A stretch of DNA of 64,000 bases, from assembly GCF_910592395.1 (NCBI RefSeq), contig NC_088319.1, positions 8,990,001 through 9,054,000 of the forward strand, given 5' to 3'. The stretch is from Lineus longissimus (taxonomy: Eukaryota; Nemertea; Pilidiophora; Heteronemertea; Lineidae). Positions 1 to 64,000 of the stretch are shown piece by piece. The position numbers and the translations under genes are program-made. Under the pieces are notes generated by a model that worked only from the letters and a program-made list of their open reading frames with translations, made no database searches and was not told the DNA's origin. How positions within the stretch are numbered: position 1 is the first letter of the stretch; every line of letters starts with the position of its first letter.

Positions 1-229
1 TGTTTGCAGTGAGTTCGGCAAATTTGTAATATGCGGCCCTGACACCCTCAAGGGTTACAAGCTGGAGTCGCCTGTTGTAGCGCATCGAGCGGTGACCCTC
101 CTCGTTAGCATGGTTGTACCGGAGTGTTATGTCTTGAAGCTTTCTGTCTATCATCACGATCTGGTCGCATGCCTCATAAAACTTTTCTTCAAGTTGGTGG
201 AGTTGCGCTGACTTGGTTGAGTTTTCCAT
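1..229 (-). CDS. Gene B, copy 0 (3' part cut by window edge)
   Basis: This is the N-terminal 76 or so residues of the 101-aa gene B protein, with the start codon on the minus strand at 229. It has Arg37 like the later copies, and the full 5' leader that copies 1 and 2 lack. Its stem-loop and stop lie outside the window. Confidence 0.85.
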   Translation of the reverse strand, partial: MENSTKSAQLHQLEEKFYEACDQIVMIDRKLQDITLRYNHANEEGHRSMRYNRRLQLVTLEGVRAAYYKFAELTAN

Positions 230-620
230 GTTTTCTTTGGTATCGGTTTGATATGTTCCGATGTTCACAGGTTGAATAGTGAACTGGGACGGGTTATCTC
301 GTCCAATTTATACTTGTGCGGTCGCGTATCACCCGGCAACGTAATTGCCATGTCAACTCGAGTTGACATTACTCATTCAGCCGAACTTGATTGATACATC
401 TCACCCGCCAAGCAATATCGCCTTGATTGTAATCAAATAATTGTGTAGGCCTGGGCTCAATGTATCTGAGGAGTGAGTTAAAATCGCCAATATGGCAATT
501 AATAGGCCTAATTGGCACTTTTTCTCACCGAGTGATTGTGAGTAGAGTATAAAATGCAAATCAACTCACTATATCACCATTAATTCATCGACCATCGGGT
601 CAACTTGAAAATTACCAACC
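230..620. promoter_or_regulatory. Divergent promoter between genes B and A
   Basis: For gene A, TATAAAA lies at 548-554, 67 bases before the start codon, with CCAAT at 487-491 and an inverted CCAAT (ATTGG) at 511-515 upstream of it. For gene B, TATAAAT lies on the minus strand at 306-312, about 77 bases before its start codon. TATA plus CCAAT boxes are usual for replication-dependent histone genes. In this copy only, the TATA is followed by ATGCAAAT (554-561), the octamer known from histone H2B promoters; the other copies read ATCCAAAT. Equivalent promoters lie at 2898-3268, 5537-5907, 8176-8573, 10844-11241, 13512-13909, 16179-16576, 18845-19242 and 21512-21901. Transcription start sites are inferred, not seen. 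Confidence 0.75.
350..369. promoter_or_regulatory. 20-bp perfect palindrome in the divergent promoter
   Basis: ATGTCAACTCGAGTTGACAT is its own reverse complement and sits between the two TATA boxes. It is kept in every unit, so it may be a site for a dimeric DNA-binding factor that serves both genes. No known factor is assigned. Confidence 0.6.
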
Positions 621-905
621 ATGAAAACCACGATTGACCAGAGATTGCGAGCGGTTGAGAGAAAGTTTAAAACATCGGTGCGACAAGTCGGCGTCCTCGA
701 TAAACAGATTGACAGACTCCAAGCCCGCTACAAGAGAGCCTACAACAGCAAGACCAAGGCCGTGTTCAACAGCTTTCGTCTTCAACTTTCAACTCTAGAA
801 GGTGTGCGTCAAGTGTTTTACCTCTATGCATGCGAAAGAGCCGCCGAGAAGAGTCGACTAGAAAAAGAAATGCAAGAGGAGCTTAGGAGCAAAACAGTAG
901 AATGA
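621..905 (+). CDS. Gene A, copy 1: small basic helical protein with histone-type mRNA end
   Basis: 94 aa, intronless, family not recognised. The sequence is rich in Lys and Arg (22 against 12 Asp/Glu) and reads as one long amphipathic helical or coiled-coil region (about residues 8-40), then a conserved block RLQLSTLEGVR at 53-63 followed by an aromatic run (FYLYA, 66-70) and a charged C-terminal helix. It is paralogous to gene B: the two align without gaps over about 70 residues (A residue n matches B residue n+1), sharing RLQL-x-TLEGVR and the following Tyr and Ala. The start follows AACC, 67 bases after a TATA box. A histone-type stem-loop begins 20 bases after the TGA stop, so the mRNA is probably non-polyadenylated and made in S phase (inference). 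It has no histone fold. Coding status is supported by nine open, nearly identical copies and by paralogy with B. Confidence 0.82.
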   Translation: MKTTIDQRLRAVERKFKTSVRQVGVLDKQIDRLQARYKRAYNSKTKAVFNSFRLQLSTLEGVRQVFYLYACERAAEKSRLEKEMQEELRSKTVE

Positions 906-925
906 GTCTTTATAATAATTAAAAC

Positions 926-941
926 GGTTCTTTTCAGAACC
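926..941 (+). terminator. Histone-type mRNA 3' stem-loop of gene A
   Basis: GGTTCTTTTCAGAACC forms a 6-bp stem with a TTTC loop, preceded by AAAAC and followed by AATCA. This fits the replication-dependent histone mRNA element bound by SLBP. A purine-rich AAAATGAGA (962-970) follows and may be the histone downstream element. The same hairpin occurs after the other A genes at 3574-3589, 6213-6228, 8879-8894, 11547-11562, 14215-14230, 16882-16897, 19548-19563 and 22207-22222. Confidence 0.9.
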
Positions 942-1859
942 AATCAAAATACATGTATAGTAAAATGAGATAATTCTGTGCAATTAGTTTGCTTCGATGT
1001 TAAAAGAAGGGGCGAAAGTCTCCCTTGAAATAGTCCCTGATCGGCAGGACTACAGTCACACTGTGGCTTTATTAAACCAGCCGTATCCGTATTTCAATTA
1101 AAATATTACACAAAAGTGCATGGGCTGTGAATAACAACGTCCTGCATCCACCACTTCCTTGAGACTAATCCCCGACACGGCCGTTTCGGCGTGCTGTTCA
1201 AGAGACCGTTTTATTATGTATCTCTGAAATGCGAGGTCTGAGACAATTGTGCTTGGTGCGTGGTTGGACTGATCGTCTAGGCTTTTCGCAATTCAAATTT
1301 GGTGATCACAGCCATTCAAGTTCACGAGAACTTTCCATGGAACCTGGGGTTTTTATCGGGACAAAAAGATGCACCGACGCCAACAAATGCCCATTACTGA
1401 AGGGGGCGAAGAAGTTTGATACTGCGGCACCGGCTGTTGGGCCTGAGGGTATGTACCAGTAATTGCACTCGCATAATGCAGGCCTAAAAGTGGAGAAGGC
1501 TCACCTCTGCTCTTGACTTCGTTTTGTTCCCACATCGCCGCCACCGTTGCTCGCCAAAGAAAACGAGGCTGGGCCTGTTGGTGACGTCATCACATACGGA
1601 CCAATGACGTCACTAAGTGAATATCATCGCAGTTGACCGCAAGTTGTCTCTTCGGGAAATAATCTTAGGCCTACGAACAAACCTTATATAGTCGGTCTAC
1701 GAACAAACTTTTAATACTCGCCAAGGCAAATCATTCTTCAGTGTGCGACTAAATTCTCTATTGGGCGGTGATGACGGTGGTGGTGGGGAGGGGGGCAGCT
1801 TATCAGTTTATACCTTTGAGGTATGAGGTTGGTTGGGTTGGAGTCACTTTGGCATTAAC
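942..1859. other. Array spacer with paired CRE palindromes and a TATA-like site
   Basis: No gene is confidently seen between gene A and U5. Two TGACGTCA palindromes (CRE/ATF sites, about 1582 and 1605) are kept in all units. A TATATAA on the minus strand near 1685 would point toward them. Short open frames on both strands here change length between units through single-base indels (for example near 4026 and 6665), so they are probably not coding. Confidence 0.6.
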
Positions 1860-1979
1860 TACCCTGCGATGGCAGGACTGCAAAAATGTCTATAGACTCA
1901 TTAGAGTGTTCCTCTCTACAGAAATCTTTAGTAAAAGGCGAACAATTTATGCGTGGAATCGAAGACAAACCGGACTGAT
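1860..1979 (-). ncRNA. U5 snRNA gene, unit 1
   Basis: On the minus strand the invariant U5 loop I (GCCTTTTACTAAAGAT) is present with the expected surroundings: a 5' part reading GGTTTGTCTTCGATTCC, GAGAGGAACACTCT after the loop, an Sm site with ATTTTTG, and a 3' stem-loop around CCTGCCATCGCAGG. Total length is about 120 nt, normal for U5, the spliceosomal snRNA that holds the two exons during splicing. Compared with the usual U5, the stem under loop I has two mismatches (AATTGTT opposite AAAGATT). The ends are set by similarity and may be off by a few bases. The 3' stem in this copy has a G-T wobble from one base change relative to later units. Confidence 0.88.
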
Positions 1980-2321
1980 GTTGTCCAACCCGAGTTGGCT
2001 AGAGCTTGCCAAGTTCTTCATTATGTGTTTGATTTTTGAAAAAAGGGATGCCGAGTAGTTCTTGAGTCTGTAGACAAAAGAAATGTATTGCAAAATATCT
2101 GTAATGATCTGATGAACATATCATTCAGCTCGTCATCAGTTATCGCCTCCTCCATGTAGGACATTCCAATTGCGGATCATCGAGAAAAAGTGAAGGAAAT
2201 ACAAAAAATGACCACGCTTACGTTATCAAGCCTTGACTTTTGACCTTTGGTCAGTTCCAGCCGTCCCAACCGTGCAGTGATATTGGAAGAATTATGAGAA
2301 AAAAATTAACGAAAAAAATGA

Positions 2322-2440
2322 AGTTTACAACACGTGGTATACCGAGGTGGTCACCCATCCATGTACTAACCACGCTCGACGTTGCTGGGCTTCGGTGATC
2401 GGACGAGAACCGGTGTTTTCAACATGATATGGTCGTAGAC
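2322..2440 (-). rRNA. 5S rRNA gene, unit 1
   Basis: The minus strand reads GTCTACGACCATATCATG, then GTTGAAAACACCGGTTCTCG, GTCCGATCACCGAAG, and the box C region TTAGTACATGGATGGGTGAC, and ends with ACCACGTGTTGTAAAC. This is a complete 119-nt metazoan 5S rRNA with internal RNA polymerase III promoter boxes. Runs of seven T follow on the minus strand (plus positions about 2299-2319) and should act as terminators. The 5' and 3' ends pair (GTCTACGAC with GTTGTAAAC). The GTGG/CCAC pair in the IV-V region replaces the usual CCGG/CCGG by compensating changes, which argues that it is a working variant. In box A, CCC replaces the usual TTA. Confidence 0.95.
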
Positions 2441-2564
2441 ATCAGAGGCCGACTTTTTGAGCTAGTTATAACAGTAGGCCAGCGACATAATTACAAACTG
2501 CATACATTTAATTTCTGTTGACATGTTATATTGTGACAGGTTGGTCTCTTTGGAAATATTTTGT

Positions 2565-2580
2565 GGTTCTGAAAAGAACC
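2565..2580 (-). terminator. Histone-type mRNA 3' stem-loop of gene B, with U7-type element
   Basis: The minus strand reads GGTTCTTTTCAGAACC, 11 bases after the TAG stop of gene B, and 12 bases further CAAAGAGA (2545-2552), a close match to the histone downstream element that pairs with U7 snRNA. The other copies lie at 5204-5219, 7843-7858, 10511-10526, 13179-13194, 15846-15861, 18512-18527 and 21179-21194. Confidence 0.92.
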
Positions 2581-2591
2581 GTTTGGTGTAA

Positions 2592-2897
2592 CTAGCAATC
2601 ACTGTCGTACTCATCGTCTTGAAGTAGAATCTCGTCGCCGAACAGCTCGAATCTCAACTTTGTCATCTTGTTTGCAGTGAGTTCGGCAAATTTGTAATAG
2701 GCGGCCCTGACACCCTCAAGGGTTACAAGCTGGAGTCGCCTGTTGTAGCGCATCGAGCGGTGACCCTCCTCGTTAGCATGGTTGTACCAGAGTGTTATGT
2801 CTTGAAGCTTTCTGTCTATCATCACGATCTGGTCGCATGCCTTATAAAACTTTTCTTCAAGTTGGTGGAGTTGCGCTGACTTGGTTGAGTTTTCCAT
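2592..2897 (-). CDS. Gene B, copy 1: small acidic helical protein with histone-type mRNA end
   Basis: 101 aa, intronless, family not recognised. It has an N-terminal amphipathic helix (about 8-38), the shared block RLQLVTLEGVR (54-64) with YYKFA, and an acidic tail (DDEYDSDC). It is net acidic, whereas its paralogue A is strongly basic. The start MENST was chosen because this copy and copy 2 lack 27 bases upstream, which removes an earlier in-frame ATG found in other copies; the extra 13 residues there are probably leader. This copy differs from the consensus at Trp37, Lys80 and Phe83. It is head-to-head with gene A at equal copy number, so a heterodimer with A is a reasonable guess. Confidence 0.82.
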   Translation of the reverse strand: MENSTKSAQLHQLEEKFYKACDQIVMIDRKLQDITLWYNHANEEGHRSMRYNRRLQLVTLEGVRAAYYKFAELTANKMTKLRFELFGDEILLQDDEYDSDC

Positions 2898-3268
2898 GTT
2901 TTCTTTGGTATCACAGGTTGAATAGTGAACTGGGACGGGTTATCTCGTCCAATTTATACTTGTGCGGTCGCGTGTCACCCGACAACGTAATTGCCATGTC
3001 AACTCGAGTTGACATTACTCATTCAGCCGAACTTGATTGATACATCTCACCCGCCAAGCAATAATATCGCCTTGATTGTAATCAAATAATTGTGTAGGCC
3101 TGGGCTCAATGTATCTGAGGAGTGAGTTAAAATCGCCAATATGGCAATTAATAGGCCTAATTGGCACTTTTTCTCACGAGTGATTGTGAGTAAAGTATAA
3201 AATCCAAATCATTTCACTATATCACCATTAATTCATCGACCATCGGATCAACTTGAAAATTACCAACC

Positions 3269-3553
3269 ATGAAAACCACGATTGACCAGAGATTGCGAGC
3301 GGTCGAGAGAAAGTTTAAAACATCGGTGCGACAAGTCGGCGTCCTCGATAAACAGATTGACAGACTCCAAGCCCGCTACAAGAGAGCTTACAACAGCAAG
3401 ACCAAGGCCGTGTTCAACAGCTTTCGTCTTCAACTTTCAACTCTAGAAGGTGTGCGTCAAGTGTTTTACCTCTATGCATGCGAAAGAGCCGCCGAGAAGA
3501 GTCGACTAGAAAAAGAAATGCAAGAGGAGCTTAGGAGCAAAACAGTAGAATGA
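3269..3553 (+). CDS. Gene A, copy 2
   Basis: The protein is identical to copy 1. The stem-loop is at 3574-3589. The distance from the stem-loop to the purine element is shorter than in copy 1, which has a few extra bases (ACATGT region). Confidence 0.82.
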   Translation: MKTTIDQRLRAVERKFKTSVRQVGVLDKQIDRLQARYKRAYNSKTKAVFNSFRLQLSTLEGVRQVFYLYACERAAEKSRLEKEMQEELRSKTVE

Positions 3554-4500
3554 GTCTTTATAATAATTAAAACGGTTCTTTTCAGAACCAATCAAAATAT
3601 AGTAAAATGAGATAATTCTGTGCAATTAGTTTGCTTCGATGTTAAAAGAAGGGGCGAAAGTCTCCCTTGAAATAGTCCCTGATCGGCAGGACTACAGTCA
3701 CACTGTGGCTTTATTAAACCAGCCGTATCCGTATTTCAATTAAAATATTACACAAAAGTACATGGGCTGTGAATAACAACGTCCTGCATCCACCACTTCC
3801 TTGAGACTAATCCCCGACACGGCCGTTTCGGCGTGCTGTTCAAGAGACCGCTTTATTACGTATCTCTGAAATGCGAGGTCTGAGACAATTGTGCTTGGTG
3901 CGTGGTTGGACTGATCGTCTAGGCTTCTCGCAATTCAAATTTGGTGATCACAGCCATTCAAGTTCACGAGAACTTTCCATGCAATCTGGGGTTTTTATCG
4001 GGACAAAAAGATGCACCGACGCCAACAATACCCATTACTGAAGGGGGCGAAGAAGTTTGATACTGCGGCACCGGCTGTTGGGCCTGAGGGTATGCACCAG
4101 TAATTGCGTTCGCATAATGCAGGCCTAAAAGTGGAGAAGGCTCACCTCTGCTCTTGACTTCGTTTTGTTCCCGCATCGCCGCCACCGTTGCTCGCCAAAG
4201 AAAACGAGGCTGGGCCTGTTGGTGACGTCATCACAGACGGACCAATGACGTCACTAAGTGAATATCATCGCAGTTGACCGCAAGTTGTCTCTTCGGGAAA
4301 TAATCTTAGGCCTACGAACAAACCTTATATAGTCGGTCTTCGAACAAACTTTTAATACTCGCCAAGGCAAATCATTCTTCAGTGTGCGACTAAATTCTCT
4401 ATTGGGCGGTGATGACGGTGGTGGTGGGGAGGGGGGCAGCTTATCAGTTTATACCTTTGAGGTATGAGGTTGGTTGGATTGGAGTCACTTTGGCATTAAC

Positions 4501-4620
4501 TACCCTGCGATGGCAGGGCTGCAAAAATGTCTATAGACTCATTAGAGTGTTCCTCTCTACAGAAATCTTTAGTAAAAGGCGAACAATTTATGCGTGGAAT
4601 CGAAGACAAACCGGACTGAT
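4501..4620 (-). ncRNA. U5 snRNA gene, unit 2
   Basis: Same as unit 1 but with a perfect 3' stem (CCCTGC/GCAGGG, loop CATC). Confidence 0.88.
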
Positions 4621-4960
4621 GTTGTCCAACCCGAGTTGGCTAGAGCTTGCCAAGTTCTTCATTATGTGTTTGATTTTGGAAAATGGGATGCCGAGTAGTT
4701 CTTGAGTCTGTAGACAAAAGAAATGTATTGCAAAATATCTGTAATGATCTGATGAACATATCATTCAGCTCGTCGTCAGTTATCGCCTCATCCATGTAGG
4801 ACATTCCAATTGCGGATCATCGAGAAAAAGTGAAGGAAATACAAAAAATGACCACGCTTACGTTATCAAGCCTTGACTTTTGACCTTTGGTCAGTTCCAG
4901 CCGTCCCAACCGTGCAGTGATATTGGAAGAATTATGAGAAAAAAATAACGAAAAAAATGA

Positions 4961-5079
4961 AAGTTACAACACGTGGTATACCGAGGTGGTCACCCATCCA
5001 TGTACTAACCACGCTCGACGTTGCTGGGCTTCGGTGATCGGACGAGAACCGGTGTTTTCAACATGATATGGTCGTAGTC
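4961..5079 (-). rRNA. 5S rRNA gene, unit 2
   Basis: Differs from unit 1 in its second base (GACTACGACC instead of GTCTACGACC) and has one base less at the 3' end, which weakens the outermost pairs of helix I. All later units share this form. Confidence 0.94.
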
Positions 5080-5230
5080 ATCAGAGGCCGACTTTTTGGG
5101 TCAGTTATAACAGTAGGCCAGCGACATAATTACAAACTGCATACATTTAATTTCTGTTGACATGTTATATTGTGACAGGTTGGTCTCTTTGGAAATATTT
5201 TGTGGTTCTGAAAAGAACCGTTTGGTGTAA

Positions 5231-5536
5231 CTAGCAATCACTGTCGTACTCATCGTCTTGAAGTAGAATCTCGTCGCCGAACAGCTCGCATCTCAACTCT
5301 GTCATCTTGTTTGCAGTGAGTTCGGCAAATTTGTAATAGGCGGCCCTGACACCCTCAAGGGTTACAAGCTGGAGTCGCCTGTTGTAGCGCATCGAGCGGT
5401 GACCCTCCTCGTTAGCATGGTTGTACCAGAGTGTTATGTCTTGAAGCTTTCTGTCTATCATCACGATCTGGTCGCATGCCTTATAAAACTTTTCTTCAAG
5501 TTGGTGGAGTTGCGCTGACTTGGTTGAGTTTTCCAT
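5231..5536 (-). CDS. Gene B, copy 2
   Basis: 101 aa with Trp37 as in copy 1 but Glu80 and Cys83. It shares the 27-base upstream deletion with copy 1. Confidence 0.82.
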   Translation of the reverse strand: MENSTKSAQLHQLEEKFYKACDQIVMIDRKLQDITLWYNHANEEGHRSMRYNRRLQLVTLEGVRAAYYKFAELTANKMTELRCELFGDEILLQDDEYDSDC

Positions 5537-5907
5537 GTTTTCTTTGGTATCACAGGTTGAATAGTGAACTGGGACGGGTTATCTCGTCCAATTTATACTT
5601 GTGCGGTCGCGTGTCACCCGACAACGTAATTGCCATGTCAACTCGAGTTGACATTACTCATTCAGCCGAACTTGATTGATACATCTCACCCGCCAAGCAA
5701 TAATATCGCCTTGATTGTAATCAAATAATTGTGTAGGCCTGGGCTCAATGTATCTGAGGAGTGAGTTAAAATCGCCAATATGGCAATTAATAGGCCTAAT
5801 TGGCACTTTTTCTCACGAGTGATTGTGAGTAAAGTATAAAATCCAAATCATTTCACTATATCACCATTAATTCATCGACCATCGGATCAACTTGAAAATT
5901 ACCAACC

Positions 5908-6192
5908 ATGAAAACCACGATTGACCAGAGATTGCGAGCGGTCGAGAGAAAGTTTAAAACATCGGTGCGACAAGTCGGCGTCCTCGATAAACAGATTGAC
6001 AGACTCCAAGCCCGCTACAAGAGAGCCTACAACAGCAAGACCAAGGCCGTGTTCAACAGCTTTCGTCTTCAACTTTCAACTCTAGAAGGTGTGCGTCAAG
6101 TGTTTTACCTCTATGCATGCGAAAGAGCCGCCGAGAAGAGTCGACTAGAAAAAGAAATGCAAGAGGAGCTTAGGAGCAAAACAGTAGAATGA
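5908..6192 (+). CDS. Gene A, copy 3
   Basis: The protein is identical to copy 1. The unit is nearly identical to the one before it (2639-base spacing), a sign of recent duplication. Confidence 0.82.
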   Translation: MKTTIDQRLRAVERKFKTSVRQVGVLDKQIDRLQARYKRAYNSKTKAVFNSFRLQLSTLEGVRQVFYLYACERAAEKSRLEKEMQEELRSKTVE

Positions 6193-7139
6193 GTCTTTAT
6201 AATAATTAAAACGGTTCTTTTCAGAACCAATCAAAATATAGTAAAATGAGATAATTCTGTGCAATTAGTTTGCTTCGATGTTAAAAGAAGGGGCGAAAGT
6301 CTCCCTTGAAATAGTCCCTGATCGGCAGGACTACAGTCACACTGTGGCTTTATTAAACCAGCCGTATCCGTATTTCAATTAAAATATTACACAAAAGTAC
6401 ATGGGCTGTGAATAACAACGTCCTGCATCCACCACTTCCTTGAGACTAATCCCCGACACGGTCGTTTCGGCGTGCTGTTCAAGAGACCGCTTTATTACGT
6501 ATCTCTGAAATGCGAGGTCTGAGACAATTGTGCTTGGTGCGTGGTTGGACTGATCGTCTAGGCTTCTCGCAATTCAAATTTGGTGATCACAGCCATTCAA
6601 GTTCACGAGAACTTTCCATGCAATCTGGGGTTTTTATCGGGACAAAAAGATGCACCGACGCCAACAATACCCATTACTGAAGGGGGCGAAGAAGTTTGAT
6701 ACTGCGGCACCGGCTGTTGGGCCTGAGGGTATGCACCAGTAATTGCGTTCGCATAATGCAGGCCTAAAAGTGGAGAAGGCTCACCTCTGCTCTTGACTTC
6801 GTTTTGTTCCCGCATCGCCGCCACCGTTGCTCGCCAAAGAAAACGAGGCTGGGCCTGTTGGTGACGTCATCACAGACGGACCAATGACGTCACTAAGTGA
6901 ATATCATCGCAGTTGACCGCAAGTTGTCTCTTCGGGAAATAATCTTAGGCCTACGAACAAACCTTATATAGTCGGTCTACGAACAAACTTTTAATACTCG
7001 CCAAGGCAAATCATTCTTCAGTGTGCGACTAAATTCTCTATTGGGCGGTGATGACGGTGGTGGTGGGGAGGGGGGCAGCTTATCAGTTTATACCTTTGAG
7101 GTATGAGGTTGGTTGGATTGGAGTCACTTTGGCATTAAC

Positions 7140-7259
7140 TACCCTGCGATGGCAGGGCTGCAAAAATGTCTATAGACTCATTAGAGTGTTCCTCTCTACA
7201 GAAATCTTTAGTAAAAGGCGAACAATTTATGCGTGGAATCGAAGACAAACCGGACTGAT
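7140..7259 (-). ncRNA. U5 snRNA gene, unit 3
   Basis: Matches unit 2, with intact loop I, Sm site and 3' stem. Confidence 0.88.
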
Positions 7260-7599
7260 GTTGTCCAACCCGAGTTGGCTAGAGCTTGCCAAGTTCTTCA
7301 TTATGTGTTTGATTTTGGAAAATGGGATGCCGAGTAGTTCTTGAGTCTGTAGACAAAAGAAATGTATTGCAAAATATCTGTAATGATCTGATGAACATAT
7401 CATTCAGCTCGTCGTCAGTTATCGCCTCATCCATGTAGGACATTCCAATTGCGGATCATCGAGAAAAAGTGAAGGAAATACAAAAAATGACCACGCTTAC
7501 GTTATCAAGCCTTGACTTTTGACCTTTGGTCAGTTCCAGCCGTCCCAACCGTGCAGTGATATTGGAAGAATTATGAGAAAAAAATAACGAAAAAAATGA

Positions 7600-7718
7600 A
7601 AGTTACAACACGTGGTATACCGAGGTGGTCACCCATCCATGTACTAACCACGCTCGACGTTGCTGGGCTTCGGTGATCGGACGAGAACCGGTGTTTTCAA
7701 CATGATATGGTCGTAGTC
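7600..7718 (-). rRNA. 5S rRNA gene, unit 3
   Basis: Same sequence form as unit 2, with T-runs downstream on the minus strand. Confidence 0.94.
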
Positions 7719-7869
7719 ATCAGAGGCCGACTTTTTGGGTCAGTTATAACAGTAGGCCAGCGACATAATTACAAACTGCATACATTTAATTTCTGTTGAC
7801 ATGTTATATTGTGACAGGTTGGTCTCTTTGGAAATATTTTGTGGTTCTGAAAAGAACCGTTTGGTGTAA

Positions 7870-8175
7870 CTAGCAATCACTGTCGTACTCATCGTCTTGA
7901 AGTAGAATCTCGTCGCCGAACAGCTCGCATCTCAACTCTGTCATCTTGTTTGCAGTGAGTTCGGCAAATTTGTAATAGGCGGCCCTGACACCCTCAAGGG
8001 TTACAAGCTGGAGTCGCCTGTTGTAGCGCATCGAGCGGTGACCCTCCTCGTTAGCATGGTTGTACCGGAGTGTTATGTCTTGAAGCTTTCTGTCTATCAT
8101 CACGATCTGGTCGCATGCCTTATAAAACTTTTCTTCAAGTTGGTGGAGTTGCGCTGACTTGGTTGAGTTTTCCAT
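7870..8175 (-). CDS. Gene B, copy 3
   Basis: 101 aa with Arg37, the majority form. The upstream 27 bases are present here, so an in-frame ATG 13 codons earlier (at 8214) could give 114 aa; the shorter start is preferred because it is shared by all copies. Confidence 0.82.
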   Translation of the reverse strand: MENSTKSAQLHQLEEKFYKACDQIVMIDRKLQDITLRYNHANEEGHRSMRYNRRLQLVTLEGVRAAYYKFAELTANKMTELRCELFGDEILLQDDEYDSDC

Positions 8176-8573
8176 GTTTTCTTTGGTGTCGGTTTGATAT
8201 GTTCCGATGTTCACAGGTTGAATAGTGAATTGGGACGGGTTATCTCGTCCAATTTATACTTGTGCGGTCGCGTGTCACCCGGCAACGTAATTGCCATGTC
8301 AACTCGAGTTGACATTTAATACTCATTCAGCTGAACTTGATTGATACATCTCACCCGCCAAGCAATAATATCGCCTTGATTGTAATCAAATAATTGTGTA
8401 GGCCTGGGCTCAATGTATCTGAGGAGTGAGTTAAAATCACCAATATGGCAATTAATAGGCCTAATTGGCACTTTTTCTCACCGAGTGATTGTGAGTAGAG
8501 TATAAAATCCAAATCAACTCACTATATCACCATTAATTCATCGACCATCGGATCAACTTGAAAATTACCAACC

Positions 8574-8858
8574 ATGAAAACCACGATTGACCAGAGATTG
8601 CGAGCGGTCGAGAGAAAGTTTAAAACATCGGTGCGACAAGTCGGCGTCCTCGATAAACAGATTGACAGACTCCAAGCCCGCTACAAGAGAGCCTACAACA
8701 GCAAGACCAAGGCCGTGTTCAACAGCTTTTGTCTTCAACTTTCAACTCTAGAAGGTGTGCGTCAAGTGTTTTACCTCTATGCATGCGAAAGAGCCGCCGA
8801 GAAGAGTCGACTAGAAAAAGAAATGCAAGAGGAGCTTAGGAGCAAAACAGTAGAATGA
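8574..8858 (+). CDS. Gene A, copy 4
   Basis: One change from copy 1: Arg53 to Cys, the first residue of the RLQL block shared with gene B, so this copy may be weakened. Confidence 0.8.
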   Translation: MKTTIDQRLRAVERKFKTSVRQVGVLDKQIDRLQARYKRAYNSKTKAVFNSFCLQLSTLEGVRQVFYLYACERAAEKSRLEKEMQEELRSKTVE

Positions 8859-9807
8859 GTCTTTATAATAATTAAAACGGTTCTTTTCAGAACCAATCAA
8901 AAATATAGTAAAATGAGATAATTCTGTGCAATTAGTTTGCTTCGATGTTAAAAGAAGGGGCGAAAGTCTCCCTTGAAATAGTCCCTGATCGGCAGGACTA
9001 CAGTCACACTGTGGCTTTATTAAACCAGCCGTATCCGTATTTCAATTAAAATATTACACAAAAGTGCATGGGCTGTGAATAACAACGTCCTGCATCCACC
9101 ACTTCCTTGAGACTAATCCCCGACACGGCCGTTTCGGCGTGCTGTTCAAGAGACCGTTTTATTATGTATCTCTGAAATGCGAGGTCTGAGACAATTGTGC
9201 TTGGTGCGTGGTTGGACTGATCGTCTAGGCTTCTCGCAATTCAAATTTGGTGATCACAGCCATTCAAGTTCACGAGAACTTTCCATGCAATCTGGGGTTT
9301 TTATCGGGACAAAAAGATGCACCGACGCCAACAAATGCCCATTACTGAGGGGGGCGAAGAAGTTTGATACTGCGGCACCGGCTGTTGGGCCTGAGGGTAT
9401 GCACCAGTAATTGCGTTCGCATAATGCAGGCCTAAAAGTGGAGAAGGCTCACCTCTGCTCTTGACTTCGTTTTGTTCCCGCATCGCCGCCACCGTTGCTC
9501 GCCAAAGAAAACGAGGCTGGGCCTGTTGGTGACGTCATCACAGACGGACCAATGACGTCACTAAGTGAATATCATCGCAGTTGACCGCAAGTTGTCTCTT
9601 CGGGAAATAATCTTAGGCCTACGAACAAACCTTATATAGTCGGTCTACGAACAAACTTTTAATACTCGCCAAGGCAAATCATTCTTCAGTGTGCGACTAA
9701 ATTCTCTATTGGGCGGTGATGACGGTGGTGGTGGGGAGGGGGGCAGCTTATCAGTTTATACCTTTGAGGTATGAGGTTGGTTGGATTGGAGTCACTTTGG
9801 CATTAAC

Positions 9808-9927
9808 TACCCTGCGATGGCAGGGCTGCAAAAATGTCTATAGACTCATTAGAGTGTTCCTCTCTACAGAAATCTTTAGTAAAAGGCGAACAATTTATGC
9901 GTGGAATCGAAGACAAACCGGACTGAT
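9808..9927 (-). ncRNA. U5 snRNA gene, unit 4
   Basis: Matches unit 2. Confidence 0.88.
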
Positions 9928-10267
9928 GTTGTCCAACCCGAGTTGGCTAGAGCTTGCCAAGTTCTTCATTATGTGTTTGATTTTGGAAAATGGGATGCCG
10001 AGTAGTTCTTGAGTCTGTAGACAAAAGAAATGTATTGCAAAATATCTGTAATGATCTGATGAACATATCATTCAGCTCGTCGTCAGTTATCGCCTCATCC
10101 ATGTAGGACATTCCAATTGCGGATCATCGAGAAAAAGTGAAGGAAATACAAAAAATGACCACGCTTACGTTATCAAGCCTTGACTTTTGACCTTTGGTCA
10201 GTTCCAGCCGTCCCAACCGTGCAGTGATATTGGAAGAATTATGAGAAAAAAATAACGAAAAAAATGA

Positions 10268-10386
10268 AAGTTACAACACGTGGTATACCGAGGTGGTCAC
10301 CCATCCATGTACTAACCACGCTCGACGTTGCTGGGCTTCGGTGATCGGACGAGAACCGGTGTTTTCAACATGATATGGTCGTAGTC
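10268..10386 (-). rRNA. 5S rRNA gene, unit 4
   Basis: Same form as unit 2. Confidence 0.94.
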
Positions 10387-10537
10387 ATCAGAGGCCGACT
10401 TTTTGGGCTAGTTATAACAGTAGGCCAGCGACATAATTACAAACTGCATACATTTAATTTCTGTTGACATGTTATATTGTGACAGGTTGGTCTCTTTGGA
10501 AATATTTTGTGGTTCTGAAAAGAACCGTTTGGTGTAA

Positions 10538-10843
10538 CTAGCAATCACTGTCGTACTCATCGTCTTGAAGTAGAATCTCGTCGCCGAACAGCTCGCATCT
10601 CAACTCTGTCATCTTGTTTGCAGTGAGTTCGGCAAATTTGTAATAGGCGGCCCTGACACCCTCAAGGGTTACAAGCTGGAGTCGCCTGTTGTAGCGCATC
10701 GAGCGGTGACCCTCCTCGTTAGCATGGTTGTACCGGAGTGTTATGTCTTGAAGCTTTCTGTCTATCATCACGATCTGGTCGCATGCCTTATAAAACTTTT
10801 CTTCAAGTTGGTGGAGTTGCGCTGACTTGGTTGAGTTTTCCAT
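10538..10843 (-). CDS. Gene B, copy 4
   Basis: Majority 101-aa form; the alternative upstream ATG is at 10882. Confidence 0.82.
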   Translation of the reverse strand: MENSTKSAQLHQLEEKFYKACDQIVMIDRKLQDITLRYNHANEEGHRSMRYNRRLQLVTLEGVRAAYYKFAELTANKMTELRCELFGDEILLQDDEYDSDC

Positions 10844-11241
10844 GTTTTCTTTGGTGTCGGTTTGATATGTTCCGATGTTCACAGGTTGAATAGTGAATTG
10901 GGACGGGTTATCTCGTCCAATTTATACTTGTGCGGTCGCGTGTCACCCGGCAACGTAATTGCCATGTCAACTCGAGTTGACATTTAATACTCATTCAGCT
11001 GAACTTGATTGATACATCTCACCCGCCAAGCAATAATATCGCCTTGATTGTAATCAAATAATTGTGTAGGCCTGGGCTCAATGTATCTGAGGAGTGAGTT
11101 AAAATCACCAATATGGCAATTAATAGGCCTAATTGGCACTTTTTCTCACCGAGTGATTGTGAGTAGAGTATAAAATCCAAATCAACTCACTATATCACCA
11201 TTAATTCATCGACCATCGGATCAACTTGAAAATTACCAACC

Positions 11242-11526
11242 ATGAAAACCACGATTGACCAGAGATTGCGAGCGGTCGAGAGAAAGTTTAAAACATCGGT
11301 GCGACAAGTCGGCGTCCTCGATAAACAGATTGACAGACTCCAAGCCCGCTACAAGAGAGCCTACAACAGCAAGACCAAGGCCGTGTTCAACAGCTTTCGT
11401 CTTCAACTTTCAACTCTAGAAGGTGTGCGTCAAGTGTTTTACCTCTATGCATGCGAAAGAGCCGCCGAGAAGAGTCGACTAGAAAAAGAAATGCAAGAGG
11501 AGCTTAGGAGCAAAACAGTAGAATGA
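11242..11526 (+). CDS. Gene A, copy 5
   Basis: Protein identical to copy 1. Confidence 0.82.
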   Translation: MKTTIDQRLRAVERKFKTSVRQVGVLDKQIDRLQARYKRAYNSKTKAVFNSFRLQLSTLEGVRQVFYLYACERAAEKSRLEKEMQEELRSKTVE

Positions 11527-12475
11527 GTCTTTATAATAATTAAAACGGTTCTTTTCAGAACCAATCAAAAATATAGTAAAATGAGATAATTCTGTGCAAT
11601 TAGTTTGCTTCGATGTTAAAAGAAGGGGCGAAAGTCTCCCTTGAAATAGTCCCTGATCGGCAGGACTACAGTCACACTGTGGCTTTATTAAACCAGCCGT
11701 ATCCGTATTTCAATTAAAATATTACACAAAAGTGCATGGGCTGTGAATAACAACGTCCTGCATCCACCACTTCCTTGAGACTAATCCCCGACACGGCCGT
11801 TTCGGCGTGCTGTTCAAGAGACCGTTTTATTATGTATCTCTGAAATGCGAGGTCTGAGACAATTGTGCTTGGTGCGTGGTTGGACTGATCGTCTAGGCTT
11901 CTCGCAATTCAAATTTGGTGATCACAGCCATTCAAGTTCACGAGAACTTTCCATGCAATCTGGGGTTTTTATCGGGACAAAAAGATGCACCGACGCCAAC
12001 AAATGCCCATTACTGAGGGGGGCGAAGAAGTTTGATACTGCGGCACCGGCTGTTGGGCCTGAGGGTATGTACCAGTAATTGCATTCGCATAATGCAGGCC
12101 TAAAAGTGAAGAAGGCTCACCTCTGCTCTTGACTTCGTTTTGTTCCCGCATCGCCGCCACCGTTGCTCGCCAAAGAAAACGAGGCTGGGCCTGTTGGTGA
12201 CGTCATCACAGACGGACCAATGACGTCACTAAGTGAATATCATCGCAGTTGACCGCAAGTTGTCTCTTCGGGAAATAATCTTAGGCCTACGAACAAACCT
12301 TATATAGTCGGTCTACGAACAAACTTTTAATACTCGCCAAGGCAAATCATTCTTCAGTGTGCGACTAAATTCTCTATTGGGCGGTGATGACGGTGGTGGT
12401 GGGGAGGGGGGCAGCTTATCAGTTTATACCTTTGAGGTATGAGGTTGGTTGGATTGGAGTCACTTTGGCATTAAC

Positions 12476-12595
12476 TACCCTGCGATGGCAGGGCTGCAAA
12501 AATGTCTATAGACTCATTAGAGTGTTCCTCTCTACAGAAATCTTTAGTAAAAGGCGAACAATTTATGCGTGGAATCGAAGACAAACCGGACTGAT
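12476..12595 (-). ncRNA. U5 snRNA gene, unit 5
   Basis: Matches unit 2. Confidence 0.88.
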
Positions 12596-12935
12596 GTTGT
12601 CCAACCCGAGTTGGCTAGAGCTTGCCAAGTTCTTCATTATGTGTTTGATTTTGGAAAATGGGATGCCGAGTAGTTCTTGAGTCTGTAGACAAAAGAAATG
12701 TATTGCAAAATATCTGTAATGATCTGATGAACATATCATTCAGCTCGTCGTCAGTTATCGCCTCATCCATGTAGGACATTCCAATTGCGGATCATCGAGA
12801 AAAAGTGAAGGAAATACAAAAAATGACCACGCTTACGTTATCAAGCCTTGACTTTTGACCTTTGGTCAGTTCCAGCCGTCCCAACCGTGCAGTGATATTG
12901 GAAGAATTATGAGAAAAAAATAACGAAAAAAATGA

Positions 12936-13054
12936 AAGTTACAACACGTGGTATACCGAGGTGGTCACCCATCCATGTACTAACCACGCTCGACGTTGCT
13001 GGGCTTCGGTGATCGGACGAGAACCGGTGTTTTCAACATGATATGGTCGTAGTC
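12936..13054 (-). rRNA. 5S rRNA gene, unit 5
   Basis: Same form as unit 2. Confidence 0.94.
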
Positions 13055-13205
13055 ATCAGAGGCCGACTTTTTGGGCTAGTTATAACAGTAGGCCAGCGAC
13101 ATAATTACAAACTGCATACATTTAATTTCTGTTGACATGTTATATTGTGACAGGTTGGTCTCTTTGGAAATATTTTGTGGTTCTGAAAAGAACCGTTTGG
13201 TGTAA

Positions 13206-13511
13206 CTAGCAATCACTGTCGTACTCATCGTCTTGAAGTAGAATCTCGTCGCCGAACAGCTCGCATCTCAACTCTGTCATCTTGTTTGCAGTGAGTTCGG
13301 CAAATTTGTAATAGGCGGCCCTGACACCCTCAAGGGTTACAAGCTGGAGTCGCCTGTTGTAGCGCATCGAGCGGTGACCCTCCTCGTTAGCATGGTTGTA
13401 CCGGAGTGTTATGTCTTGAAGCTTTCTGTCTATCATCACGATCTGGTCGCATGCCTTATAAAACTTTTCTTCAAGTTGGTGGAGTTGCGCTGACTTGGTT
13501 GAGTTTTCCAT
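13206..13511 (-). CDS. Gene B, copy 5
   Basis: Majority 101-aa form; the alternative upstream ATG is at 13550. Confidence 0.82.
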   Translation of the reverse strand: MENSTKSAQLHQLEEKFYKACDQIVMIDRKLQDITLRYNHANEEGHRSMRYNRRLQLVTLEGVRAAYYKFAELTANKMTELRCELFGDEILLQDDEYDSDC

Positions 13512-13909
13512 GTTTTCTTTGGTGTCGGTTTGATATGTTCCGATGTTCACAGGTTGAATAGTGAATTGGGACGGGTTATCTCGTCCAATTTATACTTGTG
13601 CGGTCGCGTGTCACCCGGCAACGTAATTGCCATGTCAACTCGAGTTGACATTTAATACTCATTCAGCTGAACTTGATTGATACATCTCACCCGCCAAGCA
13701 ATAATATCGCCTTGATTGTAATCAAATAATTGTGTAGGCCTGGGCTCAATGTATCTGAGGAGTGAGTTAAAATCACCAATATGGCAATTAATAGGCCTAA
13801 TTGGCACTTTTTCTCACCGAGTGATTGTGAGTAGAGTATAAAATCCAAATCAACTCACTATATCACCATTAATTCATCGACCATCGGATCAACTTGAAAA
13901 TTACCAACC

Positions 13910-14194
13910 ATGAAAACCACGATTGACCAGAGATTGCGAGCGGTCGAGAGAAAGTTTAAAACATCGGTGCGACAAGTCGGCGTCCTCGATAAACAGATTG
14001 ACAGACTCCAAGCCCGCTACAAGAGAGCCTACAACAGCAAGACCAAGGCCGTGTTCAACAGCTTTCGTCTTCAACTTTCAACTCTAGAAGGTGTGCGTCA
14101 AGTGTTTTACCTCTATGCATGCGAAAGAGCCGCCGAGAAGAGTCGACTAGAAAAAGAAATGCAAGAGGAGCTTAGGAGCAAAACAGTAGAATGA
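13910..14194 (+). CDS. Gene A, copy 6
   Basis: Protein identical to copy 1. Confidence 0.82.
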   Translation: MKTTIDQRLRAVERKFKTSVRQVGVLDKQIDRLQARYKRAYNSKTKAVFNSFRLQLSTLEGVRQVFYLYACERAAEKSRLEKEMQEELRSKTVE

Positions 14195-15142
14195 GTCTTT
14201 ATAATAATTAAAACGGTTCTTTTCAGAACCAATCAAAATATAGTAAAATGAGATAATTCTGTGCAATTAGTTTGCTTCGATGTTAAAAGAAGGGGCGAAA
14301 GTCTCCCTTGAAATAGTCCCTGATCGGCAGGACTACAGTCACACTGTGGCTTTATTAAACCAGCCGTATCCGTATTTCAATTAAAATATTACACAAAAGT
14401 GCATGGGCTGTGAATAACAACGTCCTGCATCCACCACTTCCTTGAGACTAATCCCCGACACGGCCGTTTCGGCGTGCTGTTCAAGAGACCGTTTTATTAT
14501 GTATCTCTGAAATGCGAGGTCTGAGACAATTGTGCTTGGTGCGTGGTTGGACTGATCGTCTAGGCTTCTCGCAATTCAAATTTGGTGATCACAGCCATTC
14601 AAGTTCACGAGAACTTTCCATGCAATCTGGGGTTTTTATCGGGACAAAAAGATGCACCGACGCCAACAAATGCCCATTACTGAAGGGGGCGAAGAAGTTT
14701 GATACTGCGGCACCGGCTGTTGGGCCTGAGGGTATGTACCAGTAATTGCGTTCGCATAATGCAGGCCTAAAAGTGGAGAAGGCTCACCTCTGCTCTTGAC
14801 TTCGTTTTGTTCCCGCATCGCCGCCACCGTTGCTCGCCAAAGAAAACGAGGCTGGGCCTGTTGGTGACGTCATCACAGACGGACCAATGACGTCACTAAG
14901 TGAATATCATCGCAGTTGACCGCAAGTTGTCTCTTCGGGAAATAATCTTAGGCCTACGAACAAACCTTATATAGTCGGTCTACGAACAAACTTTTAATAC
15001 TCGCCAAGGCAAATCATTCTTCAGTGTGCGACTAAATTCTCTATTGGGCGGTGATGACGGTGGTGGTGGGGAGGGGGGCAGCTTATCAGTTTATACCTTT
15101 GAGGTATGAGGTTGGTTGGATTGGAGTCACTTTGGCATTAAC

Positions 15143-15262
15143 TACCCTGCGATGGCAGGGCTGCAAAAATGTCTATAGACTCATTAGAGTGTTCCTCTCT
15201 ACAGAAATCTTTAGTAAAAGGCGAACAATTTATGCGTGGAATCGAAGACAAACCGGACTGAT
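15143..15262 (-). ncRNA. U5 snRNA gene, unit 6
   Basis: Matches unit 2. Confidence 0.88.
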
Positions 15263-15602
15263 GTTGTCCAACCCGAGTTGGCTAGAGCTTGCCAAGTTCT
15301 TCATTATGTGTTTGATTTTGGAAAATGGGATGCCGAGTAGTTCTTGAGTCTGTAGACAAAAGAAATGTATTGCAAAATATCTGTAATGATCTGATGAACA
15401 TATCATTCAGCTCGTCGTCAGTTATCGCCTCATCCATGTAGGACATTCCAATTGCGGATCATCGAGAAAAAGTGAAGGAAATACAAAAAATGACCACGCT
15501 TACGTTATCAAGCCTTGACTTTTGACCTTTGGTCAGTTCCAGCCGTCCCAACCGTGCAGTGATATTGGAAGAATTATGAGAAAAAAATAACGAAAAAAAT
15601 GA

Positions 15603-15721
15603 AAGTTACAACACGTGGTATACCGAGGTGGTCACCCATCCATGTACTAACCACGCTCGACGTTGCTGGGCTTCGGTGATCGGACGAGAACCGGTGTTTT
15701 CAACATGATATGGTCGTAGTC
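15603..15721 (-). rRNA. 5S rRNA gene, unit 6
   Basis: Same form as unit 2. Confidence 0.94.
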
Positions 15722-15872
15722 ATCAGAGGCCGACTTTTTGGGCTAGTTATAACAGTAGGCCAGCGACATAATTACAAACTGCATACATTTAATTTCTGTT
15801 GACATGTTATATTGTGACAGGTTGGTCTCTTTGGAAATATTTTGTGGTTCTGAAAAGAACCGTTTGGTGTAA

Positions 15873-16178
15873 CTAGCAATCACTGTCGTACTCATCGTCT
15901 TGAAGTAGAATCTCGTCGCCGAACAGCTCGCATCTCAACTCTGTCATCTTGTTTGCAGTGAGTTCGGCAAATTTGTAATAGGCGGCCCTGACACCCTCAA
16001 GGGTTACAAGCTGGAGTCGCCTGTTGTAGCGCATCGAGCGGTGACCCTCCTCGTTAGCATGGTTGTACCGGAGTGTTATGTCTTGAAGCTTTCTGTCTAT
16101 CATCACGATCTGGTCGCATGCCTTATAAAACTTTTCTTCAAGTTGGTGGAGTTGCGCTGACTTGGTTGAGTTTTCCAT
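15873..16178 (-). CDS. Gene B, copy 6
   Basis: Majority 101-aa form; the alternative upstream ATG is at 16217. Confidence 0.82.
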   Translation of the reverse strand: MENSTKSAQLHQLEEKFYKACDQIVMIDRKLQDITLRYNHANEEGHRSMRYNRRLQLVTLEGVRAAYYKFAELTANKMTELRCELFGDEILLQDDEYDSDC

Positions 16179-16576
16179 GTTTTCTTTGGTGTCGGTTTGA
16201 TATGTTCCGATGTTCACAGGTTGAATAGTGAATTGGGACGGGTTATCTCGTCCAATTTATACTTGTGCGGTCGCGTGTCACCCGGCAACGTAATTGCCAT
16301 GTCAACTCGAGTTGACATTTAATACTCATTCAGCTGAACTTGATTGATACATCTCACCCGCCAAGCAATAATATCGCCTTGATTGTAATCAAATAATTGT
16401 GTAGGCCTGGGCTCAATGTATCTGAGGAGTGAGTTAAAATCACCAATATGGCAATTAATAGGCCTAATTGGCACTTTTTCTCACCGAGTGATTGTGAGTA
16501 GAGTATAAAATCCAAATCAACTCACTATATCACCATTAATTCATCGACCATCGGATCAACTTGAAAATTACCAACC

Positions 16577-16861
16577 ATGAAAACCACGATTGACCAGAGA
16601 TTGCGAGCGGTCGAGAGAAAGTTTAAAACATCGGTGCGACAAGTCGGCGTCCTCGATAAACAGATTGACAGACTCCAAGCCCGCTACAAGAGAGCCTACA
16701 ACAGCAAGACCAAGGCCGTGTTCAACAGCTTTCGTCTTCAACTTTCAACTCTAGAAGGTGTGCGTCAAGTGTTTTACCTCTATGCATGCGAAAGAGCCGC
16801 CGAGAAGAGTCGACTAGAAAAAGAAATGCAAGAGGAGCTTAGGAGCAAAACAGTAGAATGA
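16577..16861 (+). CDS. Gene A, copy 7
   Basis: Protein identical to copy 1. Confidence 0.82.
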   Translation: MKTTIDQRLRAVERKFKTSVRQVGVLDKQIDRLQARYKRAYNSKTKAVFNSFRLQLSTLEGVRQVFYLYACERAAEKSRLEKEMQEELRSKTVE

Positions 16862-17809
16862 GTCTTTATAATAATTAAAACGGTTCTTTTCAGAACCAAT
16901 CAAAATATAGTAAAATGAGATAATTCTGTGCAATTAGTTTGCTTCGATGTTAAAAGAAGGGGCGAAAGTCTCCCTTGAAATAGTCCCTGATCGGCAGGAC
17001 TACAGTCACACTGTGGCTTTATTAAACCAGCCGTATCCGTATTTCAATTAAAATATTACACAAAAGTGCATGGGCTGTGAATAACAACGTCCTGCATCCA
17101 CCACTTCCTTGAGACTAATCCCCGACACGGCCGTTTCGGCGTGCTGTTCAAGAGACCGTTTTATTATGTATCTCTGAAATGCGAGGTCTGAGACAATTGT
17201 GCTTGGTGCGTGGTTGGACTGATCGTCTAGGCTTCTCGCAATTCAAATTTGGTGATCACAGCCATTCAAGTTCACGAGAACTTTCCATGCAATCTGGGGT
17301 TTTTATCGGGACAAAAAGATGCACCGACGCCAACAAATACCCATTACTGAAGGGGGCGAAGAAGTTTGATACTGCGGCACCGGCTGTTGGGCCTGAGGGT
17401 ATGTACCAGTAATTGCGTTCGCATAATGCAGGCCTAAAAGTGGAGAAGGCTCACCTCTGCTCTTGACTTCGTTTTGTTCCCGCATCGCCGCCACCGTTGC
17501 TCGCCAAAGAAAACGAGGCTGGGCCTGTTGGTGACGTCATCACAGACGGACCAATGACGTCACTAAGTGAATATCATCGCAGTTGACCGCAAGTTGTCTC
17601 TTCGGGAAATAATCTTAGGCCTACGAACAAACCTTATATAGTCGGTCTACGAACAAACTTTTAATACTCGCCAAGGCAAATCATTCTTCAGTGTGCGACT
17701 AAATTCTCTATTGGGCGGTGATGACGGTGGTGGTGGGGAGGGGGGCAGCTTATCAGTTTATACCTTTGAGGTATGAGGTTGGTTGGATTGGAGTCACTTT
17801 GGCATTAAC

Positions 17810-17929
17810 TACCCTGCGATGGCAGGGCTGCAAAAATGTCTATAGACTCATTAGAGTGTTCCTCTCTACAGAAATCTTTAGTAAAAGGCGAACAATTTAT
17901 GCGTGGAATCGAAGACAAACCGGACTGAT
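17810..17929 (-). ncRNA. U5 snRNA gene, unit 7
   Basis: Matches unit 2. Confidence 0.88.
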
Positions 17930-18268
17930 GTTGTCCAACCCGAGTTGGCTAGAGCTTGCCAAGTTCTTCATTATGTGTTTGATTTTGGAAAATGGGATGC
18001 CGAGTAGTTCTTGAGTCTGTAGACAAAAGAAATGTATTGCAAAATATCTGTAATGATCTGATGAACATATCATTCAGCTCGTCGTCAGTTATCGCCTCAT
18101 CCATGTAGGACATTCCAATGCGGATCATCGAGAAAAAGTGAAGGAAATACAAAAAATGACCACGCTTACGTTATCAAGCCTTGACTTTTGACCTTTGGTC
18201 AGTTCCAGCCGTCCCAACCGTGCAGTGATATTGGAAGAATTATGAGAAAAAAATAACGAAAAAAATGA

Positions 18269-18387
18269 AAGTTACAACACGTGGTATACCGAGGTGGTCA
18301 CCCATCCATGTACTAACCACGCTCGACGTTGCTGGGCTTCGGTGATCGGACGAGAACCGGTGTTTTCAACATGATATGGTCGTAGTC
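18269..18387 (-). rRNA. 5S rRNA gene, unit 7
   Basis: Same form as unit 2. Confidence 0.94.
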
Positions 18388-18538
18388 ATCAGAGGCCGAC
18401 TTTTTGGGCTAGTTATAACAGTAGGCCAGCGACATAATTACAAACTGCATACATTTAATTTCTGTTGACATGTTATATTGTGACAGGTTGGTCTCTTTGG
18501 AAATATTTTGTGGTTCTGAAAAGAACCGTTTGGTGTAA

Positions 18539-18844
18539 CTAGCAATCACTGTCGTACTCATCGTCTTGAAGTAGAATCTCGTCGCCGAACAGCTCGCATC
18601 TCAACTCTGTCATCTTGTTTGCAGTGAGTTTGGCAAATTTGTAATAGGCGGCCCTGACACCCTCAAGGGTTACAAGCTGGAGTCGCCTGTTGTAGCGCAT
18701 CGAGCGGTGACCCTCCTCGTTAGCATGGTTGTACCGGAGTGTTATGTCTTGAAGCTTTCTGTCTATCATCACGATCTGGTCGCATGCCTTATAAAACTTT
18801 TCTTCAAGTTGGTGGAGTTGCGCTGACTTGGTTGAGTTTTCCAT
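18539..18844 (-). CDS. Gene B, copy 7
   Basis: 101 aa; Glu72 is changed to Lys, a change shared with copy 8. Confidence 0.82.
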   Translation of the reverse strand: MENSTKSAQLHQLEEKFYKACDQIVMIDRKLQDITLRYNHANEEGHRSMRYNRRLQLVTLEGVRAAYYKFAKLTANKMTELRCELFGDEILLQDDEYDSDC

Positions 18845-19242
18845 GTTTTCTTTGGTGTCGGTTTGATATGTTCCGATGTTCACAGGTTGAATAGTGAATT
18901 GGGACGGGTTATCTCGTCCAATTTATACTTGTGCGGTCGCGTGTCACCCGGCAACGTAATTGCCATGTCAACTCGAGTTGACATTTAATACTCATTCAGC
19001 TGAACTTGATTGATACATCTCACCCGCCAAGCAATAATATCGCCTTGATTGTAATCAAATAATTGTGTAGGCCTGGGCTCAATGTATCTGAGGAGTGAGT
19101 TAAAATCACCAATATGGCAATTAATAGGCCTAATTGGCACTTTTTCTCACCGAGTGATTGTGAGTAGAGTATAAAATCCAAATCAACTCACTATATCACC
19201 ATTAATTCATCGACCATCGGATCAACTTGAAAATTACCAACC

Positions 19243-19527
19243 ATGAAAACCACGATTGACCAGAGATTGCGAGCGGTCGAGAGAAAGTTTAAAACATCGG
19301 TGCGACAAGTCGGCGTCCTCGATAAACGGATTGACAGACTCCAAGCCCGCTACAAGAGAGCCTACAACAGCAAGACCAAGGCCGTGTTCAACAGCTTTCG
19401 TCTTCAACTTTCAACTCTAGAAGGTGTGCGTCAAGTGTTTTACCTCTATGCATGCGAAAGAGCCGCCGAGAAGAGTCGACTAGAAAAAGAAATGCAAGAG
19501 GAGCTTAGGAGCAAAACAGTAGAATGA
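19243..19527 (+). CDS. Gene A, copy 8
   Basis: One change from copy 1: Gln29 to Arg in the N-terminal helix. Confidence 0.82.
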   Translation: MKTTIDQRLRAVERKFKTSVRQVGVLDKRIDRLQARYKRAYNSKTKAVFNSFRLQLSTLEGVRQVFYLYACERAAEKSRLEKEMQEELRSKTVE

Positions 19528-20476
19528 GTCTTTATAATAATTAAAACGGTTCTTTTCAGAACCAATCAAAAATATAGTAAAATGAGATAATTCTGTGCAA
19601 TTAGTTTGCTTCGATGTTAAAAGAAGGGGCGAAAGTCTCCCTTGAAATAGTCCCTGATCGGCAGGACTACAGTCACACTGTGGCTTTATTAAACCAGCCG
19701 TATCCGTATTTCAATTAAAATATTACACAAAAGTGCATGGGCTGTGAATAACAACGTCCTGCATCCACCACTTCCTTGAGACTAATCCCCGACACGGCCG
19801 TTTCGGCGTGCTGTTCAAGAGACCGTTTTATTATGTATCTCTGAAATGCGAGGTCTGAGACAATTGTGCTTGGTGCGTGGTTGGACTGATCGTCTAGGCT
19901 TCTCGCAATTCAAATTTGGTGATCACAGCCATTCAAGTTCACGAGAACTTTCCATGCAATCTGGGGTTTTTATCGGGACAAAAAGATGCACCGACGCCAA
20001 CAAATGCCCTTTACTGAAGGGGGCGAAGAAGTTTGATACTGCGGCACCGGCTGTTGGGCCTGAGGGTATGTACCAGTAATTGCATTCGCATAATGCAGGC
20101 CTAAAAGTGGAGAAGGCTCACCTCTGCTCTTGACTTCGTTTTGTTCCCGCATCGCCGCCACCGTTGCTCGCCAAAGAAAACGAGGCTGGGCCTGTTGGTG
20201 ACGTCATCACAGACGGACCAATGACGTCACTAAGTGAATATCATCGCAGTTGACCGCAAGTTGTCTCTTCGGGAAATAATCTTAGGCCTACGAACAAACC
20301 TTATATAGTCGGTCTACGAACAAACTTTTAATACTCGCCAAGGCAAATCATTCTTCAGTGTGCGACTAAATTCTCTATTGGGCGGTGATGACGGTGGTGG
20401 TGGGGAGGGGGGCAGCTTATCAGTTTATACCTTTGAGGTATGAGGTTGGTTGGATTGGAGTCACTTTGGCATTAAC

Positions 20477-20596
20477 TACCCTGCGATGGCAGGGCTGCAA
20501 AAATGTCTATAGACTCATTAGAGTGTTCCTCTCTACAGAAATCTTTAGTAAAAGGCGAACAATTTATGCGTGGAATCGAAGACAAACCGGACTGAT
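20477..20596 (-). ncRNA. U5 snRNA gene, unit 8
   Basis: Matches unit 2; last complete U5 of the array. Confidence 0.88.
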
Positions 20597-20935
20597 GTTG
20601 TCCAACCCGAGTTGGCTAGAGCTTGCCAAGTTCTTCATTATGTGTTTGATTTTGGAAAATGGGATGCCGAGTAGTTCTTGAGTCTGTAGACAAAAGAAAT
20701 GTATTGCAAAATATCTGTAATGATCTGATGAACATATCATTCAGCTCGTCGTCAGTTATCGCCTCATCCATGTAGGACATTCCAATGCGGATCATCGAGA
20801 AAAAGTGAAGGAAATACAAAAAATGACCACGCTTACGTTTTCAAGCCTTGACTTTTGACCTTTGGTCAGTTCCAGCCGTCCCAACCGTGCAGTGATATTG
20901 GAAGAATTATGAGAAAAAAATAACGAAAAAAATGA

Positions 20936-21054
20936 AAGTTACAACACGTGGTATACCGAGGTGGTCACCCATCCATGTACTAACCACGCTCGACGTTGCT
21001 GGGCTTCGGTGATCGGACGAGAACCGGTGTTTTCAACATGATATGGTCGTAGTC
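20936..21054 (-). rRNA. 5S rRNA gene, unit 8
   Basis: Same form as unit 2; last 5S gene of the array. Confidence 0.94.
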
Positions 21055-21205
21055 ATCAGAGGCCGACTTTTTGGGCTAGTTATAACAGTAGGCCAGCGAC
21101 ATAATTACAAACTGCATACATTTAATTTCTGTTGACATGTTATATTGTGACAGGTTGGTCTCTTTGGAAATATTTTGTGGTTCTGAAAAGAACCGTTTGG
21201 TGTAA

Positions 21206-21511
21206 CTAGCAATCACTGTCGTACTCATCGTCTTGAAGTAGAATCTCGTCGCCGAACAGCTCGCATCTCAACTCTGTCATCTTGTTTGCAGTGAGTTTGG
21301 CAAATTTGTAATAGGCGGCCCTGACACCCTCAAGGGTTACAAGCTGGAGTCGCCTGTTGTAGCGCATCGAGCGGTGACCCTCCTCGTTAGCATGGTTGTA
21401 CCGGAGTGTTATGTCTTGAAGCTTTCTGTCTATCATCACGATCTGGTCGCATGCCTTATAAAACCTTTCTTCAAGTTGGTGGAGTTGCGCTGACTTGGTT
21501 GAGTTTTCCAT
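21206..21511 (-). CDS. Gene B, copy 8
   Basis: 101 aa with Lys16 to Arg and Glu72 to Lys. Last B gene of the array. Confidence 0.82.
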   Translation of the reverse strand: MENSTKSAQLHQLEERFYKACDQIVMIDRKLQDITLRYNHANEEGHRSMRYNRRLQLVTLEGVRAAYYKFAKLTANKMTELRCELFGDEILLQDDEYDSDC

Positions 21512-21624
21512 GTTTTCTTTGGTGTCGGTTTGATATGTTCCGATGTTCACAGGTGAATAGTGAACTGGGACGGGTTATCTCGTCCAATTTATACTTGTGC
21601 GGTCGCGTGTCACCCGGCAACGTA

Positions 21625-21656
21625 ATTGCCATGTCAACTCGAGTTGACATGGCAAT
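21625..21656. promoter_or_regulatory. Extended 32-bp perfect palindrome in the last promoter
   Basis: The 20-bp palindrome (21631-21650) is here flanked by ATTGCC on the left and GGCAAT on the right, making 32 bp of perfect dyad symmetry. Other units read ACTCATTCAG or similar on the right. Confidence 0.6.
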
Positions 21657-21901
21657 CAGCCGAAATTGATTGATACATCTCACCCGCCAAGCAATAATAT
21701 TGCCTTTATTGTAATCAAATAATTGTGTAGGCCTGGGCTCAATGTATCTGAGGAATGAGTTAAAATCACCAATATGGCAATTAATAGGCCTAATTGGCAC
21801 TTTTTCTCACCGAGTGATTGTGAGTAGAGTATAAAATCCAAATCAACTCACTTATCACCATTAATTCATCGACCATCGGGTCAACTTGAAAATTACCAAC
21901 C

Positions 21902-22186
21902 ATGAAAACCACGATTGACCAGAGATTGCGAGCGGTTGAGAGAAAGTTGAAAACATCGGTGCGACAAGTCGGCGTCCTCGATAAACAGATTGACAGACTC
22001 CAAGCCCGATACAAGAGAGCCTACAACAGCAAGACCAATGCCGTGTTCAACAGTTTTCGTCTTCAACTTTCAACTCTAGAAGGTGTGCGTCAAGTGTTTT
22101 ACCTCTATGCATGCGAAAGAGCCGCCGAGAAGAGTCGACTAGAAAAAGAAATGCAAGAGGAGCTTAGGAGCAAAACAGTAGAATGA
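21902..22186 (+). CDS. Gene A, copy 9 (array edge)
   Basis: Two changes from copy 1: Phe16 to Leu and Lys46 to Asn. The stem-loop at 22207-22222 is intact. As the edge copy it carries the most substitutions. Confidence 0.8.
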   Translation: MKTTIDQRLRAVERKLKTSVRQVGVLDKQIDRLQARYKRAYNSKTNAVFNSFRLQLSTLEGVRQVFYLYACERAAEKSRLEKEMQEELRSKTVE

Positions 22187-23090
22187 GTCTTTATAATAAT
22201 TAAAACGGTTCTTTTCAGAACCAATCAAAATAGTAAAATGAGATAATTCTGTGCAATTAGTTTGCTTCGATGTTAAAAGAAGGGGCGAAAGTATCCCTTG
22301 AAATAGCCCCTGATCGGCAGGACTACAGTCACACTGTGACTTTATTAAACCAGCCGTATCCGTATTTCAATTAAAATATTACACAAAAGTGCATGGGCTG
22401 TGAATAACAACGTCCTGCATCCACCACTTCCTTGAGACTAATCCCCGACACGGCCGTTTCGGCGTGCTGTTCAAGAGACCGTTTTATTATGTATCTCTGA
22501 AATGCGAGGTCTGAGACAATTGTGCTTGGTGCGTGGTTGGACTGATCGTCTTGGCTTCTTGCAATTCAAATTTGGTGATCACAGCCATTCAAGTTCACGA
22601 GAACTTTCCATGGAACCTGGGGTTTTTATCGGGACAAAAAGATGCACCAACGCCAACAAATGCCCATTACTGAAGAGGGCGAAGAAGTTTGATACTGCGG
22701 CACCGGCTGTTGGGCCTGAGGGTATGTACCAGTAATTGCATTCGCATGATGCAGGCCTAAAAGTTGAGAAGGCTCACCTCTGCTCTTGACTTCGTTTTGT
22801 TCCCGCATCGCCGCCACCGTTGCTCGCCAAAGAAAACGAGACTGGGCCTGTTGGTGACGTCATCACAGACGGACCAATGACGTCACTAAGTGAATATCAT
22901 CGCAGTTGACCGCAAGTTGTCTCTTCGGGAAATAATCTTAGGCCTACGAACAAACCTTATATAGTCGGTCTACGAACAAACTTTTAATACTCGCCAAGGC
23001 AAATCATTCTTCAGTGTGCGACTAAATTCTCTATTGGACGGTGATGGCGGTGGTGGTGGGGAGGGGGGCAGCTTATCAGTTTATACCTTT

Positions 23091-23145
23091 ATCTTCAGTA
23101 AAAGGCGAAAGATTTATGCGTTGAATCGATGAGAAACCAGAGTGA
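23091..23145 (-). pseudogene. Diverged U5 snRNA 5' fragment at array edge
   Basis: The minus strand reads CTCTGGTTTCTC, then CGCATAAATCTTTCGCC and TTTTACTGAAGAT, after which the sequence jumps to the promoter-distal spacer. The Sm site and 3' stem are missing. The stem under loop I (ATCTTTC with GAAGAT) is paired as in ordinary U5, unlike the eight array copies, so this fragment resembles standard U5 more closely in this part. Confidence 0.75.
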
Positions 23146-23400
23146 TGTTGTCTTGGCCGCGTCGGCTAGAGCTTGCAGTAATTGGATAATGCAATATACG
23201 AATATCTACTATTTGTCTTCGAAAAAAGGGCCAAAATCAATATGGGAAAACACTTGTGTTTTTCCATTAATTCCAATACAAAACCGAATAATCTAGCATC
23301 CTTATTCTATCACTTACACTTAGTGTGATGATGTAACATAACTAAAAAGATTAACTAGAAAGTGCAGAGTTAGATTTAATAAATCTTTTTAATCTAAATA
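23146..23400. other. Array flank, no gene seen
   Basis: AT-rich DNA after the array break. The only structure noticed is a short inverted repeat near 23241-23266 (ATGGGAAAA against TTTTTCCAT). Confidence 0.5.
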
Positions 23401-23640
23401 ATGAGTGATAAATATGTTTCATACAGCAATATGGCAGCCCACAGGGAGACTAAGAGACATTTAGATAAACAGATGAGTAAGTTAGGGGTACAAGTACAAC
23501 CTCCTCTTCCACCACTAATCCCTAAAGGTGTGGATAAGAAGCTTGCCTTTGAGACTGATGAGCTTGATGGTATAGAGAAAGTGGAAGGAATTGAAGTAGT
23601 AAAGGAGTTTGGTAAGCCTGTGGTTATCACCACAAAATAA
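23401..23640 (+). CDS. Unrecognised 79-aa open frame before polymerase remnant
   Basis: 79 aa with a Lys/Arg-rich start, a proline cluster (PPLPPLIPKG, about 34-43) and an acidic end. I do not recognise it. Its position just upstream of the DNA polymerase remnant suggests it belongs to the same mobile element, but nothing in it proves that. It is open on both strands, which lowers confidence. Confidence 0.3.
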   Translation: MSDKYVSYSNMAAHRETKRHLDKQMSKLGVQVQPPLPPLIPKGVDKKLAFETDELDGIEKVEGIEVVKEFGKPVVITTK

Positions 23641-23869
23641 GCATATCAGTGTTCGCCCAGTTCAATCGACCTTTTGTCGCAGAGCAGAGCTTGAATCGGC
23701 AAGGTGATACAGTTACCCACCCAATTCAATCTCCAATGGAAAGCATAATTTCAAGGAATCAGGCAATCTATGCAGTTACCAACCAGCTTAACTACATTGA
23801 TACACAGACTGAAGATAGGTACTTTCAAGGGTCTGGCTTGTCTCTCAACATAATAGAGTCCTGTGACAT

Positions 23870-25395
23870 GACAATATGTTCTTACTCTACATTGATGCTA
23901 ATAACCTTTACAGGTGGGCTATGATGGAACCTCAACCTTATGGTAGTTTTAATATGACAGATATTGATTCAACAGATGATAACCTCTATCTAAGATGGAT
24001 TATGTCGATACCTAAGCAGAGTGATGTAGGTTATTTCTTTGAGGTAGACTTGGGTTATCCACAAAACATCAAATTCAGGTCAAGGAATTTTCCATTCTGT
24101 CCTGAATCTCTCTTCATTGAAGATGTTGAACTCAGCCCTTACCAGAGGGAGTTACTGGGTGATGAGAAAAGATGAAATGTAGAGAAACTGATACTGACAC
24201 AAAAGGATAAGAACAATTACATAAGCTGCGCTTAGATCTACACCACGAAATATTGGTGGACCAATTGCACGTACACCACCACATTGCCGCGACAAATTGG
24301 TTTGGCAATCCATTGCCGATACAAATTGATGGTCCAAATTCGCCCGGCTTGTTAAAAGCTCGGCTTTGTCGTGGTGTACGCGCTAATGGATCGGCAATTA
24401 GCTAGTTAGATGGTTCGGCGACAGGCGGCGCTTTCGAAATGGCGCTTTCTGCTTATTGTTTGCGCGCCGTCTGTTGCCGGATTTTATAATTAGCTGCAGC
24501 GCTGGTGTACGCGCTTGGTGGATTTTCGATGGTGCGGCATTGGTTCGCGAACCAAGATTGGTGGTCCATTTTCAGGTGGTGTACGTGCGGCTATAGTGCA
24601 TTACAGGATGCTACAGTTTTACCTCGAGCACGGAATGGTACTTGAGGAGGTTCATTCAATGATAAGGTTCAGGCAGTCTAAGTGGTTGGCGTCCTACATT
24701 GACTTCAACACTAAAAGAAGGATGGATTCTAAGACTGATTTCGAGAAAGATTATTTCAAGTTAATGAATACTGCTTTCTATGGCAAGACATGTGAGAACA
24801 TAAGGAACAGGATGGAGATTGAGTTGGTAACAGATGGTAAAAGAGCCAGGAGTGTAATGGTTATCCCAGGTTTTCATCAATATGCATATTTGACGAACAG
24901 AATGCTGCTATTAGCATGAAAAAAACATCAATGAAATTTAACAAATCAATTTACGTAGGTGCTACAGTCTTGGAATTAGCCAAATTATTGATGTATGAAT
25001 TCTACTATGAGGTGCTTCAACCATATTTTGGTGAGAAGAACCTGGAACTACTGTATCTTGATAGAGATTCCTTTGTACTTAAAATGAATACTGTTAATTT
25101 AATTAAGGACCTCAAAGAGTTAAAGGGTCACTTTGACTTCAGTAATTACCCAAAAGATCATCCTCTCTACGACACTAACAAGAAGAAGGTGCCAGGTCAT
25201 TTTAAGGATGAGCTAGGAGGAGAAGAGATGACTGAATTTATTGCACTTAGACGTAAGATGTATGCTTACAGAATCAAGACTATGACTTCGTCAAGAGAAC
25301 ATGACAATGTCTCAGGAGCGAAGCTCGAAGGCTCAACCAAAGAAATTAAAGGGTATTGGAAAGAATGTAGCGACGAGAGATATTGCATTCGATGA
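23870..25395 (+). pseudogene. Broken protein-primed family-B DNA polymerase (Polinton/adintovirus-like)
   Basis: Palm-domain motifs appear in the right order. Motif A is YIDANNLY (about 23888); then LSPYQRELL near 24150; motif B KLMNTAFYGKTCEN near 24760; a conserved MKKTSMKFNK near 24915; motif C reads LYLDRDSF near 25060, where the family has Asp-Thr-Asp; then YDTNKKKVPGHFKDE and LRRKMYAY near 25170 and 25250. Motif spacing and wording fit the DNA polymerases of Polintons/Mavericks and related virus-like elements. At least two frameshifts (near 24170 and 24900), the altered motif C and a 369-base insertion show it is dead. The exonuclease part and the other Polinton genes are not visible. 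Confidence 0.85.
24224..24592. mobile_element. 369-bp non-autonomous insertion in the polymerase remnant
   Basis: It starts AGCTGCG and ends GCGGCT, with imperfect inverted ends containing TACACCAC/GTGGTGTA, and is flanked by ATA direct repeats (24221-24223, 24593-24595). Removing the insert and one ATA would leave the polymerase reading frame continuous across the site, which confirms the boundaries. Several GTGGTGTACGCGC-like inverted copies lie inside. Superfamily not assigned. Confidence 0.7.
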
Positions 25396-25519
25396 TTCTT
25401 TTGATTGTCTGGAGAATAGTAAGTCATTTGACTTAAGTTAGTCATTAAGTAAGTCATTTGACATAAGCCGCATGACTGTTCAACAGTCAACGTCCAACGA
25501 CAATCCCACTTTACAAATA

Positions 25520-26354
25520 CAGTAGAACCTCCCTCTGCGGACACCTCTGCCAGGCGGACACCTCTACATAACGGACACGTCCGGCCAGTCCCGATTTTTT
25601 CTAAGTCATTTCCAATAACAAAAACCTCTGTACGGCGGACACCTCTCTATTCCGAATTGCGGACAGGGCGATAGCCAATTTTTGGTCCAATTCCCTCCCA
25701 ATTACGGACAGTAGGCAAAAACAATGGCTTCCCGCTTGCGCTTGGAGAGTCAAGTAGGCCCGACAGGTGTGATATTCGCGCAATTAATCAACGTAATTAC
25801 CCCATGGCATTGTGTTTTTGTATCCTAATTAAGCCGCGGCATTGGCATTGTGTTTTTGTATCCTAATTAAGCCGTGGCATTTGTTTACTCATCTTTTCAA
25901 CTAATCACATAGGCCTTTTGTGTCTACGGACACTCATAAATCCACGCGGTTTTGTCAGTGTTGCGGCGAATATGCGTTAGTAGAGAAATTAGAAAAAAAT
26001 AATTATTTATCAAAGGTGGCTGATGGACAGAAATTATGGTGTTTTTTGACACATTATCACATGTCGAGGAGATTTTGCAATAAAAGGGGCACCTTTTACT
26101 AGAGAGATTATTCACGCTCTGAGTTCCAAAGTAGCTCACGTCATTCAACGCAACATCACAAGCAAATACCGATCAGCCAACAGGTTTAAAGTTTCTACGC
26201 TAGATGTCGACACAGAGAAAACCAAGACCTGCAAGGCGGGAACTTCAAATCCACCTATCGGACGATTTGGCATAACCTCTCTATTGCGGACACCTCTCTA
26301 TTGCGGACACCTGGGCCCAGTCCCATGGGTGTCCGCAATAGAGAGGTTGTACTG
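25520..26354. mobile_element. Pogo/Tigger-like MITE, 835 bp
   Basis: The left end CAGTAGAACCTCCCTCTGCG and the reverse complement of the right end, CAGTACAACCTCTCTATTGC, are inverted repeats, both followed by GGACACC and flanked by TA. This pattern is typical of pogo/Tigger elements of the Tc1/mariner superfamily. GGACACCTCT motifs recur just inside both ends. No transposase frame is recognisable. Confidence 0.75.
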
Positions 26355-26485
26355 TAGTAATATTAATTCATATCAAATACCTTAAAAACCTTTTATTTGA
26401 TTTTAAAAGCAGTTATTGAGTAAACGGACACCACCCAAAATATCCACGAAATAAACGGACAAATGACCACAATAACAACTTTTCT

Positions 26486-26720
26486 CAAAAATACAAATTT
26501 AACTAGGCTATGCAAAATAATAAGACTTGTAGTGACAGATTTCAAGTAGTAAATCGACGAAGAAAAAAACCCACCTTTTCTCAAAAACCGTCTAGTGATT
26601 TATACCAAATAAATCTGACGGGAGACAAAACTAGATACAAATTCAACTAAGCTATGCAAAATAATAAGACATGTAGTGACAGATTTCAAGGAGTAAATCG
26701 ACGAAGAAAAAAAAGAGAGG
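26486..26720. repeat. Direct duplication of about 90 bases
   Basis: Segments at about 26488-26568 and 26634-26712 share GCTATGCAAAATAATAAGAC and TGTAGTGACAGATTTCAAG, then GTAAATCGACGAAGAAAAAA, about 145 bases apart. Their origin is unknown; no gene is seen from 26355 to 27266. Confidence 0.6.
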
Positions 26721-27269
26721 CAAAAATAGAAAGAGAGGACTTGAATTGCTCTTCTAACCATGGCCGGGTCCTAACGATAATGTCCACCTCCTGCTGAATT
26801 CTTCATAAGGACCCGTTGGGAACACTGTTTTCAAAGAGGTGGGGGTCCTGTTGAAGGTGTTGGCGCTTAATAAACTGATAATCTGGTAGGATTTCACATT
26901 TAATTCATTTATGAAATGAATAATACAGGTGACTTAAAAAAATTCGATTTCTGCATGTCATTTTTAAGAAAATGGTGTGCAGTCATCCGTGGGCGTATGG
27001 GTGATATTAAGACATCAATGGAAATGGTCAAGCTCCTACTTTATCATATATGAAATGAAATATCCATGGTGTTTATACTTATCACATAAAAGCTGTTTGG
27101 TTCAGGATTACCTTTTTATTGATCCACCCTGTAGATGGCACTTGCAGTACGGGCGCTAATTTAAGTGAGGGTTTTATTGAGTACGCATTTTAGCGACATT
27201 TATTAATTTGCTAGTACCGGGTAGACGGAATGAAAAGGTAACCGTTTAAGGGTTTAGGTTGTGCCCTTA

Positions 27270-27400
27270 GGCACCTTCTCCATAGAGCTATACCCTATAC
27301 TACACTATACGCGAACAATGGCTTCACAAAGGGTGCATGACCATGAAACTATTGTTCGCGTATAGTATAGTATAGGGTATAGCTCTATGGAATAGGTGCC
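27270..27400. mobile_element. Foldback MITE, first copy
   Basis: Almost wholly palindromic: arms of about 50 bases (GGCACC...ATACGCGAACAAT and its reverse) around a 31-base loop. It is flanked by TTA on both sides (27267-27269, 27401-27403), a target duplication fitting PIF/Harbinger-type insertion. Confidence 0.7.
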
Positions 27401-27403
27401 TTA

Positions 27404-27561
27404 GGCACCTATTCCATAGAGCTATACCCTATACCCTATTCCATAGAGCTATACCCTATACTATACTATACGCGAACAATAGTTTCATGGTCATGCACCC
27501 TTTGTGAAGCCATTGTTCGCGTATAGTGTAGTATACCGTATACCTCTATGGAATAGGTGCC
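27404..27561. mobile_element. Foldback MITE, second copy, inverted
   Basis: Same family, opposite loop orientation, with TTA at 27401-27403 and 27562-27564. It shares one TTA with the first copy, so the pair makes a palindrome of about 290 bases. Its left arm carries a duplicated ATTCCATAGAGCTATACCCT segment. Confidence 0.7.
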
Positions 27562-27564
27562 TTA

Positions 27565-29068
27565 TGCAAAATAAGAAACCTGTTGCTTATGCTTGCCGAG
27601 CATTGATTGGAACCGAGACCAGATATGCGCCGGATCGAGAAAGTTCAATCAGTGCACATATGGCCGTCATACAATCGTGCATAGTGACCACAAGCCTTTG
27701 GAATCAATAGTTAAGAAGCCCTTAACTAGAGCCCCCAAGCGTCTTCAAGGGATGATTCTGAGGACCCAGAAGTGTGACTATGAAATCGTCTATTTGAAGG
27801 GCAAAGATATGCTCTCCAGGTCATATTTGCCCAATTGAGAGAAAAGTCATGTTGGTAAAAAGTTCAAGCATATCAATATGACCAAGTTTCTGCCTATCCG
27901 TTCTGAGAGACTTTCAGAGATCCGTTGTGAGACCGCGGATCCAGCCCCCCCAAGGCCTGAAGGAGATAGTGCTACACTGATGGCCAGAGCGTAGGGAAGA
28001 CCTACTGCAAAGGTTGTGCCGTTCTTACACATTCGCGATGAGATAACAGTACAAAGTGGAATCTTGTTCAGAGGAGAAGGTGTGGTTATTCCTAAGCTGA
28101 GTAGTGCGTTTAAAAAGCTAGTTCACTCCTTGCATCTTTGAGTGGAGTATTGTCTTAGAACGGCCAGAGAGTGTCTTTACTGGCCAGGCATGACTGGAGA
28201 ACTGAAGGAGATCATAATGCTTTGTGACACTTGTCGTGAGTTAAAAGGGTCTTGCCAGACCAAAGAAACTGAACAGTAATAAAAACATGGTTACAGTCGA
28301 TTACTACAATAACTTTTGGAGATTAATAGGCTTAGAAGTTCAACTAGCCTCACTTCACTCGATTTGGTTTTCCAGGGACAATAAGTGATAATGGTGGACA
28401 GTCGATTCTCAGGAGTTTGAAAACTTTGCTGTAAAGTGGAACATCAGAAGATAAGCCCAAGACACAGCAGAGCAATGAAGTTGAGGCGGCAGTGAAAGCT
28501 GCTAAGAAAACCTTGCGCAAAGCAAAACACTCTGGTACTGACCAGTATCTTGCTGTTCTTGAAAATCGTAACACTCCAACTCAAGGACTTGACACTAGCC
28601 CAGTGCAGAGGCTTCTCAGTCGTCTTACCAGAATCCTGTTGCCTGTGACTGCAAAATTGTTGCAACCTGTGAATCCCGAGTTACAGTCCAAGATGAAGGT
28701 GGGTCAGAAGCATCAGGCTTATTACTACGACAAGACAGCCAATGACTTACCATCGTTGACAGAAGGACACACTATCAGGATGAAACCCGTCCGTAAAGGA
28801 CTGGAAAAAGAGAACCGTTGTTTCAAAACGAGGAATAAATTCATATGTGGTTGAAACGGAGACAGGAACATTTCGTAGGAATCGTGTGAATCTAAGGAAA
28901 ACACCCGAAGGACCAATTTCACATCAGTTCGAGGAAACTCTTGAAAACACTGGTTTGGAAATAGTGCCAGAAGCAGAACTACCATCACGATCTGACCAAG
29001 TCGAATCCGAAAATGTTGTGCCATTTGTCCCCAGACGCTCTAGTAGACAAATAAGACCACCGCCGTGA
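27565..29068 (+). pseudogene. Ty3/Gypsy retrotransposon remnant (RNase H and integrase)
   Basis: In shifting frames the region encodes the RNase H end of the reverse transcriptase (KPVAYACRALIGTETRYA near 27575; HSDHKPLESIVKKPL near 27680), the integrase zinc-binding region (YWPGM, then CDTC, about 28170-28240), part of the catalytic core (VDYYNNFWEI near 28290), the late-core signature NRNTPTQGLDTSP (about 28567) and a basic C-terminal region to 29068. Stops or shifts near 27710, 27838, 28140 and 28850 kill it. The protease, most of the reverse transcriptase and both LTRs are not seen. Foldback MITEs lie directly upstream. Confidence 0.85.
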
Positions 29069-29688
29069 TTCAATGATTATGTTGAGAAGTGAAGTGCTGG
29101 TAACCAGTGAGAACGTCTGTGAATGTTTACTTTATAGTGTTGTGAAAATCTGGTTTTGCGGTTGTGACTAAAGACAGTATTTGAATTGTGCAAAATCACA
29201 TATATCCGCACGTCATATTGTTCGTGTTCCAATTATGACAATTTTCACATTTGAATATTCACTAGTATGTTTTACTCAGACATTTGTGTGAGACGGCAGT
29301 TCTGAGTTTGGTACTTCCCACGTCATTTTGCATCACTATGCCTGTTAATCAACATCATCTCCGTCTGATTAAGAAACCCAAACTTAAAGGTCATATATCA
29401 AGGTTTTTTGCCATTTTCTGCTGTAAGACGATTTCAAAAGTGTACCTAACACTTTATACAATACAGAAAACCAAATGCAATTAGCTCCATCCATTTTGAA
29501 GATATAGCCAATTATGTGTTTGACAACTTGATTACCTGATCAGGCTAGCAACTGGCTTGTTAGAGCCAGGCGGCGGGTTCAGCAAAAGTTGTGATGTAGA
29601 TCAGGTCATCTGTACATGTCATGCAATCATAAAAGCAGGAGGGCCTTAATTAATTATGCACACCTGGAAGTAATGTGTTTCATTCACT
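29069..29688. other. No gene seen
   Basis: AT-rich sequence after the retrotransposon remnant; no LTR-like terminal repeat could be matched upstream. Confidence 0.4.
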
Positions 29689-30042
29689 ATGGTGTATTGT
29701 GTGGCTCCGAATTGTGTCAAGGCTAGCACAAAGAACAATCGAATGACGGATGGGACCCATTTTCATGAATTTCCAAAGCCAGTTGAACGAGAGAGGAGGA
29801 AGCTGTGGATTCGGAAGTGCAAACGTTTGGAGTGTTGGAAGCCTGGGCCTTCGGCCAAACTTTGCAGTGATCACTTTATCGATACGGATTATCACATGAA
29901 GCCGGATATCTGCATCTAACTGAATATTAAATGCCACTTGTTAAAAACAGCTGTTCCATCTGTATTCGTTTTGACCAACCCCACTTACATGCGACAGCCT
30001 CCAAAGGAACGTTCGTTAGCCAAAAAACGTAAACATCAAGAA
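29689..30042 (+). pseudogene. THAP-domain exon with one in-frame stop
   Basis: The reading frame starts MVYCVAPNC and shows the THAP C2CH zinc-finger order: Cys-x4-Cys, FHEFP, RRKLWIRKCKR, W, then CSDHF. A TAA stop at 29917-29919 comes before the AVPTIF-type box, but the same frame continues past the stop with KTAVPSVF and a basic KKRKH patch, then meets a good splice donor (GAA|GTGAGT) at 30042/30043. THAP domains bind DNA and are found in host regulators and P-element-type transposases. One nonsense change, or a sequencing error, separates this from an intact first exon. No downstream exon was recognised. Confidence 0.75.
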
Positions 30043-31039
30043 GTGAGTTGAACACTATTTCATGATTTATACACTGCTGATGCACACAACACTCATACTA
30101 CCCAAATGGCACATGTCATCCACTGTACAGTGGCTACACAACCATGTCAATTGCATTTAATGCCCGAGGCTGCTGAGGTCGGTTGTTACACATAATGTGT
30201 AGGCCCTGTTGGGGCCTGTGATACCGCATAGTGTCTTCTTGTGTTCCAGCCATAGCAAGGTGACAGCGAGGTGACAGCGACACAGGTCAGTGTCAGTGAC
30301 AGCCACTGTCAATGACAGATTATTGTCATCTGACATCTAGGCCTATCTAACGTTGCACGGCATTATATCGTCACGTCAAGATGATTGTGCATAATACCGT
30401 CACTTTTCAATAGTAGTTCAGCGTCATGACATAACTGGCGATACAACACTGACGAGGCGAAACAATATTGTGCAACATTAGTCTGTTCAAAAATCATACA
30501 TGTTATGCATCTGCAACCGTCTATCAATGTCTTCTTTGCTATATCGGCAGGTCTGCCATGCAAATTGATTAACCACAAATTCTAATCACTTTCGTCCGAA
30601 TGATCACTCTCATTATGATCTAGTGATATCAATGGCTCGAACATGTACGGCTCAACGTTTAAATATCCTTCTGTATCGACCAAAACATCCTCAAATTCAC
30701 TGCTCTCACTCTCTGAACTGTATGCGGAAGCCATCTTGCTTTGTTCTGACTGACCTGACCTACGTCATCAAAAAATCCCTAGCGGCCACATGTGGAACTA
30801 ATCTAAAGTTGTGTGTGGTGGGAAATTCAAATAGTTTCAAATTGAAAATTGAAATAACTAAATAATGACTTTATTATTAGAATTTTTTTAATGTCTGGGA
30901 TCTTGTTTTTTTAACCCTCAACATATTTCATGAGTATCAAGCATATTTTCAAACCTTGATATATGACCTTTAATAACCTCACGTACGGTAAATATTTCTT
31001 ATCTCAAAAGCACACACCGTATTTGGTTAGTCCGTTTTT
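30043..31039. other. No gene seen
   Basis: Contains a short GTGACAG-type simple-sequence patch (about 30255-30330) and otherwise unremarkable AT-rich DNA. Confidence 0.4.
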
Positions 31040-32713
31040 AGCTCACCTCTTAGCAGAGGTGAGCTTATCCCATACCGTGGCGTCCGTCGTCGTCGTCGTC
31101 GTCGTCGTCCGTCGTCGTCCGTCGTCCGTTAGCAGGGCACGTTTCGTAACTGTTAGAGCTATTGAGTTGAAACTTGGTACACATGTACCCTTATGTAATG
31201 ACACCTTGGAGACCAAGTTTCGGTCCGATTCGTTTCATGGTTTGGCCACCAGGGGGCCAAACGTTAAAAGTGAAAATATGCAATATCTCCCTTGATAGTA
31301 GTCGGGAAATTTTGAAAAAAATATGGTAGGTACTTCTAGCAAAGGTGCATCATATATCCTCCGGGTTTTTGATTTGACCTCCTTTTCAAGGTCACAGAGG
31401 TCAAAGTTTGCTGATTCACTGAACAGTAGCATGTTTCCTATCTATTTTAGCTAGAAGGTTTTAAACCAGTGTGGACATGTATCTGGGGATTCTCTATTCC
31501 ACCCCTAAAATTTCGGCCGTTCGGCCATCAAATATGGCCGCCAGGCAGCCATCTTGAAAAATAAACACAGTACTATTACTCCGAAACTAATGATCGGATT
31601 GCAACCAAATTTGATCTGGATGTATATCTATGTACTCTCTACTAAATCCTTGATTTTTTATCAAATGTGAAAGCCAATATGGGTGCCAGGCGGGCATCTT
31701 GAAAAATTCTTAGTTTTGCCACCCGGGGGCCAAATTTAATGTCCAAAGTTAAAATGTTTGATTGCTCGTTTAATAGTGGTCTGATTTTCATAACATTTTT
31801 ATGGTAGGTACTCCTAGCAAACATACATTTCATAAATGTGGGTTTTTGATTTGACCTACTTCTCAAGGTCACAGAGGTCAAATAATCTACTAAAAATTGT
31901 TTTCCACAATGCAAGATCAGTCCATGGAAATTTCAAAGATCTGAAACTTGACCCAAACATCAAAGCCGCCTCTATTATTGCATTTGCAGAATCCAGATTA
32001 AAAGCATCTGATCCAGACATAAGCTACTCATTACCAAACCACCAACTGCTGCGTAATGACCAAACAACTACAAAAGACCTAAGACCTCCACATGGACTGA
32101 TGATGTACATTAGTACAAATTACGAAATAATAGAAGTAAAAAATCATAACCATGGAAATTCCTTTGAAGCCCTTTCAGTTTGCATTCATCCCCCAAATCA
32201 TCACTCAGTCATCCATATCATTGCAATATATGCAGCGCCTTCATCTACGTTCCAAAATCTTGTGTATGGTCTACAAGACTGCCTTTCATCTTATGAACCG
32301 AATGAACAATACATTGTTATGGGTGATTTTAACATGAAATCAATAGGTGAAGGTGAAAACTATAATGCAAAGTTAGAAACCTTTATGTTTCAAGCATATA
32401 ACTTCAGACAAAACGTGTCCAAAAACACCACCAGCTATCAGTCCAAATTGGCCCTTGTATTCACCAATCCTACTCCATCTGCCACTATTGACTTGGTCGA
32501 TATAATAGACAATTACTGGTCAGATCACAAAATTGTCTACTCTGCTTTGTCATACCTGTAGTCACCTCAATTAAATTCAACTTACGCATTATTTTATCTC
32601 TCATGTAATTTCATTGTAAAACATTACTTCATTTCTTTCTTACATTTAAAACCATGCTAATGCTTCATCCATCTTCCCTTCACAAGAGGTGAGCACAATG
32701 GCCCTGGCCATTT
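31040..32713 (+). mobile_element. Helitron2/Helentron-like element with endonuclease remnant
   Basis: The left end is a perfect 10-bp hairpin (AGCTCACCTC-TTAGCA-GAGGTGAGCT, 31040-31065). The right end is GAGGTGAGCACAATGG followed by CCCTGGCCATTT, where AATGGCC/GGCCATT form a terminal hairpin. The CTCACCTC/GAGGTGAG pair is terminal on the left but subterminal on the right, as in the asymmetric terminal inverted repeats described for Helitron2/Helentron elements. A CGTC-rich simple repeat lies near 31081-31130. The body (31140-31880) is the same repeat that recurs many times further right. Rep and helicase domains are absent. Confidence 0.7.
31836..32561 (+). pseudogene. Helitron-type AP-like endonuclease domain, truncated
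   Basis: An open frame of 241 codons. The first 16 or so residues come from the repeat body. From about 31888 it encodes an exonuclease-endonuclease-phosphatase domain: IVFHNARSVHG, SIIAFAESRL (catalytic Glu), LLRND, HGLMMYIS, YIVMGDFNMKS and WSDHKIVY near the end. This wording matches the endonuclease that sits at the C-terminus of Helentron proteins; non-LTR endonucleases share the fold. The helicase part is deleted, so the frame is probably a relic even though it is open. Confidence 0.7.
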
Positions 32714-33039
32714 CATTCCTAGTTTATCTTACCCTGGTTGCCACAATAAAATCTATCTTCAGTGTTTCATTTTGTCTTTGAAAATAAATTATTATATTAT
32801 TCAATTTGTATTTGAACTGTGTAATTTATAGATGTATATAGACAGTGTAGTAATCGTGTGCTTATATATACATTTACATGTACATGCATGTGCAGAAACA
32901 TCCAAAATAAATTTCTCATCTCGAGAGGAACTATTGGTCAACATTTACATCTACATGTATATGATACGAAGCAACTTAAAGGTCCAGTGATATATCTAAG
33001 ATTACAGAAATTAATTGTTATAAATCATATATTGAACTA

Positions 33040-36000
33040 TACCATATTGAAAATTGAAGAAGTCGCGCATAATAGGTTTAAAATATCAGTCGTAAGCCTG
33101 GCTTCTCCTGGGTTATCTTCCCACATGAAATCACGGATTACCGAAGCCAGACGAGCTGTTTCAATGTCCACGTGAGGAGTCTTAATGTTGTTTGCTGTTA
33201 TGTGCTGTACCGAGGGTTGGGGAATTTGAAGACAGTCTGCAATGTTACTGATGTTGTTTGATGTTGACGACATCCTTCCACCCAGGGAGAGCCGGCTTGC
33301 AAAGAAAATTAATACATTGTTATGATTTAAAGACCGATTTAAGAAATTTAGGAAACGTCTTTTTAATATTACATCTATGGAGGGACGCATCATGATAGTG
33401 GCTTAGGCTATGTGTCATAGGATGTAAACCTAACACTCTACGAACTGCCTTCCGCCAGGCAGTATAAAAAAATTTCAATCGTCCTGTCATTCAAGTCCCA
33501 AATGACACAACCATACAAAGACAAGCAGTAAGTGTTAAACAATATCTTGCAATTTAGTTTCGAATTTGCAAAAATGAAATTTTGACAGCAAGACATTGAC
33601 TCAGCGATTCAATTTGGACACAGTCCTGGTTACCTCGAAATTCCTTGCATCAGGGTCAATAAGGTGGCCTAAATGGACGGCCGACCCCTTCGCAACCATG
33701 CGTGCACCTTTTAAAGCTCTTGTAGGCGGACCATCAGCAAAGTTAATACAATTAGGCCTGAAGTACAAGAGATGACACTTAGTGGCATTAAAAAGGACTA
33801 GATATTCTTCGGAATAAATGGAAGCGACGTTTAGCTGGGTTCCAAGTGAGAATTTGATTGGACACAATATTATGATATCATCAGCATACCCAAAGGCACC
33901 GGCAACAATTGTCCCAACAAAGCACTCCTGACCAGAGTCTTTGAGGTGCTCTAGTTGAAAACAAAGCGGGAGACAGTAAACCCCCTCGCTTCACTCCGTT
34001 TGCCACTGTGAAGAAATCCGACTTATAGTCGAGGCACCTTATTCGCATTTTCTGTTTGATGTCTAGCAAGGCTGTAACCCTGGCTAATGTTGGACAAACC
34101 TTCCTTTTTATCAGAAGACAGAAGAGACGTGTATCTTCCAATCAATCGAATGCTTGAGAAGCGTCAAGCAGCATCGCATACACCCGAGACCCACCATTGA
34201 GATAATATTTGATTGATTTATTAACAACATAATGTGCAACTGGTGGTGGAAACGCCCTTCTTATGATCAAACTGCATATCGAAGGACTGAAGTCGTTCCT
34301 TAGCTTTAGAAAGAATGACGGTTTCCAAAAGCTTGGAAATAATGCTGTTGAGTTCAATGGTCATGTAATTTGAGGAATCGTTTAGAGATAACTTGGCATT
34401 TTTAGGAATAGGAATACTTGTACTAATTGTAATAATGTCGGGTGGAACTTGTCCGTGCCGTAGCATAGCAGTGAACAGAACGGATAGCAAAGTATGGAGC
34501 CTGTGGCGCCATGCTTTGTACGACTGGTTGATAGCCCGAGCAAACCGTCATTCTAGTTAAAATTTAGTAACCTACACAGGAAGCAATCGCGTCCACTGTT
34601 GTAAAATGTTGCTGATTACATGTCATTGAACTATTAGCACATGAGCATTTGGATGAAACAAGGCAGTCTATGTCATGAAGAGTAGTAATCATTAACTGTC
34701 CATCAAAGGAAACTGAGTCATACAAAGTTGTATATTTCTGGCAAAAAGGTCACCAATAGCAGCTTTACTGGTAATTCCGTCGACCATGTTTGGAAGTTTC
34801 TGAGATGATTCATTAATTTTTCGGACCTCTGACCAGAAATCGGCTTTGTTTTTGTTTAGAAGAGAATCGGCTATTTTGTTAGCTTTGCGCTTTTCTGAAT
34901 TATTTTTTGCTTGCTTGACTGCTAAATGATATTGCGCCTGCGTCCGACGCCTGATTTCGGCAACGAGCCCTTTCCGCGGAGTTCGGTTGGTTTTCCATGG
35001 GTTGTGCCAGAAAATAGCTTTACGTTTGTACTCTGCCATATCCTCATCTACCCAGGAATACAACAGTCTTTGGTGTGGGCTGAAGATTTCGGTAGATGGC
35101 GCTGACCTGCCTGAATGCAAGCAAGTACGATATTGTCATAGCTCATTGATGGAATGATCATGGTTCGTGTGCAGCGCAGGTTTGTGCACGCCCCTGAATT
35201 GCAGTAAGCAGATTGTGGAGACTGTTCTTGCATTGTAACAAGTCATTTTAGTTAGCTCTATACCAATTACTTTTGGTTTCCTCAGGTTGCCGTAATTCTG
35301 CCGGTCTCGCACCATCAATCTCGTCTTGCCGATCTGTGTCTGTGTGTGACCGACACTGGATAGTGATCAGATAGATCATTTCCATCATTTCCATCATACA
35401 GCGACACATAGCGATCAGTATGAGACAGAACGTTCTCACTGACAATAAATTGATCCAAAACGGACCTCTGACCATCAATTTGCTTTCAAATGTGAATGGC
35501 ACATCAGCAACAGGGAGCGATAGGCTGTTAACTAGATTTTCTGTCTCAAGGAAGGCTCTAAGGCATCCTGTGTTTTGGAAATTTATCCGAGTGTCGGTGT
35601 TAAGGTCACTACCACCCAGGATGATTTGATCGACTCCGAACAAAAGTGCAGTACTCGCTACCTCATCTTAATTTGCCCTATGTTACGGAAGGTTTGCCGG
35701 GATAAAGTCGCATGGCGTGTAAACATTAACCACAAGTATACTAAAAACAGTAGTGAACTGAAATCTAACGGCACATATGCGTGTGCTTTCAGTCACAGGT
35801 GTGGCTTCTCATAATAAGGACTTTCTCCAAAGGATTGAACAACCACCATGCGGTCGACCTATTAACAAGGTCGAGTCATCAATGCTAGAGACACCATGCG
35901 AGTTATTGCCAGGAATGCTCTCCTGGAGGCGGCTAAGATTGTCATTTAGGAGTCACGTTTCTTGAATGAGACAGATATCATGTACTTTATGTAGGTCAGC

Positions 36001-36060
36001 AATATAGTCTAGTCTATCCCAATCCTTGCGAGTTGTATGTAAAGACGGATAACACCATTT
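33040..36060 (-). pseudogene. Decayed non-LTR retrotransposon (endonuclease and reverse transcriptase)
   Basis: Read on the minus strand from 36060: an AP endonuclease with ICLIQET (about 35970), GGSDLNTDTRINF (about 35610) and a DLSDHYPV-type end in shifted frame near 35370. A linker follows with EDMAEYKRKAIFWHNPWK, then RRRTQAQYHLAVKQ (about 34915-35045) and FWSEVRKINESS. The reverse transcriptase shows MLLDASQAFD (about 34150), NGVKRGGLLSPALF (about 33980), YADDIIIL (about 33870) and LVLFNATKCHLLYF (about 33780). The C-terminus ends near 33040. Several frameshifts and an early stop make it inactive. The clade was not assigned with certainty. Confidence 0.85.
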
Positions 36061-36315
36061 AGAGGCCACAAACTGAGTACCTGCGAAAAGGGTCTTAACT
36101 TAAACAATGTTGAAGGTGAACTCGATTCCATACTTTGAAAATAAGTATACCCAACATTCTCACAACGTAATTTGCATGAAATCTATCGTTTTATGGCGTT
36201 TTTTGGAAAATTTTGACAAAGAAATCGTTTTGGACAACTCCTCCATAACTTCAGCATCACCACCACACGACCATTAGTACAACTGATAAGGAGTTCCAAA
36301 GAACGGCACACGTTA

Positions 36316-36918
36316 CAGGGTGGTCCAGAAAAAACGCAACCAGATACTTTCACAACCGCGGGGGGGGGGGGGGGTTAAGACCTTTTAGCGGATGGGGAAT
36401 CCCTCTAGGAGAGGAGTAAATTGAACTAAGTAAGGTGGATTAAATGTTAGGTAATAAAACTGACATGAGATAATCTCATACCTCAAGTGTGAGATTCCGT
36501 AAATATGATTGGCTGATACACGTCACGTGACCGTGTGTCTCCCTCGCAAAGCCTCGAAAGACATTGCATCCCGGCGGGGCGACATTCGTCATGTTACCCT
36601 CCGTGGCGGGCAGTATTTATATAATGGCGACATTTGAAACTGAGTAAAGGTCGTGTTAGCATGGCCAGGCCTCAGCACACCACCGAGATGTTTGTAACCT
36701 ACAACAGAAGTGCCTTTCGTTTTTCTGCATTAAACCTGGCCAAAGGGACTCCAACCTTGCTTCAAAAAAACGTCTCTACAACAAAAACTACTGAACAGAA
36801 TCGGTCGATCTTGATATCAATTGAATATCCTTCAGGAAAGATTCCCCATCCACTGGTATCAATGGTTTTGACCCACTGGTAGTGGAAGTAACCGGTTACG
36901 TTTTTCTGGACCACTCTG
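36316..36918. mobile_element. Mariner-type MITE, 603 bp
   Basis: The left end CAGGGTGGTCCAGAAAAAAC and the reverse complement of the right end CAGAGTGGTCCAGAAAAACG are inverted repeats continuing into GCAACC/GTAACC, flanked by TA on both sides. A run of 15 G lies at 36360-36374. An internal open frame (36634-36882) is not recognisable as a transposase. Confidence 0.75.
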
Positions 36919-37009
36919 TATAATGCGAACAGGGTAATCATGTCTCCCTCTGCGGCGCGACTTGTGTGAGCGATGCAACTGTTTACGGCTCGTTGGGAGG
37001 CCATGCCCT

Positions 37010-37200
37010 TACGAAAAAGAACTCAGATTCAGCATTCACAATGGTGAAATCAGAGTTTACCTTGCTCGCTATGGTGAATGTAGATTTTACCATGCTCATT
37101 ATGGTGAAATATTTCACCGTCCCAATTCACCACGTTGAAGTGCTGTCAGTTTAATACCACGGTGAATTGCGGATTTACCATGGTGAAAATGAGACACATT
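37010..37200. repeat. Interspersed ATGGTGAAAT-like motif cluster
   Basis: At least six degenerate copies of a CATGGTGAAAT/ATTCACC motif on both strands; no gene. Confidence 0.4.
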
Positions 37201-37399
37201 TCTCTCAAGGGAAAAAATGCCTTCGGCACAACAAAAGGAACTAGAGGCACCGCGTTTGCTGGCAAACGCTAGTATATCCGCACTTTGGTGAAATCAGGTT
37301 GCTGGTAGTGTTATGGAATGAAATAGAATAGAATAGTAAAGAAGGAAGCTGATGATTGGAGTGGCTTTTATTGTTGTTTTGGGTAGTCTATTTCTATAG

Positions 37400-38700
37400 C
37401 GAGAATGTCTAGGTGAACTCGTTCAGAATGTAGAGAGGTCACAAGATATTTCCAAGATATACAACGAAAAGGCCGCAAGTCGGCCATCTTGAATGCAAAA
37501 TCAGTTATTATCGAACTTGACCTTGATATTCATCCCATACACGTGCACACCAAATATGAACTGTCTAAGTGAACTCGTTCAGAATATAGAGAGGTCACAA
37601 GGCATTATCAAGTTTTACAACAAAATGGCCGCCAGTCGGCCATCTTCAATGCGAACTCAGCCATTATTGAACTTAACCTTGATATTCACCCCATACACCT
37701 GCACACCAAATATGAACTGTCTAAGTGAACTCGTTCAGAATATAGAGAGGTCACAAGACATTATCAAGTTTTACATAAAATGGCCGCCAGTCGGCAAACT
37801 TGAATGCGAAATCAGCCATTATTAAACTTGACCTTGATATTCACCCCATACACCTGCCCACCAAATATGAACTGTCTAAGTGAACTCGTTCAGAATATAG
37901 AGAGGTCACAAGGCATTATCAAGTTTTACATAAAATGGCCGCCAGTCGGCAAACTTGAATGCGAAATCAGCCATTATCGAAGTTTGCCTTATTATTCACC
38001 CCATACATGAGCACACCAAATATGAAATGTCTAGGTGAACTCGTTCAGAATGTAGAGAGGTCACAAGGCAATTCTAAGTTTTACAACAAAAAGGCCGCTA
38101 GTCGGCCACCTTGAGTGCGAAATCAGCCATTATCAAACTTGGCCTTGATATTCACCAAATACACATGCACACCAAATATGAAATGTCTAGATGAACTCGT
38201 TCAGAATGTAAAGAGGTCACAAGGCATTTCCAAGTTTTGCAACAAAATGGCCACTAGTCGGCCATCTTGAATGCAAAATCAGCCATTATCGAACTTGACC
38301 TTGATATTTACACCATACACGTGTACACTAAATATGAAATGTCTAGGTGAACTCGTTCAGAATGTAGAGAGGTCACAAGGCATTTCCAAGTTTTACAACA
38401 AAATGGCCGACAGTCGGCCATCTTGAGTGCGAAATCAGCCTTTATGAAACTTGGCCTTGATATTCATCTGATACACGTGCACACCAAATATGAAATGTCA
38501 AGGCGAACTCGTTCAGAATGTAGAGGTCACAAGGCATTTGCAAGTTTTACAACAAAATGGCGGACAGTCGGCCATCTTGAGTGCGAAATCAGCCCTTATC
38601 GAACTTGGCCATGATATTCACCCGATACACGTGCACACCAAATATGAAATGTCTAGGCGAACTCGTTCAGAATGTAGAGAGGTCACAAGAGTGTGACATA
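37400..38700. repeat. 156-bp satellite array, about eight copies
   Basis: The anchor GTGAACTCGTTCAGAAT recurs at about 37413, 37569, 37725, 37880, 38035, 38191, 38347, 38503 and 38656, spacing 153-156. Each unit carries AAATGGCCGCCAGTCGGCCA, with a TGGCCG/CGGCCA hairpin. Because 156 is a multiple of 3, spurious long frames appear. Confidence 0.9.
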
Positions 38701-39379
38701 CAGACGGACGGACGGCCCGACGTTCAGCCCGACAATCCTGATAAAAACATTATATCCTAACTTTATCCGAACTTTCTCCGAAAGTGCGGATATAACAACG
38801 ATGGGAGTGGAATCAAATATCGGCTCTTCACCTAAACTAATAAGCCCATGACTTAAGACTATGTGTCGCGGACTCTTGCCTGAACTACTGTATATGAACA
38901 TTTTGATAACTCTATGCCCAAAATGCGACTTGATACCCATTTCGATCACAAATTTGTCAGTCTAGATGGACAAAAAACAACAATCAAATTTCAAAGCAAG
39001 TATTATTTTTTTCAACTGAAAGATTGATTTATAAATTATTTTCACCTATTCAAGTAATTTACAGATTGTGCTCCCTCACAATGAATAAAAGACATGATAC
39101 AAATAACTTGGGACAATTCCCAGTAATATACACGAATAAGTCAAAAGTCACATACTGTTCACGAAAATATAAGGTCCATAAAGTATGTTTTCGTGGGGAA
39201 CAATGTTAGAGGCTAAATACGATCATGGTAATTTTTTTCTCCTGAAGAGAAAGCCTTTGAAAAAGCCATCGACCAGACAAATTCTTGATGGAAATCGGTA
39301 TTTTTTTCATTTCCGTCATGTATTTCTTCCGTTATTGTCCATACATTTTATGAACCCATTCCTCTTCTGCCACAACAAT
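38701..39379. other. No gene seen
   Basis: AT-rich DNA between the satellite and the next MITE; a short GACGGACGGACGG stretch borders the satellite. Confidence 0.4.
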
Positions 39380-39801
39380 AGGGCCGTTTAGACGGCAGGC
39401 GAAAAAAAACACATTCGAACCGGATCCGGATGTGATCCGATCGAACCACATTCAGGTCTAAAAAATTGCGCGCATTTAGATGATCAGCGCAATCCAGTTT
39501 CATCTAGACGCATTTCTGTAGATGTGGAACTCTTCAATATATACCTGTTGCTTGTGGAGGTGTTAAAAATATGTTAGTGCGCATGCGCCCAGGTAAAATG
39601 AATCCGAATTCGGTATCCATTTGGAACGACGCTTTTGATCCGGATGCATCTAGATTAAAACTACCTCGATCGATGTTTTTTTAAAATCCAAATAGGACCA
39701 CATTGATCCGGATCATTTTGCATTTAGACGAGAAAAATTTAGACCACATTCACATTCAATCGGATCGCATGTGGCTTTTTTCCTGTCGTCTAAACGGCCC
39801 T
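39380..39801. mobile_element. MITE with 40-bp inverted ends, about 420 bp
   Basis: The left end AGGGCCGTTTAGACGGCAGG and the right end (reverse complement) AGGGCCGTTTAGACGACAGG continue as imperfect inverted repeats into ACATTCGAACC/ACATGCGATCC. Subterminal CCGGATCCGGATG-type motifs are abundant. No clear target duplication; superfamily open. Confidence 0.65.
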
Positions 39802-40289
39802 GATACCCACATTGATTTTTGTTCGGCAGAGCTTTATTTTTGCACTCTATAAAGGTGTTTCACTGCAATTTATATTCGCAAACATATTTACGTGAACAGT
39901 AAGTAATACATTAGAATGTTATATATTTGGACCTAAATACCAGCCACCCTTTAACAATATCAATAATATACACCTACCTCACTGTATCTATTTCAAAACC
40001 AGCAAGTTTTAAATGATTAAGCATAGAACTGACAAGTCTTTCTTGAATTTGACACCGTATGGTCAAGCACACATGGTCATGAATTTGTACAGTCTAGCTC
40101 ATAATGATATCGGCACCTATTTAATACAATATCTCCTTAAACAGTGCACCGTTTCCAATGTGATTCTAAGCATATTGTCAGAACCTCATTGGCTGTGAAT
40201 GTGTGAGATGTAATCAGCCATTTGAAAAAGCTGGACTAAATTCTTATTTATTCCAAACTTTCGAGAGAGAAACATTTCTTAAATTAATG

Positions 40290-40600
40290 AAATGGCCAGG
40301 GCCATTGTACTCACCTCCCTCCCCGACATGTTATTGTTTTTGGCCACCTGATGAATCGAACCAGACCAAAATTAAGTCAGCAAGGTTACCAAATTCATGT
40401 CAATAGCTGTAGTTGTTATGAAACGTGCCATCATCAGCCAATTTTTACTATTTGACCTCCGAGACCTTGGGGACAAATCAAAATCTTGCGTGATATGTCA
40501 TGTATCATCATTACAAGTTGGGCAATTTTGCGCCACGCATAGGTATAGATCGACCTTAACAGCGATTGGAATGAAATTAAAATTTACAAAATGAATTGCA
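40290..40600 (-). mobile_element. Helitron2-like repeat, partial
   Basis: Starts with AAATGGCCAGGGCCATTG and TACTCACCTCCCT, the same terminus as the right end of the element at 31040-32713 but inverted, then decays into unique sequence. Confidence 0.6.
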
Positions 40601-41302
40601 AATACAAATGGAATCTTTTAAAATAGAATAGTATTCCTGTCTCAAATAGATTTTCGCAAAAAAATTCACGACACCTGTTATTCTGCTAACAACCTAATTA
40701 GACATACTGGATACCAAAACAAGTGCATAATAGCCAAAGCTAATGTTGCTAATATATGCTATATTTTGACGAACGAGCACGTTTGCGAAAATGCCCACAC
40801 TGATTAAGCATGTATTGAGGCATGGACCTTTGAACCAAATATCGAAGTTGAACAAAGTGCAATAGATAGGCAATATCTATAGGACACCTCTTCCACTTAA
40901 CACCTCTCGATCACCGAAAGGAAGTTGATGAAGAACCAGTTGTCCACTTACAGTCAGGAATAGGAAATTAAAGATGTGTGCCTTGCCGCAATGCTGAATA
41001 TTAGATTGCACCGAAGATCAATTGGGCCGCTGCCTCATCCCACCCATCTATCGCACAGTAGTATGAAATGAATTAAGGAACCTGCTTTTGAGTTATGCCC
41101 AATTCTTACTCCGATGCAGGACCATTTGCAGCCAACACTAGACTATTTCTTGTCATCAGTGTGAAAATGGACGCCGATGGTCATGCGTTTGATTATAAAT
41201 TTGACTTCATGGTGTGTAATACCGATTTATGTCCACAATAGTGGCCTTGTAGTGACAAAATCACAAGGCGGCAATGTTGAAAAGAAACGTTTTCCAAATC
41301 AC

Positions 41303-42237
41303 GAAAAGGCAAGTGGCCATTGTGCTCATCAGATCAAACTTTGGTTGAGAAATGTGCAATAGTTAACCAAAATGTAAAATTTACGTCTTTTGACCTCCGT
41401 GAGCATGAAAAGTAGGTCAAATCAAAAACCCACGTTTGTTATGCATCCCAATTGGAAGTAAACTTATAGTCAAAAGTTTATGGACAATGATTTTCCTCAA
41501 TTTTCTCGAAAACCACTGGGTCAAAAATTGCCAGGGTACTACCGATGTGTAGAGAAATTCTTAGGCTATAAGATGAGGCTAAATATAGCGACAGGTGTAA
41601 TGATGTAATGATTCTGCGAGGTCATTTGTATGGACTACCCCTAAACAACTTTTTTATTAATCAATTTTTTTCTGGTATTCTTTCACCAGAAGAAACACGT
41701 TGTTGTAAAATACAGTTTAAAACACTAAATCCTTAGATTGGCGAAAAACATTGATGAAAGCTAGAGTATTCCTGAGGTCACGTGATTGTACAAGAAACTT
41801 TAGACTCGGCTGAGCAACAACAATACTGACTTCAGCTCGAGAGAGAGCTGGAGTCATAAAAACCCAGAGAAAAATGGTTCATAAAAAAGTTTATTTGGGG
41901 GTGTCGATACAAATTACATCACAGCATCATTACATCATAATACCCGTCGGCAAAGTTAACCTCATCTTATAGCCTATGAATTTCTCTACACATCAGTAGT
42001 ACCCAGGCAATTTTTGACCATGTGGTTTTTGGGAAAATTGAGGAAAACTGGTGTCCATAAACTTTTGACCATGAGAGTACATGTGATAAAATTATGAGGT
42101 GATACAGTCATTAACAGTCATTAAGACAAGAATCACATTGGACAGAAATTTGCTTTCAGAGGTCATCTGACCTAGGGGGTCATACATTTAAAGTATCAAG
42201 CCCATAGTCCTCGGAGTTGCTTGTTGTCCTGTACAAA
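41303..42237 (-). mobile_element. Helitron2-like repeat, interrupted by a MITE
   Basis: Begins at a degenerate GGCCATTGTGCTCATC terminus and contains GCATGAAAAGTAGGTCAAAT. It is split by the insertion at 41461-42075 and ends at the 63-bp minisatellite. Its hairpin end is not seen. Confidence 0.6.
41461..42075. mobile_element. MITE with about 115-bp inverted ends
   Basis: The first 115 or so bases (TCAAAAGTTTATGGACA onward) are the reverse complement of the last 115. The flanks AGTA (41457-41460, 42076-42079) form the target duplication, supported by the uninterrupted copy of the host repeat near 59180, which carries a single AGTA at this point. Confidence 0.75.
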
Positions 42238-42750
42238 GCTCCATTTTTGGTCCAATGATGAAGTCATCAGCAAAAGTTCTAACCCTTCCATCTCCTACAC
42301 CCACCATTTGTGGTCCAATGATGAAGACATTAACACACATTCTAACCCATCTATCTCCTACACCCACCATTTGTGGTCCAATGAAGAAGACATTAACAAA
42401 CATTCTAACCCATCTATCTCCTACACCCACCATTTGTGGTCCAATGAAGAAGACATCAACACACATTCTAACCCATCTATCTCCTACACCCACCATTTGT
42501 GGTCCAATGATGAAGACATTAACACACATTCTAACCCATCTATCTCCTACACCCACCATTTGTGGTCCAATGATGAAGACATTAACACACATTCTAACCC
42601 ATCTATCTCCTACACCCACCATTTGTGGTCCAATGATGAAGACATCAACACACATCCTAACCCCTCTATCTCCTACACCCACCATTCCTGGTCCAATGAT
42701 GAAGACATTAACAAAATTCTAACCCATCCATCTCCTACACCCACCACTGG
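42238..42750. repeat. 63-bp minisatellite, about eight copies
   Basis: CCACCATTTGTGGTCCAATG recurs every 63 bases (42301, 42364, 42427, 42490, 42553 and onward). As 63 is a multiple of 3, frames stay open on both strands through the array. No gene features around it. Confidence 0.9.
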
Positions 42751-43079
42751 AAAAACTTAGGAATTGGGTTTCTCTGGTCAGGCAGGCATACGCTATCCCA
42801 CACCACAATAAAATAATTAATTTGTACCCTGCATGTTGAATAAAAATCACTCAGCTCCTGGACTGATCTGGTTGAGGGGATATTCTGAGGGACCTGATAG
42901 GGGCATTGTTTATGGCTGTTGTGTTAGCCAGAGCTATCACTTGAAAATGAAAGAAATGAGCCGTATTTGGTCAAGGACCTTGAGTTACACACCTTTTTAC
43001 AAATCTGTCATGTGCTGGATCTAAGGACACCTAAACACATCAACGCACTCTGCTGACAGTTGAATAAACAGTGTAAAGA

Positions 43080-43800
43080 AAAGGCCAGGGGCCATTGTGC
43101 TCACCGTATAGAATTCATGCTGGTTAAGAAACATGCTATACTATATAGCCAATATAGTATAAAGCCAAATGGAAATTTTATGATATTTAACCTAGTCTGT
43201 GACCTTGAAAAGTAGGTCAAGTCAAAAACCCATATGACATATAATACCGCATGGTGGTTAGATGTACCCATGATATCCGATTGGTGGCACTCAGGCAAGT
43301 AGTTAAGCAATAATCCTATTTCTAAGGTTTGCAGATTTGGCCCCCTGGACTTGCCAAGCTGTTAATAAGACCAAACCGAACTTTTGTCCTTGGATCACCC
43401 GACTATAGGGTACTGTACATGTTTACCAAATGTGAGATCAATGGTCACTACAGTTAAGAAACGTGCCCTAGTTAAGGCCTTACAACCAATTTAAGCCATT
43501 TGACCTCTGCGACCTTGAAAAGTAGATCAAATCAAAAATCCATACGATATGTGATGTATCCTTGCTTAGAGTACCTCCCATAAAAATATTATCGAAAAAC
43601 AAGTCCCTAATAAACAAGATATTGCACTTTTTACCTTTTTAGTTTTAGCCCCCTGGTGGCCAAAGCAAGACTCAGATTGAACTGAAATTTAGCTGATGTA
43701 TCAAGCCATAACTATGACCTTTACTTCTGAACTATCATCCAACCACATTTCATGATGAAACTTCCTTAGAAAGTGTACCTAAAGGCAGTAAATTGTTTCA
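43080..43800 (-). mobile_element. Helitron2-like repeat
   Basis: Starts with GGCCAGGGGCCATTGTGCTC and holds about two of the internal ~330-base modules (GACCTTGAAAAGTAGGTCAA, then GCCCCCTGGTGGCCAA). The hairpin end is missing. Confidence 0.65.
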
Positions 43801-45130
43801 GCTTATCACACAGTGAGACTTCAGGGACAAAATTACAACTTAAAAAATATAAGCACATTTAAATCATTGTTTTAACAAGAATTTACAACTTGGATTGACA
43901 GATCGAATACACACTTAAATGATATCTAGGGAACAACAGATAGCGAGGACATCCCCAGCCCACACCAGAGAGTGCAGTTCTAAACCTTTTGCCAATATTA
44001 CCAATGGTCTCATTCAACACAAGGGTTCACCTTTGACAAGCACGACTGTTTATACATGACTGTACCAGCTAGCACGAGTCCAATCCATGTGTCAAGTTCC
44101 GACTTGTGCCATCAGGGTATTGAGTTCTCAGAAGACCCACAGTGAAGTTTATCATATAGTCTCATACAGCACAGAATGACCTCGCTTTCAGTTGTGCACT
44201 GCTCAGAAGATGCAACACACTACTGACATTACTGATGCTCAGCTTCAGACTAACCTGACTTCTCACAACAGCGAGCATAAAACATTTATATGACTAAGAG
44301 TATATATTTGACCTGTCAGCTATTATATTAAAGTGTCCAATTCATTAATACATGTACCTGTACCATACCTCTTTGGCTGGGACACTTGGCAGTAAATACT
44401 CTGACATGCACCAGGAGGACGCCGCCACTCATCAAAGGGAAAGTAAGTAAAAGCCATTGGGCTGCTACTCTATCACTCCCGGTATGGTTCACTTCTGACA
44501 ATCTACGATTCAAGTCACTGTACTTTATACTTGTCAAACGATTATCTGATTTTGTTTGATAACATAAAAATGGGGAATATATTTTGATCCTTGATGATGA
44601 AAATACATGTGGTAATGATATAGTTAAATTCTACAATATATCAGGCATAATTTAGCTAAATTTTAAATGGAATTGATTTTTTCATAATTATGGTCATCAA
44701 CTATTACAATTTGCACTATTTTGTCTTCAAAGAAATACTTCTGATATTCGCACATGGTGTTGGAATGTTAAAAACATTCTTAGACTAACTCCACACAGCA
44801 GGAGGACTACTTAAAAACAAGTAGTAAGATGGAAGCAAATAGCAATGCCACCTTGCAAGTGAGAAACAACATGCAGAAGAACAGGTTCATGCTACCTACT
44901 TATGAAACAGAGACACACTATCATATTAAAAGGGCACCATGCCTGCAGAAGTTGCTACAAAAATTTGGAAATTATCTAATTTGCAGAGATTAGAATGAGA
45001 AAAGCTGGTTATTTGGCAGCGGTACCCTTGACAGAGAAGTCCTATATGTAGATTCGGCAGGATCACATAATACAAATGGACACGAAACCATGAAACTCAT
45101 GATAAAATGGATCAACACCAGCTCTTGCTT
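43801..45130. other. Presumed 3' UTR and downstream flank of the AGTRAP-like gene
   Basis: No other gene was seen. The part next to 45130 must contain the 3' untranslated region of the minus-strand gene, but I found no convincing AATAAA on that strand close to the stop. Confidence 0.4.
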
Positions 45131-45249
45131 TTATGGCTGCTCGTATGGTTTCTCAAAGCTCTGGTGGGGTTCTGCTGTCTCAACACTGTTATTTCCTGAA
45201 GACTGACGATCAATATTCTCGTAGCCTGGACCTCCACTGCTGCTGCCGC
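45131..45249 (-). CDS. AGTRAP: AGTRAP-like gene, last coding exon
   Basis: 119 bases, acceptor CTTTACAG. It encodes GGSSSGGPGYENIDRQ and ends SFEKPYEQP before TAA. A Ser/Gly-rich cytoplasmic tail; GYENIDR corresponds to the AYQTIDS region of mammalian AGTRAP. Confidence 0.88.
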
Positions 45250-48200
45250 CTGTAAAGGAAAAGAATATAAAGACAACACTGAAAATTCAAATATTGTTCA
45301 TATCATAGAACTGGAGCAGAAAGGCATAATGAAATGGCCAGGGCCATTGTGCTCACCTCATGTGGAGGAAAGATGGATAAAGAGCATGGTGTTGTGTCAT
45401 GTAGTGTTAGGTTTGATGTAGGTCCAAGCAATTACAATTTCCCCAAAATGGCCAATTTACAGTACATTCGACCTCTGTGACCTTGAAAAGTAGGTCAAAT
45501 CAAAGAAGACCCGGGTGACACATTGAATGGTTGTTAGAATTAGATGTACCTATGATATAAAATTGGTGCCAATCGGGCAAGTAATACTAGGAATAATGGC
45601 ATTTTGAAGAATTTAGGATTTGGCCCCCTCCCTGGAGGCCAAACGGCAAATCAGATCGCACCAAACTTCGGTACCTGAGACCACCTGACCAAGGGGTACA
45701 TGTGTACTTAATTTGTGATCAATAGTCATTGCAGTTAAGAAACGTGCCATAGTTACGGCCTGACGGCCAATTTACGCCATTTGACCTCTGTGACCTTGAC
45801 AAGAAGGTCGTATTAAAAACCTGTGTGACATATACTGTATGGTGGTTAGATGTACCCATGATATCAAATTGGTGGCAATCGGGCAAGAAGTTAAGGAATA
45901 ATCACATTTTTAAGGTTTTTGGATTTTGCCCCCTGGTGGTCAAGTGGTGAATCATATTGGACCAAACTTCGGTCCCTGAGATTACCTGACTAAGGGGTAA
46001 ATGTGCACCAAATTTGGGATCAATAGTCATTGCAGTTTAGAAACGTGCCATCGTTACATCCTAACGGCCAATTTACACTATTTGACCTCTGTGACCTTGA
46101 AAAGGAGGGCAAATCAAAAACCCGGAGGATATATGATGCACCTTTGCTAGAAGTAACTACCATATTTTTTTCAAAATTTCCCGACTACTATTAGGGGAGA
46201 TATTGCATATTTTCACTTTTAACGTTTGGCCCCCTGGTGGCCAAACCATGAAACGAATCGGACCGAAACTTGGTCTCCAAGGTGTCATTACATAAGGGTA
46301 CATGTGTACCAAGTTTCAACTCAATAGCTCTAACAGTTACGAAACGTGCCCTGCTAACGGACGACGGACGACGACGACGACGACGACGGACGACGGACGC
46401 CACGGTATGGGATAAGCTCACCTCTGCTAAGAGGTGAGCTAAAAAGGAGGATAAGCATTATTCATTTTATCCTTTTCTTCATTAAGAAACATACCATATT
46501 TACATCATTTGACCTCTGTGACTTTGAAATTTGGTCAAATCAAAAACATTTAAGATATATGATGTATCCTTGCTAGGAGTACCTACCATAAAAATATCAT
46601 CGAAAACAAGTCGCTAATAAGCGAGATATTGCACTTTTACCTTTTTTAGTTTTGGCCCCCTGGTAGCCAAGTCAATAATCGGATCAGACCAAAATTAGGT
46701 GTCAGCGGTTATATGACGTAGGGAGTTATATGTATGAAATTGCAAGTTCAAAGCTGAAGCGGTTAAGAAACATGCCATAGTTACACTCAAACGGCTAATT
46801 TACGCCATTTGACCTCTGTGACCTTGAAAATTAGGTCAAATCAAAAACCCGTATGATATTAGATGTATCCTTGCTAGGAGAACCTACAATACACATTTTA
46901 TCGAAAACAAGTCATTCATAAGAGAGATCTCACACTTTTTAGGTTTCCACTTCTTGCCCCCTAGGGGCCAAGTAAAGAATCGGATCTGACTGAAATTCAT
47001 TGTTAGAGGTCACCTGACCTGGAGGGTCCAGTGTACAAAGTTTCAAGTTCATAGCTCCAGTGGTTAAGAATTGTTCCACTGTTTTTGAAACAGGATACAG
47101 ACGACGATGACGACAGACGACGGTCACAGCGGTGTTATATAGAACCCTCTACAGTGAGCCAAAAAGACCGTGTCGGAACTGGGGTTTGAACCGCTTATCA
47201 ATGAATAACATGGCAATCACTCCATCGAGATGTCTACATATAAGATTTGAACAGTCTGTGACAAATAGTAGCGAAACATGCAAGTGAAATTAAACCTTTG
47301 TCCTTGGAAACTAGGTCAAGGTTGAAATGTTTTAGCCCTATGTTAACCTTGCTCATATCAATCATTAACATTTGAAGACCACAGAGTGAAGGTTTCTTGA
47401 TATATGACTCATGTAGCCTCTCTCATGAAATCACATGCGCCAAGACACATAAGATCAATCAGAATAATATAAATTTTTAAGTAAATCAAGAACAGCACTC
47501 AGACAATTAGTTTAAGCTTGCATCAAATTTTTACTATTCCTGTGAGCAAGCAAATGTTGAAGTCTATCACTATCAGCAGTCGCCAAAGAGAACACTCCTA
47601 ACATGTGGAAAAACATTGGGCCACTAATGACATGTAGGTCTTGTTTATTGTTACAGAAGCATTAATAACGTTTTAAGGGAACCTACATTTTAGAGTCTTG
47701 GCCAAATGAAAAAGCCATGGGCCATTGTGCTCACCGTAAAGATATTTGGTGGTTAGGAACTGATGCTGGTTTAACGAACATGCTACATGTATAATATATA
47801 GGTCAAATCGAAATTGGAATGACATGTGATTTATCCTGGCTTTGAGTACCTACAATAAAAGTATTATCTAAAAACAAGTCACTAATAAGCAAGATATTGC
47901 ACTTTCTACCTTTTCAGTTTTGGCCCTCTGGTGGCAAAGTTGAGAATCAGGTCAAACCGAATTTCAGCGTCAGAAGTTATCTGACATAGGGGATTATGTG
48001 TACCAAATTTCAAATTCATAGATATAGTGGTTTAGCAATGTGCCATTGTTACACTCAAATGGCCAATTTGCGCCATTTGACCTATGTGACCTTGAAAATG
48101 AGGTAAAATAAAAAACACGTATGATATGTGATGTATCCTTGCTAGGAGAACTTTCCATAAATTTTTTTGCGAAAACGAGTTGCTTATAAGCGAGATATCG

Positions 48201-51200
48201 CACTTTTTAGATTTTAACTTTTGGTCCCCTGGTGGCCAAGTCGAGAATCAGGTTAGACTGAAAGTCAGGGTCACCTGACCTGGGTTGGTCATGCGCACAA
48301 AGTTTCAAGTTCATAGCCCTAGCGGCTAAGAAATGTGCCACTGTTTTTGAAACAGGATACAGACGATGACAACGACAGACAGGTATTGTATGGACTCCCC
48401 TATGGTGAGCCAAAAAGAATAGATTCTGCCACAAAGAACTATCTACCCTCAAAAGGACTTGCATATGAACCTTAGAATAAGTGTATATGAATTTTTTGGC
48501 ACAAACTGTTCACTTGTTCAGCAGATTTAGCTTGAGCTCCACCTTTTTGACGTGCTTGTTTCTGTTCATTTTTTTCCAATCAATTCCGAACCGACTACAG
48601 AGAAAAAAAATTGGGGGGATGGGAATGCAGTCTTTACATTCCCCGAGATCCTCTGAATGTAGAGTGGTTTTTGACATCCTTACAAACAACGAAGTACAAA
48701 GGTCCGAGGTGTCATTGACTCCTCTATGATTTTATTCATGGGATTGATAAATTGGCCTGCATACTGAGTGGAAAAAGGAATCAGAAAATCTTCAAAACCT
48801 TTGATTAAATGCATTTACATGTACTTCGTACTTCATCATTTATATAGAGGGTTACGAAAACCTGCCTAATGATCAACTTGCATATGTTTAGTTTTGGATG
48901 AAACCAGGATACTCCAACAATTATACACACCTAATCCAGGAATGCCAGGTATTCCAAAGTCTCCATAGCTGCCTCCTCGCTCCTGGTATATCCGGTAGAC
49001 AATGAAACTCGTGAAAGGCTTTAGAAGCAAATTCACTATACTCATACTGAACAATATGTTAAGAAAACATAATATAAGCTACCGATAGATTTTTGTCAAT
49101 ACTCTATCAGCCATTTCTCTCCAGCCTTTGCTTCAATGCCAAAACAGTGCTTGTAATCCCAAGATCTCGAAAATAGTCAGAAATACCCCAAAACCCCCAC
49201 TCAACACCTTAAAACACAGATCAAGACAAATCTAGCAATAAAGAAAACAGAGCAGAAATACTCTTATATCATTTCTAAGGCAAATCCAGTGCATTAGGTG
49301 TCATATTCAATTAATCAGCAATCATAAATGTGATTTTGGCTTTGGTCATATGACATTTTAAGAAAAATTCTGACCAAAACATCCAGAAAGTAACCAACGC
49401 AAGTGCCTTGTCTTTGTTGGCCCTTTGGTATATAATATGTGACCCACCACGACAAAATGAGTCGCATGTCGCACAGAAGATGAGCCTAAAATGACACCAG
49501 GACATAATAGAAGAAATTGATATGCTCCGATTTTACAAAAGGCAGACAATGGTGAAATGAACAACCAGTCTGTCTCAACCTGTCAAGCTCAGAGCGACAT
49601 GCGACCTGTTTTGTCATGGCGGGTCACATATTAATAAGTTGTATTTAAAACACAGAACCACTTTAATAGGCTGAGTGAATCAGAGATAGGCTCAATCAAG
49701 AACATGAAAATAGGATACCCAAGAGAGAATCTGTACTCATTCCTCATGTCAGCTGAAAGAGAAAAATGATAGATTATAAAATTGGCAGTGTACAATAGAA
49801 TCATAAATATTTCCATAACTATTAACCCCAGACAAAAATCTTTAAGCTCAGCGTGATAAGTTTTCTAGTTTAGATCTCGCACATAACTTGCTATTGGTAC
49901 ATCTTACTTTACCAAAGATAATGCCCAAATTTGGAAAGTACAGAAGAGACAAAAACACATTTTAAAGAATGACCATGCTAAATGTGTGTTCATTATTACT
50001 ATGCTCACACCCAGAGTGGGTTTTAAACATGAGTAAGCTCTCAGTTCAAGATGGTGGGTACAGTGACGTAAAAACAAAAGAAATGGCCAGGGCCATTGTG
50101 CTCACCTCCCTCACGGACAGTTTATTATGTACAATAAAAATTTACCAATGATCATGCCCTTTGTTTTTCGATAATTTTTGCCCCTTGGTGGCCAAACCAG
50201 GATTCGAACCAGACCGAAGGCTGCAAGGTTTCATAACAGTTGGCTACATATGTACCAAGTTTCAAGTCGATAGCTTCAATAGTTACAAACTGGCCTTGCT
50301 AATGGACGGGGATGGGAGATGGACGCTGACGCTGTGCCATAAGATAAGCTCATCTCTCCTCTCAGAGAGGTAAGCTTAAAATATGTTGGGAAAATTTCAT
50401 TTCATTTGAGTTTTTGTGTTTAATGCTAATCTAGGGCTCTTTGAAGTTTGGTTTTTGGTAATAAATCAAGGATATGACCCAACTGCCACCTAGACCCAAC
50501 AATGGGTCTTCTTCTAATTGTTTTCTAAATGTTTCTGCCAAGTAATATATGTTTTCAATGATAATTAACCAAAGGTACATTCCTTAGAATCATTTCAAGA
50601 TAATTTACAATTTTTGAAAATTAGTAAGAAAAATTTGTCCCTTGCACGGAGTGACCAGAAGATTTTGACCCCCAATGGGTTAATTTATTTTACCAGGGAC
50701 ATTTCCAGCTATTAGCTTATATTGTTATCATTGTTTACTGAAAGTTTCACACCTGTATTCAATGAAATACATTTTCGACAATTTTTGAAGTGAAAAAAGG
50801 TTTAAAGTTCCACCGAATGACCCCAAGTTTTAGACCCGGGGATGAAAAGTGAAGTTATTTTCAGTGTTTTTCCTAAAAAGTATGAGGCCAGAGTGTACGG
50901 TACATGCACAATAAAAAAATATATGGGTGCGAAAGGGTTGAAGCCCAGGAATAAGCGTAATTGCGTCTATAAACATCAGTTGGCGCAAAAGGGTTCAAGG
51001 TGTTATTATGCGTTAACTTGGGACTTATCAGAAACAATAAAATTTGGCAAACTTAAGGGAATCCTATAGAGTAACGAAATAATGCCCCTTAATGTTGTCA
51101 GGGGCATAAAAATAGATGTTAATATTATGTCTTTTAGGTCATTGGCCTTTAGGTTATTCGCAAATGAAACTGGAAACAGATTTGCGGGGCACCACTCTAC

Positions 51201-54200
51201 CCAAGCAATGCAATCTGAGATACTTTTAAGAAGACATTGCAATCAGCCAGTCCAACCGGAGGTGGGATGATAAGGGGTTAGGTGAGAAAGTTTGTTCATG
51301 GTTCCAGGGATGCCTGAAGAAGGGAGAGGGTGGATGTTCTGAAGGAATTCCTTTGAATTTCAAAATGTCTGGCAAAAGTTTTGGACAACCTAAAATATGC
51401 TAAATCATCAATAGTGAAATGACCAGAGGCAATGTGCTCACCTGTTCTCAATAAAACAAATGCGGATACAATTATAGATACGCAGAGTTTGACCTCTGTG
51501 ACCATGGAAATTTGGCCAAGGTCAATATGATTCTAGCACAATATTAAGCTTGTATAGATCAATGACAGTCATTTGAATATCACATATTGAAAGTTTCTTG
51601 ACATATGACCCACATTGGGTTTTATGACCTTGACCTACTTACACCTGAAAAGTAGGTCACACTGACCCAAATCTACATCAATATGAAGAGATGTCTAATA
51701 CTAGGTGTCTACATGTCAAATTTGAATACTCTTTGTCAGAAAGTGAGGAAAAATAGCACCATTGGTGAAATTTTAGAGTTTGTCCTCTGTGACCTTGAAA
51801 AAATTGTCAAGTGATATGTGATGTAGCCTTATCTGATACACTGACCATAAAATGTCCTCACTCTCTACTACCACTGGCTACAAAATGGCAAAAAGAGATT
51901 TGGAAGATGGTTGCCTGGAGACCAGAAATTACACCACTATTAGCCAGATGCCACAGTATTATAAAAGCTCCCTAACATGGGACTGAAACTGTTAAGGCCA
52001 AATCTTTGGTTATTTGAGAAAAGGACTGTGAAAAGGAAAGACTGTAAGGAATTTTAAAAAGTGCTGGTTATTTGGGGAAGATGAGGCTCAGTGAGCACAT
52101 TGAAACAGGAACAGGAAACTGGAATGATGTTGTTCTGCATTACAAAGACAAGAGTTTTAGTTGTGAGCAGATGCAGTGGCCAAAAGGGGATGCCAGGATC
52201 ATGTTTTGGGGAAATTCTGCATACGGCTGGGTGATAAGGCAGAAGCTGGTCCAAGGAGATTGGCACACGCAACATTATTTATACTACATACAGCATCCAA
52301 AGTTTGTTCATGATACTATTCCTTTCACATCACCTTTCATAAAATTCCATACACGGTAGAGCAAAATAATATTGCCACAACAAACTAACTTCACCCTACC
52401 CTCTTTTAATATTTTCGCCTCACTTTATCACAAAGCAACAATTCAGCAGAAGGGGCAGTTGGCAATCAAATACTATTTGCTCCATAGCTGACAGATCTGC
52501 TTGTTTTTAACTCTTTCACTGCCAGCCCTATTTTAAAGTTTTCCCCCCATCTTGTCAGCATTTTTGCCATTTTTACCACTTTTTTGTAGCAGGAGCTGGG
52601 GGCCCTCTTTGGCGCCCTCGACCATGCCCTCGGCCACGTGCAGCTTGATTCCCACCTGCAGCAGACGGTGCCCCCTGCCCACCATCACCTGAGTCATTGT
52701 CACAACTACTTATATCATTACCCCCAACTGCCTGGTCATTATCATCAGCAGAATCAGGCTGATCACGCAAATTGATCTCAAATTGGTCTATCTTCACCAA
52801 TTCACCTGACTCGAAATACCCACTTCCTGGGGACAAGATTGAACCGAATGCTTCCAAGAACACTTCCAAAGACATAGCGGGAGGTTTAAATCAACGTAGA
52901 ATCAATAGTTTGGTTTACTTTTTGATGGGTAGATGGAAACACCGAGATAACGTTTTGAAACGTTATTGGCAATTTAGCGACCTATTTTCAATAACGTTTT
53001 AAAACGTTATTGGCAGTGAAAGAGTTAAAAGGCAGATGTATGTTAGAAGGAGAACTCTGTCAAGCCGGAAATCGACTTTGATCCCTTTGCAATTTTCATG
53101 GAATAGACACATGAAGAGACTCTGTGGCCTTACTATTTTGGAGTATATTTTCAAATCTCTGATTGGCAAAAGGCTGGTGAACGCCAATCATTACTATGTC
53201 AAGTATTATACCCAAAACTTGCAGAAGAAGAAACTGAAATGGCATAAAAAAACAAAGTGATAACATAAGACACAGGTACAATAAACTGCGGTAAATGTTC
53301 TAATCTAGATATATACTACAAGCAATGAAATAAAATGCACAGTTGAATAAAGTCATGAATGTCATTTCCCTCTCTTAAAGGCTGAAGCCATTGGTTTACT
53401 TCCGTGGTCGTTCCCATAACAAGAGGCACTCAGCTGAAAAACAGGGGAGCAATGTACAAGACATTGTAAGTACCTGGTCAGTCTCTTTCAACCTCAATTT
53501 TGTTTTACATGTACATACTGATATGCCTATATCACAATCTCAAGTTTCACGTGATGGTGGGCAGTGGGTGACGGCACCCTTCTTTCTTTCAACTGACTTA
53601 GAGCGGCATGTTTTTGCGGTGGTCTGTGTTAAGCTTCATATTTTTCCGTTTTTGATGCAGTTGACCTTTTGAATATATACACACACGGTCTCGGGGGTTT
53701 CCAAGCCAAACAGCATCACTCGTGTGTAGTCTGATACCTCAGAAATCCGGCACTCGAGTGGTTTTGTATGCCACAATATGCCATTTAAACGAAGATATTT
53801 CCCCGATTCAACATCATCGCCACCATTTGGATGTATCCTGGAGCAGTCCACAACAGAGCAAGGACGGAGCGCACTCGAGGAGACATCATTGCATCCCTTT
53901 GGGTGAAAAAAATGAGGTAACGTCTAACGTCATTATAACAATGCGTCAAAAACGTCTGGCATAACGTAAAGGAAGAAAAAGCTTACGTCACCTAAAACCG
54001 TTGCTTCGGATATAGGTTTTGTGCATGTAAATACACTTCAATCCATTGTAAGTGCAATTCAAGGGAAGTAGTCGAGTTTCGGCTCCAACTCTGTCTCAAC
54101 AATGCGAGTCCATACTCGCACGTGTGCTTTTTGGTATTTTTATCTCATGGCTGGACTGACCGCCGCTTGAGTCATATTCCCCCCGTCGTTTTTTTGTCTT

Positions 54201-57200
54201 TGAACATGCAATCAATGGCATTGTGGCTATCATAGATTATCAGTTGTGCCTGGTTGTAGGCTACACCTGCAACAAACTTGGCCGATTTTGTGGGATATTT
54301 TTGTTTGAATCTGCATAAAACATGAGTTTGTTCCCTGGGTTTCATTGACCTCGGGCATGAGATAAAAAGCTTACCCGTGCCTTCATTATGTCCAGCACTC
54401 GGACTAAGTTTGGACATGGTAAGGGCTGCGTTAGGCAAGGAGTTATTAAGGGCACAGCAAAATAGTTGCTGACAATCGCTGGCCCAGTGTACGGGGAGAC
54501 ACTGGAAGGGAATATAAAGCTAACCTGTGCCTTGGTTGTGTCTGGCCCTTGGACTAACTTTGGACACGGTAAAATTTGTACCGAAACCCTCGTCAACGAA
54601 GAATAGTGAAGCAATGGAGTTGGCAAGGTCAAGAGACGGTTATCGCAATGCACGGTGATAACTGATGACGTTATGGGGATTCCCCATTGTAGCGGGTTAT
54701 TCAAAAAACATACGGAATTAGCCGCAGGTGCCCGTTTTCAGCTTTTTAAAAGGCTACGGCGTACTCCGTAGGTGCCCCCATATGGGGTAACAGTACAGTG
54801 GGGATCATACACAAGCAGCCTTCTCCACAGGCCGTTTTCACAGGGGCGGCCCGCCCCGTTGAAATTAAATATGGACATATATCGCCCCGTTGAAAATCGC
54901 ACCGCCCCGATCAAAAATCAGCCACCCTGTTAGAAAAACACATTTATTTACTTCCTTGACATCTGCCTACGATCCCGTTTCCATCCAGCCACTTAACTTG
55001 CAATTATTTTTTTTTTTTAATTTTCATTTATCGAAGCACCTATTCCGCTGACCGGGAGTTCAAGACATGTAAGAGCGCTAATGGTGCACATTGTTCGGTG
55101 GTAAGTCAATCATGTTTTTTAGGCAGGTTTTCTTCACACACTACTCACTCTTGGGTTTCAGAACGGGTCACGTTCGCGGACTAACTACTACGGCGGCAAC
55201 AAACAAACTTCTTGCGAATTACACACTTCAATATCTGCGGACGAATCGGCATTATAGCAGTGCTCGTATACAAAAAAACCCTGAGAAAAATCAGTACAAT
55301 ACGCTGGGAAGGGTGGCTGTTTCAATTATTTTACACACCTTGTATAGTTTATGTTCAGATTAGCGGTATAATACAATAAACACATTCCTAACATTTGGAT
55401 TCTTCAATCTACATCGATTTTATGCTGTTACACATTCTGCTGAAGTGTTTTTGTGTATTTATTATGAAATGAAACGAACCTGCAGCAGGGGATTCGCAAC
55501 TCAACAAAGAGCCTTCTGTAACTCAAGCTTAAAAGCAGATTTCACACAGCTAGCAATTCAGCCTACTGTTTACCTACTTAAACTTGCGCATCTGAGAGCA
55601 TCAAAGTTTCAAAACTTTCCCTCAAAGGGCCCCCCCCCCCCATCCAGCTGCGCTGGATCCGCCCCTGATTGGATTGGGTCGAAATCCCAGGATTGTAATT
55701 CTTGATTAACCGGAATCAAAATTTCTTCACAGTCCTTCAAATGAAAATTTAGGTCCCTTGCATCTGGTGTCTATGCCAGGGCAGGTTAAAGACCCCACCA
55801 AGTGAGAAACATGAGTAGCTTGAGTGGTCTCCACCTTTTGCCGAAGTTGGAGTCACCAGGCCAATAAACCCAACTGGTTCCAAAGTGGCATGCAAAAATG
55901 CTCATCCCGCCTTGGAGGAGGAAAACTCCTTAGAGAAAATCACCTCCAAGTGCAGAGCGAACACTGAAGAAGAAGAAGAAAAACAAGTAAGCATAAAAAG
56001 AAAGAAAAGAGACAGCAAAACAAACGTGCGACACCAAAAAAGCCCATATAACAACACCAGATGGAAGCTGTTTTAACTTTTACCAGTGACATCTGTTGAA
56101 CCATTCTCAAAGCGCCGCTGCCCCATAGGCTGATAAATGCCCATAAACACGACATCCAAACCAATGGATAGAGTTTGCATTAAAAAGAACTGAAACAGAC
56201 CAGACATGGGAATGATAAGTTAGAACAGATGACAACAAATGCTGACCCTCTACCAAGTCCGAAGTGAAAGAGAGGTGCTTGATATCAGCAGCATTCTTCG
56301 CATGTTAAAGCTGGTTTTTTAACTGCCAGTCCATTTATTGAACAATCGAATCTGAATTGCAATTCAAAGATGTTTAACAAGCATTATATCATGAGGCCAA
56401 AGGGCCTGACGCTCAGCTGAAATACACGGTACAATGCACAAAAAAACGGCCAGGGGCCATTGTGCTCATCGTCGAGATATTTGATGGTAAGGAATTCATC
56501 CTGGCTAAGAAACATTCTACATGTATAGTATATACAGGTCAAACCAAAGTCGGTATGACATGTGATGCATCGTTGCTTGGAGTACCTACCATAAAAATAT
56601 CAACGAATACAAGTCACTGATAAGCGAGATATTGCACTTTTTAGGTTTTTTAGTTTTGGCCTCCTGGTGGCCAAGTTGAGAATCAGATCAAAATTCGCTG
56701 TCCAGGATTATATGACGTAGGGAGTCATGTGTACCAAATTTCAAGTTCATAGCTTGAGCGGTTAAGAAACGTGCCATAGTTACATTCAAACAGCCAATTT
56801 CCGCCATTTGACCTCTGTGACCATGAAAAGAAGGTCAAATCAAAAACCCATATGATATGTGATGTAACCTTGCTAGGAGAACCAACAATGAAAATTTTAT
56901 CAAAAACGAGTCACTCATAAGAGATATCATACTTTTTAGGTTTCCACTTCTAATCCCGTGGTGGTCAAGTCAAGAATCAGATCGGACTGAAATTCATTGT
57001 CAGTGGTCACCTGAGCTGGGGGGTGGAAAAATGGAAAGTACCTGGTAGGTCTCTTTCAACCTCAATTCTGGTAACATATTGATATGCCTATATCACTCAT
57101 ATACACCAAATAAAAAGGCTCTCGTTCAAGTAATGACAAAACGTGCCACATATTAGTGGAATTTAAGAGCTTGAGCCCTATGACCTTGAAGAGTAGGTCA

Positions 57201-60200
57201 AATCGAAAACGAGTGTCATATGTAATGGAGACTTATTAGATTCACCAACCATTTAGTAACTCTGGCTATAAGGTTTTAAAATGGCAAAATATGATTTCCA
57301 ATATGGCCGCCTGCCAAAATAAAGAAACTAATATACATGTACAAGTGAAGGTGGAAAAAAAATTGAAATAAATATTTTTGCCCTGAACATGCTGAAGTGG
57401 GATCAAACCCACAACCTTCGGCGTTACAAGAGCGGGAAATTCAAATCAAGTTAAAACTAGGTCAACACCACCTGGTAGTATCAATCAAAACTATTCCAAA
57501 TTTATATCAAAACCTACTTGCATGCAGACTTCCTCAACTTTTTTTCAAGCCTCTATCTATTGGAATACAACGACAAAAGAATTCTATGTAATACATGTAT
57601 ATGCCTTTAGCCCCCTTGGTGATAAAAATTTAAATCAAAACAAGCTTAATTTTTTGTCAGGGGCATTTCCTTGGCTGTTCTTCCTCATGGCCTGATTTGA
57701 AGTGCCTAAGTCTAATGGTTACAAAACGTGCGCCATGTTGACGGATGAAAGGACAGACACCATTCTGAACAATTATTTTACCAGCTCTGCTGACTTTCGT
57801 CAGCTGAGCCAAAAACCTACACTTTCCACTTTTCCACCAGAACTTCGTCTACCTCTGGATTCATTCTGCAGAGTTGTGACCAAAGCAGGTGGTGAACACT
57901 CAGTCCGTGTCTGAAGTGTGAACATTCTACACTGGCGACCAACAATAGATTTTCATCGCTTGGCCACTGGTAAAATTGCATAAAATGACAAAGATCCTGT
58001 GAAGAACACTAGCTGATATGGTGGTGTTATTTATTGACAGATTTACTTCAGATGCAAATGACCACTGCAAAAGAAAGTAAAGCCACCATGAGGAGGTGCA
58101 ATCACCTGCATAGGGTCAGTAGGATGTGGGCCTTGCTGTGTTATATATAAAACCATGAGAAAAAGCATCAAAATCCACTGTGAACACTTAAGCTAGGTGC
58201 ACACAGAGCTTGTGACTGCGTGATCGCAGCTGCAAGCCGTATCCCCAAAGTCATGCGACGACGCAATCCTCTAGACTGTTGCGATCATGTGTGACATCGA
58301 CGACGCCAAATCATCACCAATGTTTCATCTCGCTCCTCGTTCCATTCTTCAACCATGTCTGTGGGCGCTGCCACTTGAAATCATGTGGTGTAACAGCAAC
58401 GATTTGATTGGTCGAGAGGTAATAGATTGTCGGCAAATTCTATCAACGCGCAGGCGAGCGGTGCAAACTACTCGCGCAGCCTTGCGTCCTATGGCTGCGG
58501 CGAATACGGCTCCGACAAATATCAAATCATTTTGATCCTTGCGATTCCGACTGTGCCCCGGGACGCAAGAATAAAATGGCTGCGGTCTCCAGTGCACACA
58601 GACATTTGCGTCCTCGCAAAGAGCCTTGCGGCTGCAATCACGCGGGCACTAAGCTCTGTGTGCACCTAGCTTTAGAATGGAAGGTGAAAACAGGTACATG
58701 TACATTAGAAACTGTTTTTGTCCCTCAAGTCCTTGCTTTGAAATTAAACTTACCACAGCTTGTTCTATCAGTGCATGCTATTTGCTGGTGTACATATTTC
58801 GGGGATAAGGTTACAAGAAATTTCTTAGAATTACTAAGAATGTACATTTCATTTTTTTTCATTTTCATTGGTTTCCGAAGGACCACCCAACCCAACTCCT
58901 GCTGACCTCATCTCAGGCAAAACCTTCAAAGAAAAGCAACAAACCAGACCAGAACTATTCATGATTTTGATTCAAATATTTACACAATTTGATAGTATAA
59001 TTGTTAAAATTTTCATTTTTAAATGAAAAGACCAGGGGCCATTGTGCTCACCGGATCAAACTCAGGTTGGGAAATGTGCTCCAGTTACAACCAAATGTAA
59101 AATTTACGTCATTTACCTTCACGACCTCGAAAATTAGGTCAAATCAAAAATTCTGGTATGTCATGCATCCCAATTAGAAGTACATGTGATAAACTTTGGA
59201 GATGATACAGTCATTAGCTCAGGGCTGATTGCACTTTTTGTGTTTTCAGTTTCAGCCTCCTAGTGGCAAAGTGGCCGATAATCAGATTGGAGGGAAATTT
59301 GTTGTCAGAGGTCATCTGACCTAGGGAGTCCTGCACACAAAGTTTCAACCCCACAGGCTTGGCAGTTAAAAAACATGCCAAACACGGCCAATTTACCCCA
59401 TTTGACCTCTATGACCTTGAAAAGAAGGTCAAATCAAATATCCAGGTATCATATGATGTATCCTAATTAGAAGCACCCGAGATAAACATTTTGAGATAAT
59501 CCAGTCAATTGGACTTTTGTGTTTTAAGTTTCGGCCCCTTATTCGCCATGTTCATAGCCCTAACGCTAAAGAAACGTGCCACTATTTTTGAAATAGGATA
59601 CAACGACGGACACTGCGCTGTTGTATGGACTCACCGTACCAGTTAATAGAAGTTTAGGAGCATCATTTTACTCATCATACCCATCAAGGGTAACGTTGTG
59701 TATATTGAAACATTTTCAATGCATCAAAGTCATGAATGGTCTGTAACATAAGTGCATGCTATACCAAGCATCTGTCAGATGGATGCTCCACTTATCTCCG
59801 ATCTCTTGGTCTTACCAGTAACTGACAGGTCGGCAACATTTTCAAAATGTTTGTGGCCTCGAGGCTGGTAAATTCCCATAAATATAATATCTTGCAAAAT
59901 AGTGAATATTTGAAGGACAAACAACTGAAATAAAGAATAACAGGTGACCCTTGGTTTGTGTCATTTCGTTCCTTTTAGTACAATTGGCACCACAGCATCA
60001 ACAAGTCCAAATCAAGCAAACTATCATAGGTCAGGTCAGTAGACCAACTTCTCAACCAATTCTTACATCACTTTCAACATCAAAGAGTATCATGGCAGCA
60101 GTGTACACTGTAAGCACATCGAAAAAAGCAACAAGTGCTACTGAATGAGTACTCACAAGTGCTCGTAACACTTTCCATGACAAGTGCACATGACGCCCTT

Positions 60201-62271
60201 TCCCCAGACTACACAATGTAGAATTCCACTTTCAATAAGGCAGAATACTGATCTTGAAAATAAATCAAATTACTGATTTTTACTAGTAAGTTTATTTATC
60301 TATACTTACCATGAATATTGCTTCTGAATTCTCTTGGTTGATTATACCATAGGCACCAAACGCCAGAGTGAAAAGATTCATGTAAATATATGCAGTCGGA
60401 AGATAGCCCTCGGTCATTGATGCCCTTAAACAACAAATGAAAGTAAGCACTGAAGATCAAATACTAATGTCACCATTGTATCATTCCCCAGATTTATGAT
60501 GTCGGGCCGCCAAAATCACGACGTTGTCCGCAGCATGCAATGGAAATGGCTTCTCACGAGGACCCATGAAAATTTTGGGACACTTTTTTAGAGAGCGCGA
60601 ACAAGTATCTATCTTGGAGAAATCTCATCCAAAATCAGGGTGCTACATTAAGGTTTCCTTAATTTATTAATGACGTGAATGAATACCATAAAGGTTGCTG
60701 TTGTTTTCGTTTGGTTAAGCCTTTTATCAATGTGACGAAAGAACAGACACTCCTTAAACGGTTGCTGGTAATTTCAAACTATGATATCTGCAGTGCGGTA
60801 CCACTAATCAGGCTGTGCTTGCATACAGTGATGCTCAATTGATAAGTCTTTGTATATCTAAATTAAACAATGCATTGGTGGCTTATATGGTAGAGAGGAG
60901 CCTTCGACTAAGGCAACACCAATGGTCCAAAAATCATGGAAATTGCGACGTCCTGATGCTGTCTGACGTCATAAATGTGGCGAATGGCGCAATGATGATA
61001 TTAGATAAACAAGTTTAATTCAAGAAAAATAGCCTAAGCCATTTTTACTCAAGCAAGTGCATAACGAACTGTTCCATTCGATTGAAGAAAAAAAATATGC
61101 AACTGCAATTTTTTCCCAATTTTGCTGCACCAGAACAATGGAACTTACTAAATCAAATATTAAATCCTTTTTGTATTGTCTGGGACACAAGCCAAGCCAA
61201 GCAAGCAAGGAGTGTCGTCCAAGCCTTCCTAAAACTTGGTCTATACAAGGATGATTAAATTTTGGGATATTCGATATTTTAACATTTAGATATTTGATAT
61301 TTAGTTGGAACCATTTTTCGACATTCCAAAGGAATATTGATTTCATATATGTATTGGCGGTTGGCCTGTCCAATCATATATACCAAGTTCCAACGGCACT
61401 TTACTTAGACGATACCCATAATGTATTTTAATACTCATTCTCCAAAGCAGACATAATATCAAAGCATATTTTCTCAGCTAATATTAGCCTCCATTGCATG
61501 TGTGTTGCATATATGATACACAAATGAACCCATCAACAATGCTCGAACAAATACCGTAAATGTGCGATTAACTAAACATATTGGAGGCTGTTGTAATTTA
61601 ACTCTGTTTAAATTTACTATGGTGAATATAAATATCTGTTTTGAGCCGATTAAAAGTGTTCATGTGTCAAAAATTCGATGTCAGAGGTTATCAATATCAT
61701 ACATAGAGGGTCATGTGCAACAATTTCAAAGTTGTGAGCTTTAGCGGTTAAGAAACGTGCCATTGTTACACTCAAATGGCCAATTTTAGCCATTTGACCT
61801 CTTTGACCTTGAAAAGTATGTCAAGTCAACACTCATACAACTTGGAATGTATCCTTGCTTGGAGTACCTACCATAAATATATTATTGAAAACAAGTCACT
61901 GATAAAGGAAATATTGCACTTTTGACTTTTTCAGTTTTGGCCCCCTTGTGGCCAAGTCGAGAATCATATTGGACCGAAATTTGGTGTCAGAAGTTATCTG
62001 ACATAGAGGGTCATGTGTACCAAGTATTAAGTTGTTAGCGTTAGCGGTTAAGAAATGTGTCATTGATTTTGAAATGGGATACGGACGACAGACACTTCGA
62101 TATTGTATAGACTCCCCTACGGTGAGCCAATAGGTTTACCACTTGGACAAATGGAATTTGACACTGCCGATGGTGCCATTTTCATGTGCAGTAGCTCTCC
62201 AAGATGTACAAGCTGATAAACCGAGGCTGAACTTACCATACTGTCAGTACAAAATGGACCACCAGAATGAC
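45131..62271 (-). CDS. AGTRAP: AGTRAP-like membrane protein gene, three alternative exons, 5' end missing
   Basis: On the minus strand the exons are 62237-62271, 60310-60424, one of 59816-59924 / 56084-56189 / 53134-53233, then 49719-49752, 48931-49046 and 45131-45249 (stop TAA). All have GT-AG borders and matching phases. The product has the layout of the angiotensin II type-1 receptor-associated protein: VILVVHFVLTVW, a second membrane helix ending before INQENSEAIFM, a third helix in the alternative exon ending with a QP motif, then GMSIVNLLLKPF with the family hallmark YRIYQERGG, and a cytoplasmic tail with GYENIDR. In vertebrates AGTRAP sits in vesicle and plasma membranes and lowers surface AT1 receptor; its job in an invertebrate is unknown. 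The first exon, about nine codons in vertebrates as I recall it, is not in view and probably lies beyond 64000. Confidence 0.88.
45332..46440 (-). mobile_element. Complete non-autonomous Helitron2-like element
   Basis: Has both ends: AAATGGCCAGGGCCATTG and TGCTCACCTC on the left, and on the right the hairpin AGCTCACCTC-TGCTAA-GAGGTGAGCT (46415-46440) preceded by a GACGACGACGG run. The interior is about three modules of 300-330 bases with GAAACGTGCCATAGTTA, then GACCTCTGTGACCTTGAAAA. It lies about 80 bases inside the last intron of the AGTRAP-like gene. Confidence 0.75.
46478..47160 (-). mobile_element. Helitron2-like repeat, fragment
   Basis: Two internal modules without the GGCCAGG terminus, ending in a GACGACGATGACG run and CAGTGAGCCAAAAAG, an alternative end also seen at 48404-48418. 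Confidence 0.6.
47709..48418 (-). mobile_element. Helitron2-like repeat
   Basis: Runs from GCCATGGGCCATTGTGCTCA to CTATGGTGAGCCAAAAAG. Confidence 0.65.
48931..49046 (-). CDS. AGTRAP: AGTRAP-like gene, membrane-helix exon
   Basis: 116 bases, donor TTAG|gtgtgt, acceptor TTGTTCAG. Encodes MSIVNLLLKPFTSFIVYRIY and then QERGGSYGDFG plus a short GIPGIPGLG linker. The LLLKP...VY.mY.ERGG pattern is the strongest AGTRAP hallmark. Confidence 0.9.
49719..49752 (-). CDS. AGTRAP: AGTRAP-like gene, 34-base micro-exon
   Basis: Acceptor TTCTCTTTCAG, donor CTTGG|gtatcc. Encodes DMRNEYRFSL with split codons at both ends that join correctly to the neighbouring exons. Corresponds to the short TDTGRFGVG loop of the mammalian protein. 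Confidence 0.85.
50081..50376 (-). mobile_element. Short complete Helitron2-like element
   Basis: Has the AAATGGCCAGGGCCATTG start and a degenerate AAGCTCATCTC...GAGAGGTAAGCTT hairpin end only about 300 bases apart. Confidence 0.7.
50377..51414. other. Intronic sequence, no feature seen
   Basis: AT-rich intron of the AGTRAP-like gene. A fourth copy of the alternative exon was looked for here and not found. Confidence 0.4.
51415..51860 (-). mobile_element. Diverged Helitron2-like repeat
   Basis: Degenerate start AAATGACCAGAGGCAATGTG with CTCACC, then modules with GACCTTGAAAAAATTGTCAA. Confidence 0.5.
52511..53024. mobile_element. piggyBac-like MITE, 514 bp
   Basis: Ends CTCTTTCACTGCCA and TGGCAGTGAAAGAG are inverted repeats directly flanked by TTAA (52507-52510, 53025-53028), the fixed piggyBac target. 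The minus strand inside (52573-52875) has a 100-aa open frame with an acidic Asp/Ser stretch and an RGRGHGRGR patch; it may be the N-terminal end of a lost transposase, but no catalytic part remains. Confidence 0.8.
53134..53233 (-). CDS. AGTRAP: AGTRAP-like gene, alternative exon c
   Basis: 100 bases, acceptor CCATTTCAG, donor AAATA|gtaagg. Encodes FLLLQVLGIILDIVMIGVH, then QP and NQRFENILQN. Same phases as exons a and b; the split codon at its end becomes Thr instead of Ala. The loop after the helix is two to three residues shorter than in a and b. Confidence 0.78.
53390..53560. repeat. Intronic segment duplicated at about 57037
   Basis: AGTACCTGGTCAGTCTCTTT with CAACCTCAATTTTG and ATATGCCTATATCAC at 53467-53555 matches 57037-57096 (AGTACCTGGTAGGTCTCTTT). 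Both lie upstream, in gene direction, of alternative exons c and b, so exon and intron were duplicated together. Confidence 0.6.
53561..56083. other. Intronic sequence with an internal duplication
   Basis: No exon is assigned. Segments near 54371-54432 and 54508-54575 are diverged duplicates on the minus strand (MSKLSPSAGHNEGTG against VSKVSPRARHNQGTG in translation), each ending in a donor-like GGTAAGC or AGGTTAGC. A run of 13 C lies near 55629. Confidence 0.4.
56084..56189 (-). CDS. AGTRAP: AGTRAP-like gene, alternative exon b
   Basis: 106 bases, acceptor CTGTTTCAG, donor CACTG|gtaaaa. Encodes FFLMQTLSIGLDVVFMGIY, then QPMGQRRFEN and GSTDVT. Closest to exon a in wording (FMGIYQP, G, FEN). 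Confidence 0.85.
56446..57330 (-). mobile_element. Helitron2-like repeat
   Basis: Begins GGCCAGGGGCCATTGTGCTC and includes two internal modules (to about 57020), the duplicated intronic segment, and a further GACCTTGAAGAGTAGGTCAA module. Confidence 0.6.
57331..58187. other. Intronic sequence, tRNA-like fragment
   Basis: The minus strand at about 57392-57436 reads CTCTTGTAACGCCGAAGG then TTGTGGGTTTGATCCCAC, resembling the 3' half of a tRNA or a tRNA-derived SINE. No 5' half is present. Confidence 0.35.
58191..58671. mobile_element. PIF/Harbinger-like MITE, 481 bp
   Basis: Ends AGCTAGGTGCACACAGAGCT and AGCTCTGTGTGCACCTAGCT are exact inverted repeats flanked by TTA (58188-58190, 58672-58674). 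The inner parts stay imperfectly complementary (GCGATCGCAGC-type). Confidence 0.85.
59025..59633 (-). mobile_element. Helitron2-like repeat
   Basis: Runs from GACCAGGGGCCATTGTGCTC to ACGACGGACACTG and GGACTCACCG. Provides the empty-site comparison for the MITE at 41461-42075. Confidence 0.65.
59816..59924 (-). CDS. AGTRAP: AGTRAP-like gene, alternative exon a
   Basis: 109 bases, acceptor CTTTATTTCAG, donor TTACTG|gtaaga. Encodes LFVLQIFTILQDIIFMGIY, then QPRGHKHFEN and VADLSVT. Nearest of the three to the preceding constant exon. Confidence 0.88.
60310..60424 (-). CDS. AGTRAP: AGTRAP-like gene, second membrane-segment exon
   Basis: 115 bases, acceptor TTGTTTAAG, donor TTCATG|gtaagt. Encodes ASMTEGYLPTAYIYMNLFTL, AFGAYGII and NQENSEAIFM, matching the mammalian stretch that ends AQRDSIDAISM. 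Confidence 0.88.
60425..61639. other. Intronic sequence, no feature seen
   Basis: AT-rich intron between AGTRAP-like exons. No exon or element end was recognised. Confidence 0.4.
61640..62132 (-). mobile_element. Helitron2-like repeat, fragment
   Basis: Internal modules (GTGGCCAAGTCGAGAATCAT) ending CCCCTACGGTGAGCCAAT; lacks the GGCCAGG terminus. Confidence 0.6.
62237..62271 (-). CDS. AGTRAP: AGTRAP-like gene, first visible exon (35 bases)
   Basis: Acceptor CATTTTCAG, donor GTATG|gtaagt. Encodes VILVVHFVLTVW with the last codon split, matching mammalian KVILLGHWLLTTW in the first membrane helix. Confidence 0.85.
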
Positions 62272-62683
62272 CTGAAAATGGAAGGGAATACAAATCAGTA
62301 AAAGTTGACATGGAAATGGCGATCATGGTAAGGAAACAACAAGGCCAACAGGGAGGCAAGGAGTTCAGCTTCACCGGTGTGACATGACTGCTTCGAGCCA
62401 CCTGGTTCATTCCCCAGGAAGGGCGGACATTACATCACTTTATTTCACAATGACGCCATAGATATACATCAAGTCAACCACTTTCTTAAGCTGGATCAAT
62501 TAATGATACACATTTGAAGATGACACAATGTTTCTTGAGATAGGTATTAGAATTATATAACCTCGACTTCTTTACCCCTGAAAAGTAGGTCACATTGACC
62601 TGAATCTTTGTGAACATGAAGAGATGACCAATAGGTGTCTACATATCAAATTTGAAGAGTCTGGGACAAATAATGACAAATGA

Positions 62684-64000
62684 AACGGCCAGGGGCCATT
62701 GTGCTCACCGTATACATCTTTTAGTAGGCAGGATCATGCTTAGTTTAGAGGTGAATCAGGTGAACACAATCAGGCATGAAGACTTTTTTTAGATGTGTAT
62801 TGATGTCAAGTAATAAGACAGGGCAGTATATATAAGTTTATGATCCAACCAATAATTGTCTATGACATCAACAAGATCAATATCGTGTGATTGCTAAGAG
62901 TCCCTGCAATAAAAAATTCATCGAAAAAAAGTCATTAATAAGCAAGATATTGCACGTCCTACATTTTCAGTTTTGACCCCCTGGTGGCCAAATCAAGAAT
63001 CAGATGAGGCCAAAATTCGATGTCAGAGATTATCTGATGTAGGGGGTTACATGTACCAACTTTCAAGTCCATAGCTTCAGCAGTTAAGAAACGTGCCATA
63101 GTTACACTCTAATGGCCAATTTACGCCATTTGACCTCTGTGACCTAGAAAAGGAGGTCAAATCCAAAAATCGTAGGACATGTGGTGTATCCTTGCTAGAA
63201 GTCCCTGCCATAAAAATTTTATCGAAAACAATTCACTCAAATAAGCAAGATATTGCACTTCTTCCTTTTTCCATTATGGCCCCCTGGTGGCCGAATAAAG
63301 AATCAGATCAGGCCAAAATTCGGCATCAAAGGTTATCTGATGTAGGGGGTTATATGCACCAAGTTTCAAGTTCATAGCTTTACTGGTTAAGAAACGTGCC
63401 ATAGTTTACACTCCAACGGCCAATTTACGCCATATGACCTCTGCGACCTTGAAAAGTAGGTCAAATTGAAAACCCGTAAGACATGTGATGTATTCTTCCT
63501 AAGAGTACCTACCATAAAAATTTTATCGAAAACAAGTCACTTAATATAAGCGAGATATCACACTTTTTAGATATCCACTTTTGGCCCCCTGGTGGCAAAG
63601 TTGAGAATCAGATCAAACTGAAATTCAGCACCAGAGGCTATGTGATATAGGGGGTTATATGTACCAAGTTTCAAGTTCATAGCTTTAGTGGTTAAGAAAC
63701 GTGCCATAGTTTACACTCTAACGGCCAATTTAAGCCATATGACCTCTGTGAACTTGAAAAGTAGGTCAAATTAAAAACCCGTATAATATAAGATGAATAT
63801 TTGCTATGAGTACCTACAACACAAGTTTCATCGAAAACAAGTCACTAATAAGCGAGATATCACACTTTTTAGATATCAACATTTGGCCCCCTGGTGGCCA
63901 AGTTGAGAATCAGATTGGACCGAAATTCAGTGTCAGAGGTCACCTGACCTAGGGGGTGCTGTGTACAAAGTTTTAAGTTCATAGCCCTAGCGGTTAAGAA
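62684..64000 (-). mobile_element. Helitron2-like repeat, continues past the window
   Basis: Begins AACGGCCAGGGGCCATTG, then at least three 300-330-base modules in head-to-tail order (GCCCCCTGGTGGCCAA at about 62967, 63280 and 63886). No hairpin end before 64000. Confidence 0.7.

Follow-up and report, generated by a model that had tools for sequence, protein, structure and literature searches.

The question raised by this locus is whether the 3' end of replication-dependent histone mRNAs is used by genes that do not encode histones. Excerpts of two papers describe the stem-loop forming this end as a feature of replication-dependent histone mRNAs alone (PMC6303110; PMC2642717). In the window, which is the whole 64-kb stretch of DNA analysed here, such stem-loops follow the stop codons of two small gene families designated A and B. 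While the RNA element itself has been described before, finding it at A and B appears to be new, and among the matches listed from the open-licence literature there were no non-histone stem-loop genes and no family of this kind, which is weakly indicative.

Organisation of the A/B array

A and B are intact single open reading frames clustered in a tandem array, as in replication-dependent histone genes. The array occupies positions 1-23,090 with a unit of 2639-2668 bp (~2.65 kb); it starts before the window, and its last unit is partial. Nine A genes are present on the plus strand, beginning at 621, 3269, 5908, 8574, 11242, 13910, 16577, 19243, and 21902, and eight complete B genes on the minus strand, at 2592, 5231, 7870, 10538, 13206, 15873, 18539, and 21206; a ninth B is truncated by the window start. 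The copies described below, gene A at 3269..3553 (+) and gene B at 2592..2897 (-), specify 94 aa with the stop TGA and 101 aa with the stop TAG, respectively. The first A copy (621-905, +) is likewise a 94-aa open reading frame with the hairpin 20 nt past TGA. Read along the plus strand, a complete unit consists of A (+), U5 snRNA (-), 5S rRNA (-), and B (-), followed by the next A.

B and A of neighbouring units are arranged head to head, their start codons being 371-398 bp apart and, for the copies named, 371 bp (2898..3268). In this shared region, TATAAAT is located on the B side (2958-2952, -) and TATAAAA on the A side (3196-3202, +). The same region contains ATGTCAACTCGAGTTGACAT, a 20-bp perfect palindrome at 2996-3015. 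The N-terminal extension of P0003, a relative of the proteins encoded here, opens with an apparent translation of this palindrome, which may therefore be kept in a relative.

Seven other units showed 98.2-99.7% identity to one reference unit. Among the array copies, four synonymous and four nonsynonymous variants were found in A, and no synonymous and five nonsynonymous ones in B, three of which are borne by the B copy at 2592-2897; these variants are too few to show selection on A or B.

The RNA genes of the unit were identified by Rfam searches. Eight U5 snRNA-like matches to RF00020 (54.4-55.5 bits; gathering 40), all on the minus strand in array units, were obtained at 1861-1978, 4502-4619 (55.5 bits), and six more sites. 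Eight 5S rRNA-like matches to RF00001 (85.6-91.0 bits; gathering 38), also on the minus strand, are found at 2322-2440, 4961-5079 (85.6 bits), and six more sites. Compared by eye with the U5 consensus, the U5 copies keep loop 1 and an Sm-like site and have one or two base pairs changed in the stem under loop 1, so that they possibly represent a variant U5. Where the array stops on the right (23091-23176), U5 runs on as a different copy with 83.7% identity, and the array end looks as if it were the product of recombination between two U5 genes. The 5S rRNA-like genes are followed by T runs. They look diverged from other animal 5S genes, with a hint of resemblance to mollusc 5S.

Repeats of mixed content are known from other animals. 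In excerpts of the respective sources, a Hydractinia repeat is described as containing five histone genes along with 5S, U1, U2, and a tRNA (PMC5011920), and linkage of 5S and snRNA genes is reported in molluscs, fish, crustaceans, and a coral (PMC8167085). The A/B array resembles the repeat of Hydractinia, as given in that excerpt, in that Pol II stem-loop genes share a repeat with 5S and a spliceosomal snRNA (PMC5011920), but U5 takes the place of U1 and U2, and histone genes were not recognised in its units.

Outside the array, open reading frame pieces at 23616-25395 (+) resemble, on visual inspection, a Polinton-type DNA polymerase, with no Pfam match, and a retrotransposon endonuclease piece (Exo_endo_phos_2, E 1.7e-9) is located at 31836-32561 (+). 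Pfam likewise did not match further open reading frame pieces at 33601-35667 (-). Other tandem repeats are present at 37404-38690 (156 bp period), 42241-42746 (63 bp), 45450-46244 (301 bp), and 62891-64000 (305 bp).

Histone-type 3' ends of A and B

The stem-loop GGTTCTTTTCAGAACC is located 20 nt past the stop codon in all nine A genes (3574..3589, +, in the copy named) and 11 nt past it in the eight complete B genes (2565..2580, -), exactly as the earlier note had described. A perfect 6-bp stem is formed in 17/17 cases. When both strands of the 64 kb were scanned for perfect 6-bp stems starting with GG and enclosing a 4-nt loop starting with TT, no site beyond these 17 was detected. Since the units are nearly identical, the hairpins represent two independent instances, A and B, and not 17.

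Comparison with RF00032 (Histone3), the Rfam family for histone 3'-UTRs with a gathering score of 34 bits, gave 36.9 bits for 8/8 B sites (E 1.4e-7). The 9/9 A sites reached 31.5-33.0 bits (33 bits at 3574..3589; E 4.3e-6 to 1.5e-5), which is 1-2.5 bits below gathering, so that they are reported only under an E-value threshold. A histone-type 3' end is therefore supported by a family match above gathering in B, and in A by sites just under it. Between the 3' ends of A and B, similarity detected by blastn covers only ~31 bp around the hairpin.

A candidate U7-binding (downstream) element, CAAAGAGA, was found in B at 2545..2552 (-). It starts 12 nt past the stem-loop, in agreement with the claim that B carries such a sequence at U7-element distance. 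In A, the purine run AATGAGA (3606..3612, +, 16 nt past the stem-loop in this copy) lies 14-22 nt past the hairpin depending on the copy; with one mismatch to AAAGAGA, it is a weak candidate and less convincing than the element of B. Both sequences are judged against the U7-type consensus.

A and B share with replication-dependent histone genes a stem-loop soon past the stop, a candidate purine element downstream, short single open reading frames, and the combination of a tandem array with a divergent pair. They differ in encoding two-helix hairpin proteins without a histone match. Judged from the sequence, the 3' ends of A and B would work as those of histone genes do, but the two genes lack the defining feature of encoding a histone.

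Proteins encoded by A and B

A and B are homologous; a single comparison showed 29% identical positions across 83 residues (E 3e-10). Histone families of Pfam did not match either protein at E values up to 10; B was without any Pfam match, and A had two weak matches far under the cut-off. No histone was among the PDB sequence matches of A and B. AlphaFold2 models, built from alignments of 42 rows for B and 40 rows for A, predicted two-helix hairpins in both cases. The B model has helices 2-44 and 47-86 and a low-confidence tail (mean pLDDT 89.0), and the A model helices 2-43 and 46-93 (mean pLDDT 94.2). A stretch conserved in the family, RY..RL, is placed at the turn of the hairpin. B has an acidic disordered tail; A is basic.

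These results support the proposal that neither protein has a histone fold or resembles H1. It is hardly credible that A and B represent histones, or proteins of the H1 type, that have diverged strongly: they are small, paired, and arrayed, A is basic, and both have histone 3' ends, but Pfam and PDB sequence comparisons yielded no histone, and the models show two helices and not the three of the histone fold.

Fold comparisons of the models matched many unrelated hairpins; the two-helix arrangement is common, too common to give a hint of function. The ING dimerisation domain (4afl, 8cok), a two-helix hairpin of about 100 residues, appeared in both fold searches, but with a Foldseek E value of 0.28 it is not significant and, as one of many unrelated hairpins, a lead only.

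Relatives of A and B

Sequence searches yielded 18 B-like and four A-like entries, and a search with a profile built from 18 sequences detected 43 relatives at E <= 1. One of them is MAR_007846 (P0035), a hypothetical protein of Mya arenaria (profile E 1.9e-19). The core of the family, ...RLxLxTLEGVRxxFYxYA..., is conserved, and A and B match the profile. In a tree of 42 rows, for which three fragments were left out, an A clade of nine rows (support 100/99) and a B clade of 21 rows (99/98) are separate, their stems being long branches that meet. The 12 rows of an outer group, C, have support of 92/78 (not starred). MAR_007846 and other entries of this outer group belong to the same protein family as A and B, but are located outside both clades. 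The A group is basic throughout (9/9, pI 9.8-10.5). In the B group, pI values of 4.7-6.8 are calculated for 19/21 proteins, the exceptions being P0014 (7.7) and P0020 (9.6), both without the acidic tail. The C group is mixed (4.5-10.3).

In viral contigs, searches with B, the A+B profile, and two C-group profiles gave no confirmed locus and an exact 20-mer no match; no locus was obtained in prokaryote genome contigs with the B and C profiles. Six family-like peptides were not found in print in open-licence papers. To the extent covered by these searches, the family is undescribed, consistent with the earlier view of it as uncharacterised; no contrary description was found among the open-licence matches listed.

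For four of ten A-like entries, the longest contig is equal in bp to that of a B-like entry from the same data source (1265, 1390, 1807, and 1490 bp, with two B-like entries at 1807). By chance, a mean of 0.12 such coincidences is expected, and four were never reached in 5000 jittered rounds. A and B are therefore probably neighbours elsewhere too, which supports their linkage in other organisms indirectly.

Traces of the hairpin in relatives

Predicted proteins running past their likely stop were read for traces of the hairpin. Among 45 family proteins, made up of the 43 relatives plus A and B of the window, two (P0008 and P0033) have a read-through tail in which the hairpin appears in translated form. 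P0008 shares 72-73% identity with B and ends with ..DSDWKKDTKRFFSEPQNV, and its tail KRFFSEPQN can be encoded base for base (27/27) by the B 3' end of the window. P0033 belongs to the outer group, is 37% identical to B, and is located on a contig of 782 kb. It contains ..KRPFSEPTQISRKK.., and the tail agrees with the stem-loop core and a U7-type element, CAAGAAAGA, at 11 nt in 29/29 specified bases when spacing is left free and pairing is not required by the template. Shuffling P0033 300 times gave values of 25 or less, and the next best family protein reached 23. The best P0033 hairpin has 5/6 pairs. With a template that is one base off, the fit was 27/35, equalled by 10 of 400,000 random peptides. 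The hairpin core alone was found twice in the frame matched by both proteins versus none in 20,000 shuffles (45 proteins pooled, 4760 residues); in the other two frames there were no real matches, and 0.00035 and 0.0029 chance matches per pool. All these tail templates were written after the tails of P0008 and P0033 had been noticed. Peptides of 4-5 residues are too loose as a probe for the hairpin, with 4.5 chance matches per shuffled set.

In P0008 and in P0033, a tryptophan occupies the position of the likely stop, and we infer that it reflects a TGA translated with a different code. The remaining 43 proteins, A and B of the window among them, are without the pattern, most because they end at their stop; some, such as P0020 and P0034, have tails lacking the hairpin translation. 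As far as protein tails can tell, P0008 and P0033 fit the expectation that orthologues should have the stem-loop, and the other 43/45 are silent. Indirectly, these tails support the presence of the hairpin in other organisms.

Interpretation and alternative explanations

A and B most probably represent a non-histone animal family that uses the 3'-end processing of replication-dependent histone mRNAs, probably as an A/B pair. SLBP, the U7 snRNP, and CPSF73 would process A and B pre-mRNAs like histone pre-mRNAs, and the products would be short mRNAs, poly(A)-minus and coupled to S phase. Going by the signals at their 3' ends, A and B mRNAs are likely to be poly(A)-minus and S-phase controlled. 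ATTAAA sequences, located 54 nt past the hairpin in B and at distances of 124 and 150 nt from it in A, would leave scope for polyadenylation too. Histone genes of C. elegans with the hairpin bear polyadenylation signals as well, and the same is stated for bdelloid histone genes in an excerpt of PMC2642717, so that poly(A)-minus A and B mRNAs are not assured.

It is possible, if doubtful, that the hairpin is real but the main use of A and B lies in oocytes and early embryos, or that their mRNAs are partly polyadenylated, and not tied to S phase. mRNAs with such hairpins are stored in bulk in oocytes and early embryos. The ATTAAA downstream of both hairpins, the histone genes with both signals in C. 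elegans and bdelloids, and the linkage of A and B to 5S rRNA genes are in favour of this use, but the U7-type element of B at the right distance and the fit of such an element in P0033 suggest ordinary histone-type cleavage.

Local capture appears rather unlikely. According to this explanation, the array is derived from a histone/5S/snRNA repeat, the histone 3' ends were gained by recombination, and the family is not linked to replication. Arrays of such a kind exist, as indicated by the Hydractinia repeat joining histones with 5S, U1, and U2 (PMC5011920, in excerpt), and the restriction of A-B 3'-end similarity to ~31 bp around the hairpin would be in line with such an event, but the hairpin traces extend to P0008 and even to P0033 of the outer group. 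Still more improbable are hairpins arising by chance or having another role, for example in transcription termination beside the 5S gene: the array copies are dependent and leave two instances in the window, but an identical 16-mer past two different genes, the RF00032 E value of 1.4e-7 for B, the lack of any further site in 64 kb, and the traces in two other entries all speak against it.

Within the favoured reading, a non-histone family with histone-type 3' ends, the head-to-head genes with TATA boxes on both sides, the opposite charge of the products, and their separate clades suggest matched production of partners. By analogy to H2A and H2B, A and B proteins might pair with each other, a prediction for which the chances seem about even. 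The conserved RY..RL stretch at the turn and the acidic tail of B would suit such partners. Freshly replicated DNA or chromatin would be their site of action; of the two relations raised in the earlier note, to chromatin or to the ribosome, a role in chromatin is put forward tentatively.

Carried further, and as a speculation, animals could possess, beside the histone mRNAs, another class of poly(A)-minus mRNAs coupled to replication, to which those of A and B would belong. An old helical-hairpin family would be amplified here, and a heterodimer of basic A and acidic-tailed B would be loaded on new DNA or chromatin in histone-like amounts. If a conserved non-histone family has the histone 3' end, the histone-only rule would be broken. 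Processing by SLBP and U7 could then serve non-histone genes, and the arrangement would point to a protein wanted by cells in proportion to DNA replication.
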